Part shown: positions 1 to 49,263 of the stretch, piece after piece
Numbering within the stretch: position 1 is the stretch's first letter
How the letters are laid out: the number at the start of each line of letters is the position of its first letter
Assembly: GCA_030017995.1 (NCBI GenBank)
Contig: JASEGS010000011.1
Location: 1-49,263, forward strand
Source of the DNA: Thermodesulfovibrionales bacterium
GTDB lineage: Bacteria; Nitrospirota; Thermodesulfovibrionia; Thermodesulfovibrionales; Dissulfurispiraceae
Length of the DNA stretch: 49,263 nt
Reading direction: 5' to 3'
Position numbers and translations under genes: made by a program
Notes under the pieces: generated by a model
Database searches by the model: none
Told to the model about the DNA's origin: nothing
What the model saw: only the letters and a program-made list of their open reading frames with translations

Positions 1-26
1 GGCTGCCTTTAGCAGCCCACTTTTTT
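1..26 (+). terminator. Rho-independent terminator, probably bidirectional
   Basis: GGCTGC-CTTTA-GCAGCC forms a 6-bp GC-rich stem followed on the plus strand by CAC and a run of six T. On the minus strand the same hairpin lies directly after the aroB stop codon, so it probably also ends the aroK-aroB transcript; the T tract for that direction would lie outside the window. Confidence 0.7.
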
Positions 27-1125
27 ATTGAGTCAATACCTTTTTGATATATTCCGAATTAATCCCTTTTTGAATTTTGACCTTTCCTATGCCTTCAGGC
101 AAAATGAATTTCATCTCCCCTGCTACCACCTTTTTATCAAGCTGCATATGAGAGACCAATTTGTTGCTGTCTAAATCCATAGGCAGTTCAGAAGGGAGGC
201 CGTAGGAATCTATAACAGTTTTTATCCTTATAACCTGTTTATTGTCAATAAAACCGGCCAGTTCAGCAATCTTAGCCTCAAAGTGCATTCCAACAGCAAC
301 TGCCTCTCCGTGAAGGAATTTCCTGTAAGCTGTTTCGGTCTCTATGGCATGACCAATTGTATGCCCGTAATTAAGTATTGCCCTCAAACCTGATTCCCTT
401 TCATCCTTTGAGACAACCTCTGCCTTTATCTCGCAGGAGCGTTTGATAATGAAACTCAAGGCGTTTTTATTGAGGCCTAAAATATCGTCCTTTTCGCTCT
501 CCATAAAATCGAATAAATCCTTGTCCCATATCACGCCATATTTTATTATCTCAGCAATGCCGCACAGCAACTCCCTTTTTGGCAGTGTCTTCAAAGTATC
601 AATATCTATCCAAACGAGCCTCGGCTGATAAAATGTTCCTATCATATTTTTACCGAGTTCATGGTTTACGCCTGTCTTTCCGCCGACAGAGCTGTCAACA
701 TGAGCGAGAAGAGTTGTCGGAACCTGCACAAAATGGATGCCACGCATATATATCGAGGCAACAAAACCAGTTATGTCTCCTATCACCCCGCCTCCGAGTG
801 CGATAAGGCAGGAATTCCTGTCGAGCCTGTTCTTCAGCAGTTCGGTCAATATCTGATAAGCCTGATTGTAATTTTTATACTCCTCACCGTCTGGAATAAG
901 GATATGCAAGCAGTCGAAACCTGCGTTTTTCAGCGATGCGATGACAGCATCGCCGTACAGATTAAACACAGTAGGATTGCTTATAACGGCAATTTTTGGA
1001 CTGAAGCTGAATCTGAGAAGCTTTTCTCCTATATTAGCTAAAATACCGCTTCCAATAATGATCTCGTAGCTTCTCTCTTGCAGTTCAACCCTTACCTTTT
1101 GTATTGTTCTTTCTCCTGCACTCAT
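25..1125 (-). CDS. aroB: 3-dehydroquinate synthase
   Basis: Converts DAHP to 3-dehydroquinate, the second step of the cytoplasmic shikimate pathway, using NAD and a divalent metal. The 366-residue protein is normal length for AroB. Visible family motifs are the glycine-rich nucleotide site GGGVIGDITGF (about 111-121), DSSVGGKTGVN (about 144-154), the GIAEIIKYG segment, and LNYGHTIGHAIE with the metal-binding histidines. The ATG overlaps the end of aroK by 41 bases in another frame; a GAGGAG lies about 16 bases upstream. aroK and aroB are evidently one operon, ending at the hairpin at the window edge. Confidence 0.97.
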   Translation of the reverse strand: MSAGERTIQKVRVELQERSYEIIIGSGILANIGEKLLRFSFSPKIAVISNPTVFNLYGDAVIASLKNAGFDCLHILIPDGEEYKNYNQAYQILTELLKNRLDRNSCLIALGGGVIGDITGFVASIYMRGIHFVQVPTTLLAHVDSSVGGKTGVNHELGKNMIGTFYQPRLVWIDIDTLKTLPKRELLCGIAEIIKYGVIWDKDLFDFMESEKDDILGLNKNALSFIIKRSCEIKAEVVSKDERESGLRAILNYGHTIGHAIETETAYRKFLHGEAVAVGMHFEAKIAELAGFIDNKQVIRIKTVIDSYGLPSELPMDLDSNKLVSHMQLDKKVVAGEMKFILPEGIGKVKIQKGINSEYIKKVLTQ

Positions 1126-1621
1126 TTGTTTTTTCTATTATCTCCTCTGCCACCTCAAGCGGTGTTTTATTTTCGGTATCTATCATTATATCAGCCTTCG
1201 CATAATACGGCTTTCTGAAGTCAAGAAGTTCCTTTATTTTCTGAAGAGGGTTTTCGACCTGAAGAAGCGGCCTGTCATTGTTATTGCTCGTTCTTTTAAG
1301 AATCGTATCGGGAGATGCTGTAAGGCAGACTATCACACCTTTTTTTCTGAGGTTATCCATATTCTCCTGTCTTAGCACAGCGCCACCGCCTGTAGATATT
1401 ATTGTATTTTCAAGCATCGAGAGTCGTCTTATAACACCTGACTCTATCTCTCTGAACTTAAGCTCTCCATATTGCTTAAAAATTTCGGTTATCGCCAGAT
1501 TCTGCTCTTTTTCTATCTCTGTGTCAGCGTCCACAAGCATATATCCGAGCTTTTTGGACAGTATCCTGCCAATCTCTGTCTTTCCGGTTCCCATAAATCC
1601 GGTTAGAACTATATTTTTCAT
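1085..1621 (-). CDS. aroK: Shikimate kinase
   Basis: Phosphorylates shikimate with ATP. The 178-residue protein begins with the P-loop GFMGTGKT (residues 8-15), has the substrate-binding DADTEIEK segment near residue 32 and the glycine-rich GGGAVLR motif near residue 78. The start ATG has AAGGGG 5 bases upstream. It is the first gene of an aroK-aroB pair, a common arrangement. The C-terminus is lysine- and asparagine-rich and overlaps the aroB start. Confidence 0.95.
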   Translation of the reverse strand: MKNIVLTGFMGTGKTEIGRILSKKLGYMLVDADTEIEKEQNLAITEIFKQYGELKFREIESGVIRRLSMLENTIISTGGGAVLRQENMDNLRKKGVIVCLTASPDTILKRTSNNNDRPLLQVENPLQKIKELLDFRKPYYAKADIMIDTENKTPLEVAEEIIEKTNECRRKNNTKGKG

Positions 1622-1715
1622 GTTGCCCCTTGCCTATCTCCTATAACCTGTCTTAATATATCCCGTGAAGCATTTTTATTATACAAGAATTGTTTGGATT
1701 TTAGATTGCAAATTT

Positions 1716-2270
1716 ATGATTTCTAATTTTTTAAAATCTGAACTCTTAAATCTTAAATCGTCATTTTCGATAATTATTATCCTCTTTTTATTCACCGTAT
1801 CCCCTGCAGATGCTGCGTTCCCTGCAAAGGTCAGAGTCACGAAGGTCCATGATGGCAATACAGTAAGCATACGAATTTCGCGGCTTTCCCTTAAGACAGA
1901 GCGTGTAAGGCTCATTGGAATGGATGCGCCTGAACTTGGGCAGGAGCCGTGGGGTAGAAGAGCAAAGAGACACCTCAAGAAACTCATAAGCGACAGTGAC
2001 TGGATAGTGCGTATTGAACTTGACATTAATGAAAGAGACAAATATGGAAGATTGTTAGCTTATTTGTGGACAGATGATAAGAAGTTGATAAATGAGAGGA
2101 TGATCGAAGACGGATATGCAGTGCTTTATACAATACCTCCGAATGTGAAACATGTAGAGAGATTGATAGCTGCCCAGAAAAAGGCACAAACCCGTAAAAC
2201 AGGCATCTGGGGAAAAGGGGGGCTTAGAGAAACCCCGGAGGAGTGGAGAAGAGAACATCCGCGAAATTAA
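1716..2270 (+). CDS. Secreted thermonuclease-like (SNase) protein
   Basis: Staphylococcal-nuclease-fold endonuclease, predicted to be exported. I use the second in-frame ATG at 1716 (184 aa) because it gives a compact signal peptide: a basic start, the hydrophobic run IIIILFLF and an ADA-A cleavage site. An upstream ATG at 1665 is the alternative. Catalytic positions of the family are present: Asp in VHDGNT, Arg in VRLIG, the DAPE acid pair and Arg in DKYGR. The 3' end overlaps the convergent pgi by 4 bases. A second, longer SNase lies at 20588-21448, inside the accessory island. Confidence 0.88.
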   Translation: MISNFLKSELLNLKSSFSIIIILFLFTVSPADAAFPAKVRVTKVHDGNTVSIRISRLSLKTERVRLIGMDAPELGQEPWGRRAKRHLKKLISDSDWIVRIELDINERDKYGRLLAYLWTDDKKLINERMIEDGYAVLYTIPPNVKHVERLIAAQKKAQTRKTGIWGKGGLRETPEEWRREHPRN

Positions 2271-3595
2271 ATTTCGAATCTGCCTTTATGCAGTCTGTAT
2301 CTCGCAAATTCTTTCCTCTTTGCCTCGTATCCCTCTTTGCCCATCATGCCGTAAGTAAGATTTTTCCCTTCCTCTACTCCGGGCTGGTTAAACGGATTTA
2401 TATGGAATAAAAATCCTGTCATTGCCGTGGCAAGCTCGAAGAAATGAAACATCTGCCCGATATGATATGCGTCTATCTCAGGAATTCTTATGGTAATATT
2501 CGGCCTTCTATTTTTTGTCAGCGCTATCTCTGACGCCTCCTGCTCTATCTTTATCAACTCTCCGAGGCTGTGTCCTGACAGATAACTCAACCCCTCCATC
2601 TCCTGAAAAACATTAGGTATCTCGATGTCCGTCCCGTAGTCTTCAATCGCGAGAAATACAACTACCTTATCTTCAGGCCCTTCCATCCACAACTGCAACT
2701 GCGAATGCTGATCCGTTGTTCCTACGGACGGATACGGAGTCAGTCCCTTTCCTTCCTTGCCGAGGCTTTCAGCCCAGAGCTGACAGAACCATTCTGAAAA
2801 AGGCTTCAGCCTGTCCGCATAGGGCATGATGACCGTAATGGACCTGCCCTTTTTCTGCTGCATGAGATAAAGGCATGATGCAAACATAAGTGCAGGGTTA
2901 CTCCCCAAATCCTTATTCATGCATACCTTATGCATATCCCCTGCGCCTTTGAGGAACTCTTCAGAGTTCATTCCTATTACTTCCGCAAGAAGCAGTCCTA
3001 CAGGGCTGAGCACTGAATACCTTCCTCCGGCTCCTGGAGGTATAGAAAGCGACCTGAGATTATAATCGCGAACAATCTTTCTGAGATTTCCTTTCTCAGG
3101 GTCTGTTGTTACGATAATGTGGTCTTCAGGCTTTGATGCCTGTTCTTTCAGTCCCTGCCATATGATCATAAACGAGGCGATGGTCTCTGCAGTGCTTCCA
3201 GACTTTGTGATCACATTTATGCCCGTATTTTTAAGGTCTATGATATTAAGCATTGTCTCTAAGGTCATAGGATCAACATTGTCGTAAATAAATACCCTCG
3301 GATTTTTTTTGAGATTATGAAAGGGGCTTAATGCTTCAAGGATTGACCTCGGTCCAAGCGCAGAGCCTCCTATTCCCAAAAGCAAGAAGTTCTCAAATCC
3401 CCGTGCGTATTTTCCTGCCTCCTTCACAGGAGAGACATCTGCTTTATAAAGGTCTAAAAATTCCATTTCAGTATATTTTCTCGATAGTATTCCTTCCATT
3501 GCAGAATCTGTATTGACCGAACTGAAATCGTCTTCTGCAAGACCTGCTTCACCTATTACATCATTCATTAAATTGGAGAAATTAAACTTCAGCAC
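2267..3595 (-). CDS. pgi: Glucose-6-phosphate isomerase
   Basis: Interconverts glucose-6-phosphate and fructose-6-phosphate in glycolysis and gluconeogenesis. At 442 residues it is the short bacterial form. Signature segments are GIGGSALGPRSI, VITKSGSTAET, GTTDQHSQ and, near the C-terminus, NPFNQPGVEEGK, which carries the isomerase signature. Start ATG has GGAGGGAT close upstream. It lies directly downstream of the atpZ/atpI-like cluster on the same strand, but nothing links the functions. Confidence 0.96.
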   Translation of the reverse strand: MLKFNFSNLMNDVIGEAGLAEDDFSSVNTDSAMEGILSRKYTEMEFLDLYKADVSPVKEAGKYARGFENFLLLGIGGSALGPRSILEALSPFHNLKKNPRVFIYDNVDPMTLETMLNIIDLKNTGINVITKSGSTAETIASFMIIWQGLKEQASKPEDHIIVTTDPEKGNLRKIVRDYNLRSLSIPPGAGGRYSVLSPVGLLLAEVIGMNSEEFLKGAGDMHKVCMNKDLGSNPALMFASCLYLMQQKKGRSITVIMPYADRLKPFSEWFCQLWAESLGKEGKGLTPYPSVGTTDQHSQLQLWMEGPEDKVVVFLAIEDYGTDIEIPNVFQEMEGLSYLSGHSLGELIKIEQEASEIALTKNRRPNITIRIPEIDAYHIGQMFHFFELATAMTGFLFHINPFNQPGVEEGKNLTYGMMGKEGYEAKRKEFARYRLHKGRFEI

Positions 3596-3651
3596 TATCT
3601 ATCCCTCCTGCTTTTATTAATTAAATATCCATGGTCAGACATAATTACGGA

Positions 3652-3807
3652 TTATAAGTCTTTACTTCCTTTTCTGCCCTTTAAAAAACTGTTTTTTGCA
3701 ATTAACATGACAACCAGAGCGAGTATTATTGCAACGCCGATAAACTTCGTGAGCTTCAGGGCCATAAGCACTAAAAAAATAGCGATTATCACAAGCCAGT
3801 TGAACAT
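3652..3807 (-). CDS. Small hydrophobic membrane protein, 51 aa
   Basis: An ORF of 51 codons starting immediately after the stop of the atpI-like gene, with GGAG seven bases before its ATG, so a translated gene is likely. The peptide begins MFNWLVIIAIFLVL and has two closely spaced hydrophobic stretches (about residues 3-17 and 23-37), then a basic tail (FLKGRKGSKDL). It is too short and of the wrong pattern for an F-type c subunit. I do not recognise a family. Its position suggests a role with AtpZ/AtpI or a general membrane role. Confidence 0.6.
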   Translation of the reverse strand: MFNWLVIIAIFLVLMALKLTKFIGVAIILALVVMLIAKNSFLKGRKGSKDL

Positions 3808-4173
3808 TTAAGATCTCCTCTTTGCCACTATGATTCCCTCTTTAATCATTATGATAAATACTACAGTAAAACCAACGAGCAGTCCATATACATTTATCAT
3901 TTTGAACACAGCGAGGGCAGCGAGCACAAAAAATATAGCAAAAAGCCTGAACATGCTGAGAACCATCATTTTTATCTGAGCCTTCTCTGTTCCGAGCAAT
4001 GACCGCACGCTCCATACGATCCCGCGCAGATTGACCTCGCCTGCAAGTCCGCCTATCACTATGCCCAATGAAAACCGCCAGTCAGTGAAAAAAAGGCTTA
4101 TTATTGCAAGAGCTCCAACCGCAAATGCGGATTGCCGGTAAATCCTCTTTATCATTAGCTCAGAATGTTCCAT
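3808..4173 (-). CDS. AtpI-like ATP synthase subunit I family protein
   Basis: A 121-residue membrane protein with about four hydrophobic segments (roughly 15-30, 34-48, 68-88, 92-112). Its arrangement, including the GIVIGGLAGEVNLRGI loop and a basic end, matches the AtpI/subunit I family that helps assemble the c ring or import Mg2+ in F-type ATP synthases. It follows atpZ by 7 bases. Normally these genes precede atpB and atpE; here they are followed by a 51-residue peptide and pgi, so the structural ATP synthase genes must be elsewhere. Confidence 0.75.
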   Translation of the reverse strand: MEHSELMIKRIYRQSAFAVGALAIISLFFTDWRFSLGIVIGGLAGEVNLRGIVWSVRSLLGTEKAQIKMMVLSMFRLFAIFFVLAALAVFKMINVYGLLVGFTVVFIIMIKEGIIVAKRRS

Positions 4174-4180
4174 AAGTTTC

Positions 4181-4408
4181 TTATTTATCCTGCTTCTTGG
4201 CTATTCTTATCAATTCCCTGAATCCGGCAACTATGCCTATAATCAGAAATATTACCGTCAAATATGGTGAGGTGCCGAGAAGCTTGTCAAGACCATAACC
4301 GATGGCAAGACCGACAAACGTAGAAATAACAAGGTGTATGCCAACGCTACTTGCTTCAAGAAACTGCCTGAATAAAGGTTTTTCAGGATCATTTGATAAT
4401 TTCTTCAT
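4181..4408 (-). CDS. atpZ: AtpZ family membrane protein
   Basis: 75 residues with two transmembrane segments (about 22-42 and 48-66) and a basic tail, as in AtpZ/AtpI accessory subunits of F1Fo ATP synthase. Recognisable features are the amphipathic N-terminus, VGLAIGYGLDKLLGTSP between helices and GIVAGFRELIR at the end. It overlaps the TorD-like gene by 20 bases and precedes the AtpI-like gene, so the three are likely translated from one mRNA. Confidence 0.78.
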   Translation of the reverse strand: MKKLSNDPEKPLFRQFLEASSVGIHLVISTFVGLAIGYGLDKLLGTSPYLTVIFLIIGIVAGFRELIRIAKKQDK

Positions 4409-4928
4409 AATCAGATAGTATAAATTCCTTTAAGAGTTTTGCAATATCTTTGTAAAAGACTGTATTGGCATGATTATAGATTTCATCGCAGTATACCGGT
4501 ATCCATTCAAGGAGGTGTTCTTCAAAAAACCTCTGCTGTTCAATTAATAAGTTGTTTTCTATGAGATAGTTCATAAAAAGCAGTTCTGCGGATATATGAT
4601 CAGGAACAAGATTTATCTCTTCATCCAGCATCAATCCTGCTGCTGCATAAATGTATTGCACATCACTGGCAGCCTTTCCCCACATCCTTGGAGAATCACC
4701 CACAGGATAATTATAGAGGGATTCATAGGGCGGCAAGTGCGTGCCCGGACCCAAAAAAAGGTTTGTAAAGTCTGAGGCTATATCAACAATAGAATCGTTA
4801 AAATCCATCCCAAAGAGTTCTTTTGCATGCATAAGGAGTTCATCGTCCGGGGTCTGCATAAAAAGATGAGCAAAAAGGCGGTAGAGTTCAGCGCGTTCCA
4901 AATTTTCATTATCGTTGTAGAGCGGCAA
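4389..4928 (-). CDS. TorD/DmsD-like redox enzyme maturation chaperone
   Basis: Chaperone family for insertion of molybdopterin cofactor and Tat export of oxidoreductases. The all-helical protein keeps the family pattern: LYRLFAHLF near the start, LPPYESLYNYP, then a PDHISAELLFMNYLIE motif. I place the start at a TTG at 4928, which has GGAGG six bases upstream. The longer ORF, from an ATG at 4991, would have its first codons inside a terminator hairpin and encode residues unlike the family. This gives 179 aa. It lies just downstream of the NrfD operon, but no molybdopterin catalytic subunit is in the window. Confidence 0.8.
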   Translation of the reverse strand: MPLYNDNENLERAELYRLFAHLFMQTPDDELLMHAKELFGMDFNDSIVDIASDFTNLFLGPGTHLPPYESLYNYPVGDSPRMWGKAASDVQYIYAAAGLMLDEEINLVPDHISAELLFMNYLIENNLLIEQQRFFEEHLLEWIPVYCDEIYNHANTVFYKDIAKLLKEFILSDYEEIIK

Positions 4929-4957
4929 ATCTGACCTCCGTGATGCGGTTTCAAACC

Positions 4958-4988
4958 AAAAAACACCCCGCCAAAGCGGGGTGTTTTT
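4958..4988 (-). terminator. Rho-independent terminator after the NrfD operon
   Basis: AAACACCCCGC (4961-4971), loop CAAA and GCGGGGTGTTT (4976-4986) form a perfect 11-bp stem, extendable by two A-T pairs. On the minus strand it is followed by a T run. It sits between the nrfD-like gene and the TorD gene and should separate them, with possible read-through. Confidence 0.9.
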
Positions 4989-5030
4989 CAAAAAGTTATA
5001 AAATCTCTGTCACATTTCAAAAGCATTCTA

Positions 5031-6581
5031 TTAATTCTGGCACTCGCCCATCTCCTGCGCCCTCACAACATCTATTCGTGATACTATACCTGCGGCATGT
5101 CCCTCTTTATCAGTTATAATTATTCTTTTTATATGTTTATCAGCCATTATCTGTCTTAATTCCGCCAGACTTGTATCCGCATAAGCTGTTACAGGCGGAG
5201 CAGTCATTATATCCTTTGCCGTGAGAGAGTCAGCCTCTTTTCTGAATATAACATCCGACTCTGATAGGACTCCTACAACTTTTTTATTGCTGTCTACTAC
5301 CGGAACGCCGCTTATGTTCTTTGAGACGAGAATATCTGCCACCTCTTCTACAGGCGTTTTGGTAGTAACAGTCAAAGGCATGTGAGTCATTATATCGCTT
5401 GCAGTAATGCCCTTTCTCTTAGGGAAAACAGGCAGTATCTTGTTAAAGATGCAAAGAAGAACAAATGGCATTACAAGAAGGAATATCACTGCCACAAGCC
5501 CTTCTCTTAAGGTCTCAAGGTTATACGGTATTATAGGCATCTTATACTGCATAAACCCTGCAAAGCTTTTTGACATTGACTGTCCGCCTATGACAACATT
5601 CCATCTCATCACAAATACCCCGTTTAGAACCAGAGCTGATGCAATAAATGCCCGTAATGTTCCAACTTTCGGCAAGAGCAGCATTATCAACGGAACGATC
5701 ATCCCAAGACCCCATTGCACAACAAACATGTCAAAGGCAACTCTTTCAAAAAGAACCACACTTAGAATACCCCAGAACTCCTCTGCTGTATAACTATGGA
5801 AGACTATGTCTATAGACTCAAGAATAAAGGCGATGATGATAAAACCTGCCAGTACCTTGCCCATACTCCTTACGGTATCAGGACAGATAGTCCTTTTGAA
5901 TAATTTCATGCCAACTATATAAGTGGCTATGCAGAGCGCCACACCAGAGATGATCGCAGACATAAGGAAGATGAATGGCATAAGAGGCGTCTTCCAGAGA
6001 GCAACTGTTTTAACAGAGCCGAATATGAAGCCGACATAACCGTGCAGAAATGCTGCTGAAGGTATTCCTATCGCAGCCAGTATCTTTACGATCTTCTCAT
6101 CGGTATGGAGCGCCTTATCGCTAAGGTCATAGCTGCCGAGGGTCATTGTCTTATACAAAAGCCCCATTATTCCCTTCCGGCCATGAGCCTGCTCAACAAT
6201 GAAGGGTCTATAGGCAAACCATATCTCTGCACCGACTATGGCCATATATGCTGAAAAGACAACGCCGAAGGCTGCAATCGCCGAATAAAAGTGCGGGGTG
6301 AAAAAGACATTGAATGCCCTCTGCGGCTGTGTCAGGTGAAAGAGCAGCAGGGGCTGCGGCGCCATGATAAGCAGAGCGAATGAAAAGACGAGAGAAAATT
6401 TGGCGACCGGTTTCAGTTCTTTTTTCCCGAAGACATGATAAAGGGAACTTAAAACGAACGCTCCTGCTACCAGCCCTGTCAAATAAGGATAAACAGCTAT
6501 ATGAACCGTCCAGTATATAAACTCATTCGGATAGGTGAAAAGCTCTTTTATTGTCCATAATTCTCCGTGTGCATGTGTCAT
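5031..6581 (-). CDS. NrfD-family quinone-interacting membrane subunit with C-terminal CBS pair
   Basis: 516 residues. The first ~385 form an NrfD/PsrC-like membrane protein with 8-10 hydrophobic segments, the type of subunit that exchanges electrons with quinones beside a periplasmic ferredoxin. Residues ~390-510 form two CBS motifs, seen in SDIMTHMPLTVTTKTPVEE, GVPVVDSNKKVVGVLSESDV, KDIMTAPPV and IIITDKEGHAAGIVS; such pairs usually bind adenosine nucleotides. They would face the cytoplasm if the last helix exits there. The ATG has GAGGTGAT upstream and follows the ferredoxin gene by 4 bases. The fusion suggests energy-state control of electron flow, which is inference. Confidence 0.9.
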   Translation of the reverse strand: MTHAHGELWTIKELFTYPNEFIYWTVHIAVYPYLTGLVAGAFVLSSLYHVFGKKELKPVAKFSLVFSFALLIMAPQPLLLFHLTQPQRAFNVFFTPHFYSAIAAFGVVFSAYMAIVGAEIWFAYRPFIVEQAHGRKGIMGLLYKTMTLGSYDLSDKALHTDEKIVKILAAIGIPSAAFLHGYVGFIFGSVKTVALWKTPLMPFIFLMSAIISGVALCIATYIVGMKLFKRTICPDTVRSMGKVLAGFIIIAFILESIDIVFHSYTAEEFWGILSVVLFERVAFDMFVVQWGLGMIVPLIMLLLPKVGTLRAFIASALVLNGVFVMRWNVVIGGQSMSKSFAGFMQYKMPIIPYNLETLREGLVAVIFLLVMPFVLLCIFNKILPVFPKRKGITASDIMTHMPLTVTTKTPVEEVADILVSKNISGVPVVDSNKKVVGVLSESDVIFRKEADSLTAKDIMTAPPVTAYADTSLAELRQIMADKHIKRIIITDKEGHAAGIVSRIDVVRAQEMGECQN

Positions 6582-6585
6582 TTTA

Positions 6586-7356
6586 TCACCTCACTATATG
6601 GTCTAAGCCGATATAAAAGACCTGTGGTTCGTTGCCGAATTCAGGCTTCAATACCGCAACCCTCTCAGTGTTAATAATCTTATGCACCTCGCTCTGAGGG
6701 TCATTGATGAGCCCTATCTTCCTTGCTCCGAAGGCGCAGGCGTCAACACATGCAGCCTTCATACCCTTTGTTATCCTGTGATAGCAGAATGTGCATTTCT
6801 CTGCCGTATTATAGACAGGATGGAAGAACCTCGCACCATATGGGCAGTTCTGAACGCAATAGCCGCAGCCTATGCACCATGTCCTGTCCACAAGCACTAC
6901 TCCATCTTCGGTCTTGTAAGTGGCGCCTACAGGGCACACCTGAACACATGAAGGTTTATCACACTGATTGCAGAGCTTGGGAACAAAAAATCCCTTGACT
7001 ATATCTTCATCTTTAATTTTTTTGCCCTGCGGATCATTCTTTATAAATCCGTATCGAGCCTCTTTCGGAGAGTCTATTATCACATCGCCGTCTTTTGTGA
7101 CTACATATCTCTCAACCCATGTCCTTGATACATTGGACTCAAAAGGCACTTCATTTTCAAGTTTACATGCCTTTACACACATGCCGCAGCCTACGCACTT
7201 TGTGGCATCAACCACAAACCCCCACCTCTTTTTCTTGCTGTGCTTCAATGAGGCAAACGCTTCTGGCTTTAATATCTCAAGGGCGCTTAAGGGTATTACT
7301 GTGCCTGCAACTGATATGAAGCCCATCTTAAGCAATTCTCTTCTCGTCAGTTTCAT
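6586..7356 (-). CDS. Tat-exported ferredoxin subunit with four [4Fe-4S] sites (DmsB/NrfC-like)
   Basis: 256-residue periplasmic iron-sulfur protein. The N-terminus TRRELLKMGFISVAGT is a twin-arginine signal (RR at 5-6). Cysteine groups CVGCGMCVKAC, CNQCDKPSCVQVC, CIGCGYCVQNC and CTFCYHRITK...CVDAC give four cubane clusters, as in the electron-transfer subunits of polysulfide, DMSO and nitrite reductase complexes. GGGAGG precedes the ATG. It lies 2 bases after the cytochrome gene and 4 bases before nrfD, so the three form one operon and probably one complex. Confidence 0.93.
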   Translation of the reverse strand: MKLTRRELLKMGFISVAGTVIPLSALEILKPEAFASLKHSKKKRWGFVVDATKCVGCGMCVKACKLENEVPFESNVSRTWVERYVVTKDGDVIIDSPKEARYGFIKNDPQGKKIKDEDIVKGFFVPKLCNQCDKPSCVQVCPVGATYKTEDGVVLVDRTWCIGCGYCVQNCPYGARFFHPVYNTAEKCTFCYHRITKGMKAACVDACAFGARKIGLINDPQSEVHKIINTERVAVLKPEFGNEPQVFYIGLDHIVR

Positions 7357-7358
7357 TT

Positions 7359-7850
7359 CTATTTCCCTCCCTTGAATCCTGCCCTATGGACATCGTGACA
7401 GGTTACACATTCAATCCCCGGATTATGCTGCTCTCCGTCCTGCATCTTCAAAGGTATGGGCCCTGCCGGAAGTCCTGCATACACAGCAGGTCTGTATGGC
7501 AGTTTTGCATGACACCTCAGGCATAACTCCCTGCTTTTGTCAATGGTGAGTTTAGCAGGGTTAACCGGATGTTCTATTGCAGGACCATGACAATTCTCAC
7601 ACTGAACAAGGGCATGTTTTGATGAGGTTGCTTGCCCATATTGGGCAGAATGGCAATCCTTGCAATAATCCCTCCCTTGATATTTTACTTTAAAATTCTT
7701 CCAATCCTCTTCATTTCCTACCCTATGCCATTGGTACTTATAATCGCCATTCTTCGCCTGAAAATCAGCAGGGACTATAATCGCCCTGACAACAAGAATA
7801 AGCGCTACCAGTCCGATGACTACAAACAATGGTCTCCATGCGTGGCTCAT
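7359..7850 (-). CDS. Membrane-anchored tetraheme cytochrome c
   Basis: 163 residues with one N-terminal hydrophobic anchor (about 9-27) and four CXXCH heme sites: CKDCH (63), CENCH (84), CLRCH (110) and CVTCH (148). The spacing resembles small NapC/NrfH-like or DmsE-like cytochromes, but I cannot assign it to one family. GGAGAGAC precedes the ATG. As first gene of the cytochrome-ferredoxin-NrfD operon it likely carries electrons between the quinone-reactive module and a periplasmic partner not encoded here. Confidence 0.9.
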   Translation of the reverse strand: MSHAWRPLFVVIGLVALILVVRAIIVPADFQAKNGDYKYQWHRVGNEEDWKNFKVKYQGRDYCKDCHSAQYGQATSSKHALVQCENCHGPAIEHPVNPAKLTIDKSRELCLRCHAKLPYRPAVYAGLPAGPIPLKMQDGEQHNPGIECVTCHDVHRAGFKGGK

Positions 7851-7920
7851 CTGTCTCTCCTTAAATGATTAAATTTAAGTCGGCCAATAGATAAAAAAAC
7901 ATTTGGTATTTTAAATCAGA

Positions 7921-7955
7921 CCCAAAAAAGTTTTCAATGTTAATTATTGTTAACA
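7921..7955 (-). terminator. Possible hemL terminator
   Basis: TGTTAA-N6-TTAACA (7938-7955) is a perfect inverted repeat just after the hemL stop, and on the minus strand a CTTTTTT tract follows 7 bases later. The stem is AT-rich and weak. It could instead be a protein-binding palindrome upstream of the cytochrome operon's 3' neighbour. Confidence 0.35.
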
Positions 7956-7958
7956 GGA

Positions 7959-9245
7959 CTATATCAGTCCTTTGAATGTCTCATAAGCTGCCTTAACAGT
8001 AAGGTCTATATCTTTGCCGGAATGGGCAGTGGATATAAATCCTGCCTCAAACTGTGAAGGAGCGAGGTTTATCCCTCTATTCAGCATCTCCCTGAAGAAT
8101 TTTGAAAACTTCTCTGTATCAGATGTCTTTGCTGTTTTATAGTCCACGACATCTTTATCTGTAAAGTAAGTGCAGAACATTGTGCCGGCACGGTAGAACT
8201 TTGTTTTATTCCCTGCACGTTTTGCTGCATCCTTAAGCCCCTCTTCGAGATGTTGCATCGTCTTTTCGAGCCTTATATAAGTATCTTTGCGTGAAAGCAC
8301 CTTTAGCGTCTCTATGCCTGCGGTCATGGCAAGCGGATTGCCTGACAGAGTGCCTGCCTGATATACCGGGCCCTCAGGAGAAACCATTGACATTATCTCC
8401 TTCCTGCCTCCGTAAGCCCCTACCGGAAGCCCTCCGCCGATCACCTTTCCGAGGCATGTCATGTCAGGCCTTATGCCGTAATATGCCTGAGCACCTCCAT
8501 AAGAGACCCTGAAGCCTGTCATTACCTCGTCAAATATAAGGACTATCCCACCCCTCTTCGTCTCTTTTCTCAAAGTCTCAAGAAACCCGGGTTTTGGCAG
8601 AACGCATCCTATATTGCCCACAACCGGCTCAAGAATAACACAGGCGATGTCCTTCCACTCTTTGGCTACAAGAGACTTGAATGCCTTGATATCATTAAAC
8701 GGCAGCGTAAGCGTGTTTTTCGCATACGCCTTTGGAACACCCGGACTGTCCGGAACCCCAAATGTCAAGGCTCCTGAGCCTGCCTTAACAAGAAGGCCGT
8801 CTGCATGCCCATGGTAACACCCTTCAAACTTTATAATTTTATCTCTCTTTGTAAATCCTCTCGCAACCCTTATGGCAGACATTGTTGCCTCTGTGCCTGA
8901 ATTAACCATTCTTATCTTTTCAATAGATGGATACGCCTTCATCACCGCCTGGGCAAGCTCGATTTCAAGCGGGGTAGGAGCGCCATAACTTGTTCCCTTT
9001 TCAATTGCATTTTTAAGGGCATTGACAACTGCTGGGTAAGAATGTCCGAGTATCATAGGTCCCCATGAGAGGACATAATCTATATATCCATTGCCGTCCA
9101 CATCATATATTTTTGAGCCATTGGCATTTTTTATAAATAGCGGAGAACCGCCCACTGCCTTGAATGCCCTCACAGGGCTGTTCACTCCTCCGGGCATAAG
9201 CTCAACAGCTTTTTTGTAAAGCGCATCTGATTTTTTTGTCTTCAT
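7959..9245 (-). CDS. hemL: Glutamate-1-semialdehyde 2,1-aminomutase
   Basis: PLP enzyme making 5-aminolevulinate in the C5 heme pathway. The start is the ATG at 9245, which has GGAGG five bases upstream. The longer open frame (to 9455) reads through a tRNA gene and is not real. The 428-residue protein has [16 protein letters not shown] at the start, [41 protein letters not shown] with the PLP-binding Asp, and the Schiff-base lysine in [16 protein letters not shown] tRNA-Leu lies only 39 bases upstream on the same strand, so the two may share a transcript. Confidence 0.97.
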
Positions 9246-9284
9246 GTTTTCCTCCGACCCTTGAAAAATAATATGAGGGATTTT

Positions 9285-9371
9285 TGGTGCCGGTGGGGAG
9301 GGTCGAACTCCCACGGGGTTGCCCCCAACGGATTTTGAGTCCGTCGCGTCTGCCAGTTCCACCACACCGGC
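9285..9371 (-). tRNA. tRNA-Leu (anticodon CAA)
   Basis: The minus strand folds as a class II tRNA: acceptor stem GCCGGTG/CACCGGC, A discriminator and encoded CCA, anticodon loop CTCAAAA (anticodon CAA, reads UUG), a long variable arm built around GGGGCAACCCC, and a T arm with GTTCGAC. 87 bases including CCA. Confidence 0.96.
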
Positions 9372-9408
9372 TGTCAAATTATCAAATAGTATACCATAGA
9401 GCAATAAG

Positions 9409-9448
9409 AAGGCGTATGGCAGGCATGAACCTGCCTGCCATACGCCTT
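9409..9448. repeat. Perfect 16-bp inverted repeat, 8-base loop
   Basis: AAGGCGTATGGCAGGC and its exact complement flank ATGAACCT, between the stop of the cation transporter gene and tRNA-Leu. It may end the transporter mRNA, though neither side has a real T tract (CTTATTG follows on the minus strand). It may also be a mobile palindromic repeat. Confidence 0.7.
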
Positions 9449-9466
9449 TGAACATTATAAAACCGC

Positions 9467-10336
9467 TTACGATGACGGCTCTATATGCACCACCACATCC
9501 ACGATATCGGACAGTTGTTTTTTTATCTTCTCTTCAACCGTCTCTGCTATACTATGCCCTTCCTCAACAGACATAGAAGGCCTGACAAGAATATGAAGGT
9601 CGATAAATATGTGACCTCTTGTCCCGCGGGTCCTTATTTCGTGGCACTCGATGACGCCTTCAACGCCCTGCACGATTTCCTTTATTGCAGGTGTGATGTC
9701 AGGCTGGGAACTGTCCACAAGTATTTCTGTGGATTCCCTGATTATGTCTATACCTGCCTTTGCAATGAATATGCCCACTATTGCCCCTACGATTGCGTCT
9801 GCAATGGGAAACCCTAATTTTATAAAGACAAGGCTGACTATAACGCCTATGGATACATAAATATCACTCTTTGTATGTTTTGAGTCTGCAATGAGGAATT
9901 CGCTGTCCAGTTTTTCTCCCTTTCGTTTCTCATAGATAGAAACGAATATGTTTATGAGCATGGTAATAACCATTACACAGAAACTCGCCGTTGTCACTGT
10001 TGTTGCATGCCTTCCTGTCAGTGATTCATAAACCTTTTTAAATACCTCAAAGCATGTGACCAGCATCAAGAGGCCTACAAAGATAGTAAAGACTGTTTCG
10101 TATTTCCTGTGTCCGTAAGGATGTTTTGCATCGGGTGGATGCGAGGCGATATATATGCCTATGAGCCCAATAATGTTTGATACTCCGTCAAACAGGGAAT
10201 GGAACCCGTCAGAGATAATCCCGATAGAATGTGTGAGATACCCGTAGAATACTTTTGCCCCTGAAACGAGGATATTAAGAGACAGCGTGATTAAGAGAAC
10301 CTTTCTTATTTCAAATATTTCAAATGTCCTGTTCAT
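9467..10336 (-). CDS. Cation diffusion facilitator transporter
   Basis: 289-residue metal/H+ antiporter. Six hydrophobic helices are followed by a cytoplasmic metal-binding domain (about 210-289). Metal-site patterns are DGFHSLFD in the second helix and DSKHTKSD in the fifth, with the family motif HPYGHRKYE between. The DGFHS first half is the arrangement seen in Zn/Fe/Mn-type members, so I cannot name the metal. The C-terminal domain contains [20 protein letters not shown]. It lies downstream of tgt on the same strand. Confidence 0.92.
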
Positions 10337-10339
10337 AAA

Positions 10340-13094
<2,755 letters not shown>

Positions 13095-13098
<4 letters not shown>

Positions 13099-14249
13099 CT
13101 GAATTTGGGATTTGCTGTTTTTAAACCATCCGGCCATACGACCTCTTTTTTGCCGTTTTGCCATTGCACAATAAGATTAAACTGCCTTATCTGCATCCCT
13201 GTTTTGTCCACTCCATACATGCCTATTATGGTCATCGTGTTCATGACAGATAGAGTATCTCTTATCTTGGTTTTATCAAGGCTGTTGGTTTTCTTTATAG
13301 CTGCCTCCAATATCTCTGCAGCAGCATAGATAATCGCAGCCTCATAAGATGGCGGCCTTCTGCATGTCTTTATAAAATCCTTATAAAATTCCCTGCCCCC
13401 ATTAAATGCTGTGCTATGCTCCCATAAAGAAAAGGAGAATGTATAATTGGCATTTGATTTAAGCCTTTCATAAAAGGCCGGCATTGCGCTGCCTGCTGAT
13501 GCAAAGTATGCCTTTGGATGCCAGCCGATCTTTTTTAGAGCGAGCTTCATGTTTACGGCCTCTTCAAAATGTCCGCATAAGATAAGGGCATGTGCCCCTG
13601 AGGTTTTTACACGCGCTGCGATTTCTTCGAGGTTTGTTGTGCCCTGCTTAAAGGTCTCCCACAGTCTGATCCCGAGCTTAAATCTTTTTGCCCATTTCTT
13701 CGTGCCGTTTGCAATTTCCAGTGAGAACGTGTCATCTGCAAAAACTACGGCTATATCATCTAAATTGTTCATTAAAAGCAACTCAAGAAATCCAATCGTA
13801 AAATTGCTCGCAGGGGTGAAAACACCAAAGACATTCCTGTAACCCTTCTGCCATAGCCTATCAGCAGAAGCGCCTGATATTAAGACAGGGTAAGCATATT
13901 TCTCTGTTATTGGCAGTACGGCTTCTGTTATTTCGCTTGAATACGGGCTGAAAACAAAGTTAACCTTATCCTTCAAGATGAGATGTTCATAAAGTGCTTT
14001 TGCAGTCTTTGAATCGCTTTCGTCATCATATACAATAATCTGAACCTTCCTGCCTAAAATACCGCCCCTGCTGTTTACATTGCTCTCCCAAAGCCTTAAG
14101 CCCATTATTTGCATGCCTGACATCTCTGAATACTTCCCTGTCAGACCGAGGGTGAGTCCAATCTTTATAGGCTCAGACGCTGATGCATCTCTTAAAAAAA
14201 TGGGAAATAAAAGAACTATGCTTATGGCTATAAAATTAAGCCTTTTCAT
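13095..14249 (-). CDS. Periplasmic ligand-binding protein (LivJ-type, Peripla_BP_6)
   Basis: 384 residues with an N-terminal signal peptide (MKRLNFIAISIVLLFPIF, likely cut after SAS). The mature part begins IKIGLTLGLTGKYSEMSG, typical of the branched-chain amino acid/amide binding family, and continues with GGILGRKVQIIVYDDESD and GPYSSE-like FSPYSSEITEAV. No permease or ATPase gene lies beside it. The stop overlaps the histidine kinase start, so it is probably a sensory co-receptor rather than a transport component (inference). Confidence 0.88.
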
Positions 14250-14349
14250 AAGAAAATTATAGCAGATTATTCTTTAAACAAATTTTTCACATGCATTTCA
14301 CAGGAAAAACTTTTATAAAACAGCAGATTATAAAAATGTTATTTTTTCC

Positions 14350-14378
14350 TTGACATACACAACATATTGTGGTTAAAT
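14350..14378 (+). promoter_or_regulatory. nrdJ promoter with NrdR-like box
   Basis: TTGACA (14350-14355), a 17-base spacer and TTAAAT (14373-14378) form a sigma70-type promoter. The spacer contains ACACAACATATTGTGG (14357-14372), matching the remembered NrdR consensus acaCwAtATaTwGtgt at about 14 of 16 positions. The usual second box about 31 bp away is at best degenerate. Repressor binding here would block RNA polymerase. Confidence 0.72.
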
Positions 14379-14415
14379 CTTTAAGACTATACTAAATGAT
14401 GAAAAAGGGGGGATT

Positions 14416-16674
14416 ATGGAAGAAGTAGCAAGTATTCTTAATTTATCGCCAAATGCCATGACAGTCCTCGAAAAAAGGTATCTTAAGAAAAATGAGGAAG
14501 GCAGGGTGATAGAGACGCCGGAGGAGCTTTTTAAAAGGGTCGCTGTCTTTGTAGCATCAGCAGATGCGTTATACGGAAATGGTGAAGAGAAGGTAAAACA
14601 GACAGGAGAAGACTTCTATGAGCTCATAACTTCTCTCTCGTTCCTTCCCAACAGCCCTACATTGATGAATGCAGGAAGAAGGCTTGGGCAGCTTTCGGCA
14701 TGTTTCGTCCTGCCTGTAGGCGACTCTATGGAATCCATATTTGATGCTGTCAAATACGCTGCCATTATCCATAAATCAGGCGGTGGCACGGGTTTTAGCT
14801 TTTCGAGGCTGAGGCCTAAGGGAGATGTTGTGGGCTCAACAAAAGGGATATCCTCAGGCCCTATATCCTTTATGACCGTATTTGACACCGCCACCGAGGC
14901 TGTAAAGCAAGGCGGAACAAGAAGAGGAGCCAATATGGGGATGCTCAGAGTTGACCATCCTGATATAATGGAATTCATACCATGCAAAGACAGCAACCAT
15001 AAGCTTAACAATTTCAACATCTCTGTAGGACTTACAGAGCCATTCATGAAGGCAGTAGAAGAAGACACAGAGTATGATCTTATCACCCCAAGAACTGGCA
15101 AGATTGTAGGCAGACTCAGGGCACAGATTGTTTTTGAGACTATAGTGAAGCAGGCATGGAAAAACGGAGAACCGGGAATAGTGTTTCTGGACAGAATAAA
15201 CGCCTCAAACCCAACCCCTGCAATTGGAGAAATAGAATCCACAAACCCATGCGGTGAACAGCCGCTCTTGCCGTATGAATCGTGTAATTTAGGGTCAATC
15301 AATCTTGCAAAGATGGTAAGAATCAGAGAACAGAACACAGAAGACAGAACGCAGACATATGAAGTTGACTGGCAGAAACTTAAAGAGACGACATGGAAGG
15401 CTGTACATTTCCTTGACAATGTCATAGATGTCAATAAATATCCCCTTAAAATGATAGAGGAGATGACAAAGGCCAATAGAAAGATAGGCCTCGGTGTAAT
15501 GGGATGGGCAGATATGCTCATTCAGATGGCAATTCCCTACAATTCGGAAAGGGCAATAACACTGGCAGAAGAAGTAATGGAATTTATTCAAAAAGAAGGC
15601 AGGGCAGCATCTTGCGCCCTCGCAGAGGAAAGAGGTGTATTCCCTAATTACGAACAGAGCATATACTGTGATGAGATCAAACTAAGGAATGCTACTATAA
15701 CCACCATAGCCCCGACAGGAACACTGTCTATAATAGCAGGATGCTCTTCTGGGATAGAGCCACTGTTTGCTGTATCATTCGTAAGAAATGTAATGGAAGG
15801 CACAAAGCTCATAGAGGTCAATCCCCATTTTGAAAAAGAGGCAAAGGCAGCAGGACTCTGGAGCAGAGAGCTTATGGAGAAGATCGCTGAAACAGGCTCT
15901 GTTTCTCAATTCAAGGAGTTCCCAGACAAGATGAGAAGCGTCTTTGTAACAGCCCATGACATAACGCCCATAGACCACATAAGGATGCAGGCAGCATTCC
16001 AGAAGCACGTAGACAATGCGGTCTCAAAGACAGTGAACTTTTCACATACTGCAACCACAAAGGATGTGGAGGATGTATACATGCTGGCATACAAACTGAA
16101 CTGCAAGGGTCTCACTGTTTACAGGGACGACTCAAGGGAGGAGCAGGTTCTTACAAAACAGAAAACAGAAGACAAAGCACGGAAGACAGAACAAAAGGTA
16201 ATCCCCAAAAAGCGGCCTACTGTCATTAATGGCGCCACAAGGTTTATGAAAACAGGTTGTGGCAATCTCTATGTAACAGTCAATGAGGATGAAAACGGCA
16301 AGCCCTTCGAAGTATTCACAAACATAGGCAAGGCAGGAGGTTGTGCATCGAGCCAGGCAGAAGCAATCGGAAGGCTCATATCCCTTTCATTAAGGTCAAA
16401 CATAGAGCCGGAAGAGATAGTAAAGCAGCTCAAAGGGATATCATGTCACCAGCCGTCATGGACTGAAGGCGGGAAAATACTTTCATGCTCAGATGCCATT
16501 GCCAAGGCATTGGAGAAGTATCATCATCATGGAGAAAAAGGCGATAATGGAAATGGCAAGTCAGGGCATCATGAGGTAATGCAGATAGGCGCATGTCCAG
16601 AGTGCGGCGGTACCGTTGAACACGAAGGCGGCTGCGCAGTCTGCCATAACTGTGGATTTACAAAATGCGGGTAA
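14416..16674 (+). CDS. nrdJ: Adenosylcobalamin-dependent ribonucleotide reductase, class II
   Basis: Reduces ribonucleotides to deoxyribonucleotides with B12 radical chemistry and no oxygen requirement. 752 residues. Active-site segments are NSPTLMNAG, SACFVLPVGDSME, GTGFSFSRLRP, NPCGEQPLLPYESCNLGS (with the N/C/E catalytic set) and APTGTLSIIAGCSSG. The C-terminus carries a zinc-ribbon-like cysteine cluster (CPECGG...CAVCHNCG). GGGGGG lies 4 bases before the ATG. Two short insertions rich in E, Q, T and K (REQNTEDRTQTYE near residue 303; TKQKTEDKARKTEQK near 580) come from ACAGAA-type repeats and seem absent from typical relatives. Confidence 0.96.
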   Translation: MEEVASILNLSPNAMTVLEKRYLKKNEEGRVIETPEELFKRVAVFVASADALYGNGEEKVKQTGEDFYELITSLSFLPNSPTLMNAGRRLGQLSACFVLPVGDSMESIFDAVKYAAIIHKSGGGTGFSFSRLRPKGDVVGSTKGISSGPISFMTVFDTATEAVKQGGTRRGANMGMLRVDHPDIMEFIPCKDSNHKLNNFNISVGLTEPFMKAVEEDTEYDLITPRTGKIVGRLRAQIVFETIVKQAWKNGEPGIVFLDRINASNPTPAIGEIESTNPCGEQPLLPYESCNLGSINLAKMVRIREQNTEDRTQTYEVDWQKLKETTWKAVHFLDNVIDVNKYPLKMIEEMTKANRKIGLGVMGWADMLIQMAIPYNSERAITLAEEVMEFIQKEGRAASCALAEERGVFPNYEQSIYCDEIKLRNATITTIAPTGTLSIIAGCSSGIEPLFAVSFVRNVMEGTKLIEVNPHFEKEAKAAGLWSRELMEKIAETGSVSQFKEFPDKMRSVFVTAHDITPIDHIRMQAAFQKHVDNAVSKTVNFSHTATTKDVEDVYMLAYKLNCKGLTVYRDDSREEQVLTKQKTEDKARKTEQKVIPKKRPTVINGATRFMKTGCGNLYVTVNEDENGKPFEVFTNIGKAGGCASSQAEAIGRLISLSLRSNIEPEEIVKQLKGISCHQPSWTEGGKILSCSDAIAKALEKYHHHGEKGDNGNGKSGHHEVMQIGACPECGGTVEHEGGCAVCHNCGFTKCG

Positions 16675-16719
16675 GGGTGACTGGAAGCTTCAGAAATATT
16701 TTATCTATAGGAGAAAAAC

Positions 16720-17325
16720 ATGAGTAAAAATAACGGAGGTCATGAATTTACCCGCCCTTCTTGGGATGAATATTTTTTAGAAATTGCAAAGGTCGTATCC
16801 TCACGCTCTACATGCATTAGGAGGAGATACGGCGCCGTAATTGTAAAAGACAATGTGATTATAAGCACAGGGTATAACGGCGCACCGAGAGGGGACTTAA
16901 ACTGTGTTGACAAAGGAACCTGCAAAAGAAAGGAACTAGGTGTTCCTTCAGGCCAGAGATATGAGCTTTGTGTAGCAGTCCATGCAGAACAGAACGCTGT
17001 CATCAATGCTCAACCGGAGAGAATGAAAAAGGCGACAATTTACATAGCGGGGTTTGAAGATGACAACACCATCGCAGACGGCAAACCGTGTTTGCTGTGC
17101 AGGCGCATGATACAGAATGCGATGATAAAAGAAGTCATATATCTAAAAAAAGACGGAAGCGTTGTGAGAGTAAAAGATGTGAGGGAGTTGGAGGGGGGAA
17201 TTTCTACAGTTAAAGCAGAGATAAAAGATGCAGGCAAAGACACCATGGTAATTGCAGATATTAAAGAAATAGAAAAAGATTTCGAACATGCTGATTTTGA
17301 AGTACCAGAAGGCAAACATTTATAA
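16720..17325 (+). CDS. dCMP/deoxycytidylate deaminase family protein
   Basis: 201-residue zinc deaminase, likely supplying dUMP for dTMP synthesis. The catalytic HAEQNAV motif and PCLLCRRM zinc ligands are present, as is the SWDEYFLEIAKVVSSRSTC N-terminus of ComEB/dCMP deaminases. GGAG is 7 bases before the ATG. It follows nrdJ by 45 bases, consistent with a shared dNTP role. About 50 C-terminal residues beyond the deaminase fold are extra and unassigned. Confidence 0.9.
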   Translation: MSKNNGGHEFTRPSWDEYFLEIAKVVSSRSTCIRRRYGAVIVKDNVIISTGYNGAPRGDLNCVDKGTCKRKELGVPSGQRYELCVAVHAEQNAVINAQPERMKKATIYIAGFEDDNTIADGKPCLLCRRMIQNAMIKEVIYLKKDGSVVRVKDVRELEGGISTVKAEIKDAGKDTMVIADIKEIEKDFEHADFEVPEGKHL

Positions 17326-17339
17326 ATGAGGCGCTGAGA

Positions 17340-17807
17340 GTGCAAGTGGAGTATTCCTTAACTGAACTCAATGAATATCCTGGTTTAGGTAAATTCAATA
17401 ACCATACTGGTCTCAAAGACGAGCTTTCTATCGCCTTGAAGCGACCTGAGGTTCCTGGCTATGTTACTCTTAAATACGGTGTGCAGATAAATATACGGAG
17501 CGTTGGAAAAGAACCTGCATCGAATGTACAAATAAGGGTTAAAACAAAAGACGGAGCCTTTATAGTTCAAGCCCACACAGACGATAGCTTGTTGGTTGAA
17601 AGACTTCCCGACTTGAGTCGGCAGGGGTCCAAAGAAATGTTTATAAATATTCCTCTTATGGTTCAGGGCGAGGAGGCCAAATTAACCTTATGGTACGGAA
17701 TTCCTAACTCCGAAACAAAGCCTCTCCTTCCAACTGTACTGGTGAGACACGCAGACCGCCTCGGGCTACTTATTAAAGAAAAGAAAAAAGATGACGGTTC
17801 TAATTGA
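17340..17807 (+). CDS. Uncharacterised protein, 155 aa
   Basis: Starts at a GTG 14 bases after the deaminase stop. I do not recognise a family. It has no signal peptide or membrane helix, and alternating hydrophobic strands (YGVQINIRSVG, NVQIRVKTKDG, EEAKLTLWYGI) suggest a beta-sandwich. The last codons (KKKDDGSN and stop) are supplied by direct repeat copy A, so the original 3' end may have been replaced. It is the first gene of the restriction-modification island. Confidence 0.6.
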   Translation: MQVEYSLTELNEYPGLGKFNNHTGLKDELSIALKRPEVPGYVTLKYGVQINIRSVGKEPASNVQIRVKTKDGAFIVQAHTDDSLLVERLPDLSRQGSKEMFINIPLMVQGEEAKLTLWYGIPNSETKPLLPTVLVRHADRLGLLIKEKKKDDGSN

Positions 17808-17857
17808 ATATTGAAAAACAAAAGACGACTATAATCATCGGCGATAGTCGGAGGATA
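17793..17857 (+). repeat. Island repeat copy A: methyltransferase 5'-end relic
   Basis: Begins GACGGTTCTAATTGAATATTG and, read from the TTG at 17804, encodes LNIEKQKTTIIIGDSRR before a stop at 17861-17863. It aligns with copies B, C and D downstream. It lies between the 155-residue ORF and the methyltransferase gene. Confidence 0.75.
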
Positions 17858-17866
17858 TTATAATTT

Positions 17867-19303
17867 ATGAGCGCTAAAGTCTATGCGGAAACTAAGCAAG
17901 CTTGTTGTATAGTCACTTTAGAAAACTGTACAACTTGTTCAGATAAAAATCACTGTTTTGTTCTAAGGGAGCAGTTAGCTTTCTATAACCGCTTGGGGAT
18001 ATCTCAAATCGAGGATGATATTGATGCTGATTCCTTAGCAAGCATAAAGTATTTATGGCAAGATTCGACTCGAGCTAAGAAGTATGATCCGAGTTGGAAT
18101 TATGCTGAAGATAATACACGGGCTTATACCCACCCTATTCACCCTTATCCCGCAATGATGATACCTCAAGTGGCAGGAAGACTTATTGATATGTATGCAA
18201 AACCAAAAGCAGTTGTGTTAGACCCATTTTGCGGCTCCGGCTCCGTCTTATTAGAGGCATTCATAAGAGGTTATGATTCGTATGGCATTGACATAAATCC
18301 GCTTTCTCTTTTAATAAGCCGAGTTAAGACGACGCCTATTAATTACAAACAATTGCAAAATAAATTAAAGAGTATCTTAGAAACAGTTTCCGCGACAAAA
18401 AAAATAAGCAATCCTGATTTCTTTAATATTGACTACTGGTTTAAACCTCAAGTTGCATCTAAACTGGCATCATTGAAAGCAGCCATCGGTTTAATAAGAG
18501 ATAAAAAGATAAGGAATTTTTTAAAGGTAATTTTTAGTTTTACCGTTAGATCATCTTCCAATACAAGGAATGGCGAGTTCAAACTATATCGCATTGATGA
18601 CGAAAAACTACTTAATTTTAACCCGGATGTTATTGACCTCTTCAAAGCGAGAGCTGAACAGAATATCGAGGCAATGTCTGAGCTATGGGAACAATTCAAA
18701 GGAAATGAAACACAAGTAAACATTTTAAATGAGGACGCACGTTATAGAACAAGCATTAAAGATGCGCTTGTTGATATTGTAGTGACTTCTCCTCCGTATG
18801 GTGATTCAAAAACTACTGTTGCCTATGGCCAGTTTTCGAGACTTTCTTTACAGTGGCTTGGGTTTAATGGTCATTTATTAGACATAGATAACCGTTCATT
18901 GGGAGGGAGGTTAGATTCTGATAATCTCCCCATGGGATATAGCTCTCTAAACCTGAGATACGCTATAGACCTAATATCTCGCGTTGACAAAAAGAGGGCA
19001 AGAGATGTTATGGCATTTTATATTGATTTGAATAAATGTTTTATAGAATTAAATCGAGTTGTTAAAAAAGGCGGCTTTTTGTGCATGGTTGTTGGTAATA
19101 GAACAGTAAAGGGCATTCAACTGCCGACAGATGAGATTGTAGCGGATTTTGGAGAGCTTGCCGGATTCAGACATATAGAAACTATTATCCGCAAAATTCC
19201 AAATAAGAGGATGCCTTCAAAGAATAGCCCAACCAATAAAGCTGGTGAATTGGGTGCAACCATGACCGAAGAATATATCGTAACAATGGAGAAGACAAGA
19301 TGA
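17867..19303 (+). CDS. DNA methyltransferase of a type II restriction-modification system
   Basis: 478-residue SAM-dependent DNA methylase. Motif I is DPFCGSGSVLLEA (about residue 123) and catalytic motif IV is TSPPYGDS (about 305), in that order. TSPPY fits N4-cytosine or N6-adenine methylation; the partner endonuclease family makes N4-cytosine more likely. The N-terminus has a cysteine-rich stretch (CCIV...CTTCSDKNHC). GGAGG lies about 12 bases before the ATG, within the repeat-copy A leader. The stop overlaps the endonuclease start (ATGA), so both are made from one message. Confidence 0.9.
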   Translation: MSAKVYAETKQACCIVTLENCTTCSDKNHCFVLREQLAFYNRLGISQIEDDIDADSLASIKYLWQDSTRAKKYDPSWNYAEDNTRAYTHPIHPYPAMMIPQVAGRLIDMYAKPKAVVLDPFCGSGSVLLEAFIRGYDSYGIDINPLSLLISRVKTTPINYKQLQNKLKSILETVSATKKISNPDFFNIDYWFKPQVASKLASLKAAIGLIRDKKIRNFLKVIFSFTVRSSSNTRNGEFKLYRIDDEKLLNFNPDVIDLFKARAEQNIEAMSELWEQFKGNETQVNILNEDARYRTSIKDALVDIVVTSPPYGDSKTTVAYGQFSRLSLQWLGFNGHLLDIDNRSLGGRLDSDNLPMGYSSLNLRYAIDLISRVDKKRARDVMAFYIDLNKCFIELNRVVKKGGFLCMVVGNRTVKGIQLPTDEIVADFGELAGFRHIETIIRKIPNKRMPSKNSPTNKAGELGATMTEEYIVTMEKTR

Positions 19304-20004
19304 CTCTTAAAGAAATAGAACGTAGACTGCATGCTTTAAAAGCGACGGGATATATTCCCGCAGTTCGGCATGGTTCAACAGGCGTAGGGCATACTTTCGA
19401 GCAAAAAATGGGTTTATCTGAAACTAATATCCCGATCCCAGACCTCAGCGGAAGAACTGAGATTAAGACAACGAGGAGGGACTCTGATTCCCTTATCACC
19501 TTGTTTTGCTTCAATAGAGGAGTCTGGCATATATCTCAAAAAGACTTAATCGAGAGATATGGATATATTGACGATTCCGGCAGAAAAGCTTTGAAGAACA
19601 CAGTTTATGCTGAAAAACAAATATCTCAAGGGTTAAGCCTTCTAATCGATGATGTAAACAATAAAATAAGCCTGATAGATAAGAGTGGAACTCTATTAGC
19701 CACGTGGGACGTTTTCGTCATGGTTGGAAAATTAATGTCAAAGCTTAGCAGAGTTCTTTTTGTTATTGCAGATAGACGATTTAATGCCGATGGTGAAGAA
19801 GAGTTTTTATATAATGAAGCGCATATACTTACCGATCCCATACCGAGAAATTTCATTAATGCTTTTAAAGCCGGAAAGGTTGGCATTGATTTGAGGATGC
19901 ATCTTAAAGCGAATGGTTCGGTAAGAAACCGCGGAACAGCATTCCGCATTAAGGGAATAGATCTGTGGGATTTATACTCTAATATTAGAAGCCTCGGGAT
20001 TTAA
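19300..20004 (+). CDS. MvaI/BcnI-family type II restriction endonuclease
   Basis: 234 residues. The segment GVGHTFEQKMGLSETNIPIPD followed by EIKTTRR is the family hallmark; D in PDLSG with E-x-K in EIK forms the metal-binding catalytic site of this monomeric MutH-like nuclease. MvaI and BcnI cut CCWGG and CCSGG; the exact site here cannot be read from sequence. Translational coupling to the methyltransferase by a 4-base overlap supports one functional system. Confidence 0.88.
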   Translation: MTLKEIERRLHALKATGYIPAVRHGSTGVGHTFEQKMGLSETNIPIPDLSGRTEIKTTRRDSDSLITLFCFNRGVWHISQKDLIERYGYIDDSGRKALKNTVYAEKQISQGLSLLIDDVNNKISLIDKSGTLLATWDVFVMVGKLMSKLSRVLFVIADRRFNADGEEEFLYNEAHILTDPIPRNFINAFKAGKVGIDLRMHLKANGSVRNRGTAFRIKGIDLWDLYSNIRSLGI

Positions 20005-20020
20005 CATGAGGGGAAAAAAA

Positions 20021-20141
20021 GGGACGGTTATAATAATTGAGTATTGCAAAATCTAACCCAACCATAATCTTCGGCGACAGCCTGAACATGAGCGAACTTA
20101 AGGATGAGAGTGTTCATCTCGTCGTTAGCCATCAAGACTAG
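20021..20141 (+). repeat. Island repeat copy B: longest methyltransferase 5'-end relic
   Basis: From the TTG at 20037 it encodes 34 codons including IIFGDSLNMSELKDESVHLVV, then SHQD and TAG (20139-20141). The region before TSPPY in beta-class DNA methylases reads very like this, so the relic breaks exactly where the catalytic motif should begin. Its first 35 bases (20021-20055) are identical to copy C (20438-20472). Confidence 0.82.
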
Positions 20142-20146
20142 GGAAC

Positions 20147-20413
20147 GTGAAACCTCATCCTATCGAAATTAAAGACTCTGAAACTAAGGAGAGCATCATT
20201 GTTGATATGGAAGGACCTTATCATCCCAAGAAGGAAAGAACTGGTGAGCATATCTACGGAGCAGCTTTGCTGATTGATAATGTCCCTTATCATTTTGAAA
20301 AATACATTCCAACCCGAGACGAACTGCGAAGATTCAAGAAGGAAAATGAAGGCGATGCTCGATTTTCACAAGGCGGCTTCCTTTACCGCCTTGTACCCTT
20401 TGCTAAGCAGTAA
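20147..20413 (+). CDS. Uncharacterised protein, 88 aa
   Basis: GTG start 5 bases after relic copy B, with AGGGAAC just upstream. It is charged and soluble-looking, with a VDMEGPYHPKKER segment, a YGAALLIDNVPYHFEKYIP core and a C-terminus FLYRLVPFAKQ. I recognise no family. It sits alone between repeat copies B and C like a one-gene cassette in an R-M island, where small anti-phage or antitoxin-like genes are common, but no function is shown. Confidence 0.55.
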   Translation: MKPHPIEIKDSETKESIIVDMEGPYHPKKERTGEHIYGAALLIDNVPYHFEKYIPTRDELRRFKKENEGDARFSQGGFLYRLVPFAKQ

Positions 20414-20437
20414 AGAGACCCAAAGAATAAAGAAAAG

Positions 20438-20528
20438 GGGACGGTTATAATAATTGAGTATTGCAAAATCTACCCCTACCCTAATCCTCGGCGACCGCAT
20501 GTACATAAACAAACTGGACAGTTATTGA
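20438..20528 (+). repeat. Island repeat copy C: methyltransferase 5'-end relic
   Basis: From the TTG at 20454 it encodes LSIAKSTPTLILGDRMYINK and stops at 20526-20528. It is identical to copy B for 35 bases and then diverges. It precedes the second nuclease gene. Confidence 0.8.
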
Positions 20529-20587
20529 CAGAAAGCAATATTACTCCTTACGATAAAAGCAAGGAATTTTCCCCTTTTTAAAAAATC

Positions 20588-21448
20588 ATGAAAGCGATAA
20601 GATTTATATTAATAAGCTCCCTTCTCTTATCTCTTTGCCCTTTATATGCCCTTGAACTATCATCTTACTCATATGCAGAAACTAATGGATGTAACTATCA
20701 AACGGTCTTCAAGATAATTGATGGCGACACCCTTGAGCTTTCTGATGCCACAAGAGTAAGACTTATAGGCGTTGATACGCCTGAGATTCATGACCAGAGA
20801 AAAGATGTTCAATGGTTCGCCGCAGAGGCGTCAAAAAAATTAAAAGAATGGATAGAAGGAAAAACCATTTGTCTGAAGCAGGAGAGGGATAAAACACAGG
20901 ACGTGGATAAATACGGAAGACTGCTCCGCTACGTCTGGAAGTTGGATGGTTTTTTTGTTAATGCAGAACTCATCAAACAGGGCTATGGCTTTGCATATAC
21001 AAAATATCCCTTCCAATATTTAGAGGATTTCAGAAAATACGAAAGAGATGCGAGTGAAAACAATCGCGGCTTATGGGATAAGAAAGAACAGGAAAAATGG
21101 GAGCAGGAAGTCGAAAAGAATATGGTGTATGCAAAGACCTGTGGAGAGGCAAAGAGCATATGCCCAGAGGATGCCATTAATAATATAGGGCGGGATAAAA
21201 CCGTGAGATTCTTTGTTAAAAAATCCTATGACAGCGGTAAGGCTGTGTTTTTAAACAGCAAGAACAACTTTGAAGACGCAGACAACTTCACAGCGGTTAT
21301 CTTTGCGGCTGATAAATATAAATTCCCTTACGAGCCAGCAGATTTTTATCGGGGGAAGACTGTAGAGATAATGGGGAAGATTAAGGAATATAATGGCAGG
21401 GCAGAGATAATTTTAAAAAATAGCAAACAGATTAAGATAGTGAAATAA
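20588..21448 (+). CDS. Secreted SNase-type nuclease with C-terminal OB-like domain
   Basis: 286 residues. A signal peptide covers the first ~30 (hydrophobic FILISSLLLSLCPLYA). The nuclease core (about 35-175) keeps IDGDTLEL, RVRLIGVDTPE and DKYGRLLRYVW, which hold the Asp, Arg and Glu catalytic residues. Residues ~200-286 (KTVRFFVKKSY..., GKTVEIMGKIKEYNGRAEI) resemble the OB-fold extension of some SNase proteins. No clear ribosome site is visible. It follows repeat copy C and is distinct from the shorter SNase at 1716-2270. Confidence 0.88.
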   Translation: MKAIRFILISSLLLSLCPLYALELSSYSYAETNGCNYQTVFKIIDGDTLELSDATRVRLIGVDTPEIHDQRKDVQWFAAEASKKLKEWIEGKTICLKQERDKTQDVDKYGRLLRYVWKLDGFFVNAELIKQGYGFAYTKYPFQYLEDFRKYERDASENNRGLWDKKEQEKWEQEVEKNMVYAKTCGEAKSICPEDAINNIGRDKTVRFFVKKSYDSGKAVFLNSKNNFEDADNFTAVIFAADKYKFPYEPADFYRGKTVEIMGKIKEYNGRAEIILKNSKQIKIVK

Positions 21449-21465
21449 TTTCTGACAAAAGAAAA

Positions 21466-21566
21466 GGGAAAGGTTCTAACTGAATAGTGAAAAACCAAAA
21501 CTCTCCATAATTCTCGGCGACAGCCGGAACATGGGTGAGATGAAAAACGAAAGCGATAAATGTTAA
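21466..21566 (+). repeat. Island repeat copy D: methyltransferase 5'-end relic
   Basis: Begins GGGAAAGGTTCTAACTG and from the CTG at 21480 encodes LNSEKPKLSIILGDSRNMGE, continuing MKNESDKC before a stop at 21564-21566. Its end overlaps the start of the DUF1284 gene in another frame. Confidence 0.78.
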
Positions 21567-21958
21567 CCCTTAGAGGTCATCATCTCATATGTCTGCATTT
21601 CTTTTCGGGCGAGGGATATGACTCGTCATTCATTGAGAACCTCATGGATGTCTTGAAGAGGGCGGAAAATGAAAAAATAGAGATCGCTGCTACTGCCGAT
21701 AACATATGCGCTAAATGCCCTTATCTTAAAAATGATAAATGCGCTTACGATGAAAAGGCCGATGCAGAGATAAGAGAGATGGACGAGACAGCACTCCGTC
21801 TTCTTAATCTCAGCACAGGCCAGAAAATAACATGGCAGGCCGTAAAAGAATATATCCCTATTGTATTCCATGAGTGGCATAACAGATACTGCAATGACTG
21901 CGACTGGAAGCAGGCTTGCGAGAAAAGCGGTCTTTATCGGGAAATGAAAATGAGATAA
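21560..21958 (+). CDS. DUF1284 family protein
   Basis: 132 residues starting LRGHHLICLHFFSGEGYD, the family signature. Cysteines are arranged as CAKCPY...C (near 50-60) and C..CDWKQAC (near 113-121), suggesting an iron-sulfur or zinc site. Function is unknown. The ATG lies inside relic copy D and has no good ribosome site, so the repeat may supply its expression signals. Confidence 0.82.
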   Translation: MLTLRGHHLICLHFFSGEGYDSSFIENLMDVLKRAENEKIEIAATADNICAKCPYLKNDKCAYDEKADAEIREMDETALRLLNLSTGQKITWQAVKEYIPIVFHEWHNRYCNDCDWKQACEKSGLYREMKMR

Positions 21959-22011
21959 AATACCCAAAAGTATTTTAAAATATCTTACGTAAAAGTGATA
22001 TAGGAGATTTT

Positions 22012-23415
22012 GTGAACAGCGTAATATTTCTGATTATCGGCTTGATAGTAGGCGGAGCGGCTGCATGGTTTATTGCAAAGTCCCGCATTCATAAACAGAT
22101 CGTTGAGATCGAAGGCAGGGCAAAGAGCGCGGAGGCAGTTGTCGGCGAGCTGCGACAGCAGATACAACGAAAAGACTCTGACATAAGCAGCATCAGAAAC
22201 GACCTCGACAATGAGCGACAGCAAAAAACAGAGACTACAACAAGGCTTGAAGAGGCTCAAAAAAGGCTTGAAGATTCATACAAGAACCTTGAAGAGCAAA
22301 AGGCGCTCATCGAGGTGATGAAGACGGAGTTGACAGACACATTCAAGGCGCATGCGTCAGCAGCATTAAAAAGCAGCAACGATGATTTTCTAAAGTTAGC
22401 GTCCGAACATTTGGGGAAAATACTTGCAGAAACAAAAGGCAAACTCGGCGAACACAAAGAGGCTATTGACGGCACCATTAAGCCTTTTCAGGAAATGCTA
22501 AAGCGTTACGAGGAGCAGATTCAGGTTATCGAAAAAAACAGACACGAGAGTTTCGGCAGTTTGGCACAGCAAATCCGCTCCCTCTCATCAATGCAGGAGC
22601 AGTTGCAAAAAGAGACAAGCAATCTCGTAACGGTTTTGAGAAGGCCTAAGGTAAGCGGCTCGTGGGGCGAGATAGGATTGAGAAGGGTTGCGGAACTTGC
22701 GGGCATGACCGCATACTGCGATTTTTACGAGCAGGAGTCGGTATCCACGGAAACAGGAAGGCTGAGGCCTGATATGATTGTGCGCCTGCCCAACGGCAGG
22801 GAGATCGTCGTGGATGCAAAGGCACCTGTTGATGCGTATCTGAATGCAGTCTCTGCATCCTCTGAGGAAGAAAGGAAAAAAGCTATAAACAATTATATAA
22901 CACAGGTCAGAAATCATATGAACACGCTCGGGTCAAAGGCATACTGGGATCAGTTTAAACAGTCTCCTGAGATTGTTGCGATGTATCTTCCGGGAGAGTC
23001 GTTTTTCAGCGCTGCGCTTGAGCATGATCATAAATTGATAGAGGATGGAAGCGCCAAGAAGGTTATACTCTCAACGCCTACGACTTTTATAGCGCTGCTA
23101 AAGGCAATAGCATACGGCTGGCAGCAGGATCAGATCACAAAGAGCGCTCAGGAGATAAGCAATCTGGGCAAGGAACTTTATGAAAGGTTTGCGATTGTGC
23201 TCGAGCATTTCTCAAAGACAGGCCTTGCGATCAGAAAGGCTGTTGAATCATATAATGAAGGTGCGCGTTCAATTGAATCGAGGCTTATACCTTCTGTAAG
23301 GAAGTTCAAAGAGCTGGGAGTGTCAAGCCCGAAGGAGATAGCGTCTCCAGCTGAAATCGGCGAAGGCACAAAAAATATCGAGCATCTTGCGCTGGAATTC
23401 GAAGATGACAAATAA
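22012..23415 (+). CDS. rmuC: DNA recombination protein RmuC
   Basis: 467 residues. An N-terminal membrane anchor (about 3-22) is followed by a long coiled coil (about 30-120, rich in Q, E, K, R) and a C-terminal nuclease-like domain with SWGEIGLRRVAELAGM, RPDMIVRLPNGREIVVDAKAPVDAY and YLPGESFFSAAL. RmuC limits inversions at short inverted repeats in E. coli. GTG start with AGGAG 5 bases upstream. Confidence 0.95.
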   Translation: MNSVIFLIIGLIVGGAAAWFIAKSRIHKQIVEIEGRAKSAEAVVGELRQQIQRKDSDISSIRNDLDNERQQKTETTTRLEEAQKRLEDSYKNLEEQKALIEVMKTELTDTFKAHASAALKSSNDDFLKLASEHLGKILAETKGKLGEHKEAIDGTIKPFQEMLKRYEEQIQVIEKNRHESFGSLAQQIRSLSSMQEQLQKETSNLVTVLRRPKVSGSWGEIGLRRVAELAGMTAYCDFYEQESVSTETGRLRPDMIVRLPNGREIVVDAKAPVDAYLNAVSASSEEERKKAINNYITQVRNHMNTLGSKAYWDQFKQSPEIVAMYLPGESFFSAALEHDHKLIEDGSAKKVILSTPTTFIALLKAIAYGWQQDQITKSAQEISNLGKELYERFAIVLEHFSKTGLAIRKAVESYNEGARSIESRLIPSVRKFKELGVSSPKEIASPAEIGEGTKNIEHLALEFEDDK

Positions 23416-23463
23416 CAGGCGACTGCTGTTTAAAATATAGCGATAGGCTATAAGGGGGATTTT

Positions 23464-24147
23464 GTGATTGAGGACCTGAGAAGTTCAGAGACATGGCGCG
23501 TATTCAGGATACAGTCCGAGCTTGTAGAGGGCTTTGAAAGCCTTTTTGATTTAGGCCCTGCGGTTAGTATATTCGGCAGCTCCCGGCTGAAAGAGGATTC
23601 ATACTATTACCATCAGGCTATCAAGGTTGGAAAGATGCTCTCGGAGGCAGGCTTCTCGGTGATTACAGGCGGAGGCCCCGGAATCATGGAGGCTGCCAAT
23701 AAAGGCGTCAAGATGGGCGGCAAGGGCAAATCTGTAGGATTGAATATAGAAATACCTTCTGAACAATACCCGAATAAGTATGTAGATATAAACATCTCTT
23801 TCAGGTATTTCTTTGTGAGAAAACTTATGTTCATAAAATATGCCATGGCATTTATCATATTCCCCGGCGGATTCGGCACCATGGATGAATTGTTTGAGGC
23901 ATTGAACCTTGTGCAGACAGAAAAGATCGGACCCTTTCCAATAATCCTGTTTGGCAGGGAATACTGGAAAGGCCTTATCGATTGGATGAAGAACACCCTC
24001 ATTAAGGAAGGAACTATTGGCCGTGAGGATTTTGCCTATTTCCAGATTGTTGATACACCTGAAGAGGTATGTGAACTTTTAAAGGAACATCTCAGAGTTT
24101 CTGAGGGCAAATCCCCCATTGGCGAATGCAAAGAAAGCAAGCCTTAA
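23464..24147 (+). CDS. LOG-family protein (nucleotide 5'-monophosphate phosphoribohydrolase-like)
   Basis: 227 residues of Rossmann fold. The signatures SVITGGGPGIMEAANKG and PGGFGTMDELFE are the catalytic motifs of the LOG/YvdD family, which cleaves nucleoside monophosphates to base and ribose phosphate. GTG start with GGGGGAT upstream. It converges with trpD with only 6 bases between. Confidence 0.9.
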   Translation: MIEDLRSSETWRVFRIQSELVEGFESLFDLGPAVSIFGSSRLKEDSYYYHQAIKVGKMLSEAGFSVITGGGPGIMEAANKGVKMGGKGKSVGLNIEIPSEQYPNKYVDINISFRYFFVRKLMFIKYAMAFIIFPGGFGTMDELFEALNLVQTEKIGPFPIILFGREYWKGLIDWMKNTLIKEGTIGREDFAYFQIVDTPEEVCELLKEHLRVSEGKSPIGECKESKP

Positions 24148-24153
24148 TACAAT

Positions 24154-25164
24154 CTACATGGAGTTAGTCACCCTTCTGATATCTTCCAGCTTTTTGATCG
24201 CCTTCTTTGAATCTACAGCCTCTGCCGCAATTTCCTTAGCTGTTTTAAAATCATTCGCAAGACCTGCCACTACAATTGCTGCTGCAGAATTCATGAGCAC
24301 AATATCCCGTTTAGGTCCTGTCTCGCCGTTGAGGATGGATACTGTTATTTCAGCATTCTTGTCTTTATTCCCTCCGGTTATGTCTTTGCAGTCGGTCCTG
24401 TTGAAACCGAAGTCTTCCGGAGCTATATAAAAGGTCTCAACCTTTCCACCTCTGCATCTCGAAACCCTTGTGCCGTCGCATATTGTGATTTCATCAAGGC
24501 CATCCTCTCCATGCACTACCATTGCGTCTGCAGCTCCAAGGTTTCCGAGCACCGATGCGAGCGGTTCTGTGAGCTTATCTGTAAATACCCCTACTATTTG
24601 TCTCTTTGCGTTTGCAGGATTTGTCAGAGGTCCTAAGATATTAAATACAGTCCTTATGCCCATCTCTCTTCTCGGTCCTATGGCGAATTTCATTGCAGGG
24701 TGAAACAATGGAGCAAAGAGAAACCCGAAGTTTGTTTCAAAGAGGCATCTCTCGACCTTTTCAGGCGGCAAGTCTATTTTGACGCCGAGTGCCTCAAGAA
24801 CATCTGCGCTTCCTGATTGGCTCGATACAGAACGGTTTCCGTGCTTTGCAACAGGAATGCCGGAGGCAGCGACAACTATAGCTGTTGTAGTTGAGATGTT
24901 GAATGTGCCTGACATGTCCCCGCCTGTGCCACATGTGTCAACCACTCCTTCAGGCGCTTTGATCTTCGTGGCCTTTTCTCTCATTATCCGGGCGGCTCCT
25001 GTGATTTCTTCAACTGTCTCGCCTTTTATTCTGAGCGCAGTAAGGAATGCGCCAATCTGCGCGTCTGTGGCTTTGCCCTCCATTATCTCGGTCATACATT
25101 CCGCCATCTCCAGCTCTGAAAGGTCTATGTTCTGAATAACGAGATTAATCGCCTCTTTTATCAT
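24154..25164 (-). CDS. trpD: Anthranilate phosphoribosyltransferase
   Basis: Second step of tryptophan synthesis. I start at the ATG at 25164, with GGGAGG four bases before it; the longer TTG start would put that ribosome site inside the coding sequence. The 336-residue protein has [18 protein letters not shown] (PRPP loop), [21 protein letters not shown] and ILGPLTNPA. It overlaps trpG by 20 bases. Confidence 0.96.
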
Positions 25165-25735
25165 ATTGCCTCCCAAGTTTTATAAAATTCCTTAACAAGT
25201 CTTTGCCTACTGTTGTAAGAATAGACTCGGGATGGAACTGTATGCCCTCTACAATGAACTCTTTATGCCTTACCCCCATTACTATGCCGTCCTCTGTCCA
25301 AGCCGTAATCTCAAGGCAGTCAGGCATGGTCTCGCGTCTGATAATAAGCGAATGGTACCTGGTCGCCTCAAAGGGATTCGGAAGCCCTGCAAATATTGTT
25401 TTCCCGTCATGATGGATCATGGATGTCTTGCCATGCATCAGGTAGGGAGCACGTATGACTTCTCCGCCAAAGGCCGCTCCTATGGCCTGATGTCCAAGAC
25501 ATACACCTAGGATTGGGACTTTTCCAGTAAAGTGTTTTATTACATCAATAGACACTCCTGCCTCTTTTGGTGTGCATGGTCCGGGTGATATGACTATTCT
25601 TTCCGGATTCATGGTCTCAATTTCTTTAACGGTTGTTTTGTCATTTCTAAAGACTCTCACATCCTCCCCAAGTTCACCGAGATACTGAACGAGGTTATAT
25701 GTAAATGAGTCATAGTTGTCTATCATCAAAAGCAT
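25145..25735 (-). CDS. trpG: Anthranilate synthase glutaminase component
   Basis: Class I amidotransferase giving ammonia to TrpE. The 196-residue form starts at the ATG at 25735, which has GAGGTG seven bases upstream; a GTG at 25744 overlapping the trpE stop is an alternative. [31 protein letters not shown], the catalytic Cys in [10 protein letters not shown] and the HPES His/Glu pair are intact. It may also serve folate synthesis as PabA. Confidence 0.95.
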
Positions 25736-25740
25736 ACTTC

Positions 25741-27246
25741 TCACCTCATATCTTCTGCCATTTCCACGGCCTTAAACATACCCATTGCTTTATTAACGGT
25801 TTCCATATACTCCTTTTCAGGCATAGAGTCAGCCACTATTCCTGCTCCGGCCTGCACATACACCTTATTATCTTTTATTATAAGGGTTCTGATTGTAATA
25901 CATGTATCCATGTTTCCTGAATAACCAAAATAGCCCACTGCACCCGCATACGGACCTCTTTTCGTTGGCTCAAGCTCCTCAATGATTTCCATTGCCCTGA
26001 CCTTTGGCGCGCCTGAGACCGTGCCAGCAGGGAACGAAGCCCTGAAGACATCAAAGGCGTCGAGGCCTTTCTTCAGCTTCCCTTCCACATTGGACACGAG
26101 GTGCATAACATGGCTATAACGTTCAACATTCATAAGCTCTGTTGCCATTACCGAGCCTGTCTCTGCAACCCTTCCCACGTCGTTTCTACCGAGATCAACG
26201 AGCATTATATGTTCAGCTATCTCCTTAGGGTCCTTCCCTAAGTCTTTTTCAAGGGCATTGTCTTCTTCCTCTGTCTCTCCTCTTTTTCTTGTGCCTGCTA
26301 TTGGTCGTAGTGTTATTTTATCGCCCTCAAGCCTTACAAGTATCTCAGGTGACGACCCAACTAATTGAGCATCACCTGCATCGAGAAAATACATGTAAGG
26401 AGATGGATTTATTATCCTGAGAGCCCTGTATATATCAAAAGCACTTATCTCTGTACCCCTTTCAAAACGCTGTGAAAGCACCAACTGGAATATGTCCCCT
26501 GCCTTTATATATTCTTTTGTCTTTATCACAGCATTGATGAATTCGTCCTTTGTAAAGTTAGAGGGAAATTCCCCTGTAAGGGTGTAAGACGAGGGATTAT
26601 AAGCAACCGGCAAATAGCCGGCCTTTTTCTCTTTCTGGCTGCTGCTCACAGTCCCTTGACGTAATTTATCAATAATCTTATCTATTTTATCCGCAGCTTC
26701 TTTATATGCCTGCCTTAAATCTCTTTCATCTGTATGGACATTGCAGACTACCTTTATGGTCTGTTTTAGATTGTCGAAAATAAGGAGTGTATCAGTGAGC
26801 ATGAGGAAGATGTCCGGCATGTCAAGCCCTGACTTTTCAATATCAGGGACTCTCTCAAAAAACTTTACCACATCATATCCTAGATATCCCACAAATCCTC
26901 CGGAAAATCTGGGCAATCCATGCACATTAACAGGTCTGAATCTGGAGAGGATGTCTTTCACAACAACTAATGGGTCATTGGTTTCTATATTTAAAACCGT
27001 GCCGTTCTGTTTAATCGAGGTCTCTCTGCCATGGCTTGTTATGATCATTGAGGGGTCTATGCCGATGAATGAGTATCGCGCCCACTTTTCGCCTCCAACA
27101 ACACTCTCAAGCAAAAAGGATGGTTTTTTATCAAGCTTCAGGAATGCGCTCACAGGTGTTTCAACATCACCGATTACTTCCTTGTATACAGGGATCAGGT
27201 TGCCCTGTGTTGACAAGCTTTTAAATTCATTGAAGTCAATATTCAT
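25741..27246 (-). CDS. trpE: Anthranilate synthase component I
   Basis: 501-residue chorismate-using enzyme. The tryptophan feedback element LLESVVGG lies near residue 46. Chorismate-site motifs include [39 protein letters not shown] and [18 protein letters not shown]. First gene of trpE-trpG-trpD; the remaining trp genes are not in the window. No tryptophan-rich leader peptide or attenuator is visible upstream. Confidence 0.96.
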
Positions 27247-27290
27247 CTAATTATTTTAATGAATTCATAGGATTTTGGCAATTTGTCAAA

Positions 27291-27318
27291 TTGACATAAC
27301 TGTCATAAGTATGCTAAT
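27291..27318 (+). promoter_or_regulatory. Promoter for tRNA-Gly
   Basis: TTGACA (27291-27296), a 16-base spacer and GCTAAT (27313-27318) end about 17 bases before the tRNA, a suitable placement. Confidence 0.5.
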
Positions 27319-27334
27319 TTTCAAAATTGTCAAT

Positions 27335-27410
27335 GCGGGTGTAGCTCAGCTGGTAGAGCACAACCTTGCCAAGGTTGTGGTCGCGGGTTCGAATCCCGTC
27401 GCCCGCTCCA
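27335..27410 (+). tRNA. tRNA-Gly (anticodon GCC)
   Basis: Acceptor stem GCGGGTG/CGCCCGC, D arm with AGCTCAGCTGGTAGAGC, anticodon loop TTGCCAA, T arm GGGTTCGAATCCC and encoded CCA; 76 bases. Confidence 0.97.
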
Positions 27411-27486
27411 TAAATTTCAGATGACACAAAACAGAGAACAGAACACGGATTAAAAAGAAAAAGTCTGACTTCTGTATTCTGATATT

Positions 27487-27559
27487 GGCGGCGTACCCAA
27501 GTGGCTAAGGGAGAGGTCTGCAAAACCTTTATGCAGCGGTTCGAATCCGCTCGCCGCCT
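27487..27559 (+). tRNA. tRNA-Cys (anticodon GCA)
   Basis: Acceptor stem GGCGGCG/CGCCGCC, anticodon loop CTGCAAA (GCA), T arm GCGGTTCGAATCCGC; 73 bases. CCA is not encoded, unlike the other two tRNAs here. The 76 bases between it and tRNA-Gly hold ACAGAA-type low-complexity sequence. Confidence 0.96.
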
Positions 27560-27560
27560 T

Positions 27561-28367
27561 TCAGTATTTTATTATTTCAAGGTAGTCTCTGAAATCTCTC
27601 TCCTCATCTCCTTTTAAGGTAAAAAGCCTTTGCTTCACATCATCTGTAAACTTTTGTCTGTTTCCCTTATAAGCCGGGTCTATTTCAATGGCCTTTGCAA
27701 TAGCTGTGGCTGCATCTCTGTATCTTCCTGTTTTATTATAGGCAAGGGCCAGTCCATAGTATGGCAGCGAGAAGACAGGAGCTCTTTTTATTGAGTCTTT
27801 GAATGCATTTATTGCCACATCATACTGCTTCATCCTGTAAAACGCTACACCAAGCATGTACAAAGACTTCTCAGGGGTATGATACAAAGGGTTAGATAAG
27901 GCTTTTTTAAAAGAATCTGCTGCATCCTGAAAATGCCCTGTGCTTATGCTGGCTATTCCTAAATTGTGATGGGCATCCGAAGAGTCAGGGTTTATGGATA
28001 ACGCCTTAAGAAAGAATTCCTTTGCCTTTTCAAATTCTTCGAGTTGGAGGTGAACAAGGCCAAGGCTGTTCAGCACATTATGATTGTCAGGATCAATCTG
28101 ATATGCTTTATGGAGCTGTATGAATGCCGTCTGAATATTTCCTTCGTTCAGGAACGATATGCCCATTTTGTAATGGTAGTCAGCCTCCTTCTGCTGTTCT
28201 ATAGGAGGCGTAGTGGCACAATTGTTTAAGAAGAACAGCAGAGCAGCAAAGCAATAAAACAGCAGTTCTTTTAAAATCCTTAAACGCCCTTCTGCTCTTC
28301 TGCTCTTCTGTTCTTCTGCTCCACTTTGCTGGCTTTTATTTTCTGTGTTCTGACTTCTTTTTTCCAT
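27561..28367 (-). CDS. TPR-repeat lipoprotein (PilW/PilF-like)
   Basis: 268 residues. The N-terminus is a charged low-complexity stretch (SQNTENKSQQSGAEEQKS) built from octamer-like AGAGCAGA repeats, followed by a hydrophobic segment and the lipobox FLNNC near residue 49. After this come four or five TPR units (for example YHYKMGISFLNEGNIQTAF, VLNSLGLVHLQLEEFEKA, AHHNLGIASISTGHF). PilW/PilF-type lipoproteins assist outer-membrane secretins, which would suit the GspD here, but that link is inference. The 30-residue extension before the signal sequence is unusual. Confidence 0.82.
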   Translation of the reverse strand: MEKRSQNTENKSQQSGAEEQKSRRAEGRLRILKELLFYCFAALLFFLNNCATTPPIEQQKEADYHYKMGISFLNEGNIQTAFIQLHKAYQIDPDNHNVLNSLGLVHLQLEEFEKAKEFFLKALSINPDSSDAHHNLGIASISTGHFQDAADSFKKALSNPLYHTPEKSLYMLGVAFYRMKQYDVAINAFKDSIKRAPVFSLPYYGLALAYNKTGRYRDAATAIAKAIEIDPAYKGNRQKFTDDVKQRLFTLKGDEERDFRDYLEIIKY

Positions 28368-28381
28368 GCTTTCAGTTTAAA

Positions 28382-31300
28382 TTATTTTGATATTGTTGTC
28401 CATAGTCTCTGAAGTATGGTTTCAATTAGTGTCAGGGTATCTTCTGTTTTTTCTGGTGATGGCAGTCCGCTGCAATTAACTTCAAAACCGTCTGGAAGAA
28501 AGCGTACGCCTTTGTAGGCCTTTTGAATTGAAAAGAGAGCATTCAGGAGTTTATCAAAGAAGTCTTCAGGGATGCTGTATCTGTTTTCCGGGTCCGTGAG
28601 GAAGAAAAATCTGTATCTGCTGTCCACTTCTGAGACCAATGCGATTAATAGTTTCTTTGCCAATATTTTTATCCTCATGACGCGTATCAGATTATTTGCT
28701 TCTTCAGGCAATGTCCCGAATCTATCCTGAATTTCATCTTTTATATCAGAAAGGGCATCAATGGATTTAACTGCGGATATCCTCTTGTAAATGCTCAGCC
28801 TCAATGTTATATCAGAGATGTATTGCTCAGGGATAAATGCAGAGAGCCTGAGCCTCATCTGAGGCTCTATCTCTTCTTTCACCTCTTCGCCTTTCAGTTC
28901 TGAGACTGCCTTTTCAAGCATCTCCATATATGTTTCGAAACCAACCTTATAAATATGCCCGGACTGTTCAGAGCCGAGGAGGTTCCCTGCTCCCCTTATT
29001 TCAAGGTCTTTCAGAGCAAGCCTGAAGCCAGCGCCTAAATAGCTCATCTCCTTAATCGCTTTCAGTCTCTTCTTTGCATCGTCTGTGATAATGTCCTCTC
29101 CCGGGATAAGAAAATATGCGTATGCCTGCACATTTCCTCTGCCAACCCTTCCCCTTAATTGATATAAATCCGAAAGCCCAAAGGTATCAGCCCTATCAAC
29201 AATAATTGTATTGGCTGTCGTGATATCAAGTCCCGAGCCGATTATCGCAGTGCAGACCAGCACATCAGTTTCCCTGTTAAGAAAATCCAGCATCTTTTTC
29301 TCAAGGTCGGTTTCTTTCATCTGTCCATGCGCTACAGCAATCCTCGCATCAGGAATCAACCCTTTGATATAATCAGCCACTCTCTCTATATCGCCTATCC
29401 TGTTATGAACAAAGAATACCTGTCCGTCCTTTGCAAGCTCCCTTTCTATTGCCTCCTTTATCGTATCTGCATTAAATTCGGTGACAATGCTCCTCACAGC
29501 AAGCCTTTCCTCAGGAGGCGTCTCTATTGTACACATCTCCCTTATGCCTGAAAGAGACATCTGGAGCGTCCTCGGAATCGGGGTTGCAGTAAGAGTAAGA
29601 ACATCAACGCCTTTCTTTAGTTCCATAAGCTTCTCTTTTTGAGCGACTCCAAATCTATGCTCTTCATCTATTATCATAAGTCCGAGGTCATAGAATTTAA
29701 CATCTTTATTCAAAAGCATATGTGTTCCTATAATAATATCCACTTCACCGTGCGCTGCTGCTGCCATGGTCTTCTTTATCTCATCCTTTGTTTTAAACCT
29801 GCTCAGGTAATCTATCTTCACAGGAAATCCTGAAAATCTTGTTTTGAAAGTCCTGAAATGCTGCTCTGCCAAAAGCGTTGTAGGCACAAGAACAGCCACC
29901 TGCTTGCCGTCATAAATCGCCCTGAATACAGCCCTGACAGCTACCTCTGTCTTTCCGTATCCAACATCACCGCATAGAAGCATATCCATCGGAACTTCAA
30001 AGCGCATGTGCTCCTTTATCTCTTCTATGGCCTTTACTTGATCAGGGGTTTCTTCATAAGGGAAAAAATCGTCAAACTCCCTGTGCATGATGGTATCATT
30101 GCTAAATACAAATCCCCTTGCCATCTTTCTTTCTGCATATAGCTTCAAAAGCTTTTCAGCCAATTCTTTGATCCCTTTTTTAACCCTTTGTTTTGTCTGC
30201 TGCCATTTTTTGCTGCCGAGCCTGTCAACAGAAGGCACATGCCCTTCAGCAGCGCTATATTTCTGCAACCTACCTATGCCCTGAAATGGGACATACAGTT
30301 TCCCATTTGCATATTCAATAGTCATCAGGTCCTCTTCATACTCATCCGCCCTTTGCCTCTCAATGCCTGTGAATTTTCCTATGCCGTGATCTTTGTGAAC
30401 AACAAAATCTCCTGATTTAAGGTCATCAATATTTAGAAGAAGCCTTGAGACCTTTGATTTTTTTAAAGACCTATACAGGGGTCTTTCTCCAAATATTTCC
30501 CTGTCTGTAAGCATAAGAAGATCTGGCAGGTCGATACCAGAAGATAGTCTGCCTATGGTTATGCACAGCTTTCCATCATATGTATTCACATCCCTTTTAT
30601 CAATAACAGGCGCTATTATACCGCCATCAAACAATATCTCTTTCAACCGCATTGCCTGTGCTTCAGAACTAAGGACAGTTATGATATTTTTCCTGATTTT
30701 GAGCAATGCCGCGGGAATATCCGAGATACTCCTTCTCTCCTCAGGCAAGATACCAAGCCCTTTTATGGATAGCTCTGCTGAGTCAATGCCCTCACCGATA
30801 AATGGCATATGGGAGACAACGGTAATTTTAGAGCTAAGGGTTTGGAATTCGGATGTAAATCCATGGTCGCCGGCTGCTATCACTTCCATGTTATGAATTC
30901 CTGATAATTCAATGATTAAATTATATTCAATCCCGATATTTTCAACTCTTAACCCTGAGTTGTTAACTCCGAACTCTTGTGCGGGGAACATGGTTGTTTC
31001 TTCTATCTCTCTTATTGAACGCTGCGTTTCTATATCAAATACCCTTATCAGGTCAATAACATCTCCAAAAAACTCCACCCTCACCGGATTCTCCTCTGTC
31101 ACAGGATAAACATCAAACACCCATTGTCTCTGGCTATATTCACCTTTTTCCACAACCACACTTACCTCTTTATACCCATTGGCTGTCAGCCATTGCCTTA
31201 ATTTTTCCCTTTCCATCTCCATCCCCTTTTTAATAAATAAAACTTTTTCCTCTATGTTAGAGATGAGGGAATCTATCTGGCACGCCTCCTTTGAGGTTAT

Positions 31301-31624
31301 TACCGAAAGAGGCGGCTGACTTGTTTTTAACCTATGCAACACCATGGCTCTTTGTCCTATCATTTCAGGACTAGATGGCGGCGGGAAATGAAAAATTTCT
31401 GGTTCCAGGCTTGAGATTGCAGAACTAAAGAAAAGGATATCCTTATAAAGGGCATACGCTGACTCTGCCGAGCCTTCAATTGTAATGAAAGGCTTATTAC
31501 AAAATGAAAGGAAAGCAGCAAGATGGGGGACCGAGATGTTATAAATCCTTTTGGTCCCGCTCTGTTTCAGGCGCTCATAAAGATGCGCTGAATGATTCTT
31601 CAGTAAGCTTAAAATATCGGACAT
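28382..31624 (-). CDS. mfd: Transcription-repair coupling factor
   Basis: DNA translocase that removes stalled RNA polymerase and recruits UvrA. I start at the ATG at 31624 (1080 aa): a promoter (31661-31689) lies between it and the earlier in-frame ATGs. Domains in order: UvrB-like N-terminus, RNA polymerase-interacting domain starting DLKSGDFVVHKDHGIGKF, helicase with Walker A GDVGYGKTEVA, DEEH box, TATPIPRTLQM and QLRGRVGRG, then the C-terminal regulatory domain. Confidence 0.95.
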   Translation of the reverse strand: MSDILSLLKNHSAHLYERLKQSGTKRIYNISVPHLAAFLSFCNKPFITIEGSAESAYALYKDILFFSSAISSLEPEIFHFPPPSSPEMIGQRAMVLHRLKTSQPPLSVITSKEACQIDSLISNIEEKVLFIKKGMEMEREKLRQWLTANGYKEVSVVVEKGEYSQRQWVFDVYPVTEENPVRVEFFGDVIDLIRVFDIETQRSIREIEETTMFPAQEFGVNNSGLRVENIGIEYNLIIELSGIHNMEVIAAGDHGFTSEFQTLSSKITVVSHMPFIGEGIDSAELSIKGLGILPEERRSISDIPAALLKIRKNIITVLSSEAQAMRLKEILFDGGIIAPVIDKRDVNTYDGKLCITIGRLSSGIDLPDLLMLTDREIFGERPLYRSLKKSKVSRLLLNIDDLKSGDFVVHKDHGIGKFTGIERQRADEYEEDLMTIEYANGKLYVPFQGIGRLQKYSAAEGHVPSVDRLGSKKWQQTKQRVKKGIKELAEKLLKLYAERKMARGFVFSNDTIMHREFDDFFPYEETPDQVKAIEEIKEHMRFEVPMDMLLCGDVGYGKTEVAVRAVFRAIYDGKQVAVLVPTTLLAEQHFRTFKTRFSGFPVKIDYLSRFKTKDEIKKTMAAAAHGEVDIIIGTHMLLNKDVKFYDLGLMIIDEEHRFGVAQKEKLMELKKGVDVLTLTATPIPRTLQMSLSGIREMCTIETPPEERLAVRSIVTEFNADTIKEAIERELAKDGQVFFVHNRIGDIERVADYIKGLIPDARIAVAHGQMKETDLEKKMLDFLNRETDVLVCTAIIGSGLDITTANTIIVDRADTFGLSDLYQLRGRVGRGNVQAYAYFLIPGEDIITDDAKKRLKAIKEMSYLGAGFRLALKDLEIRGAGNLLGSEQSGHIYKVGFETYMEMLEKAVSELKGEEVKEEIEPQMRLRLSAFIPEQYISDITLRLSIYKRISAVKSIDALSDIKDEIQDRFGTLPEEANNLIRVMRIKILAKKLLIALVSEVDSRYRFFFLTDPENRYSIPEDFFDKLLNALFSIQKAYKGVRFLPDGFEVNCSGLPSPEKTEDTLTLIETILQRLWTTISK

Positions 31625-31660
31625 GATTTCAGAATTGCTTAAATTTACATAATCTGTCGT

Positions 31661-31689
31661 ATTATGACATAGCTCATTGCTCAATACAA
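31661..31689 (-). promoter_or_regulatory. mfd promoter
   Basis: On the minus strand TTGTAT (31684-31689), a 17-base spacer and CATAAT (31661-31666). Transcription would begin about 30 bases before the chosen ATG. It overlaps the divergent rseC promoter. Confidence 0.5.
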
Positions 31690-31704
31690 AGAGCATGTTA
31701 TAAC
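31677..31704 (+). promoter_or_regulatory. rseC promoter, possibly leaderless
   Basis: TTGCTC (31677-31682), a 16-base spacer and TATAAC (31699-31704). The ATG begins 8 bases after the -10 element and has no ribosome site, so the message may start at or near the AUG. Confidence 0.45.
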
Positions 31705-31712
31705 CTATATTT

Positions 31713-32192
31713 ATGAAACCATCCATACCAGAAACAGGAAAGATAATCAGATTGGAAGGCGATACTGCTGTTGTTATGCTTCATGGCGGCGAGTCTTGCA
31801 AGGGATGCGGCCAGGCTAAAATAGGCCTGTGCAAGTCAGGCGAATTAGGAAGGATGCTCAACGTAAAAAATACACGGAACGCAAAACCGGGGGATACTGT
31901 CAAGGTAGGGCTCAACGAAGATGTAAAGAAAAAGGCATATCTCCTTTCTTTTATAATCCCGGTTATCTCGCTTATCGCTGGAACTCTGGCTGGCTATTTC
32001 GCAGGCAGGCAACTGTCTATTCCTTCGCTTGATGTTATTTCCGGATTTATTGCCTTTATATTCGCCACTCTCTTTTCACTGAAAAGGTTGAAAGCCCTTG
32101 ATGCTGCGTCATCCATGGTTATAAAGGAAATTGTATCCGACAATATATTTTCAGAATATACTATTTCAGATGAAGAAAAACGGTATCTATAG
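31713..32192 (+). CDS. rseC: RseC/SoxR-reducing-system family protein
   Basis: 159-residue inner-membrane protein. The N-terminus has a cysteine set CKGCGQAKIGLC (about 30-41), then two transmembrane helices (about 74-92 and 102-121), the standard RseC layout. RseC proteins are linked to Rnf/SoxR reduction and sigma-E control; no rnf genes are visible here. Convergent with the cupin gene, 5 bases apart. Confidence 0.85.
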   Translation: MKPSIPETGKIIRLEGDTAVVMLHGGESCKGCGQAKIGLCKSGELGRMLNVKNTRNAKPGDTVKVGLNEDVKKKAYLLSFIIPVISLIAGTLAGYFAGRQLSIPSLDVISGFIAFIFATLFSLKRLKALDAASSMVIKEIVSDNIFSEYTISDEEKRYL

Positions 32193-32197
32193 TATCT

Positions 32198-32515
32198 CTA
32201 TTCAACAGGCGTTACTACTGCCATTACAACAAGCCTTTCCCCTTTATCTGCTTTGAATCCATGAGGGACAATCGGATCGCAGAGGATAGCTGTCTTTTCA
32301 TCAGCAACTATCTCTTCATCACCGACAATAAAAGTCCCCTTCCCTTCAACGCAATACATCATAAGCCTTAATGGCGCAGTATGGGGCTGCAACTCCTGCC
32401 CTGCCTCAAGACACATCAACGCAACCCTCATTTCAGGAGAGTCTGCGAGCATCTCCCTTGAAATCCTGTTAGGCTGAAACTTGATGGATTTCTTTAAATC
32501 GAGTATTGTAGCCAT
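32198..32515 (-). CDS. Small single-domain cupin protein
   Basis: 105 residues of beta-barrel pattern: LEAGQELQPHTAP and VEGKGTFIVGDEE form the first motif and IVPHGFKA the second. It keeps His in QPHTAP and PHGF; a complete metal site cannot be confirmed. AGGAGG precedes the ATG. It is 12 bases downstream of the polyferredoxin gene and may be in its operon. Confidence 0.85.
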   Translation of the reverse strand: MATILDLKKSIKFQPNRISREMLADSPEMRVALMCLEAGQELQPHTAPLRLMMYCVEGKGTFIVGDEEIVADEKTAILCDPIVPHGFKADKGERLVVMAVVTPVE

Positions 32516-32527
32516 AATTTCCTCCTG

Positions 32528-33490
32528 TTAAACATTTTTAGCGTTTACACTATTGTAAACAAAACTGTTTTCCTTTGCACTAATTTTTTCATCGACATTT
32601 ATCTCTCCATGATTAAAGCTGAAAAGCGTGTTTCCCTTTCCCAGCTCTCTCTCACATGCTGTAATACATTCGCCGCAGTTCACACAGCTTATCACATCCT
32701 TCCTCGCCTGTCTCGGTTTAACGCCCATAAAGCACACTTTTTCACAGCCTTTGCAGTCAGTGCATTTAGCTATGTTCTTTCTGTCAAAGACTATTCTCAG
32801 GGATTTAGGGCTTACAAGCCCGAAGAACATTTGCATCAAACCCGGTGCACATACATATTTACAAAATGTATGCTTGACGAATATTGACGTAATAAATATA
32901 TAAATGGACACGCCGATGATGCCAGCTTTAACCCCAAACGAAAAATCCCATGTTATTACCTGCTGCCATATAGTCTTGGGCGATATGAAATAACCGGTAA
33001 GGGCTATGCCGGCAAAAGGCGGTAAAACAAGCAGAAATAGAATTGTCAACAATCCGTATAAGAATTTATTGCCCTTCCTCACTTCCGGGTCATTAGGCAG
33101 CTTTCTGTATATGCTTCTCCTGCCGGTTAGTTTAAGGCTGAGGAAATCAGCAAGCTCAAACAGCGCTCCTTCCGGGCATAACCATCCGCAAAAAAATCTT
33201 CCCATTAGGGCGCCGAGTACAGGGAATATAGAGAGGACTATTACCCACGGCAGTATCGCCTTGAGGAAGAAATTCAGCGAAATATGTCCAGCCCCTAAAA
33301 CAGAAGTGTCATTATAGAAACCTGCCTTGAGCCCGAGTGTCCATACCTGACCAAAAATATATAGCTCTCTTGCCGCAGTGTCATAACGAAGAATATTGAA
33401 CACAGGCATCAGGAATATGAGAAGCATAAATGCTATCTGCGTAGCTTTGCGCAGCCTGTGAAGCAAAGCTGGATTTATTGTCTTTAACAT
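32528..33490 (-). CDS. Membrane polyferredoxin, NapH/NosR-like
   Basis: 320 residues with about five transmembrane helices and cytoplasmic iron-sulfur sites. Cysteine patterns CGWLCPEG and CKYVCAPG are the two conserved motifs of NapH/RdxA-type proteins; C-terminal CTDCKGCEKVC and CVNCGECITAC hold two [4Fe-4S] clusters. It should pass electrons from the quinone pool across the membrane. GGAGGAG precedes the ATG. The partner enzyme is not adjacent; the neighbour is a heme/cytochrome b5 fusion. Confidence 0.88.
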   Translation of the reverse strand: MLKTINPALLHRLRKATQIAFMLLIFLMPVFNILRYDTAARELYIFGQVWTLGLKAGFYNDTSVLGAGHISLNFFLKAILPWVIVLSIFPVLGALMGRFFCGWLCPEGALFELADFLSLKLTGRRSIYRKLPNDPEVRKGNKFLYGLLTILFLLVLPPFAGIALTGYFISPKTIWQQVITWDFSFGVKAGIIGVSIYIFITSIFVKHTFCKYVCAPGLMQMFFGLVSPKSLRIVFDRKNIAKCTDCKGCEKVCFMGVKPRQARKDVISCVNCGECITACERELGKGNTLFSFNHGEINVDEKISAKENSFVYNSVNAKNV

Positions 33491-33556
33491 TTCTCCTCCG
33501 GATACAAATAAGATTCAGATGCCTTGATAATTATGATTATTACATTATCACGGATG

Positions 33557-33577
33557 TGATTTGTATGAGATAAATCA
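33557..33577. promoter_or_regulatory. Possible operator palindrome upstream of the polyferredoxin gene
   Basis: TGATTT-N9-AAATCA is a perfect 6-bp inverted repeat about 67 bases before the polyferredoxin start. It resembles an FNR/CRP-family site only loosely because the spacing is too wide. Confidence 0.3.
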
Positions 33578-33605
33578 TAGGGAAAGGATTTTGTTCTGCC
33601 TTAGA

Positions 33606-34517
33606 TTACCACCATCTCCAGAGGGCTATAACAAACACAATTGCAAATACAAAAAAGAGGTTCATGTATGCAAAGTAAAAAAAGACTCTTTCATGCACAG
33701 GCCTCCCTTTCTTTTTGGCGGATTGGATGATGCTCCCAATAAGCGGCATAGCTGTAACTTTGTCTTCTCCGTGGGGGGACTGTTTGAGGGCATCTGTAAG
33801 ATCAGAACCAGCGAGATGTTTTCTTGCATGGCTGCCGTCTTTCCAGAACCTACTATTTGTCATATCGTATATGCTGCCCTTGTAAGCAACATAAGCAGGT
33901 CTCCCTTCTTTGCCGTCAAACTGTGCAAGTTCTTCCATAGTGATCTCTTTACAGGGTTTCTTTAATTCTATCTGTTTTCTCTTTTTTAATTTAGGACCCA
34001 TTACAAAGGTTACAACAGCAGCTGTAAAGACCATAATAAGAAAAAGACCAATCTTGATAATCAGTAAAATCCCAAACCGCGTATCCAATAGCATTTTTAT
34101 AGACGGCACCCTTGCGATTGTAAGCAGTGTGCCTGTAATTGCCATTATAACTATGGACAACCAGCCTAACATCAATTCGCCTCTCGGCAATCCTTTCGCA
34201 GCATAGGCTGGCTTAAGGAGTATATGCACATAAAGGATAGCGCCAAACCACACAATAGCTGTCATAGTGTGGAGATAGCCAATGACGAACCTGACAATAC
34301 GCTGGGCAGTTGTAAGCGGCTTATACAGGCCTTTTATTCGCAGGTCATCCTTAAATGCCTCTCCCTCAACTGTAAGCTTTCCGCCGCCACTTGGGTCAAT
34401 ATGGCAGGCATTGCAGGACTTATTCATCTGTTTTGAGTAATCAACAGTAGCATGAGATATTGCCCATTGACATAGTGTAAGCAAACATATAAACAACATG
34501 GATATCAAGGTTTTCAT
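33606..34517 (-). CDS. Heme c, CopD-like membrane and cytochrome b5-like fusion protein
   Basis: 303 residues. A signal peptide (first ~23) precedes a single CXXCH site (CNACH, 35-39), then three or four transmembrane helices (about 78-180) of CopD/DUF2269 type, then a cytochrome b5-like domain (about 190-262: EELAQFDGKEGRPAYVAYKG, IYDMTNSRFW, GSHARKHLAGSDLTDAL) and a final helix (about 280-300). Such a protein could move electrons between heme centres across the membrane. The ATG has no ribosome site and a TATAAT 7 bases upstream, so the message may be leaderless. Confidence 0.83.
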   Translation of the reverse strand: MKTLISMLFICLLTLCQWAISHATVDYSKQMNKSCNACHIDPSGGGKLTVEGEAFKDDLRIKGLYKPLTTAQRIVRFVIGYLHTMTAIVWFGAILYVHILLKPAYAAKGLPRGELMLGWLSIVIMAITGTLLTIARVPSIKMLLDTRFGILLIIKIGLFLIMVFTAAVVTFVMGPKLKKRKQIELKKPCKEITMEELAQFDGKEGRPAYVAYKGSIYDMTNSRFWKDGSHARKHLAGSDLTDALKQSPHGEDKVTAMPLIGSIIQSAKKKGRPVHERVFFYFAYMNLFFVFAIVFVIALWRWW

Positions 34518-34524
34518 TGTGGAT

Positions 34525-34530
34525 ATTATA
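34525..34530 (-). promoter_or_regulatory. -10 element of the heme/b5 fusion gene
   Basis: TATAAT on the minus strand lies 7 bases before the ATG. No good -35 box is present at the standard distance. Transcription would start within a few bases of the start codon. Confidence 0.4.
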
Positions 34531-34613
34531 CAGCAAAAAGTCTGAAAATATTGATTTCCAAATCAATGAACTGTTATAAATTAAGATATTTGCTCATCAG
34601 GAGATATATCGAG

Positions 34614-35285
34614 ATGCCATGGGATAGTTATAAGACCTTTTTTGCAGGGATTTTTTGTCTTGCTGTTTTGATTTTTTTAATCCCTGACCATTTATACGCC
34701 GGTAAGATTGATAAGGTCATACACGATATTGAAAATGGAGACTGGCATGATTTTCTATCAAATATCGAGAAGTTCAGGGGCATTAAAGACGAACGGCTTA
34801 TAGATGCCCTGAACCAGCACATAAACGATCTGAGGGCTGATTGGACCAAAAGGGTGAAAGTCATTCATTTAATGGGTGAGATCGGAAATCACGCCACTGC
34901 TGATGTCCTGATAAGGATATTGAATGACCCTTTTTTGCACGATGAGTGTCCTGCAGTAAAGTGGAACACAGTAGCAGCCCTCGGAAAGTTTAAGAACCAA
35001 CCGCGGGTTGTGGATGCCCTGATTGATGAGTTGAATTATGACAACCTTGTTATCAGAGAGGCAGTTATAGAGTCCCTCGGCGAACTTGGCGATCCAAAGG
35101 CAGTTCCTTTTTTTATTTCCTATTTAAATAACAAGAGTTTTGCGATTAAAATGAGCGCTATAAAGGCGCTTGCAAAGATAAAAGACCCTCGTGCCTTGCC
35201 TTATTTAAAAAATATTTCGGACAGCGACAATGACCAGTTCATAAAAAGCGAAGCGATAAAGGCACTAAGCAGTTTTAAAAATTGA
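34614..35285 (+). CDS. HEAT/PBS-lyase repeat protein
   Basis: 223 residues from the ATG at 34614, chosen because AGGAG precedes it and it is followed at once by a signal-like hydrophobic segment (AGIFCLAVLIFLIPDHLYA); an ATG at 34551 is in frame upstream. The rest is helical HEAT repeats (VREAVIESLGELGDPKAVPF-type units, KMSAIKALAKIKDPRALPYL, KSEAIKALSSF), a protein-binding scaffold. Likely periplasmic or membrane-attached. No function can be assigned. Confidence 0.78.
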   Translation: MPWDSYKTFFAGIFCLAVLIFLIPDHLYAGKIDKVIHDIENGDWHDFLSNIEKFRGIKDERLIDALNQHINDLRADWTKRVKVIHLMGEIGNHATADVLIRILNDPFLHDECPAVKWNTVAALGKFKNQPRVVDALIDELNYDNLVIREAVIESLGELGDPKAVPFFISYLNNKSFAIKMSAIKALAKIKDPRALPYLKNISDSDNDQFIKSEAIKALSSFKN

Positions 35286-35295
35286 ATGCTTTTTG

Positions 35296-36504
35296 TTATT
35301 CCCTAATGCTGGGTTCTTTTACAGATGCAATGAAAACAGGGACTGACAAAAGCAAGATTGCAGCCATTATCCAGAAGGAATAGAGGTAATTAAACTGCGC
35401 TATCAAAAGCCCTGCGAGTATAGGACCTGACGCATGGCCGATGTCGAAGATCGTCCCGAAAGTCCCCATAGCAGTGCCGAAATGTTTCTCTTTGCACATG
35501 TCTGCCACCAATGCAGCTGAAGAAGATGTCACGAATGCCTCTCCAAATCCGAAAACAATAGCCGCGATCATAAGTAAATAAAAGTTATGCAGAAGCGGGA
35601 TCACCCCAAAGGATAAAGCGCATAGCATTATCCCCGCTGTTATCAGCGGCTTCCTTCCATATCTGTCTGAAGTCTTTCCCATAACCGGTTTTGACAATAT
35701 GGTCACAAGCACCTGAATCCCCCATAATAGACCTGCCTGAAACTCATTGAGCCCCGCAACAGTCACGGCATAGACAGGAAGAAAAGCCTCAAGGGCTCCG
35801 ACTGTCATGTTCTGAAGTCCTTCCATATTTGAGGTTATCAATACCTGCCTGTCGCTTATCACCTCTTTTATCCCCGAAAGAAATCTTTTGTACGACTCTT
35901 TTAGGCTGTTGCCTTTTTCAATCCTTTCTTTATGTACCAAAAGCTTAAGGGCGATCAGCAGAGACGCCATGCCTGCAATTCCGCTTACTATATAGACGGT
36001 CTGAAATCCCGACAGTGATGGGCTGCCTGCAGACATGCTGTGTAGGATAAAGCCTCCTACAGGCGCGCCTATGAGGTTCCCGATTATGGTGACTGATGAG
36101 AACCACGAGAGCATTTCGCCCTTTTTGCTGCCTGCGACATCTATTACAACAGCCATAGAAACAGGACCATAAACAGCCGTTGCAAAGCCATGTATGAATC
36201 TTATAACAATAAGCAAATTATAATCTTTTATAAAAAGATAGGAAAAGGGCGTAAATGCAAAAACGAAAAGGCCGATGAGCATGGTCTTTTTTCTGCCGAT
36301 AATATCCGATAATGCCCCTGAAGGGAGTTTGAAAAATATGCCGGTTACAGTGGATATGCCGACCGCAAAACCTATAGCCTCAGGCCCTGCGCCAAGATAA
36401 AGCGCGAAAAGAGGAAGCACCGGGCTTCTTGCGAGGGCGTATGAGAATCTTGCAAAGAAGCCCACAGTGCACAGCGCTGCAAAGGATGACAGAATTTTTG
36501 TCAT
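35296..36504 (-). CDS. MFS transporter
   Basis: 402 residues, start ATG at 36504 with AGGAAGGAT immediately upstream; the longer frame overlaps the DUF2148 gene and is unlikely. Twelve hydrophobic helices are visible. The loop 2-3 signature GALSDIIGRKKTM and the equivalent GKTSDRYGRKPLI in the second half identify the major facilitator superfamily, drug/H+ antiporter type. The substrate is unknown. It lies 10 bases after the DUF2148 gene. Confidence 0.9.
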   Translation of the reverse strand: MTKILSSFAALCTVGFFARFSYALARSPVLPLFALYLGAGPEAIGFAVGISTVTGIFFKLPSGALSDIIGRKKTMLIGLFVFAFTPFSYLFIKDYNLLIVIRFIHGFATAVYGPVSMAVVIDVAGSKKGEMLSWFSSVTIIGNLIGAPVGGFILHSMSAGSPSLSGFQTVYIVSGIAGMASLLIALKLLVHKERIEKGNSLKESYKRFLSGIKEVISDRQVLITSNMEGLQNMTVGALEAFLPVYAVTVAGLNEFQAGLLWGIQVLVTILSKPVMGKTSDRYGRKPLITAGIMLCALSFGVIPLLHNFYLLMIAAIVFGFGEAFVTSSSAALVADMCKEKHFGTAMGTFGTIFDIGHASGPILAGLLIAQFNYLYSFWIMAAILLLSVPVFIASVKEPSIRE

Positions 36505-36514
36505 TAATCCTTCC

Positions 36515-37069
36515 TCAATGCTTTGCAGGTGCCTGCCTGTCAAAATAGATGCTCTTGCCGGTAATGCTGACAGGTATTCCCATTGCAACCTCTGCGTTTA
36601 TTAGTCCCAACGCCTTTGCTGCTGCGCCTACCCGCTGCTGCACCCTGTTGTCAACATTATGCAGACTCGCGGTCTTAGCAGCAGATGAGAGGGCAACTCC
36701 GATGTCTATCATCCTCATCACACAATGTGGCCCTGTATAACCCATCTCTTTTCCCTTTAACTGCCTGTTCTTTGCAAACTCCGTGCATGTTGGATAGCCG
36801 CAGCCTCCGCAATCATAACCTGCCGTTACAGGCTTACTAAGGCCTATGAGGAGAAGGGCTTGCGAATTTTCAATATTTGAGGCATCCCGCAGCCAATATG
36901 CTTCATTAGTGCTTTTCGAAGCGTACTCCTTCATGGCATCTGCAATCTTCTTGAGGTCTTCGTCTTTTGTTATCACGACTACTTCGAGGAAATCCTTTCC
37001 TCCTGCCTTGGGCGCAGTCCGTGCCGATGCAGCCATTAGCTTTGCAACCATCTCAGCAACTTCTTCCAT
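36515..37069 (-). CDS. DUF2148 ferredoxin-domain protein
   Basis: 184 residues. The conserved cysteine group DCGGCGYPTCTEF (about 85-95) with a later GPHC forms a probable [4Fe-4S] site as in DUF2148 proteins of anaerobes. GGAGG is 7 bases before the ATG. Function is unknown. It is followed closely by the MFS gene. Confidence 0.85.
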   Translation of the reverse strand: MEEVAEMVAKLMAASARTAPKAGGKDFLEVVVITKDEDLKKIADAMKEYASKSTNEAYWLRDASNIENSQALLLIGLSKPVTAGYDCGGCGYPTCTEFAKNRQLKGKEMGYTGPHCVMRMIDIGVALSSAAKTASLHNVDNRVQQRVGAAAKALGLINAEVAMGIPVSITGKSIYFDRQAPAKH

Positions 37070-37171
37070 TTAGAGCCTCCTTGCATTAAGTTTTCGATGC
37101 ATAAAGCATCTCGAAAACAGCCATACCCTTTTCAAGGGCTTCTATATCGTCTTTTGCAGTTTTTCCTGATA

Positions 37172-38011
37172 CTATGGATTATAAACCCTGTCGCTAAAAG
37201 GATTTACATTAAGGGGAATAACATAATATCCCGGGGAGACTTTATACTGTCCAAGCATCAACTGAAGAGAATACCTTGATTCAAAAGACTCATCAACTGT
37301 CAGTTGCGCTGTCAGGTTTACAGCGCCTTTTGCAATATTGCCATTCAGCCTTGTATATACTCCATCTCCTTCCAGCACAAATGAATTAATCTCTACAGCC
37401 CCTCTGTCTATAGACAGCACTCCCTTTAAATCTTTAAATATATTTAAGGGCATATGCCACATTGAGGAATCATTGCTTAGATTAGCGTTGCTAATGGATA
37501 CCCTCGCTTCTCCTTTCATGTCCTTCATTTGCAAGTTCCATGACAAATAGCCGTTTCCGCGAATGCCAAACAATTCAAAAACAGGCATTCCATCTATAAT
37601 AATACCGCTGCCAACGACTCTCAAGGCAGCCGCTTGAAGCAGAGGGAAACTACCCTCAACTCTACCTTTATTCATTTCACATTCAAAGTCAATTTTCGGG
37701 CTGAACATAAGCAGAGACTTAATATCCACTTTAGCTTTTACATTATTACATTCCGCGAGCAAAACATTATCCCCGGCCTTTAGATCCTGAAGCGCGTCTG
37801 ATTTAATAATTACGCTTCTCTCTATAATTACTTTATCAGCCGTAAAATTAAAAATTGGTTTTTTCTTAAATCCGTCTACTCTGAAATAAATATCGCGACT
37901 GCTCAGAGAGTCCTCTAGCGTGTTTATAATCAGGCTATCAGGCAGAGCAACAAACCATACCCCTGCCATAAATACAGGAAATAAAATTAAGGCAATAATT
38001 GCCTTTTTCAT
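37172..38011 (-). CDS. gspN: Type II secretion system protein GspN
   Basis: 279 residues with one N-terminal helix and a long beta-rich periplasmic region, as in GspN. The ATG overlaps the gspM stop (ATGA). It is the last gene of the gsp operon. GspN is absent from many T2SS but common in deltaproteobacterial and Nitrospirota-type clusters. Confidence 0.85.
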   Translation of the reverse strand: MKKAIIALILFPVFMAGVWFVALPDSLIINTLEDSLSSRDIYFRVDGFKKKPIFNFTADKVIIERSVIIKSDALQDLKAGDNVLLAECNNVKAKVDIKSLLMFSPKIDFECEMNKGRVEGSFPLLQAAALRVVGSGIIIDGMPVFELFGIRGNGYLSWNLQMKDMKGEARVSISNANLSNDSSMWHMPLNIFKDLKGVLSIDRGAVEINSFVLEGDGVYTRLNGNIAKGAVNLTAQLTVDESFESRYSLQLMLGQYKVSPGYYVIPLNVNPFSDRVYNP

Positions 38012-38526
38012 TTTGCAGTAAAGAACGAGACCGTTATCATAACATCCAGAAGTTCCGCTGCCTCAAAGGCTTTCTTCATGTCTGCTTTTTTAACTGAAAA
38101 AATAAATTGGGATTCTTCCATTTTATATAACATATTAACAAGCTCATTCATAGTTAGTTTTTCCAGCAAGATATCGGTCTTCTCCTCTATTATGGAATAT
38201 CCAATATCCCTCGTCCCTGCTGATTTAATATTTTTCACCTTGCCTTTAATGCCAATGGATAAAAATATTTCATCAACGGTCTGAGCAATGCCGGTTGTCT
38301 TTCTTGCACGCACAGCTTTTTCAAGGGCATTAACATTCTCCTTTGTAGACTTGTATTCGCTTATCAGGGCATTAAACTCTCTTTGCCTGACCCTCAAAGA
38401 CTTTAAGTCATCCTCAGAGGACTTCCATAAAAAAAAGAGGGGGATTGCAAGCACATAAAGCATCACTGCAAGCAAAGGCAGTCTGAATCTCTTTAATCTC
38501 TTTAGTCTGCTCATAACAACCTTCAT
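38008..38526 (-). CDS. gspM: Type II secretion system protein GspM
   Basis: 172 residues from the ATG at 38526, which has AGAGG 6 bases upstream; the longer ORF overlaps gspL. A basic cytoplasmic start, one helix (about 16-34: LLAVMLYVLAIPLFFLW), a coiled coil and a small ferredoxin-like periplasmic domain match GspM, the inner-membrane partner of GspL. Confidence 0.85.
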   Translation of the reverse strand: MKVVMSRLKRLKRFRLPLLAVMLYVLAIPLFFLWKSSEDDLKSLRVRQREFNALISEYKSTKENVNALEKAVRARKTTGIAQTVDEIFLSIGIKGKVKNIKSAGTRDIGYSIIEEKTDILLEKLTMNELVNMLYKMEESQFIFSVKKADMKKAFEAAELLDVMITVSFFTAK

Positions 38527-38536
38527 GCTTAACCTC

Positions 38537-39598
38537 TTATTGCCTTGTTTTTGCCACCACAGTAAACAATATCTTATTGTCATGTGAGGTCTTAATATCA
38601 GAAATAGAGACCTCGTTCATCAATTCTGAAAGATTTGCTTTTAAACTATCTATGACATTCATACGCAGGGCATCTCCCTTGATAATTACCACATCCCTTT
38701 CGATGTTTATTTCGCTTAATGCTATGCCGGGCGGCATCTTCTTTGATAATTCGAGCAGGAAGCCAAGGGCTTTTACACCCTTCAATGCATCATCCTTCCC
38801 CCGAAGATATTTCATTTGTGCCTTTATCTGATAAAGCTCATCAATTATCTTATCCCCCCCTGGAAATATTGTGAGATACTCTTTCCTCATCTGTCTCTTT
38901 ATTGAGGATGCCTCTGTTTTTGAAGATATTATCCTGAGGGCAAAATCAGAATTTATTATCAGAGATAGCAGCAGAGCAAGGATAGAAGTCACTCTGAGAG
39001 TCTTTCCAATTGCCTCCCTGTCTTTTTTATATGCAAATTCTCCTTTCCTTAAATTAATAGAATGCGCCATAATTTCTTTTTTTGCTGCTTCTATCCTCTC
39101 ATTATCCTGCATTTTTGCAGGGTCTAAAAGCCGTGATGTCAGTTTTTCAACATCTCCACTTACTTCCTGCAATTCAATTGATGTGATAATTTTGGGGTCA
39201 ATGTTAATAGATAAAAATCGTGACAGCAACTCCCGAATATATTTCTTCTCTACATATGCCACGAGGATATCAAAGGTGTTGCCGGAATTATTAAGAATAA
39301 TAAAGTCGAAAACTATATCTTCGCATTTATTCATTATAAGACTCTCCATTTCCAACGGAATTATGTTTTCCAGCTTTTCCCTATCGGAGAATGGAAGGCT
39401 CAATATCCTGAAATCCAGCGCATCGAGCGGCAAACTCAAATAGAATTCCTTTACAACAGGCATATCCAAACCGGCATTCCATGAGCATTTTAATGAATCC
39501 TCAAATTCGTATCCTGCCCCGCTGCTCCTGAATATATAAAGAGAAAACTCATCAGAGTCATGATAGCTGCTGATATCAATAAATCCTGACTTATTCAT
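38537..39598 (-). CDS. gspL: Type II secretion system protein GspL
   Basis: About 353 residues from the ATG at 39598; the longer frame overlaps gspK. An actin-like cytoplasmic domain (SLPLDALDFRILSLPFSD) is followed by one helix (about 203-220: SILALLLSLII) and a periplasmic ferredoxin-like domain. It anchors GspE to the membrane with GspM. Confidence 0.85.
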   Translation of the reverse strand: MNKSGFIDISSYHDSDEFSLYIFRSSGAGYEFEDSLKCSWNAGLDMPVVKEFYLSLPLDALDFRILSLPFSDREKLENIIPLEMESLIMNKCEDIVFDFIILNNSGNTFDILVAYVEKKYIRELLSRFLSINIDPKIITSIELQEVSGDVEKLTSRLLDPAKMQDNERIEAAKKEIMAHSINLRKGEFAYKKDREAIGKTLRVTSILALLLSLIINSDFALRIISSKTEASSIKRQMRKEYLTIFPGGDKIIDELYQIKAQMKYLRGKDDALKGVKALGFLLELSKKMPPGIALSEINIERDVVIIKGDALRMNVIDSLKANLSELMNEVSISDIKTSHDNKILFTVVAKTRQ

Positions 39599-39603
39599 AC
39601 CAT

Positions 39604-40518
39604 TTACACTTCTCTCCAATATTGCATGATTATACTGCTGCCCTCTATCTTCATCACACATTCTATAATTCTTTTTATGCCTTTGTCCTCAGCAATGGAT
39701 ATCATGCGGAAATTAGCTGCCTTAACAGCGATCCTTCCCATGAGAGATTGTCCAACAGCGTTATTGAGCCCGGCCACCGTGAGAATAGACTCCGGGGACT
39801 CAAAAGGCTTAATATCCCTGTGCTCCACTATCCTCTGTGCCAGATCAGATGTCATATCTTCGTGCATAGATATTATAACAGGCAGAGAGGCTGTATTAAT
39901 GTTTATCATTTCGTCATCAGTCTTATTAATGCCATATACTGTTATATAAGGAGATAATTTTTCATAACTTTTTTTGTCAACTCCATGGATAAGGAGCATT
40001 TCATCCTGACTGTCTAAATACGCATTTTTTGCTCCTTCTTCAGAGTCTTTTAAAAGAGGCTCGCTGTCTTTGTCAATCCAGTCAACAAGCCTGTCAGCAA
40101 TGGTTTCGTCAAGATCAAGAACTCTGAGAAGTCTTTTAAGGGATTTGTAAGCCCTTTCATTTAACTTGCCGTTGGGCCAGACTATGGAATTGACGTTGAA
40201 TTTTGAGTTTTCATCCTCTGCTGAAATAATCACCCTGCTTTTAAAACGATTAACCTCCTGCATTGGCAGCATGTCATGTATCGGCAGTTCTATTTTTGCA
40301 GGATATGTATAAGACCTGAGTCTTTCTATATCAGACAGCGCATTAGCTCCTAATGACAAACCTGACTCAGCTATAAGAGATAACCTCTGGGATTCCTTCC
40401 AGTTATGCAGACTGGTCGTTGTTGTATAAACACCATGAGCAAATTCCACCACCATGGCAGTTATAACAACCAGTATTGCCAATGTAATAACCAGTGCCAG
40501 GCCTTTTTCGTTTTTCAT
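39604..40518 (-). CDS. gspK: Minor pseudopilin GspK
   Basis: 304 residues from the ATG one base after the gspJ stop. The prepilin site is KG-LALVITLAILVV; it lacks Glu at +5, as expected for GspK. The large alpha domain contains DEDSKFNVN-like SAEDENSKFNVN and VDWIDKDSEP (Ca/metal site region). It caps the pseudopilus with I and J. Confidence 0.92.
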   Translation of the reverse strand: MKNEKGLALVITLAILVVITAMVVEFAHGVYTTTTSLHNWKESQRLSLIAESGLSLGANALSDIERLRSYTYPAKIELPIHDMLPMQEVNRFKSRVIISAEDENSKFNVNSIVWPNGKLNERAYKSLKRLLRVLDLDETIADRLVDWIDKDSEPLLKDSEEGAKNAYLDSQDEMLLIHGVDKKSYEKLSPYITVYGINKTDDEMININTASLPVIISMHEDMTSDLAQRIVEHRDIKPFESPESILTVAGLNNAVGQSLMGRIAVKAANFRMISIAEDKGIKRIIECVMKIEGSSIIMQYWREV

Positions 40519-40519
40519 A

Positions 40520-41200
40520 TCAGATTGCCTTCCCAATCCGCAGTTTTGCTGTATCTGACACAGTTATTCGTTTTTTCTCATTCCCTATATTCACCGAAAT
40601 AGATATTTTTACTTCAGCAGGAATGTTATTTATCATCTCGCTATCCCATGTCTTTACCCACATATCAGCATATTTAGCCTCAATAGTGAATGACTCCACA
40701 TCTTCCATAAGCTCAACACCTTCTGTTTTATCATTATCGGAATAGGCTGATGTTATTCTTTTTATCAAAGCAAGCCGCTGCTGCCCAAAATCCTCCTCCG
40801 GCGTCCGCAATCCCGATTTATGCCCGCCGTTTGTCTTGTCTGTTCGATTTCCTTCTACTGTATAACTTATTTTACACACACCTGGCAGCAAATGGGTAAA
40901 TGCGGTGAAGGTTATCCCTGCTATCTGTCTATCGTAAATATCTCTGTTAGTGATTTTAAAAACAGAGTAACTCTTATCTGAATAGAAAAAAGAAGACTCC
41001 AACTCTCTTTTCAATACATCAATCATGTTGCGGGCTTCCTGAAGTCTTATAAGGGAGTTGTCAACTGCATCAACTGCTTTTTTAGAAAGCGCAAAAGCAC
41101 TGTAAAGGGCTATAATTATAACAGAGATGATTGTGATAGGGATCAGTATCTCCAATAAAGTAAATCCTGTCTGACGGCAGTATGCCTTTATCCTTGTCAT
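40520..41200 (-). CDS. gspJ: Minor pseudopilin GspJ
   Basis: 226 residues from the ATG at 41200, which leaves a short basic leader before the prepilin cleavage site G-FTLLEI. A GTG at 41236 overlapping the gspI stop is also possible. One N-terminal helix and a beta-rich head follow. Confidence 0.9.
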   Translation of the reverse strand: MTRIKAYCRQTGFTLLEILIPITIISVIIIALYSAFALSKKAVDAVDNSLIRLQEARNMIDVLKRELESSFFYSDKSYSVFKITNRDIYDRQIAGITFTAFTHLLPGVCKISYTVEGNRTDKTNGGHKSGLRTPEEDFGQQRLALIKRITSAYSDNDKTEGVELMEDVESFTIEAKYADMWVKTWDSEMINNIPAEVKISISVNIGNEKKRITVSDTAKLRIGKAI

Positions 41201-41235
41201 AAAAAATATGACGCCTATTTTAAAATCTGTCGGCA

Positions 41236-41574
41236 CTATTTATTTTTCCTGATAAGCTTGCTCAGCCTAATTTCTTCTTTCCCATTTCTGACCACAACAT
41301 TTATCTCCACCAAATCATAGAAAGAAAAATCCTTTATATTCGTCTCGTATAAAAATCCGTCATAAGGTTCAGGGAAATTTCCTTTACTGTTTTCGGGCTT
41401 TTTCTCCATCTCATAAATCTTTCCTTTTGCTAAATTAACAGCAAAAGTCTCGACGGTCTGCCTTTCAGCAATACCGAGGTGGTAGTTCAGAGTATAAATA
41501 AGGGTAACAAGCAATCCGCCAACTATCGCAATGCTTATCATAACCTCAAGAAGAGTAAAACCCTTATTCCTCAT
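41236..41574 (-). CDS. gspI: Minor pseudopilin GspI
   Basis: 112 residues with a five-residue leader and G-FTLLEVMISIAIV. It overlaps gspH by 11 bases. It nucleates the pseudopilus tip with J and K. Confidence 0.93.
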   Translation of the reverse strand: MRNKGFTLLEVMISIAIVGGLLVTLIYTLNYHLGIAERQTVETFAVNLAKGKIYEMEKKPENSKGNFPEPYDGFLYETNIKDFSFYDLVEINVVVRNGKEEIRLSKLIRKNK

Positions 41575-42025
41575 ATATTTTAACCCTGCCGCTTAATGGA
41601 TTCATTGACACTGCCATAGCAGATTTCTCTCCCCTCATATGAAATATCATTGCTTCTGATACGCCAAATGGATTAAAAAATATAGTGACCTCCCCTTCTG
41701 TCACCTTGCCTTTTGACTGTAACCATAGAGCATAGAGGCTTTTAATTGTCTCCACTTTTGTTCCCTCAGGGCAGGTATAGATTACAATTCCCTCTTTGAA
41801 ATCAATCTTCATAGTGAATGTATCCTTCGTAGATGTAGCGCTGTCATAAAGGTACCTCAATATAGAGGCAACCCTTTTAGACTCTGATTTTACCTTGTCT
41901 TCGCCAAAATCAGAAAACCTAGGCATGGCAAGAACAGCCAGCATGGAGAGAATAAATATTGCCAATATCAGTTCAAAAAAAGTAAATCCCTTATCTTTGC
42001 ATATCCCAGCTCGTAATATCAGCAT
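41564..42025 (-). CDS. gspH: Minor pseudopilin GspH
   Basis: 153 residues from the ATG at 42025. The prepilin motif is G-FTFFELILAIFILSM. The gene starts within the end of gspG, overlapping it by 35 bases. An ATG at 42061 is the alternative start. Confidence 0.88.
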   Translation of the reverse strand: MLILRAGICKDKGFTFFELILAIFILSMLAVLAMPRFSDFGEDKVKSESKRVASILRYLYDSATSTKDTFTMKIDFKEGIVIYTCPEGTKVETIKSLYALWLQSKGKVTEGEVTIFFNPFGVSEAMIFHMRGEKSAMAVSMNPLSGRVKIYEE

Positions 42026-42425
42026 CCTTGTCTTTTCCGCCTTCTTTGCCGTCAGCCCCATAACTCAGAATATCGAAGTCTCCATAAAGACCCGGCGATA
42101 TATATATATAGGGATTCTTCCATGGATCCAAAGGCAATTTCCGCTGCTCCAGATACCCCCCATCTCTGTAGTTTTGAGGAATTTTCCCTGTGGCTGGTTT
42201 TTCCACAAGGGCAGCCAATCCTTGCTCTGTGTCAGGGTAAAAGCCATTGTCCATCTTGAATAATTTCAATGCTGTCTCAAAGTTCCTTATCTGCACCTTA
42301 GCTTCTGCAATACGGGCATCATCTGTCCTTCCTATAATTTTCGGCGCGACAATAGCCGCAAGAAGACTTAAAATAAAGACCACAACTAATATCTCAAGAA
42401 GTGTAAAGCCTTTCGCATCTCTCAT
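41991..42425 (-). CDS. gspG: Major pseudopilin GspG
   Basis: 144 residues from the ATG at 42425, with AGGAGG 6 bases upstream. MRDAKG-FTLLEILVVVFIL is the prepilin signal. The Ca2+-binding C-terminal region (LDPWKNPYIYI, DILSYGADGKEGG, DADITSW) is typical of GspG, the main pseudopilus subunit. Confidence 0.96.
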   Translation of the reverse strand: MRDAKGFTLLEILVVVFILSLLAAIVAPKIIGRTDDARIAEAKVQIRNFETALKLFKMDNGFYPDTEQGLAALVEKPATGKIPQNYRDGGYLEQRKLPLDPWKNPYIYISPGLYGDFDILSYGADGKEGGKDKDADITSWDMQR

Positions 42426-42483
42426 GAACATCCTCCTTTTGACAAATCTATGTCCAATAAGATAAGCCAATATTCAAAGGGCA

Positions 42484-43659
42484 TCACTTAATCAATTGGT
42501 TTAGCTGAAACATGGGCAGCAATACTGCCATTACTATGAAGCTCACAACGAGTCCCATAAACAATATCATGGCGGGTTCAAGGACAGCCACTGCCCGGCT
42601 AACCCTTCTTTTAAACTCCTCTTCATAAGCATCTGCCGCCTTTAACAGAGTCACCGACAGCTTGCCGCTCTTTTCTCCTGTAGCCACTACCTGAAGGAAA
42701 ACAGGTGAAAAATCAGTAAGAGATGCTGAAAGCCTCTGTCCTTCTGCTACTTTCCTCTCCGAGTCCATTATGGATAGCTCCATTGCCCTGTTGCCTACTG
42801 CCTTAGAAGAAAACTTCAGCGCCCTTAAAATTGGCATCCCACCCTCAATAAGGAAACCGAGCGTCCGCGCAAATCTGGCATAATAAAGATTCTGAATAAT
42901 ATTGCCTGGAAGTTTCAGCATTATCTTGCCAAATAATACCCTTTTGCGCCTGAAAAACCTTTTCAGCAATAGAAACAGTCCGACAGCTCCGCCGGTTATC
43001 GCCCACCAGTAATTGATAAATATATGGCTCACTTTTATTAACGCTATTGTTATAAACGGAAGGGATGCCCTCATATCATCAAAAATTCTAACCATTTTAG
43101 GCATTACAAAAGTAAAAAGGAATGATATCACTACTATGCTCACGCCTGCCATAAACATGGGATAAACCATTGCGGATCTTACCTTTGCCCTGAGATCATT
43201 CTGCCCTTCCAGAAAATCTGCAAGCCCTGCAAGTACTTTGTCAAGATTGCCGCTTTCTTCGCCAGATTGAATCATACCTGTATAAAATTCCGGAAAATAA
43301 TCACTGTATTCCTCCAATGCCCTGTGTAAACTTGCGCCGCCTGTCACCTTTTCCTTAATAGCCACAAGCATATCTCTGTAAAAACCTTTCTTTTCATAAG
43401 AAATTGAACTAAGGGCATCTATTAGAGGAACACCTGTTGAAAGGAGAAGAGAAAGTTGACGAGTTATGTAAGGCAGAAAGTTCTCATCAACTCTCCGGAA
43501 TATACCTTTTCTCGCTCTGACAACTGATTCTGCGATTTCACTGGGGAAAATGCCTTCTGCTTTCAGCCTTGCAGCAACATCAGGACGCCCTGATGCTTCA
43601 ATAACACCTGATACATCTCTGCCGTTTGTTCTATATCCGCTATATCTGAATATCGGCAT
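42484..43659 (-). CDS. gspF: Type II secretion inner-membrane platform protein GspF
   Basis: 391 residues: two cytoplasmic six-helix repeats (LLSTGVPLIDALSSIS and LIEGGMPILRALKFSS) and three transmembrane helices near 167-190, 215-235 and 365-387. Overlaps gspE by 20 bases. Confidence 0.95.
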   Translation of the reverse strand: MPIFRYSGYRTNGRDVSGVIEASGRPDVAARLKAEGIFPSEIAESVVRARKGIFRRVDENFLPYITRQLSLLLSTGVPLIDALSSISYEKKGFYRDMLVAIKEKVTGGASLHRALEEYSDYFPEFYTGMIQSGEESGNLDKVLAGLADFLEGQNDLRAKVRSAMVYPMFMAGVSIVVISFLFTFVMPKMVRIFDDMRASLPFITIALIKVSHIFINYWWAITGGAVGLFLLLKRFFRRKRVLFGKIMLKLPGNIIQNLYYARFARTLGFLIEGGMPILRALKFSSKAVGNRAMELSIMDSERKVAEGQRLSASLTDFSPVFLQVVATGEKSGKLSVTLLKAADAYEEEFKRRVSRAVAVLEPAMILFMGLVVSFIVMAVLLPMFQLNQLIK

Positions 43660-45175
43660 AATCCTTTTGCGTCACCCTCATAATCTCTTCAAGGGTGGTA
43701 TAACCCTTCAAAACTTTATGAAGTCCATCCTGATAAAGTGTCTTCATTCCTTTTGAGACAGCATGGTCTTTTATAATCTGTGAATCCTTTCTCTCTGTAA
43801 TCATCTGCCTTATTTCTCTATCCACATATAAAAGCTCAAATATACCTGTTCTGCCGAGATAGCCGCTTCCTTTGCATTTATCACATCCAGCGCCTCTGTA
43901 TAAGGTCAGAGATGATGAGGGTTCCAATAAAGAAGAAAAATATTTTGCCTCGCTCTCTGTTGGAACATACTGCTTTCTACAATACGGGCATATATTCCGC
44001 ACCAATCTCTGCGCCAGAACAGCCATAAGGGATGAGGCAACCAGAAAAGACTCAACTCCCATGTCAATAAGCCTTGTAACAGCAGAAGGAGCATCATTTG
44101 TATGGAGTGTGCTCAACACCAGATGGCCTGTCAGGGACGCCTGAATCGCTATCTCCGCAGTCTCAAAATCTCTTATCTCTCCAACCATTATCACATCAGG
44201 GTCCTGCCTCAATATAGATCTGAGACCAGTAGCAAAGGTAAAGCCCACCTTAGTATTTACCTGCATCTGGCCTATACCTTTAATCTGGTATTCTACCGGG
44301 TCTTCAACTGTTATAATATTTTTCTCCTCTGTGTGTATTCTGTTTATAGCTGCATATAGCGTAGTTGTCTTTCCGCTTCCTGTAGGTCCTGTTACAAGTA
44401 TAAAGCCGTTTGTCCTTCCTAAGAGTTCATCAAATCGCATCTTCTCTTTCCCATCAAAACCCAGTTCATCCATTCCTATAAGCCCATGCTTCCTATCAAG
44501 CAGCCTCAAAACAGCCCTCTCTCCAAAGCTTGTAGGGACCACCGAGACCCTTATATCTATGTCCCTCCCTCCTATAAGTATCCTTATACGGCCGTCCTGT
44601 GGAAGCCTCTTTTCAGCAATGTCAAGGTTAGCCATTATCTTTACCCTGCTTATCAGGGCATTCTGAATAATTTTGGGCGGCGTAAGCACGGTGCGAAGCA
44701 TCCCGTCAATTCGTATCCTTACATCCAATTCCTTTTCATAAGGCTCTATATGAATATCACTTGCGTTTTCCATTGCTGCCTGCTGTATCAAGGCATTAAG
44801 GAGGCGGATGATAGGAGCCTCTTCTGTGAGTTCAAGAATATCCCTCGGTCTTTGAAATTCAGTTGCAACAGTTGAGAGGTCGTCTCCTGATATGCCCTCC
44901 ATAACTTCTACCGCCGTCCCCAACTGCCCATATACTCTGTTAATTGTATCAATAACAATATCCACAGTTGTCTTTAACGGATACGGCTTAAGATGGTGTT
45001 TTCTTGACAGCTCGCGAAGGGCAAAAAAGCCACTTTCATCAGCCACAGCAGCCATAAGAAATCTGTCAATTTTTTTCAAAGGCATTACAACATTATTCTT
45101 TGCAAAAGTCAGCGGGACATCTTTAACGAAGGCAAGGTCTATTTCGTCATCTCTGATACTATTGATATTTTCCAT
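43640..45175 (-). CDS. gspE: Type II secretion ATPase GspE
   Basis: 511 residues. Walker A GPTGSGKTTTL, Asp box, Walker B VGEIRDFETAE, His box and the zinc tetracysteine (CPYC...CDKCKGSG) are present. It drives pseudopilus assembly from the cytoplasm. Confidence 0.97.
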   Translation of the reverse strand: MENINSIRDDEIDLAFVKDVPLTFAKNNVVMPLKKIDRFLMAAVADESGFFALRELSRKHHLKPYPLKTTVDIVIDTINRVYGQLGTAVEVMEGISGDDLSTVATEFQRPRDILELTEEAPIIRLLNALIQQAAMENASDIHIEPYEKELDVRIRIDGMLRTVLTPPKIIQNALISRVKIMANLDIAEKRLPQDGRIRILIGGRDIDIRVSVVPTSFGERAVLRLLDRKHGLIGMDELGFDGKEKMRFDELLGRTNGFILVTGPTGSGKTTTLYAAINRIHTEEKNIITVEDPVEYQIKGIGQMQVNTKVGFTFATGLRSILRQDPDVIMVGEIRDFETAEIAIQASLTGHLVLSTLHTNDAPSAVTRLIDMGVESFLVASSLMAVLAQRLVRNICPYCRKQYVPTESEAKYFSSLLEPSSSLTLYRGAGCDKCKGSGYLGRTGIFELLYVDREIRQMITERKDSQIIKDHAVSKGMKTLYQDGLHKVLKGYTTLEEIMRVTQKDYADIQI

Positions 45176-45202
45176 AAATAAAAATCTGCAATTTTATCGG
45201 TG

Positions 45203-47383
45203 TCATTTGACCTTAATCTTATAATTCGGCTCTGCATATTCAATCTCCGGCATGGACGAAAACTCACTTATTGCGTCCTCCACATCTTGCCCTTTTCTCA
45301 GTCTGATATGATACACCTTTAGCTGTTCAGTATATTTAATCAATGTGGCGCCTTTTTTAGATATTATATCAGCAGCCTTTTCATTGTTAATCCCTTCTTT
45401 AAATTTCACAAGAAGTTCTCCTTCTACATAATGTTTTTCTTTTTTTACGAATTCCATCCGTTTGTCTCCTGTTATCCTGCCAAGCCCTTCAGCGTCTTTA
45501 ACCACATGAGGCGTGAGGAAGACCAACAAGTTTGTCTTTTTCTTGGCAACGCTCTTATTCTTAAAAAGCCATCCGAGCAAGGGGATGTCGCCGAGAAGCG
45601 GAATCTTTGTCAGATTCTCTTCATCTTTTTCCTGAATGAGACCCCCTATAATCACTGTCTGCCTGTCCTTGACAACAACAGATGTTTTTGTAGAACGCTT
45701 GGTGGTAGTAGGACCAACATTTATGAGAATGCTGGAATCAGCCTCCTGCTTTACTGATGATATCTCCTGATATATATCGAGCTTTACATAATCGCCCTCT
45801 GTTATCTGAGGGGTTATTTTCAGCTTTATCCCGACATCCTGCCTTTCTATAGAACTGAGAACCGTATTGGTGGTAGTTATATCCCTCTCTCTCTTTGATA
45901 TGAAAGGCACATTCTCACCAACAACAATCTCTGCTTCCTTATTGTCTGATGTCAGCAACTGCGGTGTTGACAACACATTTACCGCCCCCTTAAATTCATT
46001 AAGATTAAATAGTGCCGCAAAGCCGGGAACGGTCAGAGTAGATGTTGAAACAGCTCCTGTAGAAGGGTCTATAGTCGTTATGGGGATATCAAGAAAATTG
46101 CCCATGCCCCCCATAGTAAGTCCATTCAGCCCATAAATAATAGACTCGATAGAAGAGGTACCAATATTGCCAAAGCCTCCTATAAATACCGGCTCCCCGT
46201 TATGCTTAACTGTTGCTCTCCATTTCACTCCGAGTTCTCTTAATTCGTCAATAGACACTTCTGCTATCATTGCCTCAACAAATACCTGTCTTCTCCTTTT
46301 ATCAAGCTGTTTTATAATATGCAGAAGGCTTTGATAATCCGCAGGCGAGGCTACTATTATAAGGGAATTGGTCGCTTTGTCAGCAGCAATCGTTATGCCG
46401 CTGACAGTTTCGAAAGGCGTTGCCGGCGCCGCGCCTACAACTGGCTGCTTCTGCGGCTGAGCGCTCCTTATAATGCCTTCCATAACCTTTGCCAATTCAG
46501 TAGCGTCAGCGTTCTCGAGAAAATATACATTGATCCTGCCGCGCTCTCCAGGGGAAGACACATCAATAGCAGCAATGAGGGATTTCATCGACTCCTTTAT
46601 CTTTCTGTCCCCAAATAGTATTACAGCATTCAGTCTCTGGTCTGCCACGGACTTTGCAGCTTCTGTCTGAGCCTGCTGTCCGACCATACCCTTAATCTTG
46701 CTGTGTCCAACTCCTTCATTTAATATCTTTGCGACAGAATCAGCATTAGCGAATTTCAAAAATACAATATCAGCATCTTCTTTCAGTGACGGCTGATCAA
46801 TGCTCTCTACTATATTAAGCACCTTTTCTATATTTAGACCTGAATCTACTAAAAGCAGCAAGTTTCCCGGACCAAAAGACGATATATAACCATCTCTTGA
46901 AACGATAGGTTGCAAAAGCTTTATAGCGTCTTCTGATGATATATTCTTCAAAGATATCAATCTTGCGATATATCCTTCGTTTACAGGTCGTTGCTCACTT
47001 GACATTGACACTTTTACGCCTTTTTGTTTCGCCTCAGACGTCGGTATGATCTTATACGCATCAATACCGGAAGGCACAACAGTAAATCCTTTTAACTCAA
47101 GCACAGATGTAAAGAGATTGAATGCATCAGAAACAGAAAGCTTTGACGGTGCTATAATAGTTATTTTCCCCTTAATCCTGTCGTCAAAGATAAAGTTTTT
47201 GCCGGTTATCTCGCTTATAAACTTCGTTACCATTGGAAGATCAACTTCAACGAAATTAAATGTAACTTTTTCTTCTTTTTTTGTGTCAGCAAAAGAAATT
47301 TGCACAAAAATGAATGAATGATTAACGATAAAACCTAAGAGGAAAAAGAGCATTAAAAGCAAAAAAAGGTTTTTATTTTTCAT
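45203..47383 (-). CDS. gspD: T2SS secretin GspD with C-terminal subtilisin-propeptide-like domain
   Basis: 726 residues from the ATG at 47383 (AGCAGG upstream). After a signal peptide come the N0 domain (FNFVEVDLPMVTKFISEITG), N1-N3 ring domains and the secretin barrel (VLSTPQLLTSDNKEAEIVVGE, VVVKDRQTVIIGGL, IPLLGDIPLLGWLF). The last ~76 residues (45206-45433) are not secretin: VEGELLVKFKEGINNEK, VYHIRLRKGQDVEDAI and EIEYAEPNY match the fervidolysin/I9-type prodomain of S8 proteases. An S8 protease gene lies divergently beyond gspC. I read this as a true fusion because it is one open frame. Confidence 0.93.
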   Translation of the reverse strand: MKNKNLFLLLMLFFLLGFIVNHSFIFVQISFADTKKEEKVTFNFVEVDLPMVTKFISEITGKNFIFDDRIKGKITIIAPSKLSVSDAFNLFTSVLELKGFTVVPSGIDAYKIIPTSEAKQKGVKVSMSSEQRPVNEGYIARLISLKNISSEDAIKLLQPIVSRDGYISSFGPGNLLLLVDSGLNIEKVLNIVESIDQPSLKEDADIVFLKFANADSVAKILNEGVGHSKIKGMVGQQAQTEAAKSVADQRLNAVILFGDRKIKESMKSLIAAIDVSSPGERGRINVYFLENADATELAKVMEGIIRSAQPQKQPVVGAAPATPFETVSGITIAADKATNSLIIVASPADYQSLLHIIKQLDKRRRQVFVEAMIAEVSIDELRELGVKWRATVKHNGEPVFIGGFGNIGTSSIESIIYGLNGLTMGGMGNFLDIPITTIDPSTGAVSTSTLTVPGFAALFNLNEFKGAVNVLSTPQLLTSDNKEAEIVVGENVPFISKRERDITTTNTVLSSIERQDVGIKLKITPQITEGDYVKLDIYQEISSVKQEADSSILINVGPTTTKRSTKTSVVVKDRQTVIIGGLIQEKDEENLTKIPLLGDIPLLGWLFKNKSVAKKKTNLLVFLTPHVVKDAEGLGRITGDKRMEFVKKEKHYVEGELLVKFKEGINNEKAADIISKKGATLIKYTEQLKVYHIRLRKGQDVEDAISEFSSMPEIEYAEPNYKIKVK

Positions 47384-47419
47384 ACCTGCTCCAAAATTAG
47401 TTGATAGTCTACAAACCAT

Positions 47420-48301
47420 TCATTTTATATTATATGTCATGGTCATTTTTACGCCACTCCTTATTATATCAAGCTGAACCTTGTCCATCCCCTTTAAGGC
47501 GGTAAATGCCTGAAGCCCTGACTCAGGATTTGATATATTATGCCCGTTTATCCTTAAAAGAACATCTCCGTTTTGCAATCCAAGGCTCTGGTATATGCCG
47601 CCGGATTTCACCTCATACAATTTAAACCCTTCCTGTCTGCCGTCAGCAACAGCAATATTAGGAATAAGTCTCGCATCTGTCATCATTTCCTTTGGATTTT
47701 CTATTGCCTGCTGTATCCTTTTCTGGTCAATTACATATATGTTCTCTGAAAGTCTCTTCGCAAAACCGGAAGCCATTGGCTGAGTATCGAGGGTCTTTTT
47801 ATACTCTGTTATAAAAACAATATCACTCAACAGCATTTTAACCTCATTTGCGCCCTTCTTTAAAAATACACTATCCCTTTCCACCCTTTTAAGAATACCC
47901 ATGTCATAAACTGCTTCGCCAACCCTGAACAATTCCTGCTGTCCTGTCTTGTTCATAAATATTGCATATCCCCTGCTTTTATGCATGGAAACGGTCCCAA
48001 TAAGAGTTAGCTCTGACTGTGACGGAGATGTGTTCGATGAAACAGATAAGGTTTTTAACTCAGCCGCAGGGAATCCAAACGGGTTGTTTTTTAAAATCAA
48101 GCCGTAATCGCTTAATGCCGGCTTAGCTGTCTTTATTGCTTTTTCTTTTGCAACAGCGACCTGCTTATTATAACTCAGGGACACCGTTAATATATCTCTT
48201 GTGAGAAACAACAGTGCTGTAATGGACAAGACTAACAGAAAGGCATTCAATAGCAAAACGCTTCGTTTGTTGTTAAATAGACGGATTAAAACGTATGGCA
48301 T
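47420..48301 (-). CDS. gspC: Type II secretion system protein GspC
   Basis: 293 residues. One helix (about 14-34), an HR domain (about 60-165: LTLIGTVSMHKSRGYAIF, GEAVYDMGILKRVERDSVFL) and a C-terminal PDZ domain (GIYQSLGLQNGDVLLRINGHNI). It links the inner-membrane platform to GspD. The promoter -10 ends 6 bases before the ATG, suggesting a leaderless operon start. Confidence 0.93.
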   Translation of the reverse strand: MPYVLIRLFNNKRSVLLLNAFLLVLSITALLFLTRDILTVSLSYNKQVAVAKEKAIKTAKPALSDYGLILKNNPFGFPAAELKTLSVSSNTSPSQSELTLIGTVSMHKSRGYAIFMNKTGQQELFRVGEAVYDMGILKRVERDSVFLKKGANEVKMLLSDIVFITEYKKTLDTQPMASGFAKRLSENIYVIDQKRIQQAIENPKEMMTDARLIPNIAVADGRQEGFKLYEVKSGGIYQSLGLQNGDVLLRINGHNISNPESGLQAFTALKGMDKVQLDIIRSGVKMTMTYNIK

Positions 48302-48307
48302 AGTTTT

Positions 48308-48336
48308 ATAATAACAGAAAGTCTATACAGCAACAA
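48308..48336 (-). promoter_or_regulatory. gsp operon promoter
   Basis: On the minus strand TTGTTG (48331-48336), a 17-base spacer and TATTAT (48308-48313), six bases before the gspC ATG. The palindrome TATACA-N9-TGTATA (48324-48344) overlaps the -35 box and may be an operator. Confidence 0.5.
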
Positions 48337-48475
48337 GTTGTATAAGTTTTGCTTCAAAAGCCTCTAAATATGTCTATACCTATCTGGTACCGACAGGTAA
48401 AAATATATGGACAAACCGCAATTTAAATGTAATAATTTAATTATCAATATTATAAACCTCAAAAAGGGGGCAACT

Positions 48476-49234
48476 ATGAAAAAGAGATATTATATATTAC
48501 TTTTTTCGGTGATATTACTGGCATTGATGTGTATGCCAACCTATGCCGGTCAGTTAGACATCCATGGAGCAGATCAAGCAACGGATCATGCAATAGCTCC
48601 TGAGACAGCGCCTGTAATAGGTGAAGACTCGAAATTGACCCTTCCATATTATGTACTGTCTGATAAGCCCGCGCTAAAAAAACAGTTAGGGGTGAGGCAC
48701 GAATTTCCTAAGGCTTTTTCAACCGATCTAACACGGGGACAAGTACAACTTCTTAATACCTTAGGAGTGAAAACAGAACCTGTCCAGTTATATCAGATAA
48801 AAGGAAAGCCAGTTTGTGGTGACGGAGTTTGTCAAGGCAATGAACCAACAACTTGTCCAAAAGATTGTCAAGCCCCTCCACCTCCAGCAATATCTTGTTA
48901 CCCATCTAACCAAAAACCATGGGGCGTCATTAAGGTTAATGGTGGTTATGGAGGTAGCGGAGTAAAAGTAGCAATTCTTGATACAGGAGTAGACACAGAC
49001 CATCCCGATTTAGCTATCAACATAATTGGCTGTGTGACTAAGGTCACTCACTTCAAAGCAGACGCCAAAAATTGCGAAGACGCTAACGGACACGGAACCC
49101 ACGTAGCAGGGACAGTACTTGCAAATGCTGGTTCAGATGGCTTAGGGATTTACGGTGTTGCGCCAGAGGCAAGCTTAATCGCAGTTAAAGTTTGTGATAG
49201 GAGAGGATTCGAGCATGTCCCTTTGAGTTGTTGA
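48476..49234 (+). pseudogene. Subtilisin-like (S8) protease, truncated before the catalytic serine
   Basis: 252 codons from the ATG at 48476 (AAGGGGG upstream). A signal peptide ends at TYA-G (24). A ~90-residue region follows with KAFSTDLTRGQVQLL, resembling a short propeptide, then a cysteine-knot stretch CGDGVCQGNEPTTCPKDC (114-131), then the catalytic domain with Asp169 (VAILDTGVD) and His206 (NGHGTHVAGT). After KVCDRRG the reading frame loses subtilase similarity, ending in FEHVPLSC and stop, so the serine and about 200 residues are absent. The break is ~55 bases from the window end; it may be an insertion, a rearrangement or an assembly edge. Confidence 0.8.
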
Positions 49235-49263
49235 AGTAGGAAGCGGCCCCCGATTAGAATTGA

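Follow-up and report, generated by a model that had tools for sequence, protein, structure and literature searches.

Restriction-modification (R-M) and defence modules in an island of a Thermodesulfovibrionales bacterium are probably exchangeable units that are joined at the conserved first 20-120 nt of one DNA methylase gene, MTase2, and recombine there, a reading that rests on sequence comparison. The window, the stretch of 49,263 nt that was analyzed, is one whole contig of a 1.7-Mb draft genome that is 97% complete. It contains four remnants (stubs) of the MTase2 5' end, which are not a local oddity of this genome, being present in 36 Nitrospirota genomes. The features of the island are listed below, with the extent of the stub reading frame (frame) and the start of the core codons (core) in brackets.

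17340..17807, + strand: 155-aa gene of unknown function, left neighbour of stub 1 (relative at 78% over 103 aa)
17785..17864, + strand: stub 1, leader and opening codons of MTase2 (frame 17804-17863, core 17828; member of the repeat family, profile match)
17867..19303, + strand: MTase1, type II DNA methylase of 478 aa (PF01555)
19300..20004, + strand: MvaI/BcnI-family restriction endonuclease, REase (PF15515, E=1e-34)
20015..20141, + strand: stub 2, the longest (frame 20037-20141, core 20061)
20147..20413, + strand: 88-aa protein, function unknown
20432..20528, + strand: stub 3 (frame 20454-20528, core 20478; 87% identical to stub 2 over 83 nt)
20588..21448, + strand: SNase-family nuclease (PF00565, E=2e-21)
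21461..21566, + strand: stub 4 (start now CTG at 21480, core 21504)
21560..21958, + strand: DUF1284 gene, right edge of the island (PF06935)

In a repeat search the four direct repeats of the original prediction came out ahead of every other direct-repeat family in the region, as units of 83 nt that match the copy at 20016 with 63-87% identity. In each copy, a leader of the type AAAAGGGGACGGTT(C/A)TAAT is followed by a start codon, which is TTG in copies 1-3 and CTG in copy 4, and then by the beginning of the beta-class type II methyltransferase MTase2, which reads xxIxKxxxTII(L/I/F)GDS after the start. The leader pattern first proposed, GACGGTT..TAAT.GA.TA.TG, was found in copies 1-3 and was absent from copy 4, which reads AAAGGTTCTAAC. 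The reading frames of copies 1 to 4 are LNIEKQKTTIIIGDSRRIL, LSIAKSNPTIIFGDSLNMSELKDESVHLVVSHQD, LSIAKSTPTLILGDRMYINKLDSY and SIILGDSRNMGEMKNESDKC, each followed by a stop codon. Their end points differ, copy 1 ending after GDSRR, copy 2, as had been noticed, reading to ESVHLVV and then breaking before the missing TSPPY motif, and copies 3 and 4 ending in between. All of them stop short of TSPPY and hence are not methylase genes. The core that stubs have in common is about CCTAAAACCACCATAATCATCGGCGATAG; around it copies 2 and 3 were identical at 32/38 positions and the other pairs at 22-28/38.

In the whole draft genome the repeat was confined to the island. A leader scattered over the genome without a link to methylases, which would have refuted the prediction, was thus not observed. 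A dispersed REP-like repeat (many genome-wide copies, palindromic) was rejected, as the repeat occurs only in the island and has no conserved hairpin; a chance origin was rejected because the repeat is found only here in the genome and relatives hold a full gene with the same 5' end.

The genes after the copies were those named earlier, on the same strand: MTase1 with the MvaI/BcnI REase, the 88-aa unknown, the SNase and the DUF1284 gene. The 88-aa protein had no match in Pfam, PADLOC or NCBIfam. The nuclease has a hydrophobic N-terminus, and the secretion signal that had been read into it is only putative. The frame of stub 4 ends within the start of DUF1284 (ATGTTAA), and rmuC follows at 22012. 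No known RNA families were detected in 14000-26000.

Intact MTase2 was identified in about 25 relatives as a gene of about 420 codons that opens with the same 5' end as the stubs, demonstrating that the stubs derive from MTase2, as had been predicted from the family layout. Its product is an N6/N4 methylase of the beta class that covers the full PF01555 profile and carries an SNase-like domain (PF00565) at the C-terminus; the best PADLOC model was the type II methylase PDLC03259, and an MjaI-type restriction enzyme (PF09568) comes next in several relatives. The intact copy at L075 met the criteria for a beta-class methylase, with PF01555 positions 1-221, TSPPY and DPFLGSGT. A search of the window genome with the whole gene returned stubs only, confirming that the methylase has been lost there. 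Over 20048-20127, stub 2 shared 88% identity with the intact MTase2 of genome G141. Stubs were seldom most like the MTase2 of their own genome. Local copying of the resident MTase2 was clear in G030, where a stub downstream of the MTase2-REase pair shows no difference from the MTase2 of that genome in the initial 45 nt of the core region, and probable in G005 and G012, and was rejected as a general origin.

A stub sequence profile run over 396 genomes of the phylum Nitrospirota, most of which are draft metagenome-assembled genomes (MAGs), matched 62, including the MAGs PEUB01, MNVK01 and VGWX01. The surroundings of the matches yielded 63 stubs in the 36 genomes, plus about 25 intact starts. 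With the strict leader pattern, three records were matched among about 85,000 species genomes, all of them Nitrospirota; given the strictness of the pattern, looser copies elsewhere are not excluded. Neither phages nor plasmids gave a match, viral contigs gave none to an exact core pattern, and a phage, plasmid or viral origin was rejected on the absence of matches in those collections.

The fragments were also evaluated without any prior pattern, using MTase2 as a 1321-nt query over 176 genomes. Isolated short fragments were counted by hand, omitting pieces that adjoin a longer match, and 17/20 fell in the first 190 nt (binomial P about 4e-12). With MTase1 as the control query, 0/10 isolated fragments lay in the first 200 nt. 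The 5' bias of MTase2 fragments is therefore real and was unseen for the one other methylase tested, and we rejected the idea that it is a general property of methylase 5' ends. Nearly all 5' remnants of MTase2 were shorter than 150 nt.

The commonest gene after a stub was another type II methylase: MTase1 with the MvaI/BcnI REase, M.BsoBI with R.BsoBI (PF09194), or, in the set tested, one of eight further proteins with PF01555. Less common were an HNH protein, 23S-rRNA-IVP-like proteins, a HEAT protein, DUF1284 and SNase. All stub copies were in gene orientation, and 52/60 lay <=200 nt upstream of a same-strand ORF. The HNH module occurred six times in 386 genomes, five times with an upstream stub that ranged from perfect to barely recognisable (badly decayed in G114) and once, in G207, without one; the stub thus moves with the module and then decays. 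Nested stubs, an MTase2 stub followed by the 5' stub of another methylase, were found at L070, L073 and L080.

The proximity of stubs to the next ORF could mean that they are kept because the methylase start region drives translation of the next gene or is translationally coupled to it. Many stub frames do end on the next start codon (ATGA, TAATG, ATGTTAA), which is striking by eye. Against random-frame entry into the same spacers, however, the coincidence of stop and start was not significant (25/49 vs 22.3 expected, P=0.23; P=0.03 with a wider window). The start codon or the frame has been lost in window stub 4 and at L072, L119, L126, L132 and L153, and the HNH gene is found without a stub or with a decayed one. 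A leader function is therefore not claimed, since random-frame entry gives nearly as many coincidences, and we regard it as very unlikely.

When the locus was compared among relatives, modules varied one by one. In the family of the window, the locus is a hotspot between nrdJ/dCMP deaminase (names assigned by reading the sequences) and DUF1284/rmuC, and DUF1284 and rmuC recur next to the arrays of relatives. The relative of the 155-aa gene adjoins a stub on the left in G102 (L069), where M.BsoBI, not MTase1, comes next; the left gene and leader are common to window stub 1 and L069, which then diverge. In G116 (L076) and G134 (L080), a junction of the same kind as that of stub 1 is followed by MTase1 or by the 5' end of this gene; full MTase1 copies were found in six other genomes. 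The stub 4 type of junction before DUF1284 also occurs in G134 (L079), and in G026 the position immediately ahead of DUF1284, occupied in the window by stub 4 alone, holds a whole MTase2 with its REase. An island kept unvaried among relatives would have refuted the prediction; related loci instead vary module by module.

Reassortment was assessed by pairing stubs or MTase2 starts of one genome with those of another, taking downstream genes at >=55% identity as the same. In pairs with the same downstream gene, the upstream gene was common to 1/58 and the second downstream gene to 13/34 (Fisher P=4e-6). The upstream gene was shared by 23 pairs, some made up of a stub and an intact MTase2, and 2/16 judgeable pairs also shared the downstream gene. 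These counts demonstrate that left and right neighbours assort independently. Each stub was then divided at the core. Pairs sharing the upstream gene were alike left of the core (P=8e-5) and at background right of it (P=0.78), while those sharing the downstream gene were alike right of the core (P=8e-8) and at background left of it (P=0.44). Resemblance is to be expected on the side of the shared gene; what informs is that the opposite side stays at background. The P values are only a guide, because pairs are not independent. At base level, L131 is a mosaic that resembles L123 (85%) as far as the core and L150 (86%) past it, and the likeness of L138 to L149 is 45% on the left side of the core vs 98% on the right. 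Alignments placed the switch of homology within the stub core of about 20-30 nt. The cassette boundaries inferred in the original prediction are thus supported by the comparison of genomes.

Such junctions might be artefacts, due either to chance similarity or to draft assemblies wrongly joined at a short repeat, since most of the genomes are draft MAGs and the shared core is short. The four window copies, however, are 83-nt repeats on one contig, and the full-gene search gave the 5' bias with no prior pattern. Assembly chimaeras are unlikely because the same stub-module junctions recur in independent genomes, and an artefact of either kind is hardly credible.

Another reading is that the stubs are scars of passive deletion: R-M operons of the MTase2 type would have been present and lost again and again, leaving stubs that decay while hitch-hiking with neighbours. 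R-M addiction is an established phenomenon (PMC11324026), and a viable one-step loss must remove the REase, so that the methylase 5' end tends to become joined to the next gene. The nested stubs, the presence of stub 4 at the place of a whole MTase2 in G026 and the decay of stubs along with the HNH module all agree with this reading. End points spread over the gene would, however, give many long 5' remnants, and nearly all are of the short length noted above; the MTase1 control showed no 5' bias; and in-place deletion alone does not join one right-hand module, by one exact junction, to unrelated left-hand genes. We consider deletion scars alone unlikely, though not to be dismissed.

When codon conservation was compared along close MTase2 genes, namely those found by the whole-gene search, the seven core codons, TII(I/L)GDS, came first among 405 windows (observed/expected 1.46); among 408 windows of more distant methylases of this type their rank was 40. 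Either exchange that homogenises the segment or a constraint acting on the DNA would fit this result. Core conservation among stubs is partly built in, because stubs were found by their likeness to the core. About half of the stubs had no likeness to MTase2 right after the core, and many ran well past it into the gene.

The core of about 26 nt, lying in the MTase2 reading frame, could be the site of an unidentified recombinase that moves R-M/defence modules in Nitrospirota. The sharp switch between flanks without homology, the loss of MTase2 likeness after the core in half of the stubs, the unusual core codon conservation in intact genes and the single orientation of all copies would agree with such a site. 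Against it, many stubs reach well beyond the core, and the structures looked for were not found. The best 11-6-11 arrangement in the core had 5/11 pairs (shuffles mean 4.96, 70% reaching 5), so no dif-like symmetry was detected; no attC motif pair (RYYYAAC ... GTTRRRY) was present in the consensus or the copies; and folding was no better than in shuffles for 3/4 window copies (copy 4, z -2.8). Both hairpin or attC-like structure and dif-like symmetry were accordingly rejected as explanations. No tyrosine recombinase was found on the window contig, all PF00589 matches of the genome being on other contigs (in a draft genome a distant integrase is not excluded), and none on the array contigs of 12 relatives except one in G030, about 30 kb away. 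Site-specific cassettes therefore appear quite unlikely.

From the compared sequences we conclude that the window island appears to be an array of R-M/defence modules recombining at a shared methylase start, by machinery that is unknown. Many joints carry MTase2, or the stub left by it, in the same orientation, which could allow DNA with one module to recombine with DNA of another inside the shared segment. The outcome would be a new right-hand module joined to the resident left-hand gene or, alternatively, deletion of the DNA between two direct copies. Each event would leave the segment behind, which mutation and deletion may later shorten towards the core. Selection may add to this, in that one-step losses sparing the cell must remove the REase of a methylase-then-REase operon, so that the methylase 5' end would be kept. 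We infer homologous or short-homology recombination after horizontal transfer, together with direct-repeat deletion, and not a dedicated recombinase; we also infer, without a genome of the same genus for comparison, that module exchange may still be under way.

Some observations count against recombination at the methylase start. The segment between non-homologous flanks is often only 20-30 nt, which is short for RecA-type recombination and requires the assumption of longer homology at the time of the event. No excised or empty forms were seen among the genomes compared, which included none of the same genus. Defence islands shuffle anyway, so the stub could sit at joints passively; the switch within the core argues against passive stubs, with the reservation about non-independent pairs.

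Defence-island hotspots beside core genes have variable R-M content at a fixed place, as does the present locus from dCMP deaminase to DUF1284/rmuC; unlike them, the internal joints here bear a common, recognisable sequence. In integron cassette arrays, individual genes or operons all face the same way, a repeated element lies between neighbours, and the combinations vary between genomes. The stub arrays share all these traits, whereas they have no attC motif pair or hairpin and no integrase on the contig, and their element is a piece of a reading frame. In the pdif/dif modules of Acinetobacter, small modules between short repeated sites are reshuffled between replicons (PMC6449649), which resembles the present arrangement. 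The 28-bp dif sites, however, have palindromic 11-bp XerC/XerD arms around a 6-bp centre, symmetry that the MTase2 core lacks, and stub copies all point one way.

R-M units inserted with a long, variable target duplication are known (Nobusato 2000; Furuta 2010, as summarised in PMC3874152), and for forms of this type the possibility that direct repeats cross over unequally has been discussed (PMC3031569). Like these units, which are bounded by direct repeats of ~100 bp and prone to rearrangement, each module in the window is bounded by direct repeats. What differs from known R-M repeats is that the start of one methylase family marks the joints between many unrelated modules, the repeat being always that 5' end. 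Nor are the repeats clearly duplicated target DNA: in G041, where MTase1 is flanked by a stub on the left and by the start of MTase2 on the right, the two share only about 28 nt, stubs are seldom most like the MTase2 of their own genome, and no empty target site was seen among the genomes compared, none of the same genus. No earlier description of methylase-start joints was found in the literature searched, the coverage of which was partial.

The entry, exit and swapping of R-M and defence genes in islands are hard to trace because the joints as a rule lack a sequence by which they could be recognised. Throughout a class of bacteria, the first codons of one methylase now provide such a label, so that module exchange can be followed and tested at single-base resolution. 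These results suggest that a resident methylase gene can serve as a landing place for other R-M systems.

A second methylase's 5' stub lies behind the stub of MTase2, the beta-class type II methylase, at three loci. Since the stubs are nested in this way, modules seem to have been lost from the 3' side more than once. The second stubs were of the following types:

L070: 5' stub of an M.BsoBI-like methylase
L073: 5' stub of an MQSLL-type methylase
L080: 5' stub of MTase1, the type II methylase of the window

In genome G102, contigs C53 and C13 overlap at an MTase2 start (L067:11107-11158 and L032:1-133), indicating that this genome probably carries a single long array of three stubs with an MTase2 gene at its end. 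Two features were located in genome G041:

L075:4933-6207, minus strand, MTase2 with a C-terminal SNase-like domain (PF00565; domain match)
L075:6610-7297, minus strand, MvaI/BcnI-type restriction endonuclease adjoining MTase1, frameshifted

The frameshift disrupts the endonuclease between residues 166 and 173, and the neighbouring MTase1 is intact. The SNase-like domain is an uncommon companion of a DNA methylase. Over 116 aa, the free-standing SNase gene of the window (20588-21448, behind stub 3) showed 32% identity to this domain of MTase2.

The core, the short segment common to the stubs, is contained in a short hairpin in window stub 1 (17828-17850) and in the stubs of G102 and G114 (L069 and L071). 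Among these the arms read CGACTAT..ATAGTCG or CGACCAT..ATGGTCG, a compensating change. No core hairpin of this type was present in the other stubs.

Directly 3' of stubs in six genomes (L081, L085, L118, L131, L140 and L150) was a gene for a 23S-rRNA-intervening-sequence-like protein, whose PF05635 match was slightly below the Pfam cut-off in the one protein tested. An R-M-type HNH protein of 424 aa was found in six genomes from distant families (L138, L143, L148, L149, L171 and L172). As its identity among them was 74-77% or higher and a stub was located at the module joint in five of the six, the HNH module has likely moved horizontally.
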